DNA from: Tolumonas lignilytica
GTDB taxonomy: Bacteria; Pseudomonadota; Gammaproteobacteria; Enterobacterales; Aeromonadaceae
Reading direction: 5' to 3'
Length of the DNA stretch: 64,000 nt
Assembly: GCF_000527035.1 (NCBI RefSeq)
Contig: NZ_AZUK01000001.1
Location: 1,426,001-1,490,000, forward strand
The notes below the pieces were generated by a model. It worked only from the letters and a program-made list of their open reading frames with translations. It was not told the origin of the DNA and did no database searches. A program made the translations under genes and the position numbers. Shown here piece after piece: positions 1 through 64,000 of this stretch. Position 1 is the first letter of the stretch; each line of letters opens with the position of its first letter.

Positions 1-1
1 A

Positions 2-598
2 GTATTTCTGAAAACACACGACATGCTGCGGAAAAATCAGGATGGGCAATACATATTTCCACCTGAGCGGGTTCAAGGCGTCATCCATATTGTGCGCCAT
101 CCACTGGATGTATTGCCTTCCTACAGTAAACATTTTGGGATGACGCATGAAGAAGGCTTAACCGCGATGTTGACGCCTGATTTAACTACTAAAAATCAGC
201 ATAAGCTCGCCAAAGATAAACGCCGATTGCCGGAAAATCATGGTTCATGGAATGCACACACCTTAAGCTGGATGGATGAAAGCATTCCCTATCCGGTTTA
301 TCGGGTGCGTTATGAAGATCTGAGGAAAGACCCATTAACGGCATTTGATGCCCTGTTTAGCGCAATGGGGATGTCATTTGCCAAAGAGCAGTTACAGCTG
401 GCGATTGAACAAAGCAGCTTTAGCAATTTACAGAAACAAGAGCAAACGACCGGTTTCCGTGAACGGCTGGATAAAAGTACGGCGCCTTTTTTCAGAAAAG
501 GCATTGTGGGAAGCGGCAAAACCGAGATCGCACCGGAGTTACAGCATCAATTGATTGCCGGTTGCCTTCCCGTGATGGCGCAACTTGGCTATGAGTGA
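2..598 (+). CDS. Sulfotransferase family protein, 5' end missing
   Basis: Likely transfers a sulfuryl group from PAPS to an unidentified acceptor. The reading frame is open to the left edge and encodes FLKTHD just before the first ATG at position 23. That stretch resembles the end of the N-terminal PAPS-binding region of sulfotransferases, so the real start lies outside the window and the ATG at 23 is probably internal. The VRHPLDVLPSYSKHFG segment matches the second PAPS (3'-phosphate) contact region, with conserved Arg and Ser. The C-terminal FFRKGIVGSGKTEI region is the usual RKG motif of the family. It converges with srlR. The acceptor cannot be deduced from this sequence, and the family call rests on these motifs alone. 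Confidence 0.8.
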   Translation, partial: VFLKTHDMLRKNQDGQYIFPPERVQGVIHIVRHPLDVLPSYSKHFGMTHEEGLTAMLTPDLTTKNQHKLAKDKRRLPENHGSWNAHTLSWMDESIPYPVYRVRYEDLRKDPLTAFDALFSAMGMSFAKEQLQLAIEQSSFSNLQKQEQTTGFRERLDKSTAPFFRKGIVGSGKTEIAPELQHQLIAGCLPVMAQLGYE

Positions 599-647
599 GT
601 TTTATTACTGAAAAACAGTATTAAAAAGACAAATAATTATGACAATC

Positions 648-701
648 TGAAATAGCAACCTATTGATATGAATTTCTTTTTATATCTGGGATGCTATTTC
701 A
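648..701. repeat. Nested inverted repeat downstream of srlR
   Basis: TGAAATAGCA (648-657) is perfectly repeated inverted as TGCTATTTCA (692-701). Inside it, GATAT (665-669) pairs with ATATC (682-686). The repeat sits in the gap between the convergent sulfotransferase and srlR genes. It could be a 3' hairpin ending the srlR transcript, but there is no clean T-tract, so that role is inference. Confidence 0.4.
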
Positions 702-715
702 AATGTTGCCCACCA

Positions 716-1480
716 CTAAACCAGCAAAACCTGTATGCCTCGCTGCTCCAACGCCGCCTTATCAGATTCACTGATACCTTGGTCGGTAATGACAATATCG
801 ATTTTACTGATAGGAACCACAACGTTAGGGGTCTTACGGCCAAACTTGGTAGAGTCGGTCACGACAATGATTTGTTTTGCGGCCTGACACATGGCCTGAC
901 TGACCTGATACGCCTCATTGAACGTGGTGGTTCCCTGTTCGATGTCAAAGCCATCGGCACCAATAAACAATTTGTCAAAGGTGAAAGATCGGAACGCCTG
1001 TTCAGCCAACCCGCCGTGAAAGGACGAAGAACGTTTACGATAAGTACCACCCGGCATCAGCAAAGTCATGTTGCTATCGCGGGAAACCACCTCATTCATG
1101 ATCAGTAAACTGTTGGTCATCAAGGTCAATGCCACCCGTTCGACCAGCCATGGCACCATCTGTAACGTGGTGCTACCGTTATCCAAAATGATCGATTCAC
1201 CATCGTGAACCAAGCCTGCCGCTTTTGCACCAATCCGTTGTTTGATGTTCTGATTCAGCGTCGTTTTTTCATCCATAGTGCGATCTTCAGCCACTGGCTG
1301 AGTCACCGCCTCCGCACCGCCATAACGTCTGGTAACCAAATTGCTCTGTTCTAACTGACGTAAATCACTGCGTACGGTAGCGCCCGTGATGTTGAAGTGT
1401 GTCGCCAAATCATTAACAGCCGTTCTGCCATGTTCCCGTAAATAACGGACTAACATTTCCCGACGAATTTCAACGCTCAT
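716..1480 (-). CDS. srlR: Glucitol operon repressor SrlR (DeoR family)
   Basis: DeoR-family repressor of the sorbitol operon; 254 residues from the ATG at 1480. An N-terminal winged helix-turn-helix (about residues 5-60, with TVRSDLRQLE as recognition helix) is followed by a sugar-phosphate-sensing domain with DNGSTTLQMV, TNSLLIMN and MPGGTYRKRS. These match my recollection of E. coli SrlR, whose effector is thought to be sorbitol 6-phosphate. A GTG at 1507 would add nine residues, but E. coli SrlR has no counterpart and AGAGAG precedes the 1480 ATG. It is the last gene of the srl operon, as in E. coli, although the srlQ (gutQ) gene that follows there is absent here. A candidate operator lies just upstream at 1526-1540. 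Confidence 0.92.
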   Translation of the reverse strand: MSVEIRREMLVRYLREHGRTAVNDLATHFNITGATVRSDLRQLEQSNLVTRRYGGAEAVTQPVAEDRTMDEKTTLNQNIKQRIGAKAAGLVHDGESIILDNGSTTLQMVPWLVERVALTLMTNSLLIMNEVVSRDSNMTLLMPGGTYRKRSSSFHGGLAEQAFRSFTFDKLFIGADGFDIEQGTTTFNEAYQVSQAMCQAAKQIIVVTDSTKFGRKTPNVVVPISKIDIVITDQGISESDKAALEQRGIQVLLV

Positions 1481-1525
1481 ATCAGGCTCTCTGTATAAAT
1501 AAACCACATTAAAGATACACGGAGA

Positions 1526-1540
1526 TTTTCAAAATGAAAG
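1526..1540. promoter_or_regulatory. Candidate SrlR operator upstream of srlR
   Basis: TTTTCA-AAA-TGAAAG, a near-perfect inverted repeat between the srlM start-proximal region boundary and the srlR start. The same 6-3-6 pattern occurs three times upstream of srlA. This suggests SrlR autoregulation or a secondary srlR promoter; the assignment to SrlR is inference. Confidence 0.45.
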
Positions 1541-1559
1541 AATTAGCATTATTGAATTA

Positions 1560-1916
1560 TCATTTTGTTGATAAAGCGCAGGTTATTGCTTCCCGTGTCG
1601 CAGAATCCAGCCCGGTCAATATTGTCTCTGATAAAGGGAGCCGAGCATGGATGATCGCGGATAAAGCTTTGGGTCTGGCAAAAATGGTGATGCCTTTCAT
1701 GATACTGGCATCAACAATCACCTCATTTTCATCATGTGCTAACACAACCAAAGTTCGTGGTTTCCAGCGAGATGAGGTTTTTCCAATTTTCACAATGCCT
1801 TTCAAACTCATCGTCTGCAACATGCGGTTAAATGCACGCATCTGTAGAAAACCGGTCACAATTTGCAAACTCCAGGCAATCACGGCACAAATAATCAGCG
1901 TATAAGTCGTATCCAT
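1560..1916 (-). CDS. srlM: Glucitol operon activator SrlM (GutM)
   Basis: Small activator of the sorbitol operon, 118 residues, about the length of E. coli GutM (119). The N-terminus holds one hydrophobic segment (TLIICAVIAWSLQIVTGFLQ). It is followed by the GutM-type pattern RAFNRML, GKTSSRWKPRTLVVLA and MKGITIFARP, which I recognise from E. coli. In E. coli, GutM promotes srl transcription against SrlR. The gene lies between srlD and srlR. A hairpin-T6 terminator precedes it, so srlM and srlR may be expressed partly by read-through. Confidence 0.9.
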   Translation of the reverse strand: MDTTYTLIICAVIAWSLQIVTGFLQMRAFNRMLQTMSLKGIVKIGKTSSRWKPRTLVVLAHDENEVIVDASIMKGITIFARPKALSAIIHARLPLSETILTGLDSATREAITCALSTK

Positions 1917-1934
1917 TTTTCACCTCGTTGATGG

Positions 1935-1961
1935 AAAAAAGGCAGTGTAAAAAACACTGCC
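1935..1961 (-). terminator. Intrinsic terminator between srlD and srlM
   Basis: On the minus strand, GGCAGTGT and ACACTGCC form an 8-bp perfect stem around a 5-nt loop, followed directly by six T residues (1935-1940). It sits inside the srl operon after srlD. It probably lowers srlM-srlR expression relative to the catabolic genes. Confidence 0.75.
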
Positions 1962-2024
1962 AACATAACAGGCATCCTCAGGAGCTGAACCGGGATCCTA
2001 TTAACCCTGAACGAAACAATTTAA

Positions 2025-2801
2025 TTAGAACATCACCTGTCCACCGGTGATATTGATAGATTGACCGGTACAGTAGCTGGCCTCTTCACTGGCATAAAAT
2101 TTCAGCACGTTCAGAACATCCTGATAATCACAACCCCGTTTCAGCGGCACTTTATCGATATAGACCTGTTCTACCTGATCTTCCGGAATACCGAGTTTCT
2201 TCGCGTATTGCGGTAACAGAGACTGGAACATCGGGCTCTTCAGCAAATTGCCCAGCATCAGCGAATGCACGGTAATGTTGTAATCAGCCAGATCCAGTGC
2301 CAGAGATTGCGTCAGGCCAACCCCGCCAAATTTTGCGGCAGAGTAACCGGAATTATGTTTTGAACCGACTTTACCGGATTTGGAATTGATCTGGATAATC
2401 CGGCCAAAATTCTGTCGCATCATGATTTTTGAAACGGCCCGGGCACACAGGAAATAACCGGTCAGATTAACTTCGATAGAACGTTTCCAGGCATCCAGAG
2501 GGAAAGCGTCGATTCTGGCAGCCTGTGCAACACCGGCGTTATACACCATAAGATCGATACGACCGAAACGATCATCAATCGCGCCAACCATACGCTCAAC
2601 ATCTTGTTCATCGGTGGAATTTGCCTGCACAGCCATGACATTGTCTGTCCCGAACTGCTCGGCAATCGCTGCCGCCGTTTCTTGGGCATTCTGTCCGTCT
2701 AAATCGGCAACCGCCACTTTATATCCGGCTGCTGCCAATCCATGACACAGAAATGCCCCTAAGTTGCGACCGCCACCAACTACCAATGCCACTTTTGACA
2801 T
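2025..2801 (-). CDS. srlD: Sorbitol-6-phosphate 2-dehydrogenase
   Basis: Oxidises sorbitol 6-phosphate to fructose 6-phosphate with NAD+, feeding glycolysis. It is a short-chain dehydrogenase of 258 residues. The Rossmann glycine motif GGGRNLGAFL is at about residues 9-18, YNAG is in the middle, and the catalytic Tyr and Lys are in NSGYSAAKFGG. Long stretches such as GCDYQDVLNVLKFYAS and the C-terminal GQSINITGGQVMF match E. coli SrlD. The ATG at 2801 is chosen because AAGGAG lies 7 nt upstream and the protein then begins MSKVALVVGGG, like E. coli; the frame extends 18 codons further upstream. It lies downstream of srlB, and a hairpin terminator follows it. Confidence 0.96.
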   Translation of the reverse strand: MSKVALVVGGGRNLGAFLCHGLAAAGYKVAVADLDGQNAQETAAAIAEQFGTDNVMAVQANSTDEQDVERMVGAIDDRFGRIDLMVYNAGVAQAARIDAFPLDAWKRSIEVNLTGYFLCARAVSKIMMRQNFGRIIQINSKSGKVGSKHNSGYSAAKFGGVGLTQSLALDLADYNITVHSLMLGNLLKSPMFQSLLPQYAKKLGIPEDQVEQVYIDKVPLKRGCDYQDVLNVLKFYASEEASYCTGQSINITGGQVMF

Positions 2802-2830
2802 GTTAATCTCCTTAATTGCAAGTCTCGCTC

Positions 2831-2870
2831 CCCCCTGCAACGAGCGCCAACTCATATGTTGCAGAGGGGG
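2831..2870 (-). repeat. Intercistronic hairpin between srlB and srlD
   Basis: CCCCCTGCAAC (2831-2841) and GTTGCAG plus GGGGG (2858-2870) form a GC-rich stem with a small bulge in the srlB-srlD gap, ending about 30 nt before the srlD start. There is no T-tract, so it looks like an mRNA-stabilising or processing hairpin rather than a terminator. Confidence 0.45.
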
Positions 2871-2879
2871 CAGTGAGTT

Positions 2880-3248
2880 TTAGTTATTCAGTTCAAATCT
2901 AATTTCTGTACCCAGCACCAATTCATCAGGGCATTTCCCTTCAACATGTACGGTGCCTGGATATTCAGCCTGTGCACCACCATCAAAACGAATGGTGATG
3001 TGACCGAGTTCTGCAAGGTTCGGATTAACCACATCCCCCACCGCCGTGATCAGATAACGTGACGCGCCGAGCACAAACTGCCCCCCCGCCTTGATCTCGC
3101 CATTCAACTCGGCAGCCGGATGAATGAAGCAATAATCTGCAACATCAGCGGGTGCGTTATCGTTAAATAGGATCATCATATTGTCACTCAGGGCATCTGC
3201 CGCATACTCACCGATATGAGTCACTTGGGTACGGTATAACATAGTCAT
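2880..3248 (-). CDS. srlB: Sorbitol PTS EIIA component
   Basis: Cytoplasmic EIIA of the glucitol phosphotransferase system; it takes phosphate from HPr and passes it to the EIIB domain of SrlE. It has 122 residues, the usual size for the family. His43 in the motif YCFIHPAAE is the expected phosphorylation site, and GHITIRFDGG near the C-terminus is typical. An in-frame ATG two codons downstream (3242) could also serve. It lies 27 bp after srlE and is followed by an intercistronic hairpin before srlD. Confidence 0.94.
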   Translation of the reverse strand: MTMLYRTQVTHIGEYAADALSDNMMILFNDNAPADVADYCFIHPAAELNGEIKAGGQFVLGASRYLITAVGDVVNPNLAELGHITIRFDGGAQAEYPGTVHVEGKCPDELVLGTEIRFELNN

Positions 3249-3275
3249 CTCAATCCTCGACTTCTATTACTGCTA

Positions 3276-4259
3276 TTACTGATAGATAAAGAAAGATGCA
3301 AACCAAGCCAGCAATACTGTAGGGGCGCCGGTTAAAAACCGGGAGTACAGCACAGACGGTACGCCAATCTGGACAGTTTTTGGTTTCGCTTCAGCCAGAC
3401 TTAACCCCACAGGGATAAAGTCACAGGCCGCTTGTGCATTGATCGCAAACAGGGCTGGCAATGCCAGATGGGGTGGAATGTTGCCCATGCCAATCTGAGT
3501 GCCTACCAAAACCCCGATAACTTGCGCAATCACCGCGCCAGGGCCAAGGAAAGGTGATAAGAATGGGAATGAGCAAATCAACGCCAGCGTAATCAAACCA
3601 ACTGGGCTTTTTGCCAGTGGAATCAACGCATGTGCAATGACATCACCGAATCCAGACGCAATAATCACCCCAATCAACATCGAAACGAAAGCCATAAATG
3701 GCAATATCGATTTCAAGACCGTATCGATCGTTTCACGCCCAGCCTGAAAGAAGGTGGCCATGACGGAGCCCATGCCGATCCCGATCTTCGCCAGCAGGCC
3801 ATCGCTTTGTTCACTCAGCTTTTTGCTGCTGTCATACTGACGTGGCTCTTCTTTATATGTGTGCTGCATGGTTGGCGCCGGTGTGGCGGTACCTTGTACA
3901 CTGGCCGTAATGTTATCAGGGCGAACGCCGGAGACATAAATGTCTTCGACAATAAAGTCCGCCATCGGGCCGCTTTTGCCGGTGGAATGGATGTTTACGG
4001 TTGGTATCCGTTTTTTCGGATACAGACCGCAGCGTAATGTGCCACCGCAATCAATCACCGCAACGGCGATTTCATTATCAGGAACGGAGGTTTTAAAGCC
4101 ATCAACCGCTTCCATGCCTGACAATTCCACCATACGGTCCACGATGTCAGGACGTGTACCCGCGGTGATATAAAGGACCTTTTTGTTCTTATCCACTGGG
4201 ATTGTCAAAGGGCCGCCCCAGCCACCATTTCCTTTGGTGATATACAATGCATTTGCCAT
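3276..4259 (-). CDS. srlE: Sorbitol PTS EIIBC component
   Basis: Membrane component of the sorbitol-specific PTS; it phosphorylates sorbitol during uptake together with SrlA. It has 327 residues. The N-terminal EIIB domain (about 1-110) contains [16 protein letters not shown], and Cys71 is the likely phosphorylated cysteine. The C-terminal half (about 160-327) is the EIIC2 membrane part, with segments such as [20 protein letters not shown] and [20 protein letters not shown]. The start at 4259 has CAGGAG upstream. It lies between srlA and srlB in the standard order. The match to E. coli SrlE is very high by eye. Confidence 0.95.
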
Positions 4260-4280
4260 GATGTCTGCTCCTGAGCCTGA

Positions 4281-4835
4281 TTAGTTAGTGTGCATATGTA
4301 CTTCGGTACTGAGACGGATGTTCTGCTGTCTTTCGACAAAAGCGGTCGTAAAATCAGTGATCCAGCCACGGAAGAAATTAGAGACCATACCAACAAACAA
4401 ATAGCTGATCGCCAGCGGAGCCAACGGCAGATGCAGCGTAGTCAGACCATTGGCAATACCTAAATACACGAACAACTCGCCTGGATTAATATGTGGAAAC
4501 AGACCGTTCATTGAATGGCAACTGTAAGACGCCGCCGCATAGTAAGACGGTTTATACCGTTCCGGTAAGAAACGTCCCAGACTCAAGGTCATGGGATTCA
4601 TAAACACAAACGTGCCGACAACCGGTAAGATCAGATAGCGAGAGATAGGGTTGCCCGCACATTTTTGTGCCATGCGTTCAACCCGCTCTTGGCCGATAAA
4701 CCGGATCAAGGCGTTCATCGCTACCATCAGCGAGATCAACAACGGCAGAATGCCTGTCACCATACTGACAAACACCGCACCGCCTTTCTGGAATAGCCCG
4801 ATAAACCATTCCGCTGCATGAATTACTAAATCCAT
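4281..4835 (-). CDS. srlA: Sorbitol PTS EIIC component
   Basis: Integral membrane EIIC subunit of the glucitol PTS, 184 residues (E. coli 187). Several hydrophobic helices are visible, including [20 protein letters not shown] and the [17 protein letters not shown] segment typical of SrlA. It is the first gene of the srl operon, with GAGGAA upstream of the ATG at 4835. SrlA and SrlE together form the sugar channel; the operon's regulatory region lies upstream. Confidence 0.94.
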
Positions 4836-4959
4836 GACGTATTCCTCAATTTGATTCCATCAGTGAAGGGACACATCAAACAGCTCAAAGATCATGATGT
4901 GCAGTTCAGTACAGACTACGATGATGAACGGGGTGTTTCATGTAACCTGCACATTAATA

Positions 4960-4974
4960 TTTTCACAATGAACG
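4960..4974. promoter_or_regulatory. Candidate SrlR operator 1
   Basis: TTTTCA-CAA-TGAACG, located 125-139 bp upstream of the srlA start. It shares the 6-3-6 palindrome layout with the copies at 4993, 5234 and 1526. Assignment to SrlR is inferred from repetition around the srl genes. Confidence 0.5.
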
Positions 4975-4992
4975 AACATTTGCACATTTTGA

Positions 4993-5007
4993 TTTTCACA
5001 TTGTGAT
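4993..5007. promoter_or_regulatory. Candidate SrlR operator 2
   Basis: TTTTCA-CAT-TGTGAT, 33 bp from operator 1 (centre to centre), about three helical turns. This spacing would suit cooperative binding of a DeoR-type repressor. Inference from repetition. Confidence 0.5.
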
Positions 5008-5075
5008 GCAAGTAGCGTTTTTAATTTGAAAACCACCTGAAATAAACTCATTCAACTCCACAAAGGAGGTTAGCA

Positions 5076-5174
5076 ATGATTTACATGCCTAAAACAGATT
5101 CAAAAGACACAAACAAAACCACAAAGGAATCCTCTGACCTCAATATACAATCGAAAAATGGCCCGTTTTCATGA
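5076..5174 (+). CDS. Possible 32-residue small protein
   Basis: A short frame of 32 codons between srlA and recG, preceded by an unusually good Shine-Dalgarno (AAAGGAGG, 6 nt before the ATG). The predicted peptide is hydrophilic and rich in Lys, Ser and Thr (starts MIYMPKTDSK, ends NGPFS), with no membrane segment and no family I recognise. The strong SD is the only positive evidence; it could equally be a leader peptide or a chance frame. Confidence 0.35.
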   Translation: MIYMPKTDSKDTNKTTKESSDLNIQSKNGPFS

Positions 5175-5231
5175 CAAAATAAAAATGAATCATCGATTCA
5201 GTACCTAAAATAGGCCTATAAATAAACATTG

Positions 5232-5250
5232 AATTTTCAAAATGAAAATT
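5232..5250. promoter_or_regulatory. Candidate SrlR operator 3 (perfect palindrome)
   Basis: AATTTTCAAAATGAAAATT, an 8-bp perfect inverted repeat with a 3-nt spacer and the best copy of the motif. It is about 400 bp from srlA and about 83 bp from recG. If it belongs to SrlR it could act by looping with operators 1 and 2. Confidence 0.45.
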
Positions 5251-5332
5251 TCTTTTTTATTTCCTGTCTCGATTTGCCCCTGCCATATCCTCTTGATAAT
5301 ATCTGGATAAATTCACAGTATCAGAGGCTTCC

Positions 5333-7402
5333 ATGGAACTCTCCGCGATCCCGATTTCGATGCTCAAGGGTGTCGGCAGCAAAGTGGCAGAAAAGCTAAC
5401 GCATCTGCGGCTGCATACTGTGCAGGATCTGCTGTTCCATCTACCGCTGCGTTATGAAGATCGCACGCGCCTCTATTCGATTGCCGAATTAAGGGCCGAC
5501 CATGCCTGTACCACCGAAGGGGTGATCCAGAGTTGTGACATTCAGCAGGGCAAGCGCCGTATGCTGTTGTGCCGCATCAGTGATGGTAGCGGCTCGCTGA
5601 CCTTGCGCTTCTTTCATTTCACCGCCGGACAGAAAAATGCACTGACGCCCGGTCGCCGCATTCGCTGTTTTGGCGAAATTAAGCGGGGTCTGCACGGCTT
5701 TGAAATCGTTCATCCGGAATACAAGCTGCAGGAAGAGGATGCGCCGCTGGAAATGGCCGCCACACTGACCCCGGTGTATCCGACAACCGAAGGCTTACGG
5801 CAGGCTTCGTTACGCAATCTGACCGAACAGGCCTTGCACTTGCTGCAAGAACATGGCGTAAAAGAGTTATTACCAGAAGGCCTCTATCCACGTCAGCTCA
5901 GTCTGAGTGCAGCGTTATTGTTACTGCATCGTCCGCCACCTGATGTCTCGCTGGCACAACTGGAAAATGGTCAGCATCCGGCACAACAACGGCTGGCGCT
6001 GGAAGAATTGATCGCACATCACCTCACCGTGCTGCAACTGCGCTACAGCGCGCAGCAACATCAGGCGTGTCCGCTGGCCACCAACTGGTCGTTATGCGAA
6101 CAGTTATTGGCCCGTTTGCCGTTTAAACCGACCGGCGCACAACAACGGGTCGTCAATGAAATCAGCCAAGATCTCACGCGCCCGCATCCGATGATGCGGC
6201 TGGTGCAGGGCGATGTCGGCTCCGGTAAAACCCTGGTGGCCGCGCTGGCCGCATTGCAGGTCATCGCGCACGGAGGGCAAGTGGTGCTGATGGCCCCCAC
6301 TGAGCTGTTGGCGGAACAGCATGCCAACAACTTCAGCAACTGGCTCACGCCATTGGGGATTGAAACCGGCTGGTTGGCTGGCAAGGTGAAAGGTAAAGCG
6401 CGTGAACAGCAATTAGCGGCCATTCGCTCCGGACAGGTCAAAATGGTGGTGGGCACCCACGCCGTCTTTCAGGAACAGGTGGAATTTCAACACCTATTGC
6501 TGGTCATTGTGGATGAACAACACCGTTTTGGTGTGCATCAGCGGTTGGCATTACGTGAGAAAGGAGCACAGGATGGCGTGTATCCGCATCAGCTGATCAT
6601 GACCGCCACACCGATCCCACGCACGCTGGCGATGACCATTTACGCCGATTTGGATACATCGATCATTGATGAGTTGCCGCCGGGACGAACCCCGATCACG
6701 ACCGTCGCCTTGCCGGATAGCCGCCGTGAAACCGTGATTGAACGGGTGCGTCAGGCCTGTCTGGAAGGACGTCAGGCTTATTGGGTCTGCACACTGATTG
6801 AAGAGTCGGAAGTGCTGGAGTGTCAGGCCGCGGAAAATACCGCTGAAGAATTACAACAACTGTTGCCGGAACTGCATATCGGGCTGGTCCATGGCAGGAT
6901 GAAACCCGTCGAAAAACAGCGGGTGATGCAGGAATTCAAAGAAGGCATTCTGCATCTGCTGGTCGCCACCACCGTCATTGAAGTGGGAGTTGATGTGCCA
7001 AATGCCAGCCTGATGATCATTGAAAATCCGGAACGGCTCGGGCTGGCCCAATTACACCAATTACGCGGCCGTGTCGGGCGCGGAGCCATTGCCTCGCACT
7101 GTGTTTTACTCTATCACGCTCCGTTGTCGAAAACGGCACAGCAGCGGCTCGGTGTTTTACGCGACAGCAATGATGGTTTCGTCATTGCCCAGAAAGATCT
7201 GGAGCTGCGCGGCCCCGGAGAAATGCTGGGGGCCAAACAGACAGGTCTCGCCGATCTGAAAATTGCCGATCTGGTGCGCGATCAGGCGCTCATTCCGCAG
7301 GTACAGCAGCTGGCGCAACGGATCTTCCAGCAATATCCGGCTTGTGTCACACCCCTGATCCGCCGCTGGTTTGGGGAACGCGATGAATATTCTCAAGCCT
7401 GA
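5333..7402 (+). CDS. recG: ATP-dependent DNA helicase RecG
   Basis: Superfamily 2 helicase that reverses stalled replication forks and processes branched recombination intermediates. It has 689 residues (E. coli 693). The N-terminal wedge/OB region (about 1-260) precedes the motor. Walker A GDVGSGKT is at 293-300, DEQH at 394-397 and TATPIPRT shortly after. Helicase C motifs include ATTVIEVGVDVPNA and QLRGRVGRG. The C-terminal ELRGPGEMLGAKQTG is characteristic of RecG. AGAGG precedes the ATG. In E. coli recG follows spoT and trmH; here it stands alone downstream of the srl region and leads a short plus-strand run with the AsmA-like gene. Confidence 0.97.
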   Translation: MELSAIPISMLKGVGSKVAEKLTHLRLHTVQDLLFHLPLRYEDRTRLYSIAELRADHACTTEGVIQSCDIQQGKRRMLLCRISDGSGSLTLRFFHFTAGQKNALTPGRRIRCFGEIKRGLHGFEIVHPEYKLQEEDAPLEMAATLTPVYPTTEGLRQASLRNLTEQALHLLQEHGVKELLPEGLYPRQLSLSAALLLLHRPPPDVSLAQLENGQHPAQQRLALEELIAHHLTVLQLRYSAQQHQACPLATNWSLCEQLLARLPFKPTGAQQRVVNEISQDLTRPHPMMRLVQGDVGSGKTLVAALAALQVIAHGGQVVLMAPTELLAEQHANNFSNWLTPLGIETGWLAGKVKGKAREQQLAAIRSGQVKMVVGTHAVFQEQVEFQHLLLVIVDEQHRFGVHQRLALREKGAQDGVYPHQLIMTATPIPRTLAMTIYADLDTSIIDELPPGRTPITTVALPDSRRETVIERVRQACLEGRQAYWVCTLIEESEVLECQAAENTAEELQQLLPELHIGLVHGRMKPVEKQRVMQEFKEGILHLLVATTVIEVGVDVPNASLMIIENPERLGLAQLHQLRGRVGRGAIASHCVLLYHAPLSKTAQQRLGVLRDSNDGFVIAQKDLELRGPGEMLGAKQTGLADLKIADLVRDQALIPQVQQLAQRIFQQYPACVTPLIRRWFGERDEYSQA

Positions 7403-7450
7403 CATCATCCGTTACACTGAACACAAATCCGCCTTAATGATGTGATCTGA

Positions 7451-9490
7451 ATGGCTTTTTTCATGCATCGTCTTTTTCGTTGGTTTCTCTGGTCCGTCTT
7501 GGCGCTGGTGATCACCGTCTGGATAACACTCGGTCTATTAAAGCCCGAGTATCTCAAAGGGCCCTTCGTTGCCTGGGTACAACAGCAAACCGGGCTGCCA
7601 CTGGCTATTGGTAAACTGAGCTACAACCCGCTGTTTCCCAAAATCGTATTAGCCGAGAACGTCACACTGGGGCCCGATATCAAGATCGACAAGGTCTATC
7701 TCGAAATTGCTGATGGTTCCTGGTGGCATCGGCAATTACACATCGCCCATCTCGACATCATTCATCCGCAAATCAAATGGCAGCCGGGATTAAGCCTGCC
7801 TCAACCTTTTCGACAATTGCAGGTCGACGACCTCAACATTCATAAATTGCAACTGAGCTGGTCATCCGGCGCGGTCTCGGGCGGCAATTTACATCTGGCG
7901 AACTGGCAACCGATCCGCGATGGAGAACTCATTCCACTGGCCAATGCCACGTTTGATGCCAGTGTGGAACATCTGCAACATGACACCTTTGCGCTTGGCA
8001 AAACCCGGCTCCAGGGCACCGTCACTGACAGCACGCTGAAATTTGATAACCTGCAAAGCGATATCTTCCACGGCGGGCTGGCCGCCCAATTCATCTGGGA
8101 TCTGAAAAAGAATCATGTGGAATTCCAGAAGCTGGAACTGGCCAATTGGCAGCTCGATCTGCAGGCACTGCCTGCGCTGCCCTTTGCGTTGCCACAGTTC
8201 GACGCCGATGAAGTGTCATTGGAAAATGTCAGTGCCATCGATTTGTCCAAGCATTTTGCCATTAACCAGATCTCCGGCACGCTGGAAAAATTGCAATGGC
8301 ACCCCGGCACACTGCCGACCTTTGAATATCAGGGCAAGCTGGGGGAATACACCAGTGGTCAGTTTCAGTTGACGGATATGCAAGGCGAAGGCCGCCTGCG
8401 TGAGCAAGACTGGCGGATGCAGTTCAATGGCAACGCCTATTCCGGCCAATTCTCTGCCGATCTGGAAGGTGATCGTCCGGCTGCCACCCTGACCATCAAT
8501 GAACTGCAGCTTAATGACATGCACCCTGAACTGCATCCGGGCTGGCGTGCCGTACTGGCTGCGCAACCGTTCCTACAGATCGACCTGCGTCGGCTGGATA
8601 TCAACCATCTCTCCGTGATCTCTTTTGATGACACGGTGCCGCTGACTGTGAAATGGCTCGATATCTTCCTGACCGATTTACGCTGGACTCCCGCCGGGCT
8701 TTCCACCAGCAATCATAAGGCCCGACTGGAAGGTGACTGGCTGGAACTGGTCTGGCAGACCCTGGTCAGTCGCAAGGCCGAATTTCAGGCTGAACTGGCA
8801 GACAATAAAATCCAGCTGGAACAATTTAATACCCAACTGGAAAACTCCGATTTCACAGTCAGTGGACAATGGGGTCTGACCACGGATATTCCGCATCAAC
8901 TCAAGCTGTCACTGAAAAAATTCGATCTGGAACAGCTCAGCGATATGTTAGGGCCCCACTATCCCTTTGCCGGCGAATCGGATCTGACGCTCGATTTACA
9001 GGCAAATGGGCATACGCTGACTGATATCGAAAAGACGCTGCAAGGCAGTGCCACCTTGTCGATTAAAGATCTGTTTGTCGATGGGCTGACCTTAGACAGT
9101 TATCTGGATAATCAACTCACGCCGAAAGCCCCTGAACCCCAAACCTTTGAACAGCTCATTGGCAAGCTGCGTAGTGGTGACACCGCCTTTAACCATGTCC
9201 GTGTTCAGTTGCAGGCCAACCACGGCATGCTGGATTTCGATGGCTCGGCATTTGAATCCATTACCCATCTGCTTGCCTTAAAACAGGGGGTTGATCTGAA
9301 TAAGCAGCAATGGCGTTTGCAGCTTGGCCTGCTCAATGATCAGAACAAGCCTGAATTGCTCGGCAATTTGACCGGCGCTCTGCAGGAGCCACAATTATCG
9401 TTCCATCTACCGGCCAGCAATGCAGCCAGCTGGCCGACCAAACCGATCCATTATCCACCACAGGGGCCACAGGGCCCATTACGGGAATGA
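7451..9490 (+). CDS. AsmA-like envelope protein
   Basis: Predicted bridge-like or periplasmic protein of the AsmA superfamily, 679 residues. One N-terminal membrane anchor (LFRWFLWSVLALVITVWITL) is followed by a long beta-rich periplasmic part. The start of that part (GLPLAIGKLSYNPLFPKIVL) and the C-terminal section with GSATLSIKDLFVDGLTL and ANHGMLDFDGSAF are AsmA-like. Members of the family are linked to outer-membrane lipid homeostasis; the specific role here is unknown. The initiator could also be the ATG at 7463. It follows recG by 48 bp and overlaps the next gene by 4 bp, so the two are probably translationally coupled. Confidence 0.75.
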   Translation: MAFFMHRLFRWFLWSVLALVITVWITLGLLKPEYLKGPFVAWVQQQTGLPLAIGKLSYNPLFPKIVLAENVTLGPDIKIDKVYLEIADGSWWHRQLHIAHLDIIHPQIKWQPGLSLPQPFRQLQVDDLNIHKLQLSWSSGAVSGGNLHLANWQPIRDGELIPLANATFDASVEHLQHDTFALGKTRLQGTVTDSTLKFDNLQSDIFHGGLAAQFIWDLKKNHVEFQKLELANWQLDLQALPALPFALPQFDADEVSLENVSAIDLSKHFAINQISGTLEKLQWHPGTLPTFEYQGKLGEYTSGQFQLTDMQGEGRLREQDWRMQFNGNAYSGQFSADLEGDRPAATLTINELQLNDMHPELHPGWRAVLAAQPFLQIDLRRLDINHLSVISFDDTVPLTVKWLDIFLTDLRWTPAGLSTSNHKARLEGDWLELVWQTLVSRKAEFQAELADNKIQLEQFNTQLENSDFTVSGQWGLTTDIPHQLKLSLKKFDLEQLSDMLGPHYPFAGESDLTLDLQANGHTLTDIEKTLQGSATLSIKDLFVDGLTLDSYLDNQLTPKAPEPQTFEQLIGKLRSGDTAFNHVRVQLQANHGMLDFDGSAFESITHLLALKQGVDLNKQQWRLQLGLLNDQNKPELLGNLTGALQEPQLSFHLPASNAASWPTKPIHYPPQGPQGPLRE

Positions 9491-10185
9491 ACGAGTTGCC
9501 CCCTCGCGAATTTGATGTCAGTGCGGCCGCACAAAATGGGTTGCTGATATACTGGCGACGGCAGGGTGAACAATGGCTGGAAGTCCGCGAAGATCAGCAC
9601 TTTCGCTGGTTGCTGCTCGATGGGGTAGTACAGTCGGTATTGCAACATGCAGCCGCCAGCGAACTCTGTCTGCCGCACCAGCGGCTACTGCAAGCGCTAT
9701 TACCCGCCGAGGCGCAGCAGATCTTACATCTGGGGCTCGGTGGCGGCGATTTGCTGCGCTGGCTGCACCACCGCTATCCCGGTGTGCAGCAAACGGCCGT
9801 CGACTTGAATGCCGCCGTGATCGACATTTATCAGCAATTTTTCCAGCAACAAGAACAGCCGACACTCTGCTGTCATGACGCCTTCGCCTGGCTGAAAACA
9901 GATCCCATGCAATATGACCTGATCCTGATCGATCTGTTCAGTGATGATGGCAGCCCGGCCCCGCTCTTTCAGCCTGAAACCTACCAATACCTGCAACAGC
10001 GGCTAACGCCGCTTGGCAAAGTCATCGTTAACCTGTTGCCCCGCACCGAACAGGAGTGGCAACAGGTTCGCCATCTGCTGGCCTGTTGTGGTCAGGCGCA
10101 CAGCCTACAGATTGCCCATTATCGAAACCACCTGATCTGGACCGAGCCTAAACCTGCAGCCAGAACGTCACCGGCCCATCATTGA
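9487..10185 (+). CDS. Spermidine-synthase-like SAM-dependent protein
   Basis: A 232-residue protein with a Rossmann methyltransferase-type core related to polyamine synthases. [20 protein letters not shown] is the glycine-rich nucleotide-binding motif, [12 protein letters not shown] carries the acidic residue after strand 2, and [19 protein letters not shown] is the catalytic-pocket-like segment. The short N-terminal beta region is reduced compared with true SpeE, so the substrate is unknown. The ATG overlaps the stop of the AsmA-like gene (ATGA). Its 3' end overlaps dtd by 38 bp on the opposite strand. Confidence 0.7.
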
Positions 10186-10588
10186 CCAGACTCACCTGCA
10201 TGTCTGCGGCAAAGCGTCCACTCGCAACGGGGATCCCTTTTTGTGCAACCTGGCCGATAAAGTGCTCATACAAGGCTTCCGCCCGTACCGGATCGGCATT
10301 GCGCTCGGCAAAACTGGCGCGCATTCCTTTGCGGGTATCCGCCGCCAGCGTGAATTGCGAAACCACCAGTACCTTTCCCTGCACCTGTTGTACGTTCAGG
10401 TTCATCTTGCCTTCTCCATCGCTGAACACCCGATAGCCGGCCACCCGATGTGCCAGCTTATCGGCTTTGACCGGGTCATCATCGCGTTCCACCCCCAGCA
10501 ACACCAGTAACCCCGGTCCGATTTCGCCAGTGATCTCACCGTCCACCACCACGCGTGCTTCACTGACACGCTGAATCAAAGCAATCAT
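10148..10588 (-). CDS. dtd: D-aminoacyl-tRNA deacylase
   Basis: Hydrolyses D-aminoacyl-tRNAs, such as D-Tyr-tRNA, to recycle mischarged tRNA. The protein has 146 residues from the ATG at 10588 (E. coli 145). The family motifs [19 protein letters not shown] and the C-terminal [11 protein letters not shown] (the GP motif of the chirality-proofreading site) are present. The start at 10588 gives [13 protein letters not shown] like known Dtd, with AAGG upstream; the frame continues ten codons further up. It is convergent with, and overlaps, the spermidine-synthase-like gene. Confidence 0.95.
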
Positions 10589-10646
10589 CACGCAACCTTC
10601 TCTGTCTTCTGATGACACCTAGCTTAACGGAAATGGAAAGAATCAG

Positions 10647-10682
10647 AAAAAAAAGAGCGGCGAGAGGAGACTTCTCGCCGCT
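10647..10682 (-). terminator. Intrinsic terminator after the MFS gene
   Basis: AGCGGCGAGA (10656-10665) and TCTCGCCGCT (10673-10682) form a 10-bp perfect stem with a 7-nt loop. On the minus strand it is followed by C and then eight T residues (10647-10654). It ends the transcript of the MFS exporter upstream of dtd. Confidence 0.85.
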
Positions 10683-10748
10683 AAAGGTCCGCTTACTAAG
10701 CGTTTCTACAAAGGAACTCTGTGATGGATAAGCTCTGCGATAGCGAGC

Positions 10749-12050
10749 TCAGTGATGAATTGGATGATGGTGTGAATGCCAGTCATCGCAGGCAGGCACC
10801 GTGTTTCTGGCATGGTGCGTCAGATACAGCAGTACCACCCCGCCCAGCAACAACACTGCACCCAACCCCATAATCGACGTAATACCCAGGCTGACCAAAA
10901 ATGCACTGGCAAAAGAAGCCGATAACATCTGACCCGCCCCTGCCAACGCTGTGGCAGTACCGGCTGTGCGTTTGTAAGGCTCCAGCAGGCTGGAAAGTGC
11001 ATTCGGGAACGCCATGCCATTACCAAATGCAAACAGTGACAAGCTCAGCATCATCAACAATGCGGTGTGCGGCAGTATCAGCATGCACACACCCGAGACC
11101 AGCTGCAGCATCGATGCACCTTGCAAGACTGACTCTTTAGAAAAGTAATGCCGAGTCTTACTGGCCAGCACACCGCCTAATACCAGTGAAATCGCCGGTA
11201 ACAGCGTCCAGCGGCCATAGACATCCGCTGACATCCCAACCTGCATCTGCATGATGAACGGCATTACGGAAATCGAGAAAACGTTGAGTGAATACTGAAT
11301 CCACACCACGCCCGAATAACAGCGAAAGTGGTCACTCTTCAGCAGTTGCCAGTATTGATGCACAAAATCACTGGCATGGGCCCGATCTGCAGAAGATTCT
11401 GCGGTATGTGTCTCTTCAAAACGATAGAACAACAAGACCCAGAGAAGACCGAGATAACCGGCCATCGTGAAGAAAATACTGACCCAGCCAAAGTGAGTAG
11501 TCAGGAAGCCACCGGCCAATGGCGTAATGGTCGGCACAAACGCCATTACAATCCCGAAATAGGCCATCGCCTGGCGCAGGTGCGTCCCTTCATAACGATC
11601 ACGTAACGACACCCGGGCAATGACGGAAGCACAACCGGCACCGACACCCTGTAGTACTCGTCCTAGGATAATGATGGCGGCACTCTGATGGGCAAATAAA
11701 CTCAGCAGGATCCCGACAACGGCAACCATCAAGCCCGATAGCAACACCGGACGGCGACCATAAATATCTGAAAATGGGCCATAAAATAACTGAGAAGGAC
11801 CAAAGCCGAGCAAATAGGCAGAGACCAGCCATTGCGTCATCTGCGAGGAGATGTGTAGATCCTGATGCATTTCTGGCAGCGCCGGCAGCAACAAGCTCAT
11901 CCCGGTCTGACCAACGGCAATCAACAAACAAGAGTAAATTACTGGTATCCATTTTTCCCGTCGGCTCAATTCTTTCGACTGAACGATCGACGGTTGTTGA
12001 ATTACAACGCTATCTTTATAGTATGCGCCACTACTACTATCACTGCTCAT
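10749..12050 (-). CDS. MFS drug-efflux transporter, Bcr/CflA type
   Basis: Predicted inner-membrane proton-driven exporter of 433 residues with about 12 hydrophobic helices. After the first helix comes LLLPALPEMHQDLHIS, typical of the Bcr/CflA/EmrD group, and the MFS motif A is in GPFSDIYGRRPVLLSG. Motif C-like GVGAGCASVIARVSLRDRY follows. The N-terminal 35 residues are a polar extension. The C-terminus ends in an unusual His-rich tail (HSHHHPIHH), which might bind metal or simply be disordered. It is divergent from a LysR regulator whose gene starts 262 bp away, so that regulator may control it. The substrate is unknown. Confidence 0.85.
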   Translation of the reverse strand: MSSDSSSGAYYKDSVVIQQPSIVQSKELSRREKWIPVIYSCLLIAVGQTGMSLLLPALPEMHQDLHISSQMTQWLVSAYLLGFGPSQLFYGPFSDIYGRRPVLLSGLMVAVVGILLSLFAHQSAAIIILGRVLQGVGAGCASVIARVSLRDRYEGTHLRQAMAYFGIVMAFVPTITPLAGGFLTTHFGWVSIFFTMAGYLGLLWVLLFYRFEETHTAESSADRAHASDFVHQYWQLLKSDHFRCYSGVVWIQYSLNVFSISVMPFIMQMQVGMSADVYGRWTLLPAISLVLGGVLASKTRHYFSKESVLQGASMLQLVSGVCMLILPHTALLMMLSLSLFAFGNGMAFPNALSSLLEPYKRTAGTATALAGAGQMLSASFASAFLVSLGITSIMGLGAVLLLGGVVLLYLTHHARNTVPACDDWHSHHHPIHH

Positions 12051-12090
12051 TTTTTGTTCTCTGATATCTTAGCGGGAAAACATAACCCGA

Positions 12091-12115
12091 ACCATGAAAC
12101 ATCTCATTTCATGGT
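12091..12115. promoter_or_regulatory. Inverted repeat in the MFS-LysR intergenic region
   Basis: ACCATGAAA and TTTCATGGT form a perfect 9-bp inverted repeat with a 7-nt spacer, 41 bp upstream of the MFS start. A second one, AGAAC-TTGGG-GTTCT, lies near 12126-12140. They are candidate operators for the divergent LysR regulator, by position only. Confidence 0.4.
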
Positions 12116-12311
12116 GAAAAACTCTGCAGAACTTGGGGTTCTCAGTGTTTTTTATAATTATCCGTAGTGGAGATGAAAACTGTCTAACGACTAATTTTCA
12201 TAACCTGTGATAAGAAAAACTTTTCGCGGCTCATGGCCCGAATTATGCATTTGGCTGATGAACCGGCCGCAGTCATAGGTCGCATCCGGTTTTGGGCATT
12301 AAGAGGTCATC

Positions 12312-13250
12312 GTGAACGTTCGCTTTCTGGAAACATTTCTGTGGGTTGCCCGGTTAAATAGTTTCCGATTAACAGCTGAAAAATTATTCACCACCCAGGC
12401 ATCCATCTCAAACCGGATCGCGGCGTTGGAAGAAGAACTGGGCGTAAGATTGTTTGTGCGGGACAGCAAAGGCGTCCGGCTCACCCCTGATGGCGAAAAG
12501 GTGCTGGAGTATGCCGAACAAATTGTCGGCCGGGCCCACGCCTTACGCATGTCGCTCGGACAGGCCAGTGGCTATGAGGGTAAAGTCCGCATCGGTGCGA
12601 TCGATTCGGTGGTACATACCTGGTTTATTGAACTGTTATCATGGATCACCGATCACTACCCGCATCTGGAAGTCGAAATCACGGTCGACAGTGCCCGTGG
12701 TCTCGCTAATCAGTTGCAGAAAGGCTATCTCGACATCGCTTTTCAGGCTGATCTGATCCGTCTTGAATCGATCCACAACCTCGAACTGGCGAAATACCCC
12801 ATGCGCTGGATTGTCGCCGCCAATTCCGCATTTAACCGCCCATTCGCCTCATTGCAGGATCTGGCCAAAGAGCGGTTGATCACCTTTGTCGCCAACTCCC
12901 GTCCGCATCAGGATATTCTCAGCCTGCTGCATCTGAACGGCATTACATCGCCTCGGGTCAGTTGCGTGAACTCTTTTGCCGCCATGACGCGGCTGATTGA
13001 AGATGGTTTCGGGATTGGCGTCATTCCGCCGGCGCTGGTACGGGAACAGTTGGCGAACGGTTCGCTGGTGATCCTGAATATCGAAAACACCCAACCCTCC
13101 TCGTTGTCGATGCTGTCACAGGTTGCCTCCTGGCGCACAGGGCCGGGGCTGGATCACTGTGAGGCGATCGTGCGCCAGGCACAAAATATTGTGCAGCGTT
13201 TCTGTAAGATCATCGGCCAAGAACGCGGGATTGCGGCAACCAGCACATAA
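12312..13250 (+). CDS. LysR-family transcriptional regulator
   Basis: 312 residues. The N-terminal winged HTH (about 1-60) reads FLETFLWVARLNSFRLTAEK then TTQASISNRIAALEEELG, the standard LysR pattern. The effector-binding domain follows from about residue 90 (GKVRIGAIDSVVHTWF, LDIAFQAD, GFGIGVIPPALV). The start is a GTG at 12312 with AGAGG 6 nt upstream; no better ATG exists nearby. Divergent transcription from the MFS exporter suggests it controls that gene. The ligand cannot be inferred. Confidence 0.88.
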   Translation: MNVRFLETFLWVARLNSFRLTAEKLFTTQASISNRIAALEEELGVRLFVRDSKGVRLTPDGEKVLEYAEQIVGRAHALRMSLGQASGYEGKVRIGAIDSVVHTWFIELLSWITDHYPHLEVEITVDSARGLANQLQKGYLDIAFQADLIRLESIHNLELAKYPMRWIVAANSAFNRPFASLQDLAKERLITFVANSRPHQDILSLLHLNGITSPRVSCVNSFAAMTRLIEDGFGIGVIPPALVREQLANGSLVILNIENTQPSSLSMLSQVASWRTGPGLDHCEAIVRQAQNIVQRFCKIIGQERGIAATST

Positions 13251-13319
13251 GCGATAGCGGGCGGTGGATAAAAAACGCTAATATGGGTCACCATTCCCGC
13301 TCTGTCATCCGAGTCTGTT

Positions 13320-14042
13320 ATGCAGTTTTTCCGTCGTTTACAGGATATCCGTGCCATCAGTTTTGATCTGGACGACACGCTTTATGATAACCGTCCGGTG
13401 ATCGAGCACGCCGAACAGTGGATGGTTGACGCCATGCGCGACCGCTATCTGGCCAGTGCCATGTATGATCGAACCTGGTGGCAACAGCTCAAACACGAAT
13501 TACAGCTCGCCGACCCTTCGCTGCATGATGATGTCAGTCGTTGTCGGCTAGCCATGATCGAAGTAGGCCTGCAACGCGGCGGTATGGCAAAAGCCGAGGC
13601 CAAAACCGCGGCACAACATGTCTTTGCCGAATTTCTCGAAGTCCGTTCTCGCGTGATCGTTCCGGAAGCCTCGCTGGATGTCTTAAAAAAACTCAGCCGG
13701 CATTTCCCGCTGGTAGTCATCACCAATGGCAATGTCTTATTGGAACGGATCGGGCTGGCAGGTCAGTTTAAGCATGTACTGAAAGCCGGTAATGGCCGCA
13801 AGATGAAACCGGCCCCGGATATGTTCCGGCTGATGGCGGCGCAACTGAAGTTGAGTCCGCATCAGATCCTGCATGTGGGCGACGATGTCACCACTGATGT
13901 GCTCGGCGCAATAAGAAATGGTTATCAGGCTGCCTGGATCAATAATCAGGGGCAGGATTGGCGTACGTTGCATACACTGCCGCATCTGATGTTGCATGAT
14001 ATTCAGGATCTGTTGTCGTTAATTCCTGCTTCTCAGCAGTAA
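13320..14042 (+). CDS. yigB: HAD phosphatase YigB (flavin biosynthesis)
   Basis: HAD-superfamily hydrolase, 240 residues. In E. coli, YigB is one of the phosphatases that dephosphorylate 5-amino-6-(5-phosphoribitylamino)uracil in riboflavin synthesis. Motif I is FDLDDTLYDNRPV (nucleophile Asp16, Asp18). Motif II is VVITNGN, motif III Lys is in RKMKPAPDMF, and motif IV is HVGDDVTTDVLGAI. FDLDDTLYDNRP and HVGDDxTTDVxGAIRxG match E. coli YigB by memory. The following DMT transporter begins 13 bp downstream and is likely cotranscribed. Confidence 0.88.
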   Translation: MQFFRRLQDIRAISFDLDDTLYDNRPVIEHAEQWMVDAMRDRYLASAMYDRTWWQQLKHELQLADPSLHDDVSRCRLAMIEVGLQRGGMAKAEAKTAAQHVFAEFLEVRSRVIVPEASLDVLKKLSRHFPLVVITNGNVLLERIGLAGQFKHVLKAGNGRKMKPAPDMFRLMAAQLKLSPHQILHVGDDVTTDVLGAIRNGYQAAWINNQGQDWRTLHTLPHLMLHDIQDLLSLIPASQQ

Positions 14043-14055
14043 GAGTAGTCTGGTA

Positions 14056-14943
14056 ATGAATCCATCCGCTTATGTAACCGGTTTAATGTTGGCGATATTG
14101 GCCGCCTGTGGTTTTGCCAGTAAGGCCATTTTTGTCAAACTGGCCTATCGATATGGTGTCGACGGCACGACCTTGGTGACCATACGTTTACTGCTGGTCT
14201 TACCATTTATTTCGATTATGCGTCTGTTCCGTCGTGGACCGACCAAGCCGCTCGCCTGGTCGGATCGCGCCATGATCCTGTTATTGGGTATCCTGGGATA
14301 TTATCTGGCCAGCCTGTTTGATTTCATCGGTCTGGAAACCGTTAGCGCCAGCATTGAACGACTGGTGCTTTGCCTCTACCCCACCCTGACAGTGCTGTTA
14401 TCCGCCTGGCTTATGAAAACCACCATCAGCCGACACATGTGGTTGTCTATGTTGCTGACGTATCTGGGGATGGTGATTGTTCTGGTCCCGGATTTTGCCG
14501 GTGCACGTCTCAATCTGGTGGGTCTGCTGTTTGTCGTGGCCAGTACCGTCAGTTATGCCTTGTATCTGACCTGGAGCCCGCCCGTCATCAAGCGGATCGG
14601 TTCCATGCGCTTTGCCGAACTCGCCCTCAGCATGTCGGCGTTATCCATGTTCATTCACTATGCCCTCACGCGCCCACTGCATCATCTCGTTGTTCAGCCC
14701 CTCCCTGTCTGGGGCTATGGTTTAATCATGGCGTTACTCTCGACGGTGCTGCCGTTGTATGCCCTGGCCGCCGCCATGGCGAGAATTGGTGCCGGCAAAA
14801 CCGCACTGATTGGCAGCGTCGGGCCGATTCTGACCATTTTTATGAGTATTGGCATATTGAATGAACACCTAACCCCGCTGCAATGGGTCGGTGTCAGCGT
14901 CGTGTTGACCGGGATCTGGCTAGTTGGGCAGCGAAAAACCTGA
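14056..14943 (+). CDS. EamA/DMT-family transporter
   Basis: Inner-membrane permease of the drug/metabolite transporter superfamily, 295 residues with about ten hydrophobic helices arranged as two EamA repeats (about 10-140 and 155-290). The repeat signatures include ILAACGFASKAIFVKLAY and, near the C-terminus, KTALIGSVGPILTIFMSIG followed by LTPLQWVGVSVVLTGIWLV. The substrate is unknown. It follows yigB by 13 bp. Its 3' end overlaps the convergent lipoprotein gene by 24 bp. Confidence 0.88.
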   Translation: MNPSAYVTGLMLAILAACGFASKAIFVKLAYRYGVDGTTLVTIRLLLVLPFISIMRLFRRGPTKPLAWSDRAMILLLGILGYYLASLFDFIGLETVSASIERLVLCLYPTLTVLLSAWLMKTTISRHMWLSMLLTYLGMVIVLVPDFAGARLNLVGLLFVVASTVSYALYLTWSPPVIKRIGSMRFAELALSMSALSMFIHYALTRPLHHLVVQPLPVWGYGLIMALLSTVLPLYALAAAMARIGAGKTALIGSVGPILTIFMSIGILNEHLTPLQWVGVSVVLTGIWLVGQRKT

Positions 14944-15555
14944 TCCCTGCCGCAGCGAAACCATCAGACGGGCAAAGCCACGGGCATACTCGCGATGGGT
15001 TATCTGGTCAATCTGGGGCCAGCGATCCATCGGCAGAAAGGCATACTCCTTCTGGGTTTCCATCTCGGTGCCATGCAAGGCAACCCAACGCGGATTATAA
15101 CTGCGCTGGGCGGTTTTATCCCACGTCAGTGTCTGTCGCATGGCCGCTTCCATCTCGGCCGGATGACTTAACCCATACGCTGCAATCTCACTACCGAACT
15201 GCTCACTGAGTTTGGTCACGCCTTGCTGGACCGAAGCATCCAGTGATTTATTGGCATCACTTCTTGCTCGTAACTGGGCGGTATAAAACCAGAACATGGC
15301 ATCATGATAGTGTTGTTGCTGATAAAGCTGATAGGCCAGCGCAAACAGCACGGGCGGGGTCACCGCATTTGGCTTGTTCTGTACTGACAGCAGCATATTC
15401 TGGTCACCCTGCAATAGGGCATCTACCTGACGGCGCGTCGTTTCCCAGGGTAACAGTCGATATTCCCCCTGGGGTTGAATCAAGGCGGGCGGTGCTTCCT
15501 GTGCACACCCCGTCATCAGCGCTAGCAACAGTAATGCGCCTGTTTTCTGCCACAT
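14920..15555 (-). CDS. Putative lipoprotein of unknown function
   Basis: 211 residues with a lipoprotein signal peptide: a charged start, a hydrophobic run LLLLALMTGC and a lipobox Cys at about residue 16. The mature part is soluble, with tetratricopeptide-like helices (VLFALAYQLYQQQHYHDAMFWFYTAQL) and conserved-looking aromatic residues near the end (NPRWVALHG, REYARGFARL). I do not recognise a named family. It is divergent from ddl and convergent with the DMT transporter. Confidence 0.7.
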   Translation of the reverse strand: MWQKTGALLLLALMTGCAQEAPPALIQPQGEYRLLPWETTRRQVDALLQGDQNMLLSVQNKPNAVTPPVLFALAYQLYQQQHYHDAMFWFYTAQLRARSDANKSLDASVQQGVTKLSEQFGSEIAAYGLSHPAEMEAAMRQTLTWDKTAQRSYNPRWVALHGTEMETQKEYAFLPMDRWPQIDQITHREYARGFARLMVSLRQGSGFSLPN

Positions 15556-15724
15556 ACCTATCTCCTATCCTGCCCGTGTAGAGTAATAGCCTGCGACATG
15601 ATTGATTGTCAATTGCAGGGAAAAATAGCCGAAGGCTTTGCCCTGTCGGAACAGGCTTGTTAGACTGCGGACAGGCGGCCGCCGGGAGCTGGCGACCCAC
15701 CAGCCAATTGTAAAGGATATCAAG

Positions 15725-16708
15725 ATGAAACACCTTCACGTACTGCTGCTGTGCGGCGGTGGCGGCAGTGAGCATGAAATTTCTCTGCTGAGTGCTAACT
15801 TTCTGGAAAGCCAGTTGAAAAATCTGGCGGAAGTCAGCGTTACCCGAGTTGAACTCTTTCCCGATCACTGGCAGACCAGCGATGGCCGCTCCTGTCATTT
15901 GGGCATGGATCAGCAGTTGCACTTCGATAATGGCGCACAGCCGGTCGATTTTGTCGTTCCCTGCATCCATGGTTATCCCGGTGAAACTGGCGACATCCAG
16001 TCAATGCTGGAACTGATCGGCCTGCCCTATCTGGGCTGTGGCTCTGAAGGCAGCAAACTCTGTTTTAACAAAGTCAGCACCAAACTCTGGCTGTCCGCAT
16101 TGGGCATTCCAAATACCCCATTCCTGTTCCTGTCAGAAAACAATGAAGCAGCCCATGCACAGGCGCATACCGCCTTCCGTAACTGGGGCGCTGTCTTTGT
16201 GAAAGCCGCCAGTCAGGGTTCTTCCGTCGGCTGTTATAAAGTAACCGACGCTGCGGCACTATCCGCCGCGGTCAATGCTGCATTCGGCTATTCCGATCAG
16301 GTGCTGGTCGAGAAAGCGGTACGCCCGCGCGAATTGGAAGTGGCGGTATACCGCTATAACAACCAATTGGTTGCAACCCGTCCGGGCGAAATCAGTACGC
16401 CAAGTGACAGTTTCTACAGTTATGAAGAAAAATACAGTGCCGGCAGCCACTCCACCACCTATCTGGAAGCACCCGGCTTGAGTGAAGAACAGATCAGCAC
16501 CATCCGTGAATATGCCTTGAAGGCATTCACTCAGTTGGGGTTAAAAGATCTGTCCCGCATTGATTTCTTCCTGACAGAAGAAAATGAAATATTGCTGAAC
16601 GAAATTAATACCTTTCCCGGCATGACCCCTATTTCCATGTTCCCGAAACTTCTCGAACATCATGGAGATCAGTTTGGTCAGTTCCTGGAAGGCATCATTC
16701 GCCAGTAA
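15725..16708 (+). CDS. ddl: D-alanine--D-alanine ligase
   Basis: ATP-grasp ligase that joins two D-Ala for peptidoglycan precursor synthesis; 327 residues from the ATG at 15725. N-terminal LCGGGGSEHEISLLSA, CIHGYPGETGDIQSMLEL, the ATP-grasp VKAASQGSSVGCYKV, and the C-terminal metal/substrate motif LLNEINTFPGMTPISMFP are diagnostic. AAGGAT precedes this ATG; the frame extends 29 codons upstream without a good ribosome site. It stands apart from any cell-wall gene cluster, which suggests the ddlA type rather than the division-cluster ddlB. Confidence 0.93.
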   Translation: MKHLHVLLLCGGGGSEHEISLLSANFLESQLKNLAEVSVTRVELFPDHWQTSDGRSCHLGMDQQLHFDNGAQPVDFVVPCIHGYPGETGDIQSMLELIGLPYLGCGSEGSKLCFNKVSTKLWLSALGIPNTPFLFLSENNEAAHAQAHTAFRNWGAVFVKAASQGSSVGCYKVTDAAALSAAVNAAFGYSDQVLVEKAVRPRELEVAVYRYNNQLVATRPGEISTPSDSFYSYEEKYSAGSHSTTYLEAPGLSEEQISTIREYALKAFTQLGLKDLSRIDFFLTEENEILLNEINTFPGMTPISMFPKLLEHHGDQFGQFLEGIIRQ

Positions 16709-16720
16709 TCTGTTCGAATA

Positions 16721-16753
16721 CCCCATTATTACCGGCAAATGGTAATAATGGGG
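16721..16753. terminator. Hairpin downstream of ddl
   Basis: CCCCATTATTACC and GGTAATAATGGGG form a perfect 13-bp stem around a 7-nt loop, 12 bp after the ddl stop codon. There is no T-tract, so it may terminate weakly or stabilise the 3' end. Confidence 0.5.
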
Positions 16754-16892
16754 CATCCTCCGCCTTATTTCTTCCCCGAAACTTTGACTATTACCACAGC
16801 AACACTGTTTTTAAATTGAACCCCTTTCACTTTATATGTGATATTAACAATGCGCTCGGCAAAATATCCTCACATGAAGAAGGTGTTTTAAA

Positions 16893-19331
16893 ATGGCAAT
16901 TGTTGCGTCATCGCCATCGTTAAGTGATTTTCAACAGAAAATAGTTGATACATTCCGCTACGATTACGGTCACCCGCAACTGGATGAAAAAATCATTCAG
17001 TACGCCCCTAATGAAACGCCCTCCAGCAGGTTTCTGATAAAAATGGAAATCGCCCGTCTGGCAAAAAAATGTCATCGCGTCATTGATCTGAGAGAAAGCC
17101 AATCTGATTATAAATCCTTTGATTTTGAAGGGATAAGACATTTCATTAACGACACGACCATTACCGATTTCATCGAGATTTGTAAAAAATATAAAGGTTA
17201 CACGCAGGGTGCCTATGATCTTGTTATCGCCAGAGCGCTCAGTCGTGAAAAAAAGGAAAAAATAAATCCCAACGCGGTTGAAGTCCCGGAGGCCGGATAT
17301 ACATCTCTCACTCATTTTTATCGCAGAAAAGAACAACGTCTTTATTATGTATCCGAAATAGAAATCTATACTGAAACCGATAATAACAACGCCATCAATT
17401 TAGATAAAAAAACAGCGATTAAAGGAGCTACAACCGATATATCCGCCCATGGCATGTGTATCAAAACATCTGGGTTAAAAATAAAAGACGGCATCACGAA
17501 AGTTTATATTCGCTTCATCGGGTTTGAAAAAGAATTTTCCTTTTCAAACCCGGTATTTATTTCTTATAAATTACTCTCCTGCATTTCAAAGAAAAATAAT
17601 TATTACTACCGCATAAAAATCGATGAACACCAGCAAGGTGATACTTACGCAGAATTTCACGCACATATTCAAAAATTTGTCGTATCACAATTACGGCGGC
17701 ACAGAGTACCTATTGAAAACACTCAGGAAGCCGTGCTGGTCAAAGGCTATGAGCAATACATTATTAATCGGCTTAACCATCTACCGGTATTTCTGCAACA
17801 AAAAGAAAACAACTGGCTACCGAATGCTGTTTATCTCACTGGTCACAATGAAGCGATCCTGCAAAAGCTAACGGATATTGACCATCAGACCATGCTGATG
17901 GATCTGATTGCTCATGAAAAAATACAGCGTTTATTGCGGGAACAAGCCATTGTCTCTGATTATTTTTTTATCGCGCCAGTATCAACACCCCAGCATTACG
18001 CCAAATTCCTGATTATCTTTTTGGATGAATTTATTCATCATCCAGAAGCCAAAGAGATCGCCCGCCTGGCCCATGCCCGCAGTAAAGGCAACCTCATGCT
18101 ATTCCGCTTGGATGCCATCACCATGCATCCGGAAAAGGAGTGTTATATCACCAGTTCCCTGCCAGAAAATGCCAGTGAATCATTACAATTTATTAACGCC
18201 AGTCATCAGGAAAGGGCTAAAACGCTGGCCTCGGGTTACCAGAAAATGTTGGTGATCAGTGATACCTCGGATCTCATTAACCAACTGCAACTCTTTGAAA
18301 ATTCAGAAGCCAGTGAAACCATCGACAAGATGGCAATCTTCCAGTTTATTCCCAAGAAAACAGCGCATCACCGCGAACTGCATATTGTCAAAAATGAAAT
18401 AGAAGACAAACGAAAAGAAGATCGTTTCTTATATCAAATGCCACTCACGGTACATAATCTTAAAGCAGGCAAAGAAAGTATTTCTGCTGAGACCATTGAT
18501 ATTTCATCGTGTGGTTTAAAGATCAAAACCGATAAAACGTTGCATGTATTCACCGGTGATATTTTATATATCGATTTTCCACCATTGAATGAAACACTGA
18601 ACAAACAGCCCTATCAAATAGTGCGCGCGCAGGGAAATATTATCCAGCTAAAAATACATGGCAACGAACGCCATCATGAAGCGAAATTTGCACTCAGAAA
18701 ATTCATTTATCAGAATCTCAATTCACTGACTGCAACCGGATGCCGGGATACTGTTTATGGTCTTTCGCGGGCGCTGAGAAATCTTTATGCCCACAACCAT
18801 CCGCAAACGTCTATTTTTATTAAACGGCAGGATAAAATCCGTTATATCAGTGATATTGCGCTTTCAGATAAAACCATATTGCCAGAATTCAGTATTAATA
18901 ATGAAGAAAATAGGGCCTTGTATTTATCCGCCCTACGCCATGAGTTGGTCATCAAGAAAGTGAATGAAACGTGGAATCAAATAAAAACCCAACCCGGTTT
19001 TTATTCATTCCATGTTTTGATTACCGTAAAAGAAAAAAATAACAATGCTGGCTATTTTTATATCTTAAAAGATGCTGATGAATTATTTTCAGTGAATAAA
19101 TATCGTGACACATATCAACAGGCCTCCATGATGGGGGAAACCCGCCTGCTGAAAATTACGATAACCCCCAAGGGGAAGGTATTCCCCAAATATTTTCACG
19201 ATGAACTGGCCTATTTATCCCGTTATGCGCCTAATCGCGCCAGTATCATCATGGAGCAGATCAACAAAATTGATGCGGTAGGTTCTATCACCGATATCAC
19301 CGATTGCGTTAATCAATTACTGTCGATCTAA
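16893..19331 (+). CDS. Large protein with two PilZ domains
   Basis: 812-residue cytoplasmic-looking protein without a signal peptide or membrane helix. Two PilZ-type c-di-GMP-binding signatures are visible. The first has RRKEQRLYYV (about residue 147) followed by TDISAHGMCIKTS (about 187). The second has KRKEDRFLYQMP (about 508) followed by IDISSCGLKIKT. Both have the RxxxR plus (D/N)xSxxG layout needed for c-di-GMP. The sequence between and after them has no recognised family. The gene is AT-richer than its neighbours. It probably acts as a c-di-GMP effector in motility or biofilm control; the partner is unknown. AAGGTG lies upstream of the ATG. Confidence 0.8.
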   Translation: MAIVASSPSLSDFQQKIVDTFRYDYGHPQLDEKIIQYAPNETPSSRFLIKMEIARLAKKCHRVIDLRESQSDYKSFDFEGIRHFINDTTITDFIEICKKYKGYTQGAYDLVIARALSREKKEKINPNAVEVPEAGYTSLTHFYRRKEQRLYYVSEIEIYTETDNNNAINLDKKTAIKGATTDISAHGMCIKTSGLKIKDGITKVYIRFIGFEKEFSFSNPVFISYKLLSCISKKNNYYYRIKIDEHQQGDTYAEFHAHIQKFVVSQLRRHRVPIENTQEAVLVKGYEQYIINRLNHLPVFLQQKENNWLPNAVYLTGHNEAILQKLTDIDHQTMLMDLIAHEKIQRLLREQAIVSDYFFIAPVSTPQHYAKFLIIFLDEFIHHPEAKEIARLAHARSKGNLMLFRLDAITMHPEKECYITSSLPENASESLQFINASHQERAKTLASGYQKMLVISDTSDLINQLQLFENSEASETIDKMAIFQFIPKKTAHHRELHIVKNEIEDKRKEDRFLYQMPLTVHNLKAGKESISAETIDISSCGLKIKTDKTLHVFTGDILYIDFPPLNETLNKQPYQIVRAQGNIIQLKIHGNERHHEAKFALRKFIYQNLNSLTATGCRDTVYGLSRALRNLYAHNHPQTSIFIKRQDKIRYISDIALSDKTILPEFSINNEENRALYLSALRHELVIKKVNETWNQIKTQPGFYSFHVLITVKEKNNNAGYFYILKDADELFSVNKYRDTYQQASMMGETRLLKITITPKGKVFPKYFHDELAYLSRYAPNRASIIMEQINKIDAVGSITDITDCVNQLLSI

Positions 19332-19357
19332 AAAAAGGGCAACATTGCTCGTTGCCC
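19330..19357 (-). terminator. Intrinsic terminator after uvrA
   Basis: On the minus strand, GGGCAAC and GTTGCCC form a 7-bp stem (19337-19357) followed by seven T residues (19330-19336). It overlaps the stop codon of the convergent double-PilZ gene and lies just past the uvrA stop. Confidence 0.8.
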
Positions 19358-19369
19358 CTTGCTCGGTAG

Positions 19370-22213
19370 TTACGCCTGAATCACCTTATCTCGTTGCAGC
19401 AAGGGCTTCAGGAAGCGAGCGGTATGTGATTCGGCACAGTCGGCAACTTGCTCTGGTGTGCCTGCCGCCAGAATCATCCCCCCTCCGAAACCCCCTTCCG
19501 GACCCAGATCCACAATCCAGTCTGCCGTCTTGATGACATCCAGATTGTGTTCAATGATCACGATGGTATTACCATTATCCCGCAGTTTTTCCAGCACATT
19601 CAGTAATTGCTGAATGTCGTGAAAATGCAGGCCAGTGGTGGGTTCATCCAGAATATAGAGCGTCTGGCCGGTATCGCGCTTCGACAACTCTTTTGCCAGC
19701 TTCACACGCTGCGCCTCGCCACCGGAGAGTGTAGTGGCTGACTGACCAAGGCGGATATACGAGAGCCCCACGTCCATCAGGGTTTGCAGCTTACGCGCCA
19801 GTGCCGGAACTGCATCGAAAAAGGTACGGGCATCCTCGACAGTCATATCCAGCACTTCGTGAATGGTCTTACCTTTATATTTCACTTCCAGGGTTTCCCG
19901 GTTGTAACGCTTGCCCTTGCAAACATCGCAAGGCACATAGACATCCGGCAGGAAATGCATCTCGACTTTGATCACGCCATCGCCCTGACAGGCTTCACAG
20001 CGCCCGCCTTTGACGTTAAACGAGAAACGCCCCGGCTGATAGCCGCGCGAACGCGCCTCCTGTGTGCCAGCAAACAGTTCACGGATCGGTGTAAACAAGC
20101 CGGTGTAGGTGGCCGGATTGGATCGCGGAGTCCGTCCGATCGGGCTTTGATCGATGTCGACCACCTTGTCCAGATGTTCCATCCCCTGAATATCGACATA
20201 CGGAGCCGGTTTTTCGACGGTGGCGCCATTCAAATCACGGTGGGCAATTCGGAATAAGGTATCGTTGATCAACGTCGATTTGCCCGAACCGGAGACGCCA
20301 GTGATACAGGTCATGACCCCGATAGGCACATGCAAATTGACTTTCTTCAGATTGTTACCCGTGGCACCCAGTAACTTCAGCCACTTGTCACCGATGGGTC
20401 GCCGTTGTGCCGGCACTTCGATCTTTTTGCGGCCAGACAGGTATTCACCGGTCAGCGAGTCATGGTTGTTCATGATTTCAGCGGGAGTCCCCTGTGCCAC
20501 GATCGCCCCGCCATGTACCCCTGCACCCGGACCGATATCGACCACATAATCCGCATGACGGATCGCATCTTCATCGTGTTCGACAACAATGACGGTATTG
20601 CCCAGATTACGCAGGTGAAACAAGGTTCCTAACAGACGTTCATTGTCGCGCTGATGTAAACCGATAGAAGGCTCATCCAGCACATACATCACCCCTACCA
20701 GCCCGGCCCCGATTTGGCTGGCCAGCCGGATACGTTGTGCCTCGCCCCCGGAGAGGGTTTCCGCAGAACGAGACAGGGACAGGTAGTTGAGGCCCACATT
20801 CACCAGAAAACCCAGACGTTCGATGATCTCTTTTAAGATTTTTTCCGCAATTTGAGCGCGTTGCCCAGTCAGACTCATATTCTGGAAAAAGTTCAGGGCT
20901 TCACCAATCGACATCTCGGCCACTTGCGGCAGCGTCACTCCTTCGACATACACATGTCGAGCTTCCTGCCGTAACCGGCTGCCCTGACAGCTCGGACAAG
21001 GCTGATTGGCAATATATTTGGCCAGCTCTTCACGTACACTGTTCGATTCCGTCTCGCGATAGCGCCGCTCCATGTTGTGCAGCACCCCTTCAAACGGATG
21101 ATTACGCACCACCACGTCACCACGGTCGTTCATGTAACGGAATTCAATATGCGTATGACCGCTGCCATGCAAGACCACTTTTTTCGCCTGTGGCGGCAGC
21201 GCATCAAATGGTTCATCGAGGTCAAAATGGTAATGATCCGCCACCGACTTCAGCATCTGGAAATAATAGAAACTGCGTTTATCCCAGCCACGGATTGCAC
21301 CGCCGGACAAACTCAATTCCGGATTCGTCACCACCTTATGCGGATCAAAATATTGTTGCACCCCGAGACCATCACAGGTCGGGCACGCTCCCGCCGGGTT
21401 GTTGAACGAAAACAGACGCGGCTCCAGTTCGCTCAATGAATAACCGCATTCCGGACAGGCAAAATTGGCCGAGAAGATCAGCGGATGCGCCTTGTCATCC
21501 TCCATATCCGCGACATAGACCAGCCCGCCGGACAGCGTCAGTGCCGTTTCAAATGATTCCGCCAGACGCAATTGCAGGTCGGCGCGGATCTTGAAACGAT
21601 CCACGACCACTTCGATCGTGTGTTTCTTTTGCAGTTCCAGCGTCGGTGGATCCGAAAGGTCACAGACTTCGCCATCGATCCGGGCCCGGATATAACCTTG
21701 CGCCGCGAGGTTTTCCAGCAGTTGTTTGTGCTCACCCTTGCGGTTACGAACCACCGGCGCCAAGATCATCATCTTGCGATTTTCCGGTTCGGCCAGCACC
21801 CGATCCACCATCTGACTGATGGTTTGCGCCGCCAGCGGTAAATCGTGATCCGGACAACGGGGTTCACCCACTCGGGCGTACAACAGACGCAGATAATCAT
21901 AAATCTCGGTGATCGTACCGACGGTAGAGCGGGGATTGTGCGACGTCGATTTCTGCTCGATGGAAATGGCTGGCGATAAGCCTTCGATATGATCCACATC
22001 GGGTTTTTCCATCAAACTTAAGAACTGACGGGCATAAGCAGACAGGGATTCGACGTAACGACGCTGCCCTTCGGCATACAGCGTATCGAATGCCAGCGAG
22101 GATTTACCCGATCCCGACAGGCCGGTGATCACGATCATCTTATCGCGAGGTAAGGTCAGATTGATATTTTTCAGGTTGTGGGTGCGTGCGCCCCGGATCT
22201 CGATCTTATCCAT
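19370..22213 (-). CDS. uvrA: Excinuclease ABC subunit A
   Basis: ATPase that recognises bulky DNA damage with UvrB in nucleotide excision repair. It has 947 residues (E. coli 940). Features in order: Walker [20 protein letters not shown]; first zinc module with [11 protein letters not shown] and CPTC; ABC signature [12 protein letters not shown]; second Walker [16 protein letters not shown]; second zinc finger CEACQGDG with [10 protein letters not shown]; second signature [12 protein letters not shown]; and Walker [13 protein letters not shown]. It is divergent from ssb, as in E. coli, with a candidate LexA site between them. Confidence 0.98.
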
Positions 22214-22263
22214 AGAGAGCCAACTGTGAACTGCATCAAAATCTCAGTATGGCACAGCTAGCA

Positions 22264-22279
22264 CTGGATGGATAGCCAG
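22264..22279. promoter_or_regulatory. Candidate LexA (SOS) box between uvrA and ssb
   Basis: CTGGATGGATAGCCAG fits CTG-N10-CAG and is flanked by A and TA. The fourth bases are G and C rather than the consensus T and A, so it is an imperfect box. In E. coli the divergent uvrA-ssb pair shares a LexA site in this interval, which supports the call. Confidence 0.5.
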
Positions 22280-22409
22280 TATTGCTGCAAATATGTTAAT
22301 GTCTTCTGCCGCAACTATTTAACACCTGTCATAGCAACCGATCTGACTTTAACGGTGATTATTGCTAAGATAGCCAGTCAGAGAATATGCATTTTTTACG
22401 GAGCAGAAC

Positions 22410-22994
22410 ATGGCCAGAGGCGTGAATAAAGTCATTATCGTTGGCAATCTGGGGCAAGACCCGGAAGTGCGTTACATGCCGAATGGCAACGCAGTGGCCA
22501 ACTTCACCGTTGCGACCAGCGAAAGCTGGAAGGATCAACAGGGCCAGCTGCAGGAACGTACTGAGTGGCATCGCATTGTGGTTTACCGCCGTCTGGCTGA
22601 GATCGCGGGTGAATATCTGCGTAAAGGTGCCAAAGTGTATCTGGAAGGTCGTCTGCAAACGCGTGAATGGGTCGATCAACAAAGCCAGCAAAAACGTTAC
22701 ACCACTGAAATCATTGTCAATGAAATGCAAATGCTGGATACCCGCAGCGGCGCGCCTGCTGGCGGCAACATGGGAGCACCGGCACAGCAACCACAACAAG
22801 GTAATTGGGGTCGCCCTGCCGCCGCCGCGCCACAGGGTAATGCGAATCCTGGTTACGGTGCACCGGCTGCACCACAAGGGGGTTATGCTCCTGCCCCGGC
22901 AGCACAGCAAGGGGGTTATGCTCCTGCCCCGGCAGCACAGCAACCAACCTATAACGAACCACCGATGGATTTCGACGACGATATTCCGTTCTGA
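22410..22994 (+). CDS. ssb: Single-stranded DNA-binding protein
   Basis: Essential ssDNA-binding protein, 194 residues. The OB-fold core (about 1-112) has [20 protein letters not shown] and [19 protein letters not shown] Gly/Pro/Gln/Ala-rich linker follows, and the acidic tip DFDDDIPF recruits partner enzymes. The linker contains an exact 33-bp tandem duplication ([11 protein letters not shown] twice). GGAG precedes the ATG. It is divergent from uvrA and followed by an intrinsic terminator. Confidence 0.98.
22875..22940 (+). repeat. 33-bp exact tandem duplication in the ssb linker
   Basis: Two identical 33-bp units (22875-22907 and 22908-22940) encode [11 protein letters not shown] twice in the disordered linker of SSB. 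Identity at the DNA level points to a recent slippage or unequal-crossover event. It leaves the frame intact. Confidence 0.95.
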
Positions 22995-23031
22995 AGTTAA
23001 CCAGATACATTTATCGTAGAATATCATTCTT

Positions 23032-23058
23032 AAAGCCCAGTTTTTACTGGGTTTTTTT
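23032..23058 (+). terminator. Intrinsic terminator after ssb
   Basis: CCCAG and CTGGG form a short stem around TTTTTA, flanked by A-rich and T-rich arms that extend the pairing, followed by a run of T. It lies 37 bp past the ssb stop codon. Confidence 0.8.
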
Positions 23059-23371
23059 ATTTCCAGGTTAAATAAAATCTGGCTTGTATCCCGCACATCA
23101 CAAAACCACTTATCCGGCTGTCATACAGATCTTTTTTCCCCTTTTTCAAACAGATTCTAGCAGCGATCTATCTGCGAAAAACACAAATTTAAAATCACAA
23201 ACACATAAATATGTCAATTTAATTACCAAGTAAACTTAAACTAAACCGATTTAGCTCACATATTTTTGTTTTCAAGTGATTCCTGTTGTGTTACTTTTTA
23301 ATGAGAGATGGCAATTAACCGATTGTCATTCTCATTTGGTTAACTAACTCTCCTTCTGTGAGCGGTTACTT
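23059..23371. other. Non-coding upstream region of the levan operon
   Basis: About 310 bp of AT-rich sequence with no credible gene. It holds a LacI-type near-palindrome (23241-23254) and must contain the promoter for the riboswitch leader, most likely between 23255 and 23371. I could not fix the -35 and -10 boxes. Confidence 0.5.
23241..23254. promoter_or_regulatory. LacI-type operator-like palindrome
   Basis: CTAAACCGATTTAG, a 14-bp palindrome with one mismatched pair and a central CG, resembling operators of LacI-family sugar regulators (ScrR/FruR type). It lies about 130 bp upstream of the c-di-GMP riboswitch. No LacI-family gene is in the window, so the cognate regulator is unknown. Confidence 0.4.
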
Positions 23372-23457
23372 AACTGAAAAAGGCAAAACCATCGAAAGGT
23401 GGCGACGCAAAGTCTCCGGTCTAACGGAATTTTCCTACGATAGCGGGACCGCCAGTT
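23372..23457 (+). ncRNA. Class I c-di-GMP riboswitch (GEMM-I)
   Basis: The aptamer matches the GEMM-I consensus closely. P1 is AACTG (23372-23376) with CAGTT (23453-23457). GGCAAA follows, then the first arm CCATC-GAAA-GGTGG with its GNRA tetraloop. Next come the invariant GACGCAAAG and TCCGGTCTAA, a second arm closed by GGAA/TTCC, and the end TACGATAGCGGGACC. It resembles the Vibrio Vc2 aptamer. It lies 236 nt upstream of the levansucrase start in the same orientation. A hairpin with a T-rich tail follows at once, so control is probably by transcription termination. Whether c-di-GMP turns expression on or off cannot be read from the sequence. Confidence 0.92.
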
Positions 23458-23463
23458 TTGTAT

Positions 23464-23507
23464 GCCGGCACGTTTCTTTTCGTGTCCGCGATTTGATTTT
23501 GTTTTTT
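23464..23507 (+). terminator. Candidate riboswitch expression-platform terminator
   Basis: GCCGGCACG (23464-23472) and CGTGTCCGC (23481-23489) form a 9-bp stem with one mismatch and one G-U pair around TTTCTTTT. The T-rich tract GATTTGATTTTGTTTTTT follows. It begins 7 nt after the aptamer, where a riboswitch terminator is expected. Confidence 0.65.
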
Positions 23508-23693
23508 CACTCTAGCCCGTGATGCCTTCAGGCATTGCGCAGCCTCGTATTGCCTTGTGCAAGCTGGCGGCGCTTTCTTGGATGCATCCGGTGCCGAGGG
23601 CAAAGTCGTTTCTGGATTTAACCGGCAAAACTGCGGATATCCATTGCATCTGGAAATGGTGGATGTTTACGAAAAACAATGGAGGTTAATACC

Positions 23694-25268
23694 ATGAAAA
23701 ACCATCGATACCTGTCGGTAATCCCCGTGCTGGGAATGGCCATGACTGTCGCAACAGCCGCAGTTGCCGCTCCTGTTCTACAGCCAGGTCCTGAGCCGAC
23801 CACTCACTCGCAGCAGGCATATGCCCCAGAGGATAACTTCACGGCGAAGTGGACTCGTGCCGATGCGCGCCAGATCAAACGGATGTCCGATCCGACTGCT
23901 GGCTCGCGTGAAAACTCAATGCCAGAGGAATACACCATGCCAAGTATTCCTCAAGACTTCCCTGACATGTCGAACGATCAGGTCTGGGTGTGGGATTCCT
24001 GGCCGCTGACCGATGCCGATGGAAACCAATACAGCATTAACGGTCAGGAAGTTATTTTCTCCCTCGTGGCTGATCGGAAACTGGGTTTCGATGACCGCCA
24101 TGTGTTCGCGAAGATCGGTTATTTCTACCGTCCGGCAGGCATTCCAGCGGATCAACGGCCGAAAAATGGGGGGTGGACCTATGGTGGTCTCGTCTTCGCC
24201 GATGGAGTCACCGGCAAGATCTTCGAGGATCAGTCATACAGCCATCAGACACAATGGTCTGGCTCTGCGCGCATTTTCCCTGGTGGCGAAGTTAAGCTGT
24301 TCTTCACCGATGTTGCGTTCTACCGTGATGCCAAGGGCAATGACATCAAGCCGTATGATCCACGGATCGCGCTCAGCGTGGGCCATATACATGCGAACAA
24401 GAACGGCGTGACATTTACCGGTTTCGATAAGGTTATTCCGCTCCTGAAGGCTGATGGTACTTACTACCAGACCGCCGAACAAAACCCATACTTCAACTTC
24501 CGCGACCCGTTTACCTTCACAGACCCGGCTCATCCGGGTGAGACCTATATGGTCTTCGAGGGGAATTCGGCCATGCCGCGTGCATCAGCCAAATGTACAG
24601 CAGATGATCTTGGCTATCAGGAGGGTGATACCTATGCAGAGACAGTTCCACAAGTAAATGCATCGGGGGCGACCTATCAACTCGGCAACATCGGTCTGGC
24701 GAAAGCCAAAAATGCCGATCTGACGGAGTGGGAGTTCCTGCCACCGATTCTCTCGGCGAACTGCGTGACCGATCAGACCGAACGTCCCGAGATCTACAAG
24801 AAAGATGGCAAGTATTATCTCTTTACCATCAGCCACAGCACCACCTATGCGGCCGGCATTACAGGCCCTGAAGGTGTATATGGTTTCGTGGGCAACGGGA
24901 TCCGCAGCGATTACCAGCCAATGAACATGGGCTCCGGTCTGGTACTGGGCAATCCGTCAAACCTTAACTACTGGCCAGGCACTCCATATGATCCTGACTA
25001 CAACCAGCCAGCCGGTCACTTCCAAGCATACTCTCACTACGTGATGCCTGGTGGTTTGGTGCAGTCGTTCATCGACACGGTGGGTGTTAAGGAAAACTTC
25101 CGTCGCGGCGGCACGCTGGCCCCTACGGTGAAGATCAATATCCATGGCGACTCATCGGACGTTGATCATTCCTATGGCGCCAACGGCGATGGTCTGGGTG
25201 GTTGGGCGGATATTCCGGCAAACATCAATGTGAACCCGAGCGGGGTCATTACCAAGCCGCTGAATTAA
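23694..25268 (+). CDS. lsdA: Levansucrase (GH68)
   Basis: Secreted fructosyltransferase that splits sucrose and polymerises fructose into levan or fructo-oligosaccharides. It has 524 residues from the ATG at 23694 (GGAGG upstream; the frame extends five codons further). A Sec signal peptide ends near AAVAA (about residue 26). Catalytic residues are visible: nucleophile Asp101 in VWDSWP, transition-state stabiliser Asp271 in FRDPF, and acid/base Glu363 in TERPE. Cys301 and Cys357 are 56 residues apart. All are at a constant offset from Gluconacetobacter LsdA D309, E401, C339 and C395, so the same disulfide is likely. It is of the acetic-acid-bacterial type rather than the Bacillus type, suggesting transfer. 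Its leader carries the c-di-GMP riboswitch. Confidence 0.95.
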   Translation: MKNHRYLSVIPVLGMAMTVATAAVAAPVLQPGPEPTTHSQQAYAPEDNFTAKWTRADARQIKRMSDPTAGSRENSMPEEYTMPSIPQDFPDMSNDQVWVWDSWPLTDADGNQYSINGQEVIFSLVADRKLGFDDRHVFAKIGYFYRPAGIPADQRPKNGGWTYGGLVFADGVTGKIFEDQSYSHQTQWSGSARIFPGGEVKLFFTDVAFYRDAKGNDIKPYDPRIALSVGHIHANKNGVTFTGFDKVIPLLKADGTYYQTAEQNPYFNFRDPFTFTDPAHPGETYMVFEGNSAMPRASAKCTADDLGYQEGDTYAETVPQVNASGATYQLGNIGLAKAKNADLTEWEFLPPILSANCVTDQTERPEIYKKDGKYYLFTISHSTTYAAGITGPEGVYGFVGNGIRSDYQPMNMGSGLVLGNPSNLNYWPGTPYDPDYNQPAGHFQAYSHYVMPGGLVQSFIDTVGVKENFRRGGTLAPTVKINIHGDSSDVDHSYGANGDGLGGWADIPANINVNPSGVITKPLN

Positions 25269-25295
25269 CAGCGTCTCTGGTGATATCTCTCGCCT

Positions 25296-25345
25296 AGAGG
25301 GGCGATGCGGTAGTGCGACATGCCGCCGCATCCCCTCTCTTTTTT
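25296..25345 (+). terminator. Intrinsic terminator between lsdA and lsdB
   Basis: AGAGGG plus GATGCGG pair with CCGCATC plus CCCTCT to form a 13-bp stem with a 2-nt bulge (25296-25338), followed by C and six T residues. It lies in the 98-bp gap between the levansucrase and levanase genes and should reduce read-through into lsdB. Confidence 0.85.
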
Positions 25346-25366
25346 CATTTCTGAACACGGAGGATT

Positions 25367-27013
25367 ATGAACCTCAATCTCATCGCCATGATTGCGACGC
25401 GTCGACGAGTCATCGCTTGTGCGCTGGTCGCTTTCGGCATCGCAGTAGCCGTCGTCAGAGCCGAACCAAGCACTGCATCCGATTCCGGACATTTACTCGC
25501 ATCGCCAACCGAAGCATCCCCGTATTTACGTCCGCATGACTGGACCCCTTATCGACCCGCACTGCACCTCACCCCCGCCAAGCACTGGATGAACGATCCG
25601 CAGCGTCCGCTCCTGATCAACGGCGTCTGGCACTACTACTATCTCTATAACGCTGATTACCCCAACGGCAACGGCACCGAATGGTTCCATATGACCTCAA
25701 TCGATCTTATTCATTGGCAGGAACACGGTGTCGCAATCGACAAATACAAAAATGGCCTCGGCGATATTGAGACCGGCAGTGCCGTGATTGACACCAAGAA
25801 CACTGCCGGTTTCGGGGCGGGTGCGGTGATTGCAATCATGACCCAGCAGCACGAAGGCGTGCAGCGCCAGTCGCTCTTCATTTCGACCGACGGAGGCTAT
25901 CGCTTTAAGGCATACGATGGTAACCCGGTCATGGACAACCCGGGTGTGCACGACTGGCGTGATCCGAAGATCATCTGGGACGATGCTCGCAACGAATGGC
26001 TCATGGTGCTCGCCGAGGGCCAAAAAATCGGCTTCTACACCTCCCCAGATCTGAAGCACTGGACGTATCAATCAGGCTTCGTGCGCAATGACCTCGGTCT
26101 GCTTGAATGCCCCGATCTGTTCCGCATGTCCGTTGATGGCAACCCGGCACACATCCGCTGGGTGCTTGCGACTGGTGCGAACGGTGCCAGTCTGGGCATG
26201 ACCACGGGCACTGTATATTGGACGGGGGACTGGGATGGCAAACATTTTACCGCCGACGATGCTACCCCTCGCTGGCTCGACGCGGGCGCTGATTTCTATG
26301 CGATGGTGACATGGGACGATCCACGTCTGAATACGACGCAGCGTCTCGCCGCTCGATATGCCATCGGCTGGCTCAACAACTGGGCTTACGCCACCCAACT
26401 GCCGACGACCGGCTGGCATGGCGGTACCGACTCGCTCGTACGACGCATCGAATTGCACTCGGTGGATGGTAAATTGATGCTCGTTTCGCAGCCCATCGAA
26501 GCCCTCGATAAACTTGAAGGCAACACCGTGGTCCGCTCGAAGGTACGCGTAAGCAATGCCGTGAATACACCCCTTCCCCAACCCCAATCCGATGCCTATC
26601 GGCTTCGTATCACGCTCGATGCGACCTCCGCTGCCAACGAAATCCGCTTCCGTCTTAAGGAAAAAGAGGGGCACTTTGCCGTCGTTGGCTACAACTTCCG
26701 CCGGAACACCGTTTTCATCACGCGGGAAGCCGATGCCATCGCCAACTTGATGCCTGCCATTTACCGTGAAGTGCGTCAATCTCGGGCACCGGCACGTAAT
26801 GGCATGATCACGCTCGATATCATTGTTGATACAAGCTCAATTGAGGTTTTCGTGAATGACGGCGAAGTGGTGCTGTCGGATCTCGTCTTTGCGCCACCAG
26901 GGGCCAACCGACTTTCCGTCGAGATCATTGGCGGGGATGCAGAACTGCGCTTCTTCCAACTCTCGTCCCTCAGGGTGGTACCGATTCAACGTCACGCAGC
27001 AGATGCTCAGTGA
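25367..27013 (+). CDS. lsdB: Exo-levanase / fructanase (GH32)
   Basis: Fructan hydrolase of 548 residues, likely releasing fructose from levan. The N-terminus (about 1-32) has a basic stretch TRRR then a hydrophobic run, consistent with a signal peptide ending near VRAEP. GH32 motifs are intact: WMNDPQ with nucleophile Asp77, WRDPK with Asp199, and LLECPDLF with acid/base Glu247. A C-terminal beta-sandwich (about 400-535) ends the protein, with SSIEVFVNDGEVVLSD typical of GH32. GGAGG lies 6 nt before the ATG. The lsdA-lsdB order is that of Gluconacetobacter diazotrophicus, from which I borrow the symbol. A terminator stands on each side. Confidence 0.9.
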   Translation: MNLNLIAMIATRRRVIACALVAFGIAVAVVRAEPSTASDSGHLLASPTEASPYLRPHDWTPYRPALHLTPAKHWMNDPQRPLLINGVWHYYYLYNADYPNGNGTEWFHMTSIDLIHWQEHGVAIDKYKNGLGDIETGSAVIDTKNTAGFGAGAVIAIMTQQHEGVQRQSLFISTDGGYRFKAYDGNPVMDNPGVHDWRDPKIIWDDARNEWLMVLAEGQKIGFYTSPDLKHWTYQSGFVRNDLGLLECPDLFRMSVDGNPAHIRWVLATGANGASLGMTTGTVYWTGDWDGKHFTADDATPRWLDAGADFYAMVTWDDPRLNTTQRLAARYAIGWLNNWAYATQLPTTGWHGGTDSLVRRIELHSVDGKLMLVSQPIEALDKLEGNTVVRSKVRVSNAVNTPLPQPQSDAYRLRITLDATSAANEIRFRLKEKEGHFAVVGYNFRRNTVFITREADAIANLMPAIYREVRQSRAPARNGMITLDIIVDTSSIEVFVNDGEVVLSDLVFAPPGANRLSVEIIGGDAELRFFQLSSLRVVPIQRHAADAQ

Positions 27014-27049
27014 TCTCATGACCTCAGTTCATATTTACACCACAATCCC

Positions 27050-27072
27050 AACCCGGCACAGCCGGGTTTTTC
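27050..27072 (+). terminator. Intrinsic terminator after lsdB
   Basis: AACCCGGC and GCCGGGTT form a perfect 8-bp stem around ACA, followed by TTTC. It ends the levan operon 37 bp after the lsdB stop codon. Confidence 0.85.
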
Positions 27073-27220
27073 TTTACAGGAACAATCACACCGTAATTGC
27101 GTGATAGATATTCCTTTATCCGGCATTCAGCGGTAAAGTCCTCTCCCCGTTTACAGGTGTCCGCCACCCAACCAAGGCGAGACGTTTTACTGAGTTTTCA
27201 TGCCAAGATACGGACGATCC

Positions 27221-28324
27221 ATGCGTATTCTAGTTCCTTTGCTCGTCATATTTTTTATGCTGTCGGCCTGCAGCAGTCACGACAACGATGCTGACCAGCC
27301 TGCGCCGAACCAGACACGGACCGAAGCGGTAACGCCATCGGGGGAAGCAGGCCCAGTCAGTGGTGATTTTGCTGACAATCCCAATGCTCGCCGCTTTGTC
27401 GACGACATGGTGAACAACCATCACTATGACCGTGCACAATTGGAATCCTGGCTGAGTCATGCTAAACGGCTTGATTCGGTGATCCGGCTGATGGATCGTC
27501 AGGCGCCTACGCCCAGTCAGAAGCCCTATGGCCCGACCGGAGCATGGCTGCGTTATCGCAAACAGTTCATCACGCCCGATAACATCCGCAATGGCGTCGA
27601 TTTCTGGCAACAGCATGCCGCGACACTGGATCGTGCTTATCAGGAATATGGTGTACCACCCGAAATCATTGTCGGTATCATTGGTGTAGAAACCCGCTGG
27701 GGACGCGTGCTGGGTAAAACACGCCTGCTTGATGCACTCGCAACTCTCGCATTTGATTATCCGCGGCGTTCAGAGTTTTTTACTCACGAACTGGAAACAT
27801 TTCTGCTAATGGCTCGTGATCAGCATTTGGATGCGCATGAACTGCGCGGCTCTTTTGCCGGTGCCATGGGTTATTGCCAATTCATGCCGTCGGCCTATCA
27901 GGCGTATGCCGTCGACTTCAACCACGACGGACGTATCAACCTCTGGGATCCGGAAGATGCCATTGGCAGTGTCGCGCATTACTTCCAGGCACATGGCTGG
28001 AAAGCCGGTGACACCATTGCCGTACGTGGCAGCGGTAAAGCCCCAGGTTTCAAATACGGCTTTGAAAATCGCTACCCGTTAGCCACACTGGCTGCGGCAG
28101 GCCTGAAGCCAACCCGCAGCCTTGGCAATCATACCGAAGCCAGCGTATTGCGGCTTGATGTCGGCAGTGGTTATGAATACTGGTACGGTCTGAACAACTT
28201 CTATACCATCACGCGCTATAACAAAAGCGTGCATTATTCGATGGCGGTCTGGCAGCTCGGCGATGCGGTGAAACAGGCGGTCAATCACTCGCTCAATCCG
28301 CCCTGGCTTGCCAGCAGCAACTAA
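27221..28324 (+). CDS. mltB: Membrane-bound lytic murein transglycosylase B
   Basis: Outer-membrane lipoprotein that cleaves peptidoglycan to 1,6-anhydro-muropeptides; 367 residues from the ATG at 27221. The signal is MRILVPLLVIFFMLSAC with a lipobox Cys at 17. The family signature IIGVETRWGRVLGKTRLLDA has catalytic Glu157. GSFAGAMGYCQFMPSAYQAY and NHDGRINLWDPEDAIGSVAH are characteristic of the MltB group. The upstream in-frame ATG at 27200 would add seven polar residues before the signal and has no good ribosome site. A perfect 15-bp hairpin lies downstream. Confidence 0.93.
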   Translation: MRILVPLLVIFFMLSACSSHDNDADQPAPNQTRTEAVTPSGEAGPVSGDFADNPNARRFVDDMVNNHHYDRAQLESWLSHAKRLDSVIRLMDRQAPTPSQKPYGPTGAWLRYRKQFITPDNIRNGVDFWQQHAATLDRAYQEYGVPPEIIVGIIGVETRWGRVLGKTRLLDALATLAFDYPRRSEFFTHELETFLLMARDQHLDAHELRGSFAGAMGYCQFMPSAYQAYAVDFNHDGRINLWDPEDAIGSVAHYFQAHGWKAGDTIAVRGSGKAPGFKYGFENRYPLATLAAAGLKPTRSLGNHTEASVLRLDVGSGYEYWYGLNNFYTITRYNKSVHYSMAVWQLGDAVKQAVNHSLNPPWLASSN

Positions 28325-28336
28325 GCTCGCATCAAT

Positions 28337-28373
28337 CGGCTATCAGGGGAGACCGCGACTCCCCTGATAGCCG
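28337..28373. terminator. Hairpin between mltB and the MCP gene
   Basis: CGGCTATCAGGGGAG (28337-28351) and CTCCCCTGATAGCCG (28359-28373) form a perfect 15-bp stem with a 7-nt loop between two convergent genes. It has no clear T-tract on either side, but its position suggests a shared bidirectional terminator. Confidence 0.65.
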
Positions 28374-28376
28374 GTA

Positions 28377-29867
28377 TTATCTGGCGTGTTTTTCTTCCAC
28401 CATCCGGTTCAGCAAACTCATGACCTGACCACTTGCCTGCTCTGCGGCATGCATGGCGACAACAATGGAATTCATCAACTCATCATTATGTAACCAGTCA
28501 CCCTGCGCCGCTTCAACCGCCATGCGGACTTTTTCATGTACCTGACGATGCGGCGCTTCCAGTAATTTGAAGCTCTTCTGTTGACCAAACAACGATTGAC
28601 CTTCACCACTATAATACCAGCGGCCCAGACGACAATCGGTATGTGGTTCAGAGGAATCTTTCAGTGAATTGCCACTGCCCCGGGTTTCAATGCCCTGATA
28701 GCCGCTTTGCATAAAGATGACATGATCGAGTTTGATTAATGAGGCGAAAGCCAGATCCTTGGCGTAGCTCAGGTTATTGATATTTTGTTTCGCCCCTTCG
28801 GCTACGTTCTGGAACGAATGGCGGAATCCGGCCACGTTATCACTGATCCCCTGACTCCGGTCGCCCAGCGTGAGTACGCTATTCACGATGGCCCCGATTT
28901 TTTCAGTCAGACTGTGCACGACCTGATTGATTTCATCCGTTGACTGACGCGTTCTTTCCGCCAGCGCCCTGACTTCATCCGCAACGACCGCAAAACCACG
29001 ACCCAGCTCGCCAGCACGGGCGGCTTCAATGGCCGCATTCAGCGCGAGCAGGTTGGTCTGTGCCGTCAGACCATTAATGATATTGATCGTTTCCGTGATG
29101 TGAGCGCTTTCTTCGGCCAGTATCCGCGCCACACCGCCGGTATCCTGAATGTCCTGATTAATGTTGATGAGATCCTGACTTAAAGTTTCAACCGTGTGCA
29201 GGCTCTGTTCTGAGGCATCCAGCCCCGACTGCGCATTCGTCAGCACTTCATCCATCTTGCTGCTGAGCATCAGTAAGTCATCCTGATTTCCCGACAGATG
29301 GTGGCGCAAGCTGGAGTTATTACTGTCGTGCAACTGATTCAGCAATCCACTCTGCCGAGACAACTCCGTTGCCTCTTGAATGGCATCCAGCGAGATGTTG
29401 ACGTTGTCGGCAATTTTGCTGAACTCACCCGGTAAGCCCTGATTAAAGGCATGTCGGTAATATTTGCCTTCGGCCGCATGTTCAAAGCAGGAAACCATGT
29501 CTTTTAAGTTGGCTTCCAGAATATCCAGCAACGAATTGAGGTTCCATGCAATCTTGCCGAGTTCGCCCAACCCTTTGGTGCCGGTGACCCGGACATGCGT
29601 TTCTCCACATCCGGCTTTAATCAGCACCTCGTTGATTTGCTCCAAAGCATTGAGCAGGCGATTCTGCTCTCGCAATGCCACAAAAATAAACAATAACAAC
29701 AAGATCGGAATGCTGACATTGAAGATGGTAAAACCGGCTTCGTTGAACGAAGAAACGGCCAGCACCAAAATTGCCACGGCAAAAAAAGCACAGGTCAGCA
29801 TAAATTTCTGGCTGATAAAAAGGCTTTTATGGCTGGAGCGGCTGGTTTTTAAAAGAATTTTACCCAT
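28377..29867 (-). CDS. Methyl-accepting chemotaxis protein with CZB domain
   Basis: 496-residue chemoreceptor. Two close N-terminal membrane helices (about 25-65; e.g. [13 protein letters not shown] and [15 protein letters not shown]-like runs) with almost no periplasmic loop mean it has no external ligand domain. The cytoplasmic signalling tip has the highly conserved [20 protein letters not shown] and [15 protein letters not shown]. The C-terminus carries a chemoreceptor zinc-binding domain: [15 protein letters not shown], then conserved His in HRQVHEKVR and MHAAEQ. The gene starts 3 bp after the upstream PAS gene. Together they resemble an Aer energy-taxis receptor split in two. Confidence 0.9.
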
Positions 29868-29870
29868 GTC

Positions 29871-30404
29871 TTATCGCTCTTTAGTGGATTCAACAAGATT
29901 AAGAATATATTGCTCGTATGTGGTGCCCTGCGACGCCAGCTGCTTTTCCAGCCGTTGCCATGAGAGCTGAGCCGCATCCTTTCCTTTGCCTTGTTCAAAA
30001 GACAGCATTTCTTTATAAACCGGAATGATACTTTCTATGAGTTTGCGGGAAGGCGATCGTCGGACAGAGAAATAACCCACACTTTTTCCACCTCGGAAGT
30101 CAGGACGGATATTGGCCAAAACCCAGTAATAATCGCCATGGGCCGTTAAGTTTTTGACCATACCAAAAAACTCCTGCCCCTGTTTGATCGTATTCCAGAC
30201 GCCCCAGAAGACACCACGGGGCATATCAGGGTGGCGAATGATGTTATGCGGTTGTCCCAATAATTCTTCTTCTGAAAAATCACAGACTCGCATGAACACC
30301 TTGTTGGCATACGTGATTCGACCGGTGAGATCGGTTTTGGAGACAATCAACTCATCGTGCTGAAATTTGATCTCGGTTTGCGTGGGGACGATTTGCTGCT
30401 TCAT
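29871..30404 (-). CDS. PAS-domain protein (Aer-like sensor half)
   Basis: 177-residue cytoplasmic protein made of one PAS domain (about 10-125) plus a helical tail. TDLTGRITYANKVFMRVCDF, LLGQPHNIIRHPDMPRGVF and HGDYYWVLANIRP match the FAD-binding PAS of Aer-type redox sensors. There is no membrane helix. It is 3 bp upstream of the MCP gene and surely cotranslated with it, suggesting it senses redox or oxygen and signals to that receptor. The ribosome site GGAAGGGAG lies upstream. Confidence 0.85.
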   Translation of the reverse strand: MKQQIVPTQTEIKFQHDELIVSKTDLTGRITYANKVFMRVCDFSEEELLGQPHNIIRHPDMPRGVFWGVWNTIKQGQEFFGMVKNLTAHGDYYWVLANIRPDFRGGKSVGYFSVRRSPSRKLIESIIPVYKEMLSFEQGKGKDAAQLSWQRLEKQLASQGTTYEQYILNLVESTKER

Positions 30405-30780
30405 TGTTGGAGGCTCCCTTCCTTATTGGCAGCGAAACTGCGGGGCTTGCTCTGCCATTCCTGTGATGTAAAAAAACATGGATGATGCGTAACTCGCTGG
30501 TTGTGATGAAATACCGGGTTGGTATTCCCATGATCCACCGTCTGTCAGCCAAGATTAAAACCCTTTGGTTTATAATGAATAATAAACCATCCTTGAAATG
30601 ACCAAAGAAATACATCTATTCTTCACACCTGAAGCTTGTGCTGAATCACAGCCTTTAACACGATAAAAACCATGTTGATTCAACATCCTTTCCGCTCGAT
30701 GACAGAAAGATCAAAAAGCAGAGTTTGTTCTTCGTGCGGATACCGATATGATCCGGGCATACTTTATCTGAGGCATGAGC
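30405..30780. other. Intergenic region between the PAS and DUF2750 genes
   Basis: About 376 bp shared by the divergent PAS-MCP and DUF2750 genes. The only structure I see is a 7-bp inverted repeat, GGTTTAT/ATAAACC, near 30569-30590. No sigma-28 promoter could be recognised with confidence, and no RNA gene is evident. Confidence 0.4.
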
Positions 30781-31182
30781 ATGACCTATTCACTTTCCAC
30801 CGACGAATTTCAGACCATTCAGGCGCAAGATGCCGAACAGCGTTATCACCACTTTCTGCAGCAAGCCGTCACGCACGGTGAGATCTGGATCCTGAAAGAC
30901 AGCGAAGGTTGTGTCTCGCTGGCCACGGACGATGAAGACTGTATTCCGGTATGGCCGCATCCGGATTATGCCAAGGCATGGGCTGGCAGCGAATTTGCCG
31001 ATTGTGAACCGCATCCGATCCCGCTGAAAACCTGGCTGGATCGCTGGGTCAAAGGCATGACGGAAGATGGGGTGGCTGTCGCTGTATTTCCTTTAGCCGA
31101 TGCCGATGGTGTCGTCGAAGAACCGGAAACCGTTGCCGATGATCTGCTGCGGAAAATGACGAAGCTCAACCGGAAGAAATAA
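30781..31182 (+). CDS. DUF2750 family protein
   Basis: 133-residue soluble protein of unknown function. The segment RYHHFLQQAVTHGEIWILKD, the acidic CVSLATDDEDCIPVWPHPD and the FADCEPHPIPLKTWLDRWV stretch fit the DUF2750 family as I know it. The start at 30781 has GAGG 7 nt upstream; an ATG two codons earlier has no spacing for it. It stands alone, followed by a small hairpin. Confidence 0.75.
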   Translation: MTYSLSTDEFQTIQAQDAEQRYHHFLQQAVTHGEIWILKDSEGCVSLATDDEDCIPVWPHPDYAKAWAGSEFADCEPHPIPLKTWLDRWVKGMTEDGVAVAVFPLADADGVVEEPETVADDLLRKMTKLNRKK

Positions 31183-31201
31183 CCGCATTAGTCATCGCAG
31201 T

Positions 31202-31226
31202 AGCCTGCCTGTCCGGCAGGCTTATT
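31202..31226 (+). terminator. Hairpin after the DUF2750 gene
   Basis: AGCCTGCC and GGCAGGCT form a perfect 8-bp stem around TGTCC, followed by the weak T-rich TATTC. Probable terminator, 19 bp after the stop codon. Confidence 0.6.
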
Positions 31227-31383
31227 CGACAGAGCTTTTCGTTCTCCACTAAATTCCGTCAATCTCACAAAAGCACACGTAGCCAACGCAAGATCGGACT
31301 CTTACGAATAAACTTCTGTTACACTCCTTTCAATTCCATCGCAATTTGTCAGCCAATCTTCCCACCTCAGGAGCCGTGAACAC

Positions 31384-32196
31384 ATGGGAAAAAAGACCAA
31401 TTTGCATCGGGTAACTCGCAACTATCTATCATGGCTGTGGCTGTTTGGGTTATCTGTGCCCGCTTTTGCCGCAACCAACGATGATCCGCTCTTATCGGCT
31501 TCCGCCGCTACACCAATCACCACATCATCTGCCACGACGGAAGCCCGAGGTGTGTTACGGGCTGTCGATCAGGCCGTACTCTCCAGTGAACTGAATGCCA
31601 GAGTTGTGGAATTGCCCTTTCGGGAAGGTGAAGCCTTTCATAAAGGTGATTTACTGGCCCGCTTCGACTGTTCCGCCTATCAAGCTCAACTGGCCGCTTC
31701 ACAGGCAGCTGCCCGCGCGGCTCAGGAAGAACTGACACAAAACCGGCAACTGGGCGAAATGAAGTCGGTTGGCCGCCATGCCATTGCTTTATCGGAAGCA
31801 CATCTGGCGCAGGCACAGGCAGAAAGTCAGGTTTATCAGATCCAGGTCAATCGATGCCGCACCACGGCCCCATTCGATGGCCGGATTGTTTCGCGCAAAA
31901 TCCAGGTTTCCGAGTATGTCGCACAGGGAACGCCCTTACTGGACATTGTTGATAATCGTCATCTGGAAATTCATCTTTTAGTGCCGTCACGCTGGCTGCC
32001 GGCCCTCAAGCCCAAACAGACGTTCATCTTCACACCAGATGAAACCGGACAACCGTTACAAGCTGAAATCGTTCGCATTGGTGCCCGCATCGATGAAAGC
32101 AGCCAGACCCTGACGCTGATCGGGCGATTACTGAAGCCGGATAATAATTTACTGGCAGGCATGAGCGGCAACGCCCGCTTTACGGAGGCACCGTGA
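31384..32196 (+). CDS. Periplasmic adaptor protein (HlyD/RND type)
   Basis: 270-residue adaptor with a Sec signal peptide (hydrophobic LSWLWLFGLSVPAFA, cleavage near residue 30). The mature part has the split lipoyl domain (ELNARVVELPFREGEAFHKGDLLARFD and later APFDGRIVSRKI), an alpha-helical hairpin between (about 90-145), and a beta-barrel at the end. It probably links an inner-membrane partner to a TolC-type channel. It is first in a three-gene run; the next gene starts with a GTG that overlaps its stop codon. Confidence 0.82.
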   Translation: MGKKTNLHRVTRNYLSWLWLFGLSVPAFAATNDDPLLSASAATPITTSSATTEARGVLRAVDQAVLSSELNARVVELPFREGEAFHKGDLLARFDCSAYQAQLAASQAAARAAQEELTQNRQLGEMKSVGRHAIALSEAHLAQAQAESQVYQIQVNRCRTTAPFDGRIVSRKIQVSEYVAQGTPLLDIVDNRHLEIHLLVPSRWLPALKPKQTFIFTPDETGQPLQAEIVRIGARIDESSQTLTLIGRLLKPDNNLLAGMSGNARFTEAP

Positions 32197-33512
32197 ACGC
32201 ATCGCCTTTTTTCAGTGCCGAACAAGCCTTTATCCGGTTTATACACCATGAACGTCAGGTTCGGGCGGCTAAAACACCGGAAACACTGGCCTATTGCATG
32301 GTCAATGACAGCCAGAGCCTATTTGGGTTTCGTCATGTGGCACTGGTGATTGCCGGACGGGTTCGGGCGGTGACGGGTGTGGCTGTGCCCGATCCGCATG
32401 CGCCGTTTATTGCTTTTATCGAACGCGCTGCCAAACAACTACTCGCGGGGGAACATGCGCAACAACCCACCGTCATTCAGGCAGCCTGGCTGGATCAGCA
32501 GTCTCAACAGGATTGGCAAAGTCTGTCGGCACCGGAAGCCTTGTGGCTGCCATTAAAGGATAAAAATGACACCTTAATTGGCGGGCTCTGGTATGCAAGA
32601 GATCAACCCTGGCAGGAAGCCGAGCGCTTACTGGCGGAACAACTGGCAGATGCCTATGTGCATGCCTGGCTGGCGCTGGAACCCCGCAAGATCTGGCGGC
32701 CGGGTCTGCCGAAAACCCAGATGCTGCTTGCCGGAGGTGTAGTAGCATTGGCCATGTTATTTCCGCTGCGCCAGTCAGTCTTGGCTCCGGCTGAAGTCGT
32801 GCCGTATGAAGGTCGCGTCGTGGCGGCCCCACTCGACGGTGTGATTGCCGAATTTCTAGTCAAACCCAATCAACCGGTCAAAAAGAACGATATTCTGATC
32901 CGGTTTGACAATACCACGCTGAAAGCACAAGCCGATGTGGCCGAACGGGCTCTCGGTGTCGCTGAAGCTGAATTCCGCAGCAATTCGCAACGCGCTTTCC
33001 ATGATGCCGAATCCAATGCCCGACTTGATTTATTATCCGCCCAGGTTGCGCAAAAACGGGCAGAACTGGATTATGCCAACGAATTATTGGGCCGCAGTGA
33101 AGTCAGGGCGGAACGTGATGGCATTGCGGTCTTTGCCGATGCCGATCGCTGGATAGGAAAACCGGTACGCACCGGTGAACGCTTGATGGAACTGGCCGAT
33201 CCGCAACAGGCCGAACTCAAAATTGAACTGGATGTGGGCGATGCCATTCATTTCCCAGCCAATGCCGATGTCGCACTGTTTCTCGACAGCGATCCGTTGC
33301 AGCGCCATGACGCGCATCTCGAACGGATCGCCTACGAGTCTGAACCAACCCCGAACGGAACGCTGGCCTATCGGCTGGATGCACGTTTCAGTGCGCATGC
33401 GCCCCGCATTGGCTTACGGGGTACGGCCAAAATCTATGGTGATCGGGTGCCACTGGCTTTGTATCTGTTTCGCCGCCCACTGGCTGCCTTACGTAAGACG
33501 CTTGGCCTATGA
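32193..33512 (+). CDS. GAF-like/HlyD membrane adaptor protein
   Basis: 439-residue protein with an unusual layout. Residues about 1-165 form a soluble domain resembling a degenerate GAF domain (FGFRHVALVIAGRVRAVTGV, ALWLPLKDKNDTLIGGLWY). One membrane helix follows (about 172-190, MLLAGGVVALAMLFPL). The rest is a HlyD-type adaptor: GRVVAAPLDGVIAEFLVKP lipoyl half, a coiled coil (about 250-300), and the second lipoyl half RAERDGIAVFAD. The cytoplasmic GAF-like part could sense a signal or bind cargo. It starts with GTG (TACGGAGG upstream) and overlaps both neighbours by 4 bp. Confidence 0.75.
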   Translation: MNASPFFSAEQAFIRFIHHERQVRAAKTPETLAYCMVNDSQSLFGFRHVALVIAGRVRAVTGVAVPDPHAPFIAFIERAAKQLLAGEHAQQPTVIQAAWLDQQSQQDWQSLSAPEALWLPLKDKNDTLIGGLWYARDQPWQEAERLLAEQLADAYVHAWLALEPRKIWRPGLPKTQMLLAGGVVALAMLFPLRQSVLAPAEVVPYEGRVVAAPLDGVIAEFLVKPNQPVKKNDILIRFDNTTLKAQADVAERALGVAEAEFRSNSQRAFHDAESNARLDLLSAQVAQKRAELDYANELLGRSEVRAERDGIAVFADADRWIGKPVRTGERLMELADPQQAELKIELDVGDAIHFPANADVALFLDSDPLQRHDAHLERIAYESEPTPNGTLAYRLDARFSAHAPRIGLRGTAKIYGDRVPLALYLFRRPLAALRKTLGL

Positions 33513-35611
33513 AGCCGCTGCCCGCGCTGCGTGAAGATTTGCAGATCTCCGGTCCGGTAACGGCACTGGATGGTTCACCGCAATGGACACTGGTCGACAC
33601 CATTTCCGGCCATTATTTTAAACTCAGTGCAGCCGCCATTCGCCTGCTGCGCCACTGGTCGCTGCAGGATCCGGTGCAAGTGATGGCAGCAGCCAACCAA
33701 GAGGCCGGACTACCTCTTGGCGAACACGACCTCGAGCAGTTGCTGCGTTTTCTGCGCATGCATGATCTGGTTGCTGCCAGCGATCCCGAACAGCGGGTCA
33801 GTTATCCACTAAAAGCGGCGGCGCGGCGCAGCAGTTTTTTAAAACAGCTTTTGCATCAGTATCTGTTTTTCCGGATCCCGCTCTGGCGCCCGGATCCGTT
33901 TCTGAACCGTAGCTGGCCGTGGCTGCGACAATATGGTGCCATCGTGCTGCGATGGGTTTTTCCTCTGCTCCTGCTTTGTGGTTTATTTCTGGTGAACCGT
34001 GACTGGCCACGTTATCGCAGTTCGTTTCCGCATCTGTTCAGTATGGAAGGTATGCTGTCTTATGGGGCGGCACTGATCTTTGCCAAATTTATCCACGAGC
34101 TTGGCCACGCTTACATGGCCAAGAAAGCCGGTTGTCGAGTGCAAAGCATGGGTGTCGCCTTTATTGTGATGTTTCCGCTGTTTTATACCGATGTCAGTGA
34201 TGCCTGGCGACTGAAAGATCACAAGGATCGTTTGCTGATCGGTGCAGGCGGCATTCTGGCTGAGTTATTACTCGCCGTCATCGCGCTGCTGGCATGGTCA
34301 CTGTTACCGGAAGGACCACTGCATACGACGGCATTTCTGCTTTCCAGCGCCACCTGGATCACCACCCTGATTGTGAACATTAATCCGCTGATGCGTTTCG
34401 ACGGTTATTTCATTCTGAGTGATTTTCTGCGCGTCGATAATCTGCAAAGTCGGGCCTATGCCTTGTGCCGCTGGTATTTACGAGAACGGCTATTCGGTTA
34501 TGACGCCCCCCCGCCGGAAAACTGGTCTTCACAGCAGCGCCGTTGTTTGCTGCTGTGGGGCTATGCCTCCTGGCTGTGGCGTTTCTTTCTGTTTTTTGGC
34601 ATTGCTTTGACGGTTTATCACTATTTTTTCAAAGTATTAGGGATTTTTCTTATGCTGGTTGAAATCTCCTGGTTTATTAGCTTACCCATCGTGCGGGAAA
34701 TGGTGCAGTGGTGGCAACGCCGTCAACAGTCACATCTTCCAACTTTATTTCGCACCGGATTGTGTACCGTGATCGGGCTGGCCGTACTGTTTCTGCCATG
34801 GCGCAGCAGTATCGAAATTCCGGCTATGCTGGAATCGGCGCAGGTCAGCACTTACTATGCGCCGGTTCCGGCGAAAATTGTCACTCGATATGTCAGCGAC
34901 GGGCAATCGGTGAAAAAAGGTGACCTGTTGCTGGCACTGAGTGCGCCGGATCTGGATTCACACATGGGGATCGTGCGTCAGCATATCGCCATTTTACAGT
35001 TGCAACTGCGGCGACTAGCCACACGGCGGGAAACTGCTGGTGATGCCCTGATTCTGGAACAGCAACTGGCTGAATCACTGGCCGAATATCGCGGACTGAG
35101 CGCTCAGAAAGCCCGTTTACAAATCCGTGCCTCGCAAGCAGGCATGGTGCGTGACGTCGCCACCGACCTGACGCCGGGCCGCTGGCTTTCAACAGAATCC
35201 CCCCTGCTGCGGATTGTGGATGTAGCGCACGGTCGGGTGCGGGGTTATTTGCGTGAAGATAATCTGCAACGGATAGCCGACCATGCGGCCGGTCATTTCG
35301 TCGCGGATGATCCGCACCGACCTGCTGTTGCGGTGCATCTAAACGAAATTGACCCAACCGGAGCTCAATATTTGCAACTGGAAAATCTGGCCTCCGATCA
35401 TGGTGGCCCGATTGCCGTACGTCGTGACGCACAACACCGGCCGGAACCGATACAAGCCTATTACGGTACCAGCCTGACCGTCGATGCTCACGCCGAATTA
35501 CCCGCGCAACCGTTGCGTGGCGTGGTGGTCATAGACGGGAAAGCGGAATCATTGTTTACCGGTATTTGGCGACGGCTGGCGGCACTAGGGGTACGGGAAA
35601 GCGGGTTTTGA
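33509..35611 (+). CDS. M50 metalloprotease-adaptor fusion
   Basis: 700-residue polytopic membrane protein. Residues about 5-95 resemble a PqqD-like winged-helix domain (DTISGHYFKLSAAAIRLLRH, HDLEQLLRFLRMHDLV). A site-2-protease core follows, with HELGH at 196-200 and NPLMRFDGYF (Asp298), so the three zinc ligands are intact among several helices. The C-terminal third (about 440-640) is a HlyD-like lipoyl/coiled-coil module (APVPAKIVTRYVSDGQSVKK). Similar proteins are annotated as peptide zinc metalloproteases (YydH type) in peptide and large-protein export clusters. It is the last of three overlapping genes, and no ABC ATPase follows. Confidence 0.8.
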   Translation: MKPLPALREDLQISGPVTALDGSPQWTLVDTISGHYFKLSAAAIRLLRHWSLQDPVQVMAAANQEAGLPLGEHDLEQLLRFLRMHDLVAASDPEQRVSYPLKAAARRSSFLKQLLHQYLFFRIPLWRPDPFLNRSWPWLRQYGAIVLRWVFPLLLLCGLFLVNRDWPRYRSSFPHLFSMEGMLSYGAALIFAKFIHELGHAYMAKKAGCRVQSMGVAFIVMFPLFYTDVSDAWRLKDHKDRLLIGAGGILAELLLAVIALLAWSLLPEGPLHTTAFLLSSATWITTLIVNINPLMRFDGYFILSDFLRVDNLQSRAYALCRWYLRERLFGYDAPPPENWSSQQRRCLLLWGYASWLWRFFLFFGIALTVYHYFFKVLGIFLMLVEISWFISLPIVREMVQWWQRRQQSHLPTLFRTGLCTVIGLAVLFLPWRSSIEIPAMLESAQVSTYYAPVPAKIVTRYVSDGQSVKKGDLLLALSAPDLDSHMGIVRQHIAILQLQLRRLATRRETAGDALILEQQLAESLAEYRGLSAQKARLQIRASQAGMVRDVATDLTPGRWLSTESPLLRIVDVAHGRVRGYLREDNLQRIADHAAGHFVADDPHRPAVAVHLNEIDPTGAQYLQLENLASDHGGPIAVRRDAQHRPEPIQAYYGTSLTVDAHAELPAQPLRGVVVIDGKAESLFTGIWRRLAALGVRESGF

Positions 35612-35629
35612 ATTCGTTTTGCCGTAAAT

Positions 35630-35654
35630 AAAAAAGCCCGTAACATCACGGGCT
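35630..35654 (-). terminator. Intrinsic terminator after the tail-collar genes
   Basis: AGCCCGT and ACGGGCT form a 7-bp stem around a 6-nt loop. On the minus strand five T residues plus an AT-rich tail follow. It lies between the convergent M50 gene and the minus-strand tail-collar pair. Confidence 0.8.
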
Positions 35655-35677
35655 CAGATCGTAAGTGAGTCCCCGAC

Positions 35678-36391
35678 TCATGGTCTGGGTGGATAAACAC
35701 CATTCGTGACAATGCAATAATGCATTGCTATTTCAGGTGGAACTATATTCATTGGCTGACCGTTACCAGTCGGATTAACAGTTACTGTTCCACCTGATGT
35801 ACTACCGCCACCAGAAACGCCGCCCAGCTTAACCGTAGCACCTGTTGTACCGGATGGGGCGTAGATGTTTGCAGATGAACTTCCCGTTGCCAGACTGGCG
35901 GCCAACATAGAACCGTCTTGAGGCACGCTCAGTGTTCCGGCACCCTGAGTCGACAACGCACTGATAGTTACAGCAGAACCACTTCCAGGAGTAAACATTG
36001 CTGCATGATTATGCACTGGCATCTGTGACACCGTCTGAATGATCGTTTCATTACCAAATTTTTGTCCGACTTGATGGGCGGATAAACCAGGACCAGTCCC
36101 CCAGCCAACAGGCCCTCTCCCACGTAAATCAGGTAAAGCGAAGGTAGTTCGACCATCACCACCATATGTATTGCTGAGTAGAGAAAATAATGCTTGATTA
36201 CTTGAAACTGCGAGTATTTGTCCTGCTGCCTCAGCCGTATTTCGTGGGCAATATGTACCTGCAACCACACAGATCTGACCTATATAAGCATCCTCTCCAC
36301 ATGCGTACACTGTTGATGGAACAAGCACTGATATCGCACCGAAGAAACTCGCCAGTAACGTTAGCGGCGATGGAACATATTTTTTCAGCAT
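35678..36391 (-). CDS. Secreted tail-collar domain protein A
   Basis: 237 residues. A signal peptide (LTLLASFFGAISVLVPSTVYA, cleavage near ACGED) precedes a phage-tail-collar/MdpB-type domain. GQILAVSSNQALFSLLSNTY and GGDGRTTFALPDLRGRGPV match microcystin-dependent-protein homologues, and NIVPPEIAMHYCIVTNGVYP is the usual C-terminus. A Gly/Ser/Thr-rich middle (about 140-210) is low-complexity. Cysteines in the ACG, ICV, YCP and HYC motifs are shared with the paralogue and could form disulfides. Ordinary tail-collar proteins lack signal peptides, so this one is adapted to the cell envelope. It is downstream of its paralogue. Confidence 0.82.
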   Translation of the reverse strand: MLKKYVPSPLTLLASFFGAISVLVPSTVYACGEDAYIGQICVVAGTYCPRNTAEAAGQILAVSSNQALFSLLSNTYGGDGRTTFALPDLRGRGPVGWGTGPGLSAHQVGQKFGNETIIQTVSQMPVHNHAAMFTPGSGSAVTISALSTQGAGTLSVPQDGSMLAASLATGSSSANIYAPSGTTGATVKLGGVSGGGSTSGGTVTVNPTGNGQPMNIVPPEIAMHYCIVTNGVYPPRP

Positions 36392-36443
36392 TCCCGTATT
36401 TCCTTCTCAATTTTTATGCTTCCAGCTTCGAACATAGCGCCAT

Positions 36444-37175
36444 CTAATTTGGTCGCTCTGGATAAAGACCATTGGTGACGATGCAATAACGAATTGAAAT
36501 TTCAGGAGGAACAATTGCCATTGGTTGACTACCACCCATAACACCTACTGTCACAGTCCCTCCACCGGATGTTCCGCCACCACCAGAAACTCCTCCTAGT
36601 TTTACGGTTGGACCTGTTGTACCTGGAGGCGCATAGATATTTGCGGATGACCCTCCGCTTGCGAGACTGGCGGCCAACATAGAACCTTCTTGGGGAACAC
36701 TCAGTGTTCCAGCTCCTTGTGTTGACAAAACACTGACTGTTGCCGCAGATCCGCCACTACCTCCACCACTAGGAGTAAATACAGCCGTATGCATATGCTG
36801 AGGCATCTGAGCAAGTGTTTGAGTTATTGTTTCGTTACCGAATTTAGCGCCTACATTGTGTTGACTTAAACCCGGCCCCTGACCTTGTCCGACAGGCATT
36901 CTGCCCCGTAGATCAGGTAAAGCAAAATTAGTACGGGCATCACCACCATAAGTAGTACTCAAGACAGAATATAACGCCTCATTACCTGAAATCGGCAGCA
37001 GTTGCCCTTCGGCTGGTAATGTATTTTGTGGGCAGTATGACCCAGCCATAATACAAATTTGTCCGAAGTAAGCATCCTGCCCGCAAGCTAGTACAGTAAA
37101 CGAAGTTAAATAAAATGCAGAAACCAGTACCGCTTTTAACGAAATGACTCCCGATTTAGTCATATTTATTCGCAT
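36444..37175 (-). CDS. Secreted tail-collar domain protein B
   Basis: 243 residues, a paralogue of the preceding gene product with the same layout. A signal peptide (AVLVSAFYLTSFTVLACG) is followed by GQDAYFGQICIMAGSYCPQN, GGDARTNFALPDLRGRMPV, a Gly-rich middle and VPPEISIRYCIVTNGLYP. The 52-bp gap to its partner and shared strand indicate one transcript. It is divergent from the giant protein gene, 258 bp away, and may be coregulated with it. GAGAGG precedes the ATG. Function unknown; a role as an extracellular trimeric decoration or assembly factor is speculation. Confidence 0.82.
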   Translation of the reverse strand: MRINMTKSGVISLKAVLVSAFYLTSFTVLACGQDAYFGQICIMAGSYCPQNTLPAEGQLLPISGNEALYSVLSTTYGGDARTNFALPDLRGRMPVGQGQGPGLSQHNVGAKFGNETITQTLAQMPQHMHTAVFTPSGGGSGGSAATVSVLSTQGAGTLSVPQEGSMLAASLASGGSSANIYAPPGTTGPTVKLGGVSGGGGTSGGGTVTVGVMGGSQPMAIVPPEISIRYCIVTNGLYPERPN

Positions 37176-37391
37176 TGTTACCTCTCCCTGATTAACATTT
37201 TTAACATCAACAAAGGATTCTTATGATGCCAAATCCTGATTCAGTATAGTTAAGATAACGAAATGACAATCCCTGAATGAACCCCAAATCCGGAATTTGA
37301 GACCATAGAGTGATTTTTGATATTTTGCTGAAATCTGTCATGACAAATTATTCTTTTGAATCTAGTGTTAAAAATTGGAATTTTATAAAAG

Positions 37392-37418
37392 CATGTCCTC
37401 AGGATAGGTAATGACATG
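37392..37418 (+). promoter_or_regulatory. Inverted repeat just upstream of the giant gene's ribosome site
   Basis: CATGTC (37392-37397) and GACATG (37413-37418) are perfect complements that end 2 nt before the AAGGAG Shine-Dalgarno (37421-37426). The hairpin could modulate translation of the 12-kb gene. This is a weak inference from position. Confidence 0.3.
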
Positions 37419-37433
37419 TAAAGGAGCGCTGGC

Positions 37434-40400
37434 ATGGCATGGTTCAATTGGTTTACCCGTGATTCAGAATCGACTAGAAATAACAAAGGAATAAGTCAAC
37501 CTCTTGGCTATGTTCTAGAGCCTCGAATGCTGTTTGATGGAGCCATTGCCGCTACTGTCAACGAGGTAACAACCTCTAATAACACTACACAACATGATAC
37601 CGCCACGACTGCAACTCACACCGATACCACCAATACGCATCTAGCAGACACGTCTACCGAGTCTGCTGTTGATATAGCCAATACAATTGCAACAGCGGCA
37701 ACTAACACTTCGTCTCATAAAGAAGTAGCTTTTGTTGACACATCTGTCAGCAATTATCAGGCGTTGGTTAAGAGCATCTCGCCTAGCATTGATGTTGTTC
37801 TGCTGGATGGAAGCAAAGATGGTTTGCAACAGATGGCAAACTGGGCAACCACTCACAGAGGTTATGATGCCATCCATATTCTGTCTCATGGCTCCAGCGG
37901 AGTGCTTGAACTGGGCAGCATACAAATTACTGAACAAAATATAGCCAGCCATAGCAATGAATTACAAGCTCTAGGCCAAGCGTTAACTACGAGCGGTGAT
38001 ATTTTGCTATATGGTTGTGATATTGCTAATGGAGAACAGGGACAACTCTTTGTCAATAACTTAGCAACCATCACACATGCCGACATTGCTGCATCTACTG
38101 ATGCAACTGGCGCAACCGTTTTGGGCGGCAATTGGGCACTAGAAAGTAATGTGGGTACAGTAGATACAAAAGCTATCGCGGCGCCAACATATGATCATTT
38201 ACTAGCTACACCTATCGATGGCATTACCACATTTGGAACATCTAACGCTTATCCAGCAACGAATGTCAGTGCCGGTGGTACCGGATATGTGGTCTCAAAT
38301 ATAGTCGGATCTGGCTGGGATTTTCGTGTATTTGCAAGTTCAAATGTTGCTGATGTTGATGTTGCCGTAGAACCTTTTACTGCTCAAACAGAACTTGCTT
38401 ATGGTGGTACATCCTCTGGCGCAACTGACATTACAGCCATTCAGCTCTCTTCAAATGACGGAAAGTTGTTTGATCTGAACTCGGTCGATATTACAGTTGA
38501 TCAGGTAAATGGAACCACGGATGCCAGTTCTTATACCATCCAACTGACCGGTTATCTGAATGGAAGTGCTGTGGCTGGTGCAACTCTGACTGGTTCTGTC
38601 ACCAATGCCAGCGGAGGAGGACAATTAGTCACTTTTGATGTCAGTAGTAATACTCACTTTGATAATATTGATGCCTTCCGTGTCACACCGACAGGTACAG
38701 ATTACATCGTTGGCGCGATTGGTGTTGATAATGTGAATGCGACCAACTTTCACTATGCAACTCCCACGGTAACCTCCGCCACCTATGATGCCAGCAGCCA
38801 TGTTCTGACCGTCACTGGTGCCAGCATGACCACCGGTGACACCATAGATACCACCAAACTGACCTTAACCGGTGAAGGTGGTAACAGCTATACCCTAAGC
38901 AATTACAGCATCACTGCCAGCAGCGCCACCAGTTTTTCTGTCACTCTGAATGCTACTGATCAGCTGAATGTTGAAGGCTTACTGGATAAAAACGGCACAT
39001 CTGCCGCGGGGGGAACTACCTTTAATCTGTCTGCAGCAACGAACTGGGACAGTACGCAATCAGCATCCGCCGATTTGACTGGTAACAGCATTACTGTCAG
39101 CAATGTGCAGACTCCAACCATCACGTCGGCTACCTATGATGAAAGCACTGGTGTGCTCAACGTAACTGGCACGCATCTGATCAAACAATATGGTGCAACA
39201 AATGACATCGATGCCACCAAGCTGACCCTGACCGGTCAGAGTGGCAGCACCTATACGCTGACCAGCAACACTAGCAATGTCGAAATTACCAGTGCAACCT
39301 CTTTTACCTTAACGCTAGGTTCCATAGATAAAGCCGCTGTTAATGCTTTGCTGAATAAAAATGGCACATCTTCTGTGGGTGGCACGACCTATAATCTGGC
39401 AGCTGCTGACAACTGGAATGGCCCGATCACGGGTGGTGATATCTCTGATACCACAGGAAATGGCATTACTGTCAGTGGTGTCAACGCCACCCCGGTCATC
39501 AGCAACCTGAACGGTGACAGTGTCGCCTGGGCCGGAGAAGGCAACACTGTCACACTGGATGCTGGTTCAAATGTCTCGATGACAGACACCGAATTCAGCG
39601 CCCTGAACGGCGGTAACGGTGACTGGAACGGTGCCAGCCTGACGTTACAACGATCAGGCACAGCCATTTCCAGCGATATCCTAGGTTTTAATACTGCTGG
39701 CGCCCTCTTTACTGTCAGTGGCAGCAATCTGCAATCGGGCGGACTAACCTTTGCCACCTTTACCAATACCGGTGGCGTGCTGAGTATCAATTTCACCAGC
39801 AGCGGCACCACCGCCACCACGGCCTTAGTGAATGATGTGGCTCAACACATTACCTACCGCAACGATACCCCGTCCGGGGACGCCACAGAGCGTTTTACCC
39901 TCAGTGATGGCAACAGCAGCAGCACGGCAGATGTCACCGTGACCAGCGATACGATTTATGTCACCAATGCCACAGATACTGCAACCATTGATATTACCAA
40001 TGGCGTCAGCCTGAGCGAGGCAGTTGCCATCGCGGCAGCCGATTCAACCGGCTCACAAACGTTGGTACTGGCCAGCAATCTGGCCGGACAAACCCTGACC
40101 CTGGCCGGCAATCTCTCTCTTAACGAAAGTCTGACCATTGATGCTCATGAAGCTAATGCCAGCACGATCAGCGGCAGTACTATCAATCTCGGTTCAGGCA
40201 CCACACTCACGCTCACCACAGGCGTAGCAGATACCACGACGATTGCCAGCAGCCTGGCGAGCAGTGGTAATCTGACCAAAAGTGGTGCCGGCCATATCAC
40301 GCTGACAGGCAGCAACAGCAGTTATACCGGGACAACAAGTGTGACTGCCGGTACATTAGAGCTCGGCTCCACCACGGCGTTATCCGGCTCATCAAATGTT

Positions 40401-43400
40401 GATCTCAGCAATGGCACGACGCTGCTTATCTCGCAGAATGTCACTGTGGGTGCACTGTCAGGTTCCGGGGCGATCACGATCAACAGTGGCGACACTCTGA
40501 CCACTCTACTGAATGCAGACACCACCTTTTCCGGGGATATCAGTGGCAGCGGTGGCTTCACCATCAACCAGTCCGGGGCAGCCACTCACGCGCTGACGTT
40601 ATCCGGCACCAATACCTACACCGGAACCACAACCACCATCAACTATGGCTGGCTGAAACTGAATGGCGATGCGGCTTTATCTGACAGCGGTGCCTTGCAA
40701 ATCAACGGTCATTCCATCGTGACATTGCTGTCCGATCAGACTATAGGCAGTCTCGCCAGTAACAATAGTGCTGCCAGTCTGGCATTGGGTTCTTACACAC
40801 TGACAACTGGTGGAAATAATGCGTCAACCTCCGTCTATGGTGTCATCGCTGGTAGCGGGGCGATTGTCAAACAGGGTACTGGCACTATGTGGCTGTATGC
40901 TGCCAATACTTATAGCGGCGGCACAACACTGAACAATGGGATGATCGATGTGGGTTCTGCAACCACCATCGGCAGCGGAACCCTCACTATCAATGGCGGA
41001 TCGTTCGGTAGTTCTACCAGCAGCTATACGTTTGCCAATCACGTGCTCCTCAATGCTGACTTTCTATTAGCGGGCAGTTTCGCGCAAACATTTTCTGGCA
41101 CGGTGGATCTCGGTGGCGGCACGCGAAGCATCAATGATCAAATCAGCAGTAATCTGACTTTCTCCGGGGTGGTAAGCAACGGTAGTCTGAACATCACCAG
41201 CTCCGGCAGCGGAGCCGTTGTGCTCAGTGGTGCCAATACCTATACCGACACCACTCTGACCTCCGGTTCACTCAATATCACCAATCATACCAATCTGGGC
41301 TCCGGCTCACTGACACTGAATGGCGGAACACTCGCTATCACGGGGGCTGGTACCAGTGATGCTTCCGGCGGGAATGCCAACACCAACTATGATTTGTATT
41401 CCAATGCCCTCGTTATAACCAGCAATGGCGGTACTATTGCCGGCAATGGATCTCAACAAACCATCTGGACAGGCTCTCTGACTGGTACTGGTGCGCTGAC
41501 CAAAACGGGCAGTGGCAACCTGTTCTTCAACAACGCCAGCAGTTACAGCGGTAATATCACTGTTGCAACGGGCTTATTGGGCGCGTATGGTTCCAGCACA
41601 CTCGGTAGTGGCCAAATCTCGTTGGCGGCCAATACGACTCTCGATATTGGCGGTAGCAGTAAAACCCTTACCAACAACATTGTGCTGACCGGTAATGCTA
41701 CATTGCTCACCGATGATGCTGGCATCCTTGATAATGGCGCTATTGCGACCTTTTCCGGTAACATATCTGAGAGTGGCGGTTCACATAACCTGACGCTGAG
41801 TAATGACGATGCCAGCAATCACAACACCATCGTCTTGTCGGGCAACAACAGTTATTCCGGAACCACTACCGTCACAGCATCCAGCACGGTAGACATCGCA
41901 GCTGACAGCAATCTGGGCAGTGGTACCGTTATTCTTTCCTCTGGATCGACGCTGGAGATCACCGGCGCGACAACCATTGATAATGCGATTGCCCTCAATG
42001 GCAATGCGACTATTGCCGCCTCGACTGCAGCCACCCTATCTGGTGTTATTTCCGGTTCCAACTCACTGACCAAAAATGGCAGCAATACATTAAGTCTGAC
42101 AGGAACCGATACCTATAGCGGCAGTACAGTCGTTGCTGCTGGCACATTGCTGGTCAATGGCGCCTTGAGTGGTACATCGGGGATCACGGTTGCTTCAGGT
42201 GCCACATTGGGCGGCAGTGGCAGCCTCTTCGCGACCAGTTCAGGCAATACGTTAACCGTTCAGAGCGGCGGCACCCTTTCACCCGGCAACAGCCCCGGAA
42301 CCATAACGATCAATGGCAATCTGTCCATGAACTCTGGCAGCACCCTTGCTATAGACATTGCAGGGACGACTGCAGGAACACAATATGATCAGATCATCGT
42401 GAATGGAACGGTGGATGTCAGCGGCGCGACACTCGCCACAACACACAGTTATACGCCTGGCAGTGGCGACAGTTACACCATTATCGTCAATGATGCCAGT
42501 GACGCCATAACCGGCACCTTCAGTAGCCTAAGTGAGGGGGCAACTACAACCGCCAGTGGTGACAGCACTGTGCTGACAGCCAGCTATGTTGGTGGTACCG
42601 GCAATGACTTCACCCTGACAGCACCAACAATTCCAGTCGTGACTTCCGTTTCTTCCAGCACGGCGGACGGAACTTATAAAATTGGCGATACCATTGCTAT
42701 CAATATCACGTTTGATCAAGCAGTGACCGTCAATACGACGGGAGGAACACCTACATTACAGCTTGAAACAGGTAGCACGGATCATTCCGCCTCGTACGTT
42801 TCCGGGTCTGGCAGCAACACGCTGACATTCAGTTATACCGTGCAGCAAGGCGATACCAGTGCCGATCTCGATTATATCTCCAGCACAGCACTGACACTCA
42901 ATGGCGCAACCATTCAGGATGCACTGAATCACAACGCTAATTTAACGCTGGCAACCCCTGGTGCCTCCAATTCTCTCGGTGCAAATAAAGCTATTGTAGT
43001 GGATGGCGTACGCCCTACCGCGACTATCGCAGTGGCTGACAATGCCCTGAAAATTGGCGACACCTCGCTGGTGACCATTACTTTCAGTGAAGCCGTCACC
43101 GGCTTTACCAACGCCGACCTGACCGTGGCTAATGGCACCTTGAGTGCCGTGTCCTCCAGCGACGGTGGCACCACCTGGACCGCGACACTGACCCCAACCG
43201 CCAGCATCACCGATACCTCTAATGTCATTACGTTGGATAACACCGGCGTCACCGATGCCGCGGGGAATGCCGGCAGCGGCAGCACCGATTCCAACAACTA
43301 CGCGATTGATACCGTACGCCCAACCGCCTCGGTGGTGGTCGCTGACACCGCACTGAAAGTCGGCGATACCTCACTGGTGACCATTACCTTCAGTGAGGCC

Positions 43401-46400
43401 GTTACCGGCTTTACCAATGCCGACCTGACCGTCGCTAATGGCACCCTGAGTGCAGTCAGCAGTTCTGACGGCGGTACCACCTGGACCGCGACACTGACGC
43501 CGACCGCCAGTATCACCGACGCCAGCAATGTCATCACGCTGGATAACACCGGTGTCACGGATTTAGCCGGTAATGCCGGTAGCGGCAGCACCGATTCCAA
43601 CAATTATGCGATTGATACGGCACGACCAACCGCCTCGATTGTGGTCGCTGACACCGCACTGAAAGTCGGCGATACCTCACTGGTCACCATCACCTTCAGT
43701 GAAGCCGTTACCGGCTTTACCAACGCCGACCTAACCGTCGCCAATGGTACGCTGAGTGCGGTTTCTTCCAGCGACGGTGGCACCACCTGGACCGCGACAC
43801 TGACACCAACCGCCAGCATCACCGACACCACCAATGTCATCACGCTGGATAACACCGGTGTGGCGGATACAGCGGGTAACGCCGGCAGCGGCACCACCGA
43901 TTCCAACAACTATGCCATCGATACGGTGCGTCCGACTGCCTCGATTGTGGTCGCTAATACCGCACTGAAAGTCGGCGACACCTCACTGGTGACCATTACC
44001 TTCAGTGAGGCCGTTACCGGCTTCACCAATGCCGACCTGACCGTGGCTAATGGCACCTTGAGTGCAGTCAGCAGTTCTGACGGCGGCACCACCTGGACCG
44101 CGACCCTGACGCCAACCGCCAGTATCACCGATACCTCTAATGTCATTACGTTGGATAACACCGGCGTGGCGGATACGGCAGGTAATGCTGGTGCAGGCAG
44201 TACCGATTCCAACAACTACGCCATTGATACGGCACGCCCAACCGCCTCGGTGGTGGTCGCTGACACCGCACTGAAAGTCGGCGACACCTCGCTGGTGACC
44301 ATTACCTTCAGTGAAGCCGTTACCGGCTTTACCAACGCCGACCTGACCGTAGCTAATGGCACCCTGAGTGCAGTCAGTAGCTCTGACGGCGGCACCACCT
44401 GGTCCGCGACACTGACGCCGACCGCCAACATCACCGACACCAGCAATGTCATCACGTTGGATAACACCGGTGTCACGGATTTAGCCGGTAATGCCGGTAG
44501 CGGCAGCACCGATTCCAACAACTACGCGATTGATACCGTACGCCCAACCGCCTCGGTGGTGGTCGCTGACACCGCACTGAAAGTCGGCGATACCTCACTG
44601 GTCACTATCACCTTCAGTGAGGCCGTTACCGGCTTCACCAATGCCGACCTGACCGTCGCCAATGGCACCCTGAGTGCAGTCAACAGTTCTGACGGCGGTA
44701 TCACCTGGACCGCGACACTGACGCCGACCGCCAGCATCACCGATACCACCAATGTCATCACGCTGGATAACACCGGCGTGGCGGATACGGCGGGTAACGC
44801 AGGTGCAGGTACCACCGATTCCAACAATTATGCGATTGATACGGCACGGCCGACGGCCTCCATTGTCGTTGCCGATCCCGCGCTGAAAATCGGTGATACC
44901 TCGCTGGTGACCATTACCTTCAGTGAGGCCGTTACCGGCTTTACCAATGCGGATCTCACCGTCGCCAATGGCACCCTGAGTGCAGTCAGCAGTTCTGACG
45001 GCGGCACCACCTGGACCGCGACACTGACCCCAACCGCCAGCATCACCGACACCACCAACGTCATTACGTTGGATAACACCGGTGTGGCGGATACGGCGGG
45101 TAACGCCGGTGCCGGCAGCACCGATTCCAACAACTACGCGATTGATACCGTTCGCCCAACCGCCTCGGTGGTGGTCGCTGACACCGCACTGAAAGTCGGT
45201 GACACCTCGCTGGTGACCATTACTTTCAGTGAGGCCGTTACCGGCTTTACTAACGCCGACCTGACCGTGGCTAATGGCACCTTGAGTGCCGTGTCCTCCA
45301 GCGACGGTGGCACCACCTGGACCGCGACGCTGACACCAACCGCCAGTATCACCGATACCACCAATGTCATCACACTGGATAACACCGGTGTTACGGATTT
45401 AGCCGGTAATGCCGGCAGCGACAGCACCGATTCCAATAACTATGCCATCGATACGGTGCGTCCGACGGCCTCGGTGGTGGTTGCTGACACCGCACTCAAA
45501 ATCGGCGACACCTCGCTGGTAACCATTACGTTCAGTGAGGCCGTTACCGGCTTTACTAACGCCGACCTGACCGTGGCTAATGGCACCCTGAGTGCAGTCA
45601 GCAGTTCTGACGGCGGCACCACCTGGACCGCTACGCTGACACCAACTGCCAGCATCACCGATACCTCTAATGTCATTACGTTGGATAACACCGGCGTCAC
45701 CGATGCCGCGGGGAATACCGGCAGCGGCAGCACCGATTCCAACAATTATGCGATTGATACGGCACGACCAACCGCCTCGATTGTGGTCGCGGATACTGCC
45801 CTGAAAATCGGCGACACCTCGCTGGTAACCATTACGTTCAGTGAGGCCGTTACCGGCTTTACCAATGCGGATCTCACCGTCGCCAATGGCACCTTGAGCG
45901 CAGTCAGCAGTTCTGACGGCGGTATCACCTGGACCGCGACACTGACGCCAACCGCCAGCATCACCGATACAACCAATGTCATCACGCTGGATAACACCGG
46001 TGTGGCTGATACGGCGGGTAACGCTGGTAGTGGCAGTACCGATTCCAACAACTACGCCATTGATACCGTACGGCCGACGGCCTCCATTGTCGTTGCCGAT
46101 ACCGCACTGAAAGTCGGCGACACTTCCCTAGTCACCATCACCTTCAGTGAAGCCGTTACCGGCTTCACCAATGCCGACCTGACCGTAGCTAATGGCACCC
46201 TGAGTGCAGTCAGCAGTTCTGACGGTGGCACCACCTGGACCGCTACGCTGACACCAACCGCCAGCATCACCGATACCACCAATGTCATCACATTGGATAA
46301 CACCGGTGTGGCGGATACGGCGGGTAACGCAGGTGCAGGCAGCACTGATTCCAACAATTATGCGATTGATACGGCACGGCCGACTGCCTCGATTGTGGTC

Positions 46401-49400
46401 GCTAATACCGCACTGAAAGTCGGCGACACCTCACTGGTGACCATTACCTTCAGTGAGGCCGTTACCGGCTTCACCAATGCCGACCTGACCGTGGCTAATG
46501 GCACCTTGAGTGCAGTCAGCAGTTCTGACGGTGGCACCACCTGGACCGCTACGCTGACACCAACCGCCAGCATCACCGATACCTCTAATGTCATTACGTT
46601 GGATAACACCGGTGTGGCAGATACGGCGGGTAACGCAGGTGCAGGTACCACCGATTCCAACAATTATGCGATTGATACCGTACGTCCAACCGCCTCGATT
46701 GTGGTCGCGGATACTGCGCTGAAAATCGGCGACACCTCGCTGGTAACCATTACGTTCAGTGAGGCCGTTACCGGCTTTACCAATGCGGATCTCACCGTCG
46801 CCAATGGCACCCTGAGTGCAGTCAGCAGTTCTGACGGTGGCACCACCTGGACCGCGACACTGACGCCGACCGCCAGCATCACCGACACCACCAATATCAT
46901 CACACTGGATAACACCGGTGTGGCGGATACGGCGGGTAACGCAGGTGCAGGCAGCACTGATTCCAACAATTATGCGATTGATACGGCACGGCCGACGGCC
47001 TCCATTGTCGTTGCCGATACCGCACTGAAAGTCGGCGACACTTCCCTAGTCACCATCACCTTCAGTGAAGCCGTTACTGGCTTCACCAATGCCGACCTGA
47101 CCGTGGCTAATGGCACCTTGAGTGCCGTGTCCTCCAGCGACGGCGGTACCACCTGGACTGCCACGCTGACACCGACCGCCAGTATCACCGACACCAGCAA
47201 TGTCATCACGTTGGATAACACCGGTGTCACGGATTTAGCCGGTAATGCCGGTAGCGGCAGCACCGATTCCAACAATTATGCGATTGATACCGTTCGCCCA
47301 ACCGCCTCGGTGGTGGTCGCTGACACCGCACTCAAAATCGGCGACACCTCGCTGGTGACCATTACTTTCAGTGAGGCCGTCACCGGCTTTACCAACGCCG
47401 ACCTGACCGTGGCTAATGGCACCTTGAGTGCCGTGTCCTCCAGCGACGGTGGCACCACCTGGACCGCTACGCTGACACCAACCGCCAGCATCACCGATAC
47501 CTCTAATGTCATTACGTTGGATAACACCGGCGTGGCGGATACGGCGGGTAACGCAGGTGCAGGCAGCACTGATTCCAACAATTATGCGATTGATACGGCA
47601 CGGCCGACGGCCTCCATTGTCGTTGCCGATACCGCACTGAAAGTCGGCGACACTTCGCTGGTGACCATTACTTTCAGTGAGGCCGTTACCGGCTTTACTA
47701 ACGCCGACCTGACCGTCGCCAATGGCACCCTGAGTGCAGTCAGCAGTTCTGACGGTGGCACCACCTGGACCGCGACACTGACGCCGACCGCCAGCATCAC
47801 CGATACCACCAATGTCATCACGCTGGATAACACCGGTGTCACGGATTTAGCCGGTAATGCCGGTAGCGGCAGCACCGATTCCAACAACTACGCCATTGAT
47901 ACTGCACGACCAACCGCCTCGGTGGTGGTCGCTGACACCGCACTGAAAGTCGGCGATACCTCACAGGTGACCATTACCTTCAGTGAGGCCGTTACCGGCT
48001 TTACCAACGCCGACTTGACCGTAGCTAATGGCACCCTGAGTGCAGTCAGTAGTTCTGACGGTGGCACCACCTGGACCGCGACACTGACGCCGACCGCCAA
48101 CATCACCGACACCACCAATGTCATCACGTTGGATAACACCGGTGTCACAGATTTAGCCGGTAATGCCGGTAGCGGCAGCACCGATTCCAACAACTACGCC
48201 ATTGATACGGTACGGCCAACCGCTTCGATTGTGGTCGCCGATTCAGCCCTGAAAATAGGCGACACCTCCCTAGTCACCATCACCTTCAGCGAAGCCGTGA
48301 CCGGCTTCACCAATGCCGACCTGACCGTGGCTAATGGCACCCTGAGTGCAGTCAGCAGTTCTGACGGTGGCACCACCTGGACTGCCACGCTGACGCCGAC
48401 CGCCAGCATCACCGACACCACCAATGTCATCACATTGGATAACACCGGTGTGGCGGATACGGCCGGTAACGCAGGTGCAGGCAGCACCGATTCCAACAAC
48501 TACGCCATTGATACCGTACGCCCAACCGCCTCCATTGTCGTTGCCGATCCCGCACTCAAAATCGGCGACACTTCCCTAGTCACCATCACCTTCAGTGAGG
48601 CCGTTACCGGCTTTACTAACGCCGACCTGACCGTCGCCAATGGTACGCTGAGTGCGGTTTCTTCCAGCGACGGCGGTACCACCTGGACCGCGACACTGAC
48701 GCCGACAGTTAATATTGTCGATTCGACCAACATGATTACGTTAGATAATACTGGCGTAACTGATCTGGCCGGTAATGCTGGAAACGGAACTACCGATTCT
48801 AATAATTACGACATTAATTCTGTTCCACCCGGTGGAGATCCTCAATTTAAAGTCACCGATGGAGCTGCGGGTTCAAGCGTGACAACAAGCAGCGCCAATA
48901 CACAAAACCAAATAGCAGTAATCAGTGCCTCAAGCACAGAAAATGGAACATCTGGTTCGCCAACCACCATTTTCACCACCACGTCACTCGGTGAAACCAC
49001 CCCGACGACTGCAACGATCTTCAGTAACGCCACGCAAGGTGGTAGTGCGACGGCACCAACAACTATTACCTCTGTATTTTCTGATCACGGTATCGGCGGA
49101 CAGGAGCTCGGTGCCCTACACAGTGGCAATCCATCCAATGGCCCGGCACTTGGTGGCTCATCAACACTGGCCGGCCTGTTTGGCGGTATTCCATTACCAG
49201 GCAACACACCGCTAACGATTTTTTCTGGTAGTAGTTGGAATCCAGTCCTTGGTGCAGGAACTGGAAGCAACTCCTTAACAACACCAACATCGGTATTTGG
49301 TGCGCCGGTCTTTGCCACACAATTAAGTGAATTAGATCTGTATGAACATCAGCAACTGGCCGCCATCGAAGCAGCATTACTCAACTTGAAACAACAACCC

Positions 49401-49406
49401 GTTTAG
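37434..49406 (+). CDS. Giant LEPR-XLL/DUF4347 repeat protein (adhesin-like)
   Basis: 3990 residues. There is no Sec signal peptide; instead the LEPR-XLL motif LEPRMLFDGA is at 28-37. A DUF4347 domain follows (about 97-257; HILSHGSSG with His152 and LLYGCDIANG with Cys195). Then come beta-rich Ig-like segments (about 260-880), PATR-type beta-helix repeats (about 930-1700, e.g. LTKSGAGHITLTG, YTGTTSVTAGTLELG), a passenger-like end (LSPGNSPGTITING) and an SwmB-like segment. Nineteen near-identical 102-residue Ig-like repeats fill 1859-3796, and a Ser/Thr/Gly-rich tail ends LNLKQQPV. RTX repeats and a beta-barrel are absent. It is probably a surface adhesin exported by the TolC-type gene 53 bp downstream and the upstream adaptor/M50 genes. 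AAGGAG lies 7 nt before the ATG. Confidence 0.85.
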   Translation: MAWFNWFTRDSESTRNNKGISQPLGYVLEPRMLFDGAIAATVNEVTTSNNTTQHDTATTATHTDTTNTHLADTSTESAVDIANTIATAATNTSSHKEVAFVDTSVSNYQALVKSISPSIDVVLLDGSKDGLQQMANWATTHRGYDAIHILSHGSSGVLELGSIQITEQNIASHSNELQALGQALTTSGDILLYGCDIANGEQGQLFVNNLATITHADIAASTDATGATVLGGNWALESNVGTVDTKAIAAPTYDHLLATPIDGITTFGTSNAYPATNVSAGGTGYVVSNIVGSGWDFRVFASSNVADVDVAVEPFTAQTELAYGGTSSGATDITAIQLSSNDGKLFDLNSVDITVDQVNGTTDASSYTIQLTGYLNGSAVAGATLTGSVTNASGGGQLVTFDVSSNTHFDNIDAFRVTPTGTDYIVGAIGVDNVNATNFHYATPTVTSATYDASSHVLTVTGASMTTGDTIDTTKLTLTGEGGNSYTLSNYSITASSATSFSVTLNATDQLNVEGLLDKNGTSAAGGTTFNLSAATNWDSTQSASADLTGNSITVSNVQTPTITSATYDESTGVLNVTGTHLIKQYGATNDIDATKLTLTGQSGSTYTLTSNTSNVEITSATSFTLTLGSIDKAAVNALLNKNGTSSVGGTTYNLAAADNWNGPITGGDISDTTGNGITVSGVNATPVISNLNGDSVAWAGEGNTVTLDAGSNVSMTDTEFSALNGGNGDWNGASLTLQRSGTAISSDILGFNTAGALFTVSGSNLQSGGLTFATFTNTGGVLSINFTSSGTTATTALVNDVAQHITYRNDTPSGDATERFTLSDGNSSSTADVTVTSDTIYVTNATDTATIDITNGVSLSEAVAIAAADSTGSQTLVLASNLAGQTLTLAGNLSLNESLTIDAHEANASTISGSTINLGSGTTLTLTTGVADTTTIASSLASSGNLTKSGAGHITLTGSNSSYTGTTSVTAGTLELGSTTALSGSSNVDLSNGTTLLISQNVTVGALSGSGAITINSGDTLTTLLNADTTFSGDISGSGGFTINQSGAATHALTLSGTNTYTGTTTTINYGWLKLNGDAALSDSGALQINGHSIVTLLSDQTIGSLASNNSAASLALGSYTLTTGGNNASTSVYGVIAGSGAIVKQGTGTMWLYAANTYSGGTTLNNGMIDVGSATTIGSGTLTINGGSFGSSTSSYTFANHVLLNADFLLAGSFAQTFSGTVDLGGGTRSINDQISSNLTFSGVVSNGSLNITSSGSGAVVLSGANTYTDTTLTSGSLNITNHTNLGSGSLTLNGGTLAITGAGTSDASGGNANTNYDLYSNALVITSNGGTIAGNGSQQTIWTGSLTGTGALTKTGSGNLFFNNASSYSGNITVATGLLGAYGSSTLGSGQISLAANTTLDIGGSSKTLTNNIVLTGNATLLTDDAGILDNGAIATFSGNISESGGSHNLTLSNDDASNHNTIVLSGNNSYSGTTTVTASSTVDIAADSNLGSGTVILSSGSTLEITGATTIDNAIALNGNATIAASTAATLSGVISGSNSLTKNGSNTLSLTGTDTYSGSTVVAAGTLLVNGALSGTSGITVASGATLGGSGSLFATSSGNTLTVQSGGTLSPGNSPGTITINGNLSMNSGSTLAIDIAGTTAGTQYDQIIVNGTVDVSGATLATTHSYTPGSGDSYTIIVNDASDAITGTFSSLSEGATTTASGDSTVLTASYVGGTGNDFTLTAPTIPVVTSVSSSTADGTYKIGDTIAINITFDQAVTVNTTGGTPTLQLETGSTDHSASYVSGSGSNTLTFSYTVQQGDTSADLDYISSTALTLNGATIQDALNHNANLTLATPGASNSLGANKAIVVDGVRPTATIAVADNALKIGDTSLVTITFSEAVTGFTNADLTVANGTLSAVSSSDGGTTWTATLTPTASITDTSNVITLDNTGVTDAAGNAGSGSTDSNNYAIDTVRPTASVVVADTALKVGDTSLVTITFSEAVTGFTNADLTVANGTLSAVSSSDGGTTWTATLTPTASITDASNVITLDNTGVTDLAGNAGSGSTDSNNYAIDTARPTASIVVADTALKVGDTSLVTITFSEAVTGFTNADLTVANGTLSAVSSSDGGTTWTATLTPTASITDTTNVITLDNTGVADTAGNAGSGTTDSNNYAIDTVRPTASIVVANTALKVGDTSLVTITFSEAVTGFTNADLTVANGTLSAVSSSDGGTTWTATLTPTASITDTSNVITLDNTGVADTAGNAGAGSTDSNNYAIDTARPTASVVVADTALKVGDTSLVTITFSEAVTGFTNADLTVANGTLSAVSSSDGGTTWSATLTPTANITDTSNVITLDNTGVTDLAGNAGSGSTDSNNYAIDTVRPTASVVVADTALKVGDTSLVTITFSEAVTGFTNADLTVANGTLSAVNSSDGGITWTATLTPTASITDTTNVITLDNTGVADTAGNAGAGTTDSNNYAIDTARPTASIVVADPALKIGDTSLVTITFSEAVTGFTNADLTVANGTLSAVSSSDGGTTWTATLTPTASITDTTNVITLDNTGVADTAGNAGAGSTDSNNYAIDTVRPTASVVVADTALKVGDTSLVTITFSEAVTGFTNADLTVANGTLSAVSSSDGGTTWTATLTPTASITDTTNVITLDNTGVTDLAGNAGSDSTDSNNYAIDTVRPTASVVVADTALKIGDTSLVTITFSEAVTGFTNADLTVANGTLSAVSSSDGGTTWTATLTPTASITDTSNVITLDNTGVTDAAGNTGSGSTDSNNYAIDTARPTASIVVADTALKIGDTSLVTITFSEAVTGFTNADLTVANGTLSAVSSSDGGITWTATLTPTASITDTTNVITLDNTGVADTAGNAGSGSTDSNNYAIDTVRPTASIVVADTALKVGDTSLVTITFSEAVTGFTNADLTVANGTLSAVSSSDGGTTWTATLTPTASITDTTNVITLDNTGVADTAGNAGAGSTDSNNYAIDTARPTASIVVANTALKVGDTSLVTITFSEAVTGFTNADLTVANGTLSAVSSSDGGTTWTATLTPTASITDTSNVITLDNTGVADTAGNAGAGTTDSNNYAIDTVRPTASIVVADTALKIGDTSLVTITFSEAVTGFTNADLTVANGTLSAVSSSDGGTTWTATLTPTASITDTTNIITLDNTGVADTAGNAGAGSTDSNNYAIDTARPTASIVVADTALKVGDTSLVTITFSEAVTGFTNADLTVANGTLSAVSSSDGGTTWTATLTPTASITDTSNVITLDNTGVTDLAGNAGSGSTDSNNYAIDTVRPTASVVVADTALKIGDTSLVTITFSEAVTGFTNADLTVANGTLSAVSSSDGGTTWTATLTPTASITDTSNVITLDNTGVADTAGNAGAGSTDSNNYAIDTARPTASIVVADTALKVGDTSLVTITFSEAVTGFTNADLTVANGTLSAVSSSDGGTTWTATLTPTASITDTTNVITLDNTGVTDLAGNAGSGSTDSNNYAIDTARPTASVVVADTALKVGDTSQVTITFSEAVTGFTNADLTVANGTLSAVSSSDGGTTWTATLTPTANITDTTNVITLDNTGVTDLAGNAGSGSTDSNNYAIDTVRPTASIVVADSALKIGDTSLVTITFSEAVTGFTNADLTVANGTLSAVSSSDGGTTWTATLTPTASITDTTNVITLDNTGVADTAGNAGAGSTDSNNYAIDTVRPTASIVVADPALKIGDTSLVTITFSEAVTGFTNADLTVANGTLSAVSSSDGGTTWTATLTPTVNIVDSTNMITLDNTGVTDLAGNAGNGTTDSNNYDINSVPPGGDPQFKVTDGAAGSSVTTSSANTQNQIAVISASSTENGTSGSPTTIFTTTSLGETTPTTATIFSNATQGGSATAPTTITSVFSDHGIGGQELGALHSGNPSNGPALGGSSTLAGLFGGIPLPGNTPLTIFSGSSWNPVLGAGTGSNSLTTPTSVFGAPVFATQLSELDLYEHQQLAAIEAALLNLKQQPV
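43008..48821 (+). repeat. Nineteen tandem 306-bp repeats
   Basis: Exact 306-bp periodicity, each unit encoding one 102-residue Ig-like domain that begins (V/A)RPTAS and ends SNNYAIDT. Unit n starts at 43008 + 306(n-1). Unit 1 (VRPTATIAVADN) and unit 19 (TVNIVDSTNM, NYDINS) are the most divergent. Inner units differ by a small set of shuffled variants (ADTALKV or KI, VTDLAGNAGS or VADTAGNAGA). The long antisense frames across this array are by-products of the repeat. Confidence 0.98.
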
Positions 49407-49459
49407 AACTACAGACGGCAAAAAATGACCAAAATAGAACAGGGATAAGGAATTAAAAT

Positions 49460-50968
49460 ATGCAGAGAAGCGCTAAATTTTTCAGTATCAGCTTGATTGC
49501 ATTATTCATCAGTGGTTGTGCAGTCTCCACTAAGCCGATTGACCGAATGCAAAGTGAACAACGCTCTTATGCTGATTTAGGGTCGATGTTTAGTAATCAG
49601 GAGCCGGTAACCGCCCCGATAACCTTATATGATGCAACTGCCAGAGCGTTAAAATACAATCTGGAAGCCCGCCTGAAAGTCATGGAAGAAGCGCTGGCGC
49701 AGAAACAGGTGGATTTATCTCACTTTGATCTGTTACCCAAACTGGCCGCCGAAGCCGGTTATGTCGATCGCAGTAATACCAGTGCATCCAGCAGCGAAAG
49801 TGTGCTCAGCGGCACCCAGTCACTTGAACCATCCACTTCGCAGGATCGCAATCGCCGGGTTGCTGACCTGAACATGGTTTGGAATGTGCTGGATTTTGGT
49901 GTCAGCTATGTCACCGCTCAGCAACAGTCTGATCAACGCTGGATTGCCGAAGAGCGTCGCCGCAAAGTTATTCATACCATCGTTCAGGACGTTCGCTCTG
50001 CATACTGGCGAGCCGTCGCCGCAGAGCGTTTACTCAGCCGGATTGATAAACTGATTGATCGGGTCAATATGGCCAGAGAAGCCAGTCAGCGGATGACGAC
50101 ACAACAAGTTGGCGACCCGATTGAAGCGCTAAGTTATCAACGCGCCTTGATTGATGCCACCCGGCAATTAGAAGAACAACGGAAAGCGCTGTCATTGGCA
50201 AAAACCGAACTGGCAACCTTGATGAACCTGCCGTTAGGGACCGATTACACATTAGCATTACCTGATGAAAATGCACTGCCAGAGCCCGCTCTGACAATGG
50301 ATCTTAGCAAACTGGAAAAAGCCGCGTTAATCAGCCGTCCTGAATTGCGGGAGCAGGACTACCAAGTTCGGATCAGTGCTGCCGAAACCCGCAAAGCCAT
50401 GCTACGTATGCTGCCAGGGCTAGAATTCTCAGCCGGTGGACACTATGACAGCAATTCCTATCTGGTGAATCAAAGCTGGGCCGATGCCGGTGTAAAAGTC
50501 ACCTGGAATCTATTCAACCTGTTTTCGGGACCCACGGCGGAAAAAGTAGCCAAAGCTGGCGAATCGGTGGCGGAGGCGCGTCGTCAGGCGATGTCGATGG
50601 CCATCATGGCGCAGCTTTATGTCGCCAACGCGAACTTCAATGAAGCCCTGCGCCAGTATCATACTGGCGAAGAATTGCAAAAATTGGATGATAAAATCGT
50701 CGGCCAGCTACGCAATCGCTACAAAACCGGCGGTATTGGTGAGTTACAGCTGATCCAAGGAGAACTCAACGCCGTCAATACCTCATTGCGTAATGATTTG
50801 GCTTACGCAGAGCTACGTAATGCTTACGGCCAGATTTTTGCCACAGTGGGGCTTGATCCGTTACCCAAACTCCAATCTTCCGACAACCTGACGACCATCA
50901 GCAAGGCGTTGGAACAATCTGAGCAGAATTGGGAGCATGGCGATATCAGCGCCTTACAACCACAATAA
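49460..50968 (+). CDS. TolC-family outer-membrane lipoprotein
   Basis: 502-residue outer-membrane efflux/secretion channel. A lipoprotein signal (ISLIALFISGC, lipobox Cys near 20) leads into two TolC-type repeats with long helices, e.g. LTEAR-like ATARALKYNLEARLKVMEEA, DVRSAYWRAVAAERLLSRI and GELQLIQGELNAVNTSLRNDL. LDFGVSYVTAQQQ and NLFNLFSGPTAEKVAKAGES are the strand-helix turns of the barrel. It follows the giant gene by 53 bp (AAGGAA before the ATG), pointing to a role in exporting that protein with the adaptors encoded upstream. An inverted repeat lies past its end. Confidence 0.9.
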   Translation: MQRSAKFFSISLIALFISGCAVSTKPIDRMQSEQRSYADLGSMFSNQEPVTAPITLYDATARALKYNLEARLKVMEEALAQKQVDLSHFDLLPKLAAEAGYVDRSNTSASSSESVLSGTQSLEPSTSQDRNRRVADLNMVWNVLDFGVSYVTAQQQSDQRWIAEERRRKVIHTIVQDVRSAYWRAVAAERLLSRIDKLIDRVNMAREASQRMTTQQVGDPIEALSYQRALIDATRQLEEQRKALSLAKTELATLMNLPLGTDYTLALPDENALPEPALTMDLSKLEKAALISRPELREQDYQVRISAAETRKAMLRMLPGLEFSAGGHYDSNSYLVNQSWADAGVKVTWNLFNLFSGPTAEKVAKAGESVAEARRQAMSMAIMAQLYVANANFNEALRQYHTGEELQKLDDKIVGQLRNRYKTGGIGELQLIQGELNAVNTSLRNDLAYAELRNAYGQIFATVGLDPLPKLQSSDNLTTISKALEQSEQNWEHGDISALQPQ

Positions 50969-50987
50969 ATTTATCATCCTCTGGAAC

Positions 50988-51029
50988 AACCGATGTTTAT
51001 CCTGCCATTTTGAGCGATGAACATCGGTT
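50988..51029 (+). terminator. Inverted repeat after the TolC-like gene
   Basis: AACCGATGTT and AACATCGGTT form a perfect 10-bp stem with a 22-nt loop, 19 bp after the stop codon. Without a strong T-tract it is a weak terminator candidate. Confidence 0.4.
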
Positions 51030-51072
51030 TGATTGACAGTAACGCCTCCTCGCCGCCAGAATGCATATGAAT

Positions 51073-51148
51073 GTGACCGGGGTGCCGCCATGCGGCTGAG
51101 AGATACCCGCACCACCTGATCTGGATCATGCCAGCGTAGGGAGTTCAC
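51073..51148 (+). ncRNA. TPP riboswitch
   Basis: Contains the thi-box core: GGGGTGCC, GCGGCTGAGAGATACCC, ACCTGATCTGGATCATGCC and AGCGTAGGGA, in the usual order. The ends GTGAC and GTTCAC can pair as P1. It precedes thiM by 60 nt. TPP binding is expected to shut off the operon. Confidence 0.96.
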
Positions 51149-51205
51149 GACGGCGCTGCCGTCCTCCTTCTGCTGCGCATTTTGTCTGCCATATTGAAGG
51201 AGGAC
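51149..51205 (+). promoter_or_regulatory. thiM expression platform (SD sequestration)
   Basis: GTCCTCCTTC (51161-51170) is perfectly complementary over 10 bases to GAAGGAGGAC (51196-51205), the thiM ribosome site. An alternative hairpin, GACGGC-GCT-GCCGTC (51149-51163), overlaps the first three bases of the anti-SD. This points to translational control by the TPP riboswitch. Confidence 0.8.
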
Positions 51206-51207
51206 TT

Positions 51208-52011
51208 ATGCCGCAAGCGCTACCTGCAACAACGGTTGCCACTCATCTTGAACATTTCCGCCGCACCGCACCTTTAACTCATGTGATTACCAACGATGTG
51301 GTGACGGGCTTTACCGCGAATGTATTGCTGGCATTGGGTGCTGCCCCTGCCATGATCACGGCACCGGAAGAAGCCGGTCGTTTTGCCGCGATCGCTTCTG
51401 CATTGTCCGTCAATGTCGGAACGCTGACGTCTACACAAGCGGCCACGATCCGTATTGCTGTTGATGCGGCCAATCAGTCAGGAACACCTTGGGTCTTAGA
51501 TCCTGTTGCCGTGGGCGTTTTACCTTACCGCACCGACCTGTGCCGTGAATTATTACAAAAACAACCCGCCGCCATTCGGGGAAATGCCTCTGAAATCATG
51601 GCGCTGGCCGGTTTATCGGCATCCGGTAAAGGGGTCGACAGTGCCAACCAGAGTGAGCAGGCGATTGATGCCGCCATAACACTGGCCAAAACCAGCGGAG
51701 CCATTGTTGCGGTAACCGGTGAAATTGATTACATCACCGATGGTGAAAACACAGTCAGTGTGAAAGCGGGTGACCCCATGATGACGCGCGTCACCGGCAC
51801 CGGCTGTGCCCTTTCCAGCGTGGTTGCCGCTTTTGTCGCGGCCGCGGAACCGGAACGCCGCTTAGAAGCCGTGGCCAGTGCGTGCGCCGTCATGGCGATT
51901 GCAGGACAGCGCGCGGCTGCGAAAGCGAAAGGCCCGGGCAGTTTTGTTCCTCTATTTTTGGATAACCTCTATCTGTTGGATGCCGAGACCATCGCTGAGG
52001 CGCTGGCATGA
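51208..52011 (+). CDS. thiM: Hydroxyethylthiazole kinase
   Basis: Phosphorylates 4-methyl-5-(2-hydroxyethyl)thiazole to salvage the thiazole half of thiamin; 267 residues (E. coli 262). [27 protein letters not shown] and [18 protein letters not shown] (active-site Cys and glycine loop) are diagnostic of ThiM. It is first in thiM-thiE-thiD, and its stop overlaps the thiE ATG (ATGA). It is controlled by the TPP riboswitch and SD-sequestering hairpin just upstream. Confidence 0.96.
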
Positions 52012-52643
52012 AATTCGACCTTTCCCTTTATCTGGTGCTCGACCCGGTCATGTGCGGCGGATTTGATGCGGCCATCCGCCTGACCCAACAGGTGCTTGAT
52101 GCGGGAGTAACCACTCTCCAATTACGCGCCCCACAATGGAAAAAGCGGGATTGGCTGCATCTCTCCTACCGGATCATGCCGCTGTGCTGTGATGCTAACG
52201 TGGCGTATTTGATCAATGACCATATCGATATCGCTCTGGCCTGCGATGCCGACGGGGTACACCTTGGCCAGGGCGATTTGCCGCTGGCCGTCGCACGTCA
52301 ATTGCTGGGGCCGGATAAGATTCTTGGATTATCGATTTCTCAATTGCAGCATCTGCAGGGCGAGGATTGTCTGCTGGCCGATTATCTCGGTGTCGGCCCC
52401 GTGTTCCCGACCGGCACCAAACAGGATGCCGACCCTGCCATTGGTTTGGCGCAATTCCGTGACTGGCGAAAACAGGTGGAACAACCGGTCGTGGCCATTG
52501 GCGGGATCGGTCTGCCGGAGACCGCTGATATCATCCGGGCAGGTGCGGATGGTATTGCCGTGGTTTCCGCCATTTGTGCCGCAAGCGATCCGGCTGCCGC
52601 CAGCCGGACATTAGGACAACGCATTCAAGAGGCCCGAGCATGA
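52008..52643 (+). CDS. thiE: Thiamin-phosphate synthase
   Basis: Joins HMP-pyrophosphate and thiazole phosphate to make thiamin phosphate; 211 residues, TIM-barrel. [15 protein letters not shown] stands where QLR-K occurs in the family. [38 protein letters not shown] and [11 protein letters not shown] are the substrate and phosphate-binding motifs. It overlaps thiM and thiD by 4 bp each, so all three are translationally coupled. Confidence 0.95.
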
Positions 52644-53440
52644 TCCCACACGCCCTAACAATTGCCGGCTCGGACAGTGGTGGCGGTGCCGGGATCCAGG
52701 CCGATCTGAAAACCTTTTCGGCGCTGGGGGCCTACGGCATGAGCGTCATTACCGCCCTCACCGCCCAGAATACGCAGGGTGTGCAGGCTGTTCATGCAAT
52801 ACCGACTGAATTTATTGCGGCACAGTGCCAGGCAGTGTTCAGTGATATCCGGGTCGACTCTGTCAAAATCGGTATGCTGGCCGATAGTGCTATTATCGAC
52901 GTGGTGGCCGATGCCATCCAGCAATGGCAACCGCCCTGTGTGGTATTGGACACGGTAATGATCGCAAAAGGCGGTCATCGTCTGCTCGCCGATGCCGCCA
53001 TTGATGCCTTGCGTCAGCGCTTGTTACCGCTTGCCAGCATTGTAACGCCCAACTTGCCGGAAGCCGCGGCTCTCTTGGGTTGTGACGAGGCCACCAGCGA
53101 GAGCGCCATGGTGGCGCAAGGACAGGCGTTATTGAAGTTGGGGTGTCAGGCTGTGCTGATGAAAGGTGGCCATCTGGCTGACCAGCTTCAGAGCCCTGAC
53201 TGGTTGCTCACGGCGGATGCGATCCTGCCGTTTCCTGCACCTCGAATTCCGACCCGGAATACGCATGGCACCGGTTGTACGCTCTCCGCCGCCCTTGCCG
53301 CACTCTATCCCCGTTATCAGAACTGGCCGGAAACCCTCAGCCATGCCAAGCAGTGGCTCTCCGGAGCCTTATCACATGCCGATGATTTAGCGGTTGGTCA
53401 CGGGATCGGTCCGGTACACCATTTTTATCAATGGTGGTAA
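52640..53440 (+). CDS. thiD: Hydroxymethylpyrimidine (phosphate) kinase
   Basis: Phosphorylates HMP and HMP-phosphate for thiamin synthesis; 266 residues from the ATG at 52640, which overlaps the thiE stop (ATGA). [32 protein letters not shown], the KIGMLAD segment and [20 protein letters not shown] (anion-hole Cys) are textbook ThiD. The frame extends 22 codons into thiE without relevance. It is last of the operon and followed by a strong hairpin. Confidence 0.96.
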
Positions 53441-53449
53441 GAAGACATT

Positions 53450-53478
53450 TGGCAGAATGGGGCTTCCCCGTTCTGCCA
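53450..53478. terminator. Bidirectional hairpin between thiD and the GGDEF-EAL gene
   Basis: TGGCAGAA-T-GGGG and CCCC-G-TTCTGCCA form a 12-bp stem with one internal T-G position around CTT (53450-53478). It fills the 39-bp gap between convergent genes. Confidence 0.75.
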
Positions 53479-53479
53479 T

Positions 53480-55801
53480 TTATTCCTGCTGCTGATGCGC
53501 CACCAGCCAGTGCTGTAACGCCTCTTCTGCCATTGGCACGGCAAACATGAACCCTTGCATCTGGCGATAGCCAATCTGTTTCAAGCGCTCGAATTCAACC
53601 TGATTCTCGACCCCTTCTGCGATCAGTGACATGTTCATGCTGGAGGCCATGTCGAATACGACCCGCGGCAACGACATATCGCCTTCACTCATCATCACGA
53701 TGAAAGAGCGATCTAATTTCACAGTATCAAACGGCAGATCGCGCAAGCGGGCCAGCGAAGAGTAGCCAGTGCCAAAATCATCCAAATGCAGGCTGACACC
53801 CGCCGTGACAAACTGACGCATGGTTTGCCCGACCTGTTCCGGATATAACAACATCGCACTCTCGGTCAGTTCAATGGCCAATGCCGAACATGGCAAACCA
53901 TGTGCGCTCACTTGCTCAAGCAGCGACGACGCGAGCTGGCGATCGGAAAATTGCATGGGCGAAATATTCACCTGCAGTTTCAGATTAGGCACATTCTGGC
54001 GGAATTTCGTTAATGCCTTGAGTCCTTTATCCAATAATTGGGCTGACAATTGCTGAATCAGGCCCAGATCTTCGGCTAACCGAATAAAATCTGCCGGCTG
54101 AACAAAGTGATCTTCCCACTGCCAACGTGCCAGCATTTCCACCGCCAGCACTTGCCCCGTCTGCGTATCCAGTACTGGCTGAAAATAGGGTTCAATCTCT
54201 TCTTTCTGTATCGCCTGCCGCAATGCCTGTTCCAGTTGCATTTGCTCAGAGGCGACCCCGCTCATGCCTTTTTCGTACAGAGAAATACAAGACTTGCCTT
54301 GGCGCTTGGCTTCATACATTGCCAGATCAGCTTGCCGCATCAGCTCCATGCCGTCTGATTCACCATCCCATTGTGCAATGCCGATCGATGCCGACACATT
54401 CAACAAATGTGGCCCAAAATGAATGGCTTCCACCAACTGTTGTCGCAGGCGCTCGGCCATGCGGGCCGCCTGTTCCACATTGGTGTTAGGCATCAGCACC
54501 GTAAATTCGTCGCCGCCCATACGAAAGAGCTGGTCCTGACGGCGCATCACCTGACGCATACGCAAGGCAACTTCGCGCAACAGCAAATCACCGGCCGCAT
54601 GACCCAGACTGTCATTGATCAGTTTAAAACCATCAAGATCCATCAGCAGCATACTCATGTCGGCTTGCGGCTGACTCGCCTGAATCATCAGTTCAATTTC
54701 TTGCTCCAGCCCCCGGCGGTTACCTAACGCCGTTAATGCATCGGTCACACTCAGTGTCTGCAAATTCTGCTGTGCCGTCTGCACTTCATCCATCAGGCCA
54801 TTAAAGGTCCGGGCCAGTAAATCCAGCTCATTATCGCCCTCGACCGGCCAGTAGACCCGTTCACCTTGTGAGCGACGCCAAGCCAAATCGGCAAAGGTCT
54901 CAATGCGATTGATTACCAGCTTGTTTAATAAATATTGCAGGGTCCAGGAGGCCACGCACAACACCAGCAACAGGCCCAGCGCAAACGCCCCCATCACGAT
55001 ATAACGGGGTTGCCAGTCAATCTCTTTGCTGACTTGTAGCCAGATAGTCGGCACCATCCAGCCCGCCAGTCGGGTTTGGGCTGTTTGCGTGCTGTGAAAA
55101 AAGCCCGATGCGACTTTGGTTGTCGGCATGGTCGCTGAGAGTGCTAACTGGATTTTAGCTAGTTGCTGCAGCCGTTTCAGATCGTCATCATCCATATAAC
55201 GGCCAAACACCATCCAGCCACGCTGCGGTTTCGCCTGTGCCGAATCAAAAATGCCAGAAACGGCAAGAAACAGGGCTCGTCCCTCATGAATAGTGATGTA
55301 GGTGTGAGGTTTACCATCACCTGCCGCGTGCCACTCCGGTAATTGAGAGAGTAAAGACAGCAACGAGGGGGAATTAATCGCCGGGGTGGCTTGTGTATTC
55401 GGATTGTGGGGATCTAACGCCGACGAGAAAAAGAAATGTTGTGGCTGCGTCATGATGGCGACGAAATCAATCTGCATGACATTCAATGATTGCTGCGTAA
55501 AGTTGTCACTTTCAAATTTACGTTGCGGCAGCTGAATATAATCATACGCATCATTCCAGACGGCATAATCACGCACGGCCCGGCCAAGACCCTCGCGTTC
55601 ATTTTGCAGAATAAGCTGAACTTTCGTCAGTTCCGCCGAGATCTCATCGTTATCGGCTTTATGATACAGCCAGTTCATGAAACTGATGCAGCCTGCGATC
55701 ACCAGTACAGCCAACAGAACAACCATTAGACCCACACGATTGATTATTTGTCGGTGCAACCGAGAAGTCAGCATAAGTTTTTTCACTAGCGAGAAATCCA
55801 T
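53480..55801 (-). CDS. CHASE4-like/GGDEF/EAL c-di-GMP enzyme
   Basis: 773-residue inner-membrane protein. Two membrane helices (about 23-45 and 270-290) flank a periplasmic CHASE4-like sensor (AVWNDAYDYIQLPQRKF). A HAMP-like linker leads to a diguanylate cyclase domain with intact GGDEF at 429-433 (RMGGDEFTVLMP). The phosphodiesterase domain follows: EML at 555-557 in place of EAL, IELTESAM, DDFGTGYSSLARLRD, KLDRSF and AEGVENQ. All metal and general-base positions appear present, so both activities are possible, though bifunctional proteins often keep one. It could influence the c-di-GMP pool read by the riboswitch and PilZ protein in this window. The start could also be the ATG at 55774. Confidence 0.9.
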   Translation of the reverse strand: MDFSLVKKLMLTSRLHRQIINRVGLMVVLLAVLVIAGCISFMNWLYHKADNDEISAELTKVQLILQNEREGLGRAVRDYAVWNDAYDYIQLPQRKFESDNFTQQSLNVMQIDFVAIMTQPQHFFFSSALDPHNPNTQATPAINSPSLLSLLSQLPEWHAAGDGKPHTYITIHEGRALFLAVSGIFDSAQAKPQRGWMVFGRYMDDDDLKRLQQLAKIQLALSATMPTTKVASGFFHSTQTAQTRLAGWMVPTIWLQVSKEIDWQPRYIVMGAFALGLLLVLCVASWTLQYLLNKLVINRIETFADLAWRRSQGERVYWPVEGDNELDLLARTFNGLMDEVQTAQQNLQTLSVTDALTALGNRRGLEQEIELMIQASQPQADMSMLLMDLDGFKLINDSLGHAAGDLLLREVALRMRQVMRRQDQLFRMGGDEFTVLMPNTNVEQAARMAERLRQQLVEAIHFGPHLLNVSASIGIAQWDGESDGMELMRQADLAMYEAKRQGKSCISLYEKGMSGVASEQMQLEQALRQAIQKEEIEPYFQPVLDTQTGQVLAVEMLARWQWEDHFVQPADFIRLAEDLGLIQQLSAQLLDKGLKALTKFRQNVPNLKLQVNISPMQFSDRQLASSLLEQVSAHGLPCSALAIELTESAMLLYPEQVGQTMRQFVTAGVSLHLDDFGTGYSSLARLRDLPFDTVKLDRSFIVMMSEGDMSLPRVVFDMASSMNMSLIAEGVENQVEFERLKQIGYRQMQGFMFAVPMAEEALQHWLVAHQQQE

Positions 55802-56066
55802 TGTATTCGTCCATCGGCAACATATAGCGTCTGTTTATCTATCCCTCTAAGAAATAAGCATAAAACAGATAAAAAGACTGGCATGCTCTCCAACAATAAT
55901 AGATGAAAAGCGCGCACCGCGGATATAGCCATATTTAAAGGATGGGTAAATATGTGGTTTAGCTTCAATAAGCTTTCATTACTTACTTAAAGATAATGAT
56001 GTGATAGGAAAGCGCTAAGATAAAACTGACATAGCAAGTCAGTTCCATCGTTAGAAAACTCAAACC
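55802..56066. other. Upstream region of the GGDEF-EAL gene
   Basis: About 265 bp, AT-rich, with no credible gene. It presumably holds the promoter of the GGDEF-EAL gene on the minus strand. I see no specific operator. Confidence 0.4.
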
Positions 56067-56103
56067 CCGCCAGTAGCGACACCCCTGTTACTGGCGGTTT
56101 TTT
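56067..56103. terminator. Terminator after the DcuR-type regulator gene
   Basis: CCGCCAGTA (56067-56075) and TACTGGCGG (56089-56097) form a 9-bp stem with a 13-nt loop. T residues follow on the plus strand, and a weaker T-rich stretch follows on the minus strand, where it ends the dcuR-like transcript. Confidence 0.7.
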
Positions 56104-56105
56104 AA

Positions 56106-56828
56106 CTAACGAAGCAGTGTATCCATCACTTCGATTTTGGAGGGAACCAACTTATACAAATAGACTGGTCGTCCAACCGAGCCATAAAAAATATCGGTGT
56201 CCAGCACGCCAATATCGGCCATGTAGACCAGATATTTACGGCATGAAACCCGAGAAATACCAATTTCAGTGGCCATTTCCTCGGTGGAAAAGCTCTGCTT
56301 ATGACCTTCTTTGATCCAATCCCACACGGCCTGCAACGTCAGTTTGGTCAGCCCTTTGGGCAATTTGATCTTATCCGATGCCAGACGAGTGTTATTTCGG
56401 TGGATCAGATTATCCAACTCTGACTGATTTAATTCCTCCCGCTGTTCTAAAACCTGATGCTCTTCGCGGTAGGTGGTTAATGCCTCTCGGAAACGGGCAA
56501 ACTGAAAGGGTTTGATCAGATAATCGACGACGCCATAGCGCAGTGCTTTCTTGATCGCTGGCATATCACTGGCCGATGAGATCATGATGACATCAATCGG
56601 ATTTGGCATCTGCCGGATCACCGGCAGCAGATCCAGGCCGTTATCTTTCTGCATATAAATATCCAGCAACACCAGATCGATCGGCGGATCATTTTCCTGT
56701 AATTTCTGCTTCGCAGCCTGCAATGTCGACACGGAGCCTTGCCAGCGAAAGCCGTCTACCTGTTCCAGGTAACGACGATTCAATTCGGCCACCATCGGAT
56801 CATCATCTACAATCAGCACATTTATCAC
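56106..56828 (-). CDS. dcuR: Response regulator, DcuR/CitB type
   Basis: 240-residue two-component response regulator. Receiver domain (about 1-122): acidic VDDDP at 8-11, phospho-acceptor Asp56 in VLLDIYMQ, and conserved Lys in VDYLIKPFQFARF. The C-terminal HTH resembles DcuR/CitB (TEEMATEIGISRVSCRKYLV). Its ATG overlaps the stop of the sensor gene (ATGA). It probably activates the adjoining malic-enzyme and 2HCT-symporter genes in response to extracellular C4 or citrate-type acids. The symbol is by family; the true ligand system may be malate-specific. Confidence 0.88.
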   Translation of the reverse strand: MINVLIVDDDPMVAELNRRYLEQVDGFRWQGSVSTLQAAKQKLQENDPPIDLVLLDIYMQKDNGLDLLPVIRQMPNPIDVIMISSASDMPAIKKALRYGVVDYLIKPFQFARFREALTTYREEHQVLEQREELNQSELDNLIHRNNTRLASDKIKLPKGLTKLTLQAVWDWIKEGHKQSFSTEEMATEIGISRVSCRKYLVYMADIGVLDTDIFYGSVGRPVYLYKLVPSKIEVMDTLLR

Positions 56829-58435
56829 AGCGTATTCTCCTTGCTGGCATAAGGCAGAGACACGATAAAGCGAGTTCCTTCACCGGGTTTGGATTGGCAT
56901 TCAATGCTTCCCCCCAATTTTTCTAAACTCTGTTTTACCAAGAATAGACCGATCCCCCGACGCGTGCCTTTCGTTGAAAAGCCATGCTCAAAAATATGAG
57001 GCAATACCGCCGGATCAATCCCCTTACCATTATCACATACCGTACACCGCAGACGCTCATTATCGTGATCAAAGGTCAGCACAATAGTCGGAGAGTCATC
57101 GCCGTCCAATGCATCCATGGCATTTTCCAGCAGGTTACCGAGCACCGTAACCAGTTCATGCGTCACTTCTGATTGTGCCGATTCAGGTAAATAGCTGGCA
57201 GGAGTGACACTGATATCGACCCCCATTTCCCGGCCGCGATTCATTTTTCCCAGAATAAACCCGGCGATAACCGGATCTTTGATCTGACGGATCAGCGACC
57301 CCACTTCAGCATGGTAGTAGTTCGCGGTGTCCATGATGTAGTTTTCCAACTGGTCATAGGCTTTGATATTGACCATACCCAAGATGACATGCAGTTTGTT
57401 CATGAACTCATGCGCCTGCACCCGCAGCGCCTCCGCGTAATGCGATATCCCGTTTAAGCGTTGCAGTAACTGGGTGATTTCTGTTTTATCGCGGAAGGTC
57501 ACCACCGCACCGGTCACCTGACCATTCACCCGCACCGGAACACTGTTGGTCAGCAACGTGCTGCCATTGAATTCGATTTCTTCATCTTGGCGCGATAAAC
57601 CGGTTTCCAGCACCTGACGCAAATGCAGCATGGCAGGCCAGTGTTTGCTGCTTTGCGCCAGCAGCAAGTTCTCCAGCTCACCGTTTTGTCGCAATAATCG
57701 TTTTGCTTCATCGTTGATAAGCGTGATCTGCGCATTGGCATTGACCGCGATGATGCCCTCTTTAATCGATTTCAGCATGGCATTGCGCTCTTCCAGCAAA
57801 CTGGCAATCTCTGAAGGCTCCATCCCAAACATGATTTTTTTGATCTGATGCGCCAGCAGGACCGCACCGATGGTGCCAATCAAACCACCGAAGACAATGG
57901 CCCAATAGGTAAACATACGGTTGGTCGCAATGATTTCTTCGACCTTATTGGTCGCAATGCCCACGGCAATAGCACCAATCTGCTGATGATGCTGGTCATA
58001 TAAGGGAGTAATAATCCGCAATGACGGCCCCAAGGTGCCGCGGGCTTCCGAGACGGATTCCTGACCATGCAAGGCCCTCTCCTCATCGCCGCCGATGAAA
58101 TGTTTACCGATCCGCGTCACATCCGGATGGGTATGCCGGATCCCCTGCATATCCATCACGACAATAAACAGCAGCGAATTCTGTTTGCGCACTTGCTCGA
58201 TATAATCCTCTAAGGCAGCCTGCTGATGTTCATTATTCAGTGCTTCCATCACAAAGGGCGCGACCGTTAAGGTATGCAAGACGGCTTTGGCTTTTTCTTC
58301 CAGGCATAAGCGAGTTTGCTCTGTCGATTGAGTCAGATAGACGGATTGAACAACGAAGAGAACCAGAGCAATAACGGAGCAGACGAGTAGCGTAATGGTG
58401 GTGCGTAATTTTAGCGGTGAGTTTTGCTTTAGCAC
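56825..58435 (-). CDS. dcuS: Sensor histidine kinase, DcuS/CitA type
   Basis: Membrane sensor kinase of about 536 residues from the GTG at 58435. Two helices (TTITLLVCSVIALVLFVV and WAIVFGGLIGTIGAVLLA) flank a periplasmic PAS/Cache domain (LLFIVVMDMQGIRHTHPDV). A cytoplasmic PAS follows, then the phospho-His box EFMNKLHVILGMVNIKAYDQ and the ATPase with NLLENAMDAL and KGTRRGIGLFLVKQ. FIVVxDMQ and EFMNKLHVILG are close to E. coli DcuS (543 aa). An upstream GTG at 58513 would add 26 residues with no family counterpart; AAGGAT precedes the 58435 GTG. It lies downstream of the malic-enzyme gene it likely controls. Confidence 0.88.
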   Translation of the reverse strand: MLKQNSPLKLRTTITLLVCSVIALVLFVVQSVYLTQSTEQTRLCLEEKAKAVLHTLTVAPFVMEALNNEHQQAALEDYIEQVRKQNSLLFIVVMDMQGIRHTHPDVTRIGKHFIGGDEERALHGQESVSEARGTLGPSLRIITPLYDQHHQQIGAIAVGIATNKVEEIIATNRMFTYWAIVFGGLIGTIGAVLLAHQIKKIMFGMEPSEIASLLEERNAMLKSIKEGIIAVNANAQITLINDEAKRLLRQNGELENLLLAQSSKHWPAMLHLRQVLETGLSRQDEEIEFNGSTLLTNSVPVRVNGQVTGAVVTFRDKTEITQLLQRLNGISHYAEALRVQAHEFMNKLHVILGMVNIKAYDQLENYIMDTANYYHAEVGSLIRQIKDPVIAGFILGKMNRGREMGVDISVTPASYLPESAQSEVTHELVTVLGNLLENAMDALDGDDSPTIVLTFDHDNERLRCTVCDNGKGIDPAVLPHIFEHGFSTKGTRRGIGLFLVKQSLEKLGGSIECQSKPGEGTRFIVSLPYASKENTL

Positions 58436-58559
58436 TGACGATTTATCCTTACTTTGAGTGACAGCGAGTCTGACGATGTCACACAGCGGGAGTATCAATC
58501 CCGCACGTTCCACACTAGCCTGAACAATAGCGTGAAACGTGCGCTGTTACATCCTTTGG

Positions 58560-59993
58560 TTACACAGTAAGACTTTCGAGCTTATTCTTACGAACTTTGG
58601 CCATGCCAGAGCGACGGGCGGTTTCCGCAACCACTTCGCTGACCTGTTTTACGACCTCTTTATTAAAAATATCAGGAATAATATAGTTTTCAGAAAGTTC
58701 TTCATCGGAGACGACCGAGGCAATGGCTCTGGCCACGGCCAGTTTCATCTCTTCGGTGATCTGACGTGCCCCGCAATCCAGTGCGCCACGGAAAATGCCG
58801 GGGAAACACAGGACGTTATTCAGCTGATTAGGATAATCGGAACGACCAGTCGCCATCACACGGACGTAAGGCGCAGCCTCTTCCGGTGAAATTTCCGGTG
58901 CCGGATTTGCCATCGCAAAAACGATCGGATCTTTCGCCATGTTTTTCACATCATCCACTTTCAGCACGCCTGGGCCTGATAAGCCCACGAACACATCCGC
59001 GCCCTTGATCACTTCCGACAGCGATCCCTGCTCATTGTTCGGATTGGTGATCTGCGCATATTCGTTCCAGCTCGCGTTGGCATACGGCTCGCCACGGAAA
59101 ATGGCCCCATGACGATCGACACCAATCAGGTTCTTCACACCGGCATTCAGCAGAATTTTGGATACTGCAATACCGGCGGCACCAATCCCGACAACAATGA
59201 CCTTCACATCGGCAATATTTTTCTTACACACCTTCAACGCATTCAGGAAACCCGCCAGCACCGTGATGGCCGTACCATGCTGGTCATCATGGAACACCGG
59301 AATATCCAGTTCCTGCTTCAGACGTTCTTCAATTTCAAAACAACGTGGTGCGGAGATGTCTTCCAGATTAATACCACCAAAAGTCGGTGCCAGTGCTTTG
59401 ACTATGGCGATGATCTCTTCGGTATTTTTCGTATTCAGACAGATCGGGAAGGCATCCACCCCGGCAAACTGTTTAAACAGCGCCGCTTTCCCTTCCATGA
59501 CCGGCATCGCCGCTTCTGGCCCGATATCCCCTAAGCCCAGCACCGCCGTACCATCAGAAACCACCGCCACCGTATTTTTCTTCACGGTCAGATCATAGGC
59601 CCGTTCCGGATTATGTGCGATCTCCATACACACCTGCGCCACACCCGGTGTATAGACCTTCGCCAGATCGGCCATATTATCAATGCTGTGTTTCAGGGTC
59701 GTTTCCAGTTTACCACCGAGATGCAGATGCGTTATTTCATCCATAAACTGAATATCGGCTTCGCCAAAACGCCCTTCCAAATTGTCTTTTATTTTAGCAA
59801 TGCTGGTCAGATCCTTAACATGAAAATGTACCAGCACAGATTTATCTTTATTTTCCTTATATGACGCTTCAATTTTATTAATTTCACCATGATTAGATTC
59901 AATACCATGAATTATTTCATTCACATATTTAATCTTTTCACCACCCATCGCACGCACAATATAATTGTGATATTTGGTTGCATTCATAGTCAT
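58560..59993 (-). CDS. Malic enzyme with N-terminal ACT-like domain
   Basis: Oxidative decarboxylation of malate to pyruvate; 477 residues, short-form malic enzyme. Residues about 10-85 look like an ACT-type regulatory domain (VLVHFHVKDLTSIAKIKDN). The catalytic core has KVYTPGVAQVCMEIA, TVAVVSDGTAVLGLGDIGPE, NLEDISAPRCFEIE, FHDDQHGTAITVLAG, the nucleotide-binding VVGIGAAGIAVSK and ALDCGARQITEEMK. NAD versus NADP use cannot be settled by eye. It follows the 2HCT symporter and precedes the DcuS/R-type genes, so it likely acts in malate fermentation or uptake. The protein starts MTMNATKY with CAGGA upstream. Confidence 0.92.
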   Translation of the reverse strand: MTMNATKYHNYIVRAMGGEKIKYVNEIIHGIESNHGEINKIEASYKENKDKSVLVHFHVKDLTSIAKIKDNLEGRFGEADIQFMDEITHLHLGGKLETTLKHSIDNMADLAKVYTPGVAQVCMEIAHNPERAYDLTVKKNTVAVVSDGTAVLGLGDIGPEAAMPVMEGKAALFKQFAGVDAFPICLNTKNTEEIIAIVKALAPTFGGINLEDISAPRCFEIEERLKQELDIPVFHDDQHGTAITVLAGFLNALKVCKKNIADVKVIVVGIGAAGIAVSKILLNAGVKNLIGVDRHGAIFRGEPYANASWNEYAQITNPNNEQGSLSEVIKGADVFVGLSGPGVLKVDDVKNMAKDPIVFAMANPAPEISPEEAAPYVRVMATGRSDYPNQLNNVLCFPGIFRGALDCGARQITEEMKLAVARAIASVVSDEELSENYIIPDIFNKEVVKQVSEVVAETARRSGMAKVRKNKLESLTV

Positions 59994-60056
59994 GATGTTT
60001 TTCCTGAATATTTTAAGTGTAACCTACAGAAATCCCAGATAATTTTCGTTAGAAAA

Positions 60057-61394
60057 TTAATGCCACATTTGTAATAAGATCGTTGCTGAAATAACCGTTG
60101 CCACGCCACCGATACGGGTTGAAATCTGAGCGAAAGGCATTAATGACATCCGGTTAGAGGCAGACAATATTGCCACGTCACCCGTTCCACCCAAACCACC
60201 ACGGCAACCGGTCACAATCGCAGCTTCAACCGGATACATGTTGATCTTCATCCCGACATAGAAACCGGCAACAATCATGGAAGCCACAATCGCAACACAG
60301 GTCAGTACGTAAGGCAGAGAGATAATCGCAGCAACGTCTTTCAGTGGAACATACAGCATGCCCAGACCAACCATCAGCGGCCATGTCAGGTTGCCAGCGA
60401 TAAATTTATACAGTTGGAACGCACCGGTTTCTAAACGTTCTGGAATAACGCGCAACCATTTTGCAATCACGGCAGTCAGGATCATGATGATCGGGCCTGG
60501 AATACCGATATATTTGGTCAGCACGGTACCGATAATGAAGAAGGAACAAGCAAGCAGTAAACCCGCACCCATGATAGAGAAATCAATCGGTTTATCCGCT
60601 GCAGAAGGCATATTGGCCAGGTTTTCATTGGACTTAACCAGCACACCCTCGCCGCTGTATTTGGTATGACGCTCACCCAGACGTTTCAACAAACCTGCCG
60701 CAATGATCGCGACCACGTTACCGATGACCGCCGCCGGAATCATCTGTGCGACAAACGTACCTGCTTCATGCCCCAAAATACCGGAGTAGGCAATCGATAA
60801 CGGCAGAATACCTTCACCCACCCCACCACAAATGATCGGCACGATGATGAAGAAAATGGTGTGATGGACGCTGTATCCCAGCGCAACCCCGACCACCAGA
60901 CCGGTCGCAATGGCCGCCGCCGTGCCGACAATCATCGGAATAAAAATTCGCACAATCCCGTTGATCAGTGTCTGGCGATGCATACCCAGCATGCTGCCGC
61001 AAACCAGAATGGCAATGTACAGATACAGGAAGTTGGCCTTTTTCATCAGGGTTGTCACAGAATCAATGACCACGGGCGGCAAGACATGCCAGTACACCAG
61101 GAATGAAGGCACCATGAGCGCCAGAATCGCCGGGCCCCCAATATTACGCAGCAGGGGTAATTTCATGCCCAATTCGCTTAATACAATCCCCAGCGTCATA
61201 ATTACCGCAAAACCCCCAATCATATCATTGGGTAAATTACCGGTTTTTGCCGCCATTAAAACAACCAGAGACAACAAGATATAAATAGGTAAAGAAATAA
61301 TACCGACTTTAACATTCATTAATTTTTCAAAAATACCGGGCTCTTTTATTTGCCCCGCATTTTCTATTACAGATGATGGAGTAATTTCGCTCAT
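60057..61394 (-). CDS. 2-hydroxycarboxylate:Na+ symporter (CitS/MaeN family)
   Basis: Inner-membrane secondary transporter, 445 residues, 11-12 hydrophobic helices. The two reentrant-loop signatures of the 2HCT family are visible: ICGGVGEGILPLSIAYS and CRGGLGGTGDVAILSASNRM followed by MPFAQISTRIGG. Family members carry citrate (CitS), malate (MaeN) or both. With malic enzyme next door, malate is the likely substrate here. It is first gene of the minus-strand locus, with AAGGAG upstream of the ATG. Confidence 0.92.
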   Translation of the reverse strand: MSEITPSSVIENAGQIKEPGIFEKLMNVKVGIISLPIYILLSLVVLMAAKTGNLPNDMIGGFAVIMTLGIVLSELGMKLPLLRNIGGPAILALMVPSFLVYWHVLPPVVIDSVTTLMKKANFLYLYIAILVCGSMLGMHRQTLINGIVRIFIPMIVGTAAAIATGLVVGVALGYSVHHTIFFIIVPIICGGVGEGILPLSIAYSGILGHEAGTFVAQMIPAAVIGNVVAIIAAGLLKRLGERHTKYSGEGVLVKSNENLANMPSAADKPIDFSIMGAGLLLACSFFIIGTVLTKYIGIPGPIIMILTAVIAKWLRVIPERLETGAFQLYKFIAGNLTWPLMVGLGMLYVPLKDVAAIISLPYVLTCVAIVASMIVAGFYVGMKINMYPVEAAIVTGCRGGLGGTGDVAILSASNRMSLMPFAQISTRIGGVATVISATILLQMWH

Positions 61395-61727
61395 CTCATT
61401 GCTCCTTAGCGTGTGTTTGCTATTTAACTTTCACGTTGTTGTAAGCAAACTATATAAGGTTTTAGCGAGGAGGATATTTAACGGAATTAATATGCGGATT
61501 ATTAAATTAAAGTAAGCAGACAAAAAATCATTATTTGTGATAATAATTTTTCCACAAGAATTTCAGATTATTTGTCTGTGACACAGCTAACGCTTTGTGC
61601 GGTTTATTTACAGAAACTGTGGTGTTATTCAAATATCCCTGCAAACACTCACAGATGGTTTACGATCAGAAGTAATGGCGATAAAGTAAACGATGTCCAC
61701 TTCCATCCGTGATCACAAGGGCCCGAT
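61395..61727. promoter_or_regulatory. Divergent promoter region, 2HCT symporter and GST
   Basis: 333 bp of AT-rich sequence between divergent genes. It must hold the promoter for the malate locus, and presumably sites for the DcuR-type regulator. Several TTATTA-type AT-rich direct repeats near 61490-61550 are compatible with that but not diagnostic. A possible TTTGTGA half-site for CRP is near 61534. Confidence 0.4.
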
Positions 61728-62423
61728 ATGTATACGTTGTTTTATGCACCGACTCCCAACGGTAAAAAAATCACCTTAATGCTGGAAGCACTCAATGTGC
61801 CATATCAGGTTATCCCCATCAACATTCGCAAAGGCGACCAGTTCCTACCCAGCTTTTTGGCGATTTCGCCCAACAACCGGATCCCCGCCTTAATCGATCA
61901 TGAGTCTGGCATTGAAATTTTTGAATCCGGCGCCATTCTGACCTATCTGGCTGAAAAGCACGGCCAATTCTTACCCACCAGCGGCCCAACCCGCTATGCG
62001 GTTTTACAATGGCTCTACTGGCAAATGGGTGGCCTCGGCCCGATGGCAGGTCAGAATCACCATTTCAACCATTATGCCCCTGAAATTGTGCCTTATGGCA
62101 TCAAACGCTATACCGAGGAAACCACCCGCCTCTACGGTGTACTCAACAAACAACTGGCAGATAAACGCTATGTCGCTGGCGACGAATATTCGATTGCCGA
62201 TATGGCCATTTATCCGTGGGTCACATTATATGAACATCAGAAACAAGACCTGAGTCAGTTCCCGCATGTAGCCCGCTATTTACAAACCATGGCTGAACGT
62301 GACGATGTGCAACGCGGCATGCACAAATACGCAGATTTTGATTGGGATACCCAATTGACGGAAACGCAGCTACAAGAACTGATTGGGCAGCATCAGTCAC
62401 ATTCTGCTGCGGTGACGAAATAA
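61728..62423 (+). CDS. yfcG: Glutathione S-transferase, YfcG/Nu class
   Basis: 231-residue GST of the bacterial Nu class, with disulfide-bond reductase activity in E. coli YfcG. The thioredoxin-fold N-terminus (1-80) has YAPTPNGKKITLMLEAL (Thr/Asn replacing the usual Cys/Ser), NNRIPALIDH and FESGAILTYLAEKHG. The helical domain includes QWLYWQMGGLGPMAGQNHHF and YSIADMAIYPWV. QMGGLGPMxGQNHHFNHYAP is nearly identical to E. coli YfcG. It stands alone on the plus strand between the malate locus and the EAL gene. Confidence 0.9.
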   Translation: MYTLFYAPTPNGKKITLMLEALNVPYQVIPINIRKGDQFLPSFLAISPNNRIPALIDHESGIEIFESGAILTYLAEKHGQFLPTSGPTRYAVLQWLYWQMGGLGPMAGQNHHFNHYAPEIVPYGIKRYTEETTRLYGVLNKQLADKRYVAGDEYSIADMAIYPWVTLYEHQKQDLSQFPHVARYLQTMAERDDVQRGMHKYADFDWDTQLTETQLQELIGQHQSHSAAVTK

Positions 62424-62432
62424 ACTATCGGT

Positions 62433-64000
62433 TCAACCGGATACACCGGCCTTTGACTGCGGAAGGTCCCGACAAACCGCGGCAGGCCAGTGTATCGCCA
62501 TCAGTGCATCGATCGGCTCACCTTTTGCGTACAGCCAACCCTGATGCCGCCAAACCCCATGCCGAATCAGCCAGGCCGCCTGCTCAATGGTTTCTACTCC
62601 TTCAGCCACAATATCGATATCCATGTTCTGCGATAACTGAATAATGGCTTCCAGCACGGGCGCATTCACCGCACTGGTACCAATCGAAGCAACAAAGGAT
62701 TGGTCGATCTTCAGCAGTGTGACCGGTAATGACTGCAGATAACCCAAACTGGAATAGCCGGTGCCAAAATCATCAATACCAATCGCGATTTGTTGTTGCC
62801 GTAATTGCTGTAAGGTCGCCACGATCGCCGGATTATTGTGCTCCATAATTTCCGATTCGGTAATTTCGACATTCAACCCGGGTAAATGCGTTTTATATTC
62901 CAGTAGCTGACGAATAAACATCGACGAACCCAGATGTTGTGCACCAATGTTTAACGAAATATAAAGCTGAGGATGCTGCGCCAATATGGGTTGCAGCTCT
63001 CTCGCCACATTTTCCAGTTGTTGCGAGGTTAATAAGACTATTACTCCGGTACTCTCGGCCATCGGAATGAATTCTGCCGGATTGATCAAACCAGCCACCG
63101 GGTGCTGCCAGCGCAGTAATACTTCGACCCCCAACAAGGTGCCGCTACGAGCATCCACGATCGGCTGGTAGACATTAAAAAACTGCCTCTGGCGGATCGC
63201 CGTCAGCAACTGACGTTTTGGATCACTGATTTTCTGACGTAAAAAGGCAAAAAACAGCGTCAGCAAACCCAACAGAAAGATCGCCAGTAACCACCACTGC
63301 CATCCCGGCAGATAAATTCCCCGGTATAGTTGCGCTGTTTCTACGCTGGTCATCAACACCAGTTGCGGTAACGAGTGTAAGGGTCGGGCATACCAATACT
63401 GATCCCGCAGATTATCTCCGAGACCTTCCAGCATCTGCCGATCAACCAGCGGAAACAATGGCTTCGACAGATGCACAGGTAAGGAGTAGTCACCATTCAA
63501 TACCAGCGGAACACCGCTTTGCGCGTCAATCAGCCCCAGAAAAACCGGTTTTAATGCCAGACTGAGCATGAGGTCACGCAGCGATTGCGACGGCAGAAAG
63601 GCATCATTCTCATAGCCATCCCGCCCGCGGCGGCCAATCTGCAACCCCATCTGATTCATAAACGTATCGGATACCGGCCCCCGCACCACAATACGCTGAG
63701 CCGACCTATTGACTGGGATCTGCCCCAGCAAGAAGGAGGTTTGCCAACTAGAACACACCAGCATGCCCTTAGGGTCAAACAGTGAAAATTCGCTAATTAA
63801 CGAAAGGCCGGCATGATAAGCATAAAATTTGCGGAGCACGTAGACAGAACAGTTTCGCGGTATCGACTCCATTTCGATCAAGGCCGCATCGATGTTGACG
63901 ATCGACTGTTCAAAATACCGGGCTAATTGATCCACCTGGAGTCGCACTTCGTTCTGCCGCTGTATTTTGGCATCCAGCAACATGGCGGGATAACCAAAAC
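62433..64000 (-). CDS. EAL-domain phosphodiesterase with CSS-type sensor, 5' end missing
   Basis: C-terminal part of a c-di-GMP phosphodiesterase, 522 residues visible. The frame is open to the right edge upstream of the first ATG (63983), so the start and probably an N-terminal helix lie outside. The periplasmic segment with PRNCSVYVL and LVCSSWQTS matches the CSS-motif redox sensor of E. coli Pde proteins. A membrane helix follows at about residue 230 (WWLLAIFLLGLLTLFFAFL), then the EAL domain: EVLLRWQHP (EVL for EAL), NVEITESEIM, GIDDFGTGYSSLGYLQ, KIDQSFV and AEGVETIEQA. The core residues look intact, so an active PDE is likely. Convergent with yfcG. Confidence 0.88.
   Translation of the reverse strand, partial: FGYPAMLLDAKIQRQNEVRLQVDQLARYFEQSIVNIDAALIEMESIPRNCSVYVLRKFYAYHAGLSLISEFSLFDPKGMLVCSSWQTSFLLGQIPVNRSAQRIVVRGPVSDTFMNQMGLQIGRRGRDGYENDAFLPSQSLRDLMLSLALKPVFLGLIDAQSGVPLVLNGDYSLPVHLSKPLFPLVDRQMLEGLGDNLRDQYWYARPLHSLPQLVLMTSVETAQLYRGIYLPGWQWWLLAIFLLGLLTLFFAFLRQKISDPKRQLLTAIRQRQFFNVYQPIVDARSGTLLGVEVLLRWQHPVAGLINPAEFIPMAESTGVIVLLTSQQLENVARELQPILAQHPQLYISLNIGAQHLGSSMFIRQLLEYKTHLPGLNVEITESEIMEHNNPAIVATLQQLRQQQIAIGIDDFGTGYSSLGYLQSLPVTLLKIDQSFVASIGTSAVNAPVLEAIIQLSQNMDIDIVAEGVETIEQAAWLIRHGVWRHQGWLYAKGEPIDALMAIHWPAAVCRDLPQSKAGVSG

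Follow-up and report, generated by a model that had tools for sequence, protein, structure and literature searches.

A predicted c-di-GMP-I riboswitch, with a candidate competing 5' helix, upstream of paired GH68 and GH32 fructan genes in Tolumonas lignilytica

Biofilm formation is signalled mainly by cyclic di-GMP (c-di-GMP); fructan made from sucrose serves bacteria as matrix and storage material, and its synthesis is usually thought to follow sugar supply. The gene pair considered here is of a familiar kind: lsdA and lsdB are, by family number, GH68 and GH32 genes. Their levansucrase-levanase operon in Gluconacetobacter diazotrophicus and Komagataeibacter has the same order, GH68 then GH32, and the accessible part of its description mentions no c-di-GMP riboswitch (PMC6528568). 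Cyclic-dinucleotide riboswitches near polysaccharide genes are already known too: the GEMM-Ib switches of Geobacter, which sense cGAMP, are found upstream of genes for polysaccharides, pili and cytochromes (PMC6456294). Among c-di-GMP-I aptamers the nearest parallel is Vc1 of Vibrio cholerae, which lies in the long leader of gbpA (start 225-244 nt before the open reading frame), a gene for a secreted protein of surface life that is positively regulated by c-di-GMP. The contact residues of Vc1 are conserved, its binding of c-di-GMP is far weaker than that of Vc2, and it has no apparent terminator or anti-Shine-Dalgarno element (PMC4744006). Cd1 is a c-di-GMP OFF switch, contrasted in its source with the cGAMP ON switch pilM (PMC9262584), and Bc1 binds c-di-GMP with no response of its genes (PMC11218506).

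In the window (the whole 64,000-nt stretch of T. lignilytica DNA that was analysed) an aptamer of the c-di-GMP-I class precedes a GH68 gene and, beyond it, a GH32 gene (Table 1). The locus resembles Vc1-gbpA in leader length, secreted product, retained contact residues and lack of an obvious terminator or anti-Shine-Dalgarno element; it differs in its target, fructan enzymes here and a chitin-binding colonisation factor there (PMC4744006). It differs from the RF01051 family at large, whose core and contact residues it shares, in having an extra 5' helix (P0) that excludes the aptamer's closing helix P1, and in a GH68/GH32 target that the open-access papers searched did not yield. Nor did a link between a c-di-GMP riboswitch and a levansucrase, which the preliminary description presented as not known from earlier work, turn up among the open-access PMC papers listed, including the accessible parts of PMC6528568, PMC12910134 and PMC4646962.

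Table 1. Features of the fructan locus, in window coordinates
Feature	Position	Strand	Remarks
Promoter candidate TTTTCA-N17-TACTTT	23269..23297	+	weak, 7/12 matches; just upstream of H0
H0, hairpin at predicted transcript 5' end	23301..23335	+	-14.1 kcal/mol, z -4.6
P0, predicted stem-loop	23337..23376	+	predicted in 7/7 leaders, z -1.2 to -3.0
c-di-GMP-I (GEMM-I) aptamer, P1-closed	23372..23457	+	Rfam RF01051
H1, conserved hairpin 3' of aptamer	23464..23489	+	-11.2 kcal/mol, z -3.2
Shine-Dalgarno GGAGG of GH68 gene	23682..23686	+	read from sequence
GH68 fructosyltransferase (levansucrase / beta-fructofuranosidase type)	23694..25268	+	PF02435, 475.3 bits
Hairpin and U-rich tail between GH68 and GH32	25296..25340	+	-26.5 kcal/mol, z -3.25
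GH32 levanase-like fructan hydrolase	25367..27013	+	PF00251, PF08244

An Rfam scan of the whole window returns two matches above gathering score, a c-di-GMP-I aptamer and a TPP riboswitch, the latter far downstream (51068-51160, +; 65 bits against a gathering score of 54.3). The former, at 23372-23456 (+), sits where the preliminary description had seen a GEMM-I aptamer and bears that reading out: it runs the full length of the model (1-87 of 87) and scores 73.8 bits where 35 would suffice for gathering, with E = 1.4e-12. Its last base lies 238 nt ahead of the GH68 start codon, which also upholds the placement in a GH68 leader. The Vc2 residues that contact c-di-GMP are G20, A47 and C92 (PMC4744006); our own mapping through the Rfam alignment places their equivalents at G 23382, A 23409 and C 23452, so that all three are retained. 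The first of these separates the two kinds of sensor, a G20A change converting GEMM-I to cGAMP binding (PMC6274999, where a crystal structure is named): unlike the cGAMP-sensing Geobacter switches, the window aptamer would have the G of c-di-GMP sensors. Its ligand would be c-di-GMP.

That signal should be available in the cell, since the genome of the window (3.63 Mb) holds three aptamers of this type and 49 GGDEF matches. The second aptamer (L001 1501-1593) precedes a long frame that apparently holds a GGDEF match, and feedback on c-di-GMP synthesis is possible there; an ATGGCAA further downstream, present there and in the Tolumonas counterparts, could by eye pair with the 3' side of P1. The third (L003 1501-1585; 50.7 bits) is laid out classically, with a U-tract hairpin directly 3' of the aptamer and the 3' strand of P1 apparently common to both (by eye), an arrangement that the GH68 leader lacks. 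PilZ is a c-di-GMP-binding type of domain, and a PilZ-domain protein of 812 amino acids is encoded three genes upstream of GH68 (16893-19331, +).

What do the two enzymes make and break? The GH68 domain is confirmed (PF02435, E = 2.3e-142; start codon taken as 23694), the N-terminus is signal-peptide-like, and VWDSW (99), FRDPF (269) and ERPEIY (363), which we take to be the catalytic motifs of GH68, are present. The closest solved structure is a beta-fructofuranosidase, 3vsr (878.7 bits), ahead of the levansucrase 1w18 (613.2 bits); these come from Microbacterium saccharophilum K-1 and G. diazotrophicus, respectively (PMC7432509), and the window enzyme thus stands nearer to the former than to the levansucrase of the G. 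diazotrophicus system. A GH68 of M. trichothecenolyticum has been characterised as an invertase (PMC8060482); a Vibrio natriegens levansucrase, for which 3vsr was likewise the modelling template, yielded 85 g/L of levan (PMC7432509). Levan synthesis by the window enzyme is plausible on this comparison; of the levansucrase that the preliminary description named, the family assignment stands and levan is a putative product, the nearest solved relative being a beta-fructofuranosidase. The GH32 protein has as its best solved relative the endolevanase LevB1 (9h8i, 396 bits). The two genes are adjacent on one strand, as their description as an operon would have it, and may be co-transcribed, but a strong hairpin lies between them. 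The simple terminator scan, which admits loops of 3-8 only, does not call this hairpin; a G+C-rich hairpin occupies the same place in five relatives (by eye; V. mytili left out). It is possibly an attenuator or partial terminator, in which case GH32 may be made at a lower level.

How general is the association of aptamer and GH68? With the GH68 protein as query, 36 loci (11 + 13 + 12) were found on genome contigs, and all of them were scanned with Rfam. Five have the aptamer, each time upstream of GH68 and on its strand: Tolumonas osonensis (71.7 bits), Vibrio albus (82.7), Vibrio sp. J1-1 (74.9), V. mytili (74.2) and Marinobacterium rhizophilum (69.7). The 31 others comprise three from Azotobacter/Azomonas and 28 from actinobacteria, and two of the 31 (L028 and L038) begin at the gene, with no visible upstream DNA. 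A whole-genome search added Tolumonas G399 (74.7 bits), and with the window there are seven leaders from three families (Aeromonadaceae, Vibrionaceae and Oceanospirillaceae), in all of which the whole aptamer is kept, 203-293 nt ahead of the start codon. GH32 is the same-strand neighbour of GH68 in each of the other six riboswitch loci. On these comparisons, the GH68-GH32 leader is well supported as the site of a c-di-GMP riboswitch.

GH68 genes of the window's type are rare: at E <= 1e-100 they were found in 3 of the 394 genomes searched from the order (one of the three being that of the window), in 3/59 genomes of one genus at the same threshold, and at 1e-20 in 4 of 395 genomes of the Vibrio family, three of these being close. 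Within Tolumonas, 3 of 11 genomes (four of the 11 less than 90% complete) have GH68, always with the aptamer before it. A pattern search allowing at most one mismatch recovered only the window's own genome from 369 genomes of the class; a search of 147 genomes for the genus of V. mytili, and through it for more leaders, gave a best match of 70% identity. The leader found no match among plasmids, and a protein search found relatives of GH68 in 71 plasmid records.

The surroundings of the pair change from locus to locus. Counting frames of at least 120 amino acids, the outer neighbours are ssb and a lytic transglycosylase in the window, a Na/Ca exchanger and a sulfatase in T. osonensis, HSP20 and a GGDEF protein in V. 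albus, an ABC1-type kinase (upstream) in Vibrio J1-1, ArsP and an EAL protein in V. mytili, and a transposase in G399; in Marinobacterium the upstream side has a type II secretion gene as its second frame, and downstream lies a protein with no Pfam match. The GH68-GH32 pair, to judge by these comparisons, is one that travels with its own leader. Two further observations concern the neighbourhood: 1) uvrA is found near the fructan genes both in Marinobacterium (L006 10209-11534, +) and in the window, in different arrangements; 2) GGDEF, EAL and GGDEF-EAL genes adjoin the pair in three Vibrio-family loci (L005 8305-10230, -; L036 8364-9878, +; L070 1463-3649, -), the last of which is without the aptamer.

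Aligning the leaders of the seven riboswitch loci, whose sequences are related to one another, reveals a conserved block from ~23301 to ~23500 in which H0, P0, the aptamer and H1 follow in order. Position 23372, given in the preliminary description as the start, is accordingly right for the aptamer; the conserved unit begins some 70 nt earlier. H0 is predicted in all seven leaders (z -1.0 to -4.6), with sequences that differ between genera and with two-sided changes in its helix. The outer helix of P0 joins 23337-23343 to 23370-23376 (cells 91.8% paired, with a two-sided change at a single pair), and its 5' arm is a conserved CU-rich strand. P1 joins AACUG (23372-23376) to CAGUU (23453-23457), with every cell paired in all seven leaders and one pair changed on both sides, in T. 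osonensis. AACUG, the 5' strand of P1, thus belongs to both helices, and P0 and P1 are consequently mutually exclusive. The shared strand is AACUA in T. osonensis, where each of its two partners is UAGUU, which preserves both pairings. In H1, 83.9% of cells are paired and two-sided changes affect two pairs; the hairpin is weak in Vibrio J1-1, at -1.6 kcal/mol.

Covariation support from seven related leaders is thin. RNAalifold, run on the alignment, predicts H0, P0 and H1, and P1 is absent from its structure; when pairs with two-sided changes are counted together with H1, shuffled alignments reach the observed number in 118 of 500 trials for P0 and 79 of 500 for P1, and the covariation scores are reached by 4 (P0) and 0 (P1) of 500 shuffles. 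An exchange of P0 for P1 upon c-di-GMP binding is, on balance, the reading toward which we lean.

Starting from the observed aptamer, its conservation, the complementarity of both helices and the gene order, we consider it probable that the riboswitch sets expression of the GH68-GH32 pair according to cellular c-di-GMP. The proposed sequence of events is as follows. In the nascent leader H0 and P0 would fold first, and P0 would sequester AACUG, the 5' side of P1. At low c-di-GMP P0 would persist and the base of the aptamer stay open. Binding of c-di-GMP at the aptamer junction would allow P1 to form with CAGUU, displacing P0 and leaving the leader in a P1-plus-H1 form. That form would favour expression, so that high c-di-GMP would switch on the secreted fructan enzymes.

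Might the aptamer bind c-di-GMP without affecting its genes at all, as published for Bc1 (PMC11218506)? The unit does appear to be decaying in places: GH68 of Tolumonas G399 is split into two frames (L073 4950-6441, -), and in V. mytili the main GH68 frame (L036 ~4891-6458, +) differs from that of the start codon and GH32 is also split, though these breaks may be either decay or sequencing error. Against so inert an aptamer stands the conservation of aptamer, P0 and H1 beside the same gene in three families with different outer neighbours, and we regard this as the least probable of the alternatives.

Where would the transcript begin? From the promoter candidate, which ties in score with two others among those shown for the window, transcription would start at ~23303; a stricter scan of 22990-23760 finds no promoter. 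Promoter-like matches lie at a similar distance in T. osonensis (TTTCCA-N17-TACTTT) and Marinobacterium (TTGAAA-N16-AATATT), and about equally far in Vibrio J1-1 and V. mytili (TTGAAT-N16-TATGAT); G399 and V. albus have none at that place. A terminator-like hairpin after ssb (23032-23055, +) fits a separate transcript for the fructan genes. It is also the sole plus-strand call of the terminator scan of 22990-23760.

That scan bears on how a change in the leader might reach the genes. The hairpin that the preliminary description reported 7 nt after the aptamer is there (H1), but its terminator-like character finds no support. A transcriptional riboswitch with H1 as intrinsic terminator could appeal to the closeness of H1 to the aptamer, to a T-rich stretch that follows it in the window, and to the layout of the third aptamer of the same genome. 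H1 is not called by the scan, however, which finds no intrinsic terminator 3' of the aptamer on the plus strand; the six-T run at 23502-23507 is 12 nt past the outermost base pair of the hairpin, and the six relatives all lack, by eye, a T-tract immediately 3' of H1. We therefore reject H1 as an intrinsic terminator and hold that version of the switch to be improbable. Of the proposal that the riboswitch gates the operon, the c-di-GMP riboswitch in the leader survives; gating by a terminator lacks support.

Control at translation initiation is another candidate. In the opposite sense to the mechanism set out above, c-di-GMP could free the CU-rich strand of P0 to pair with the Shine-Dalgarno sequence and block translation, an OFF switch. 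In the window the strand UUAACUAACUCUCCUUCUG is more complementary to the Shine-Dalgarno region than 98% of shuffles (P 0.02) and in T. osonensis than 96% (P 0.04); in the other five leaders complementarity stays within the shuffle range (P 0.09-0.94), even though the CU-rich strand is conserved. We also compared Shine-Dalgarno accessibility after forcing either the P0 or the P1 form on all seven leaders in ViennaRNA. The P1 form gives the lower value in six of them, and the shift amounts to 0.07-0.19 in four and to at most 0.03 in three (the decrease being only 0.01 in two of the six). If anything, these modelled shifts lean toward OFF, but they are small, and sequestration of the Shine-Dalgarno sequence was not adopted. 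Repression of a matrix enzyme at high c-di-GMP would, moreover, be unexpected on general knowledge. The OFF switch is in our judgment unlikely, if less so than the other alternatives.

A third route would use the 3' strand of P1: freed, it could pair together with an arm of H1 to CCGGCAAAACUGCGG (23622-23636), ~70 nt before the start codon. The best partner of that strand is equidistant from the start codon in six of the seven leaders, and the duplex energy is -20.9 kcal/mol both for the window and for T. osonensis. Yet the energies of the remaining five leaders, from -13.2 to -17.3 kcal/mol, overlap those that the same strand gives at this place in four aptamer-less loci (-8.7 to -15.7 kcal/mol), the window's best partner is actually another site (-21.3 kcal/mol), and P falls below 0.05 within a leader's own sequence only in the window (for that other site) and in T. 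osonensis. We make no claim for this pairing, which is not specific, and a long-range switch built on it is as doubtful as one built on an H1 terminator. With neither an intrinsic terminator nor a clear Shine-Dalgarno sequester found, RNA stability, Rho and pausing become the candidate output steps for the proposed exchange of P0 and P1.

The sign of the switch, as the preliminary description rightly said, is not visible in the DNA. We favour an ON switch with some confidence, by analogy and physiology only: Vc1 is the precedent, and raising the level of a matrix enzyme when c-di-GMP is high has an evident logic.

Not every close relative of these enzymes is under an aptamer. Four Vibrio-family loci (G106, G224, G751 and G1146, the last being L079) encode GH68 proteins 81-82% identical and have the GH68-GH32 pair as in the window, with no aptamer at the gathering score. 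Instead, each of the four carries a pair of CTTAATCGNTTAAG palindromes in the upstream 1 kb, an arrangement found in none of the seven riboswitch loci. These palindromes resemble operators of the LacI family, and we read them as putative sites of that kind, together with TTTAACGTTAACA in both Azotobacter loci and CAAAACGTTTTG in L025 and L027 (both by eye). Read in this way, the aptamer seems to be placed where a sugar repressor acts elsewhere. The two kinds of control may also coexist: in the three Vibrio riboswitch loci (L005, L007 and L036) the aptamer is followed by one GGGAACGTT site, 131-142 nt ahead of the start of GH68, which is possibly a repressor site and makes a second control layer possible there.

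In a GH68 tree of 25 sequences all seven riboswitch loci and the four aptamer-less ones form a single clade of 11 members (95/99). Six riboswitch loci make up one group (87/86) and Marinobacterium joins the four aptamer-less loci (94/95), so that the aptamer label requires two changes on the tree; one gain and one loss fit this distribution, which does not prove them. The comparison suggests a regulatory swap between the aptamer and paired CTTAATCGNTTAAG palindromes. One can go further, tentatively, and think of a self-contained, horizontally moving fructan cassette that carries its own c-di-GMP switch, in which P0 competes with P1 from the 5' side in place of the customary 3' platform, and of a sister lineage that exchanged the switch for operators of the sugar-repressor type. 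The 5' competitor helix is what seems unusual here, and the apparent evolutionary swap with palindromes is of interest.

A direct RNA link of this kind would join the biofilm signal to fructan without a protein regulator. The conserved P0 supplies a model, open to experiment, of how Vc1 and similar c-di-GMP riboswitches might work, and the loci with and without the aptamer, arranged around closely related enzymes, constitute a natural experiment that sets control of the sugar-repressor type against a second-messenger RNA. If the cassette reading is true, the same enzymes are run in some bacteria by the biofilm signal and in others by a sugar signal.
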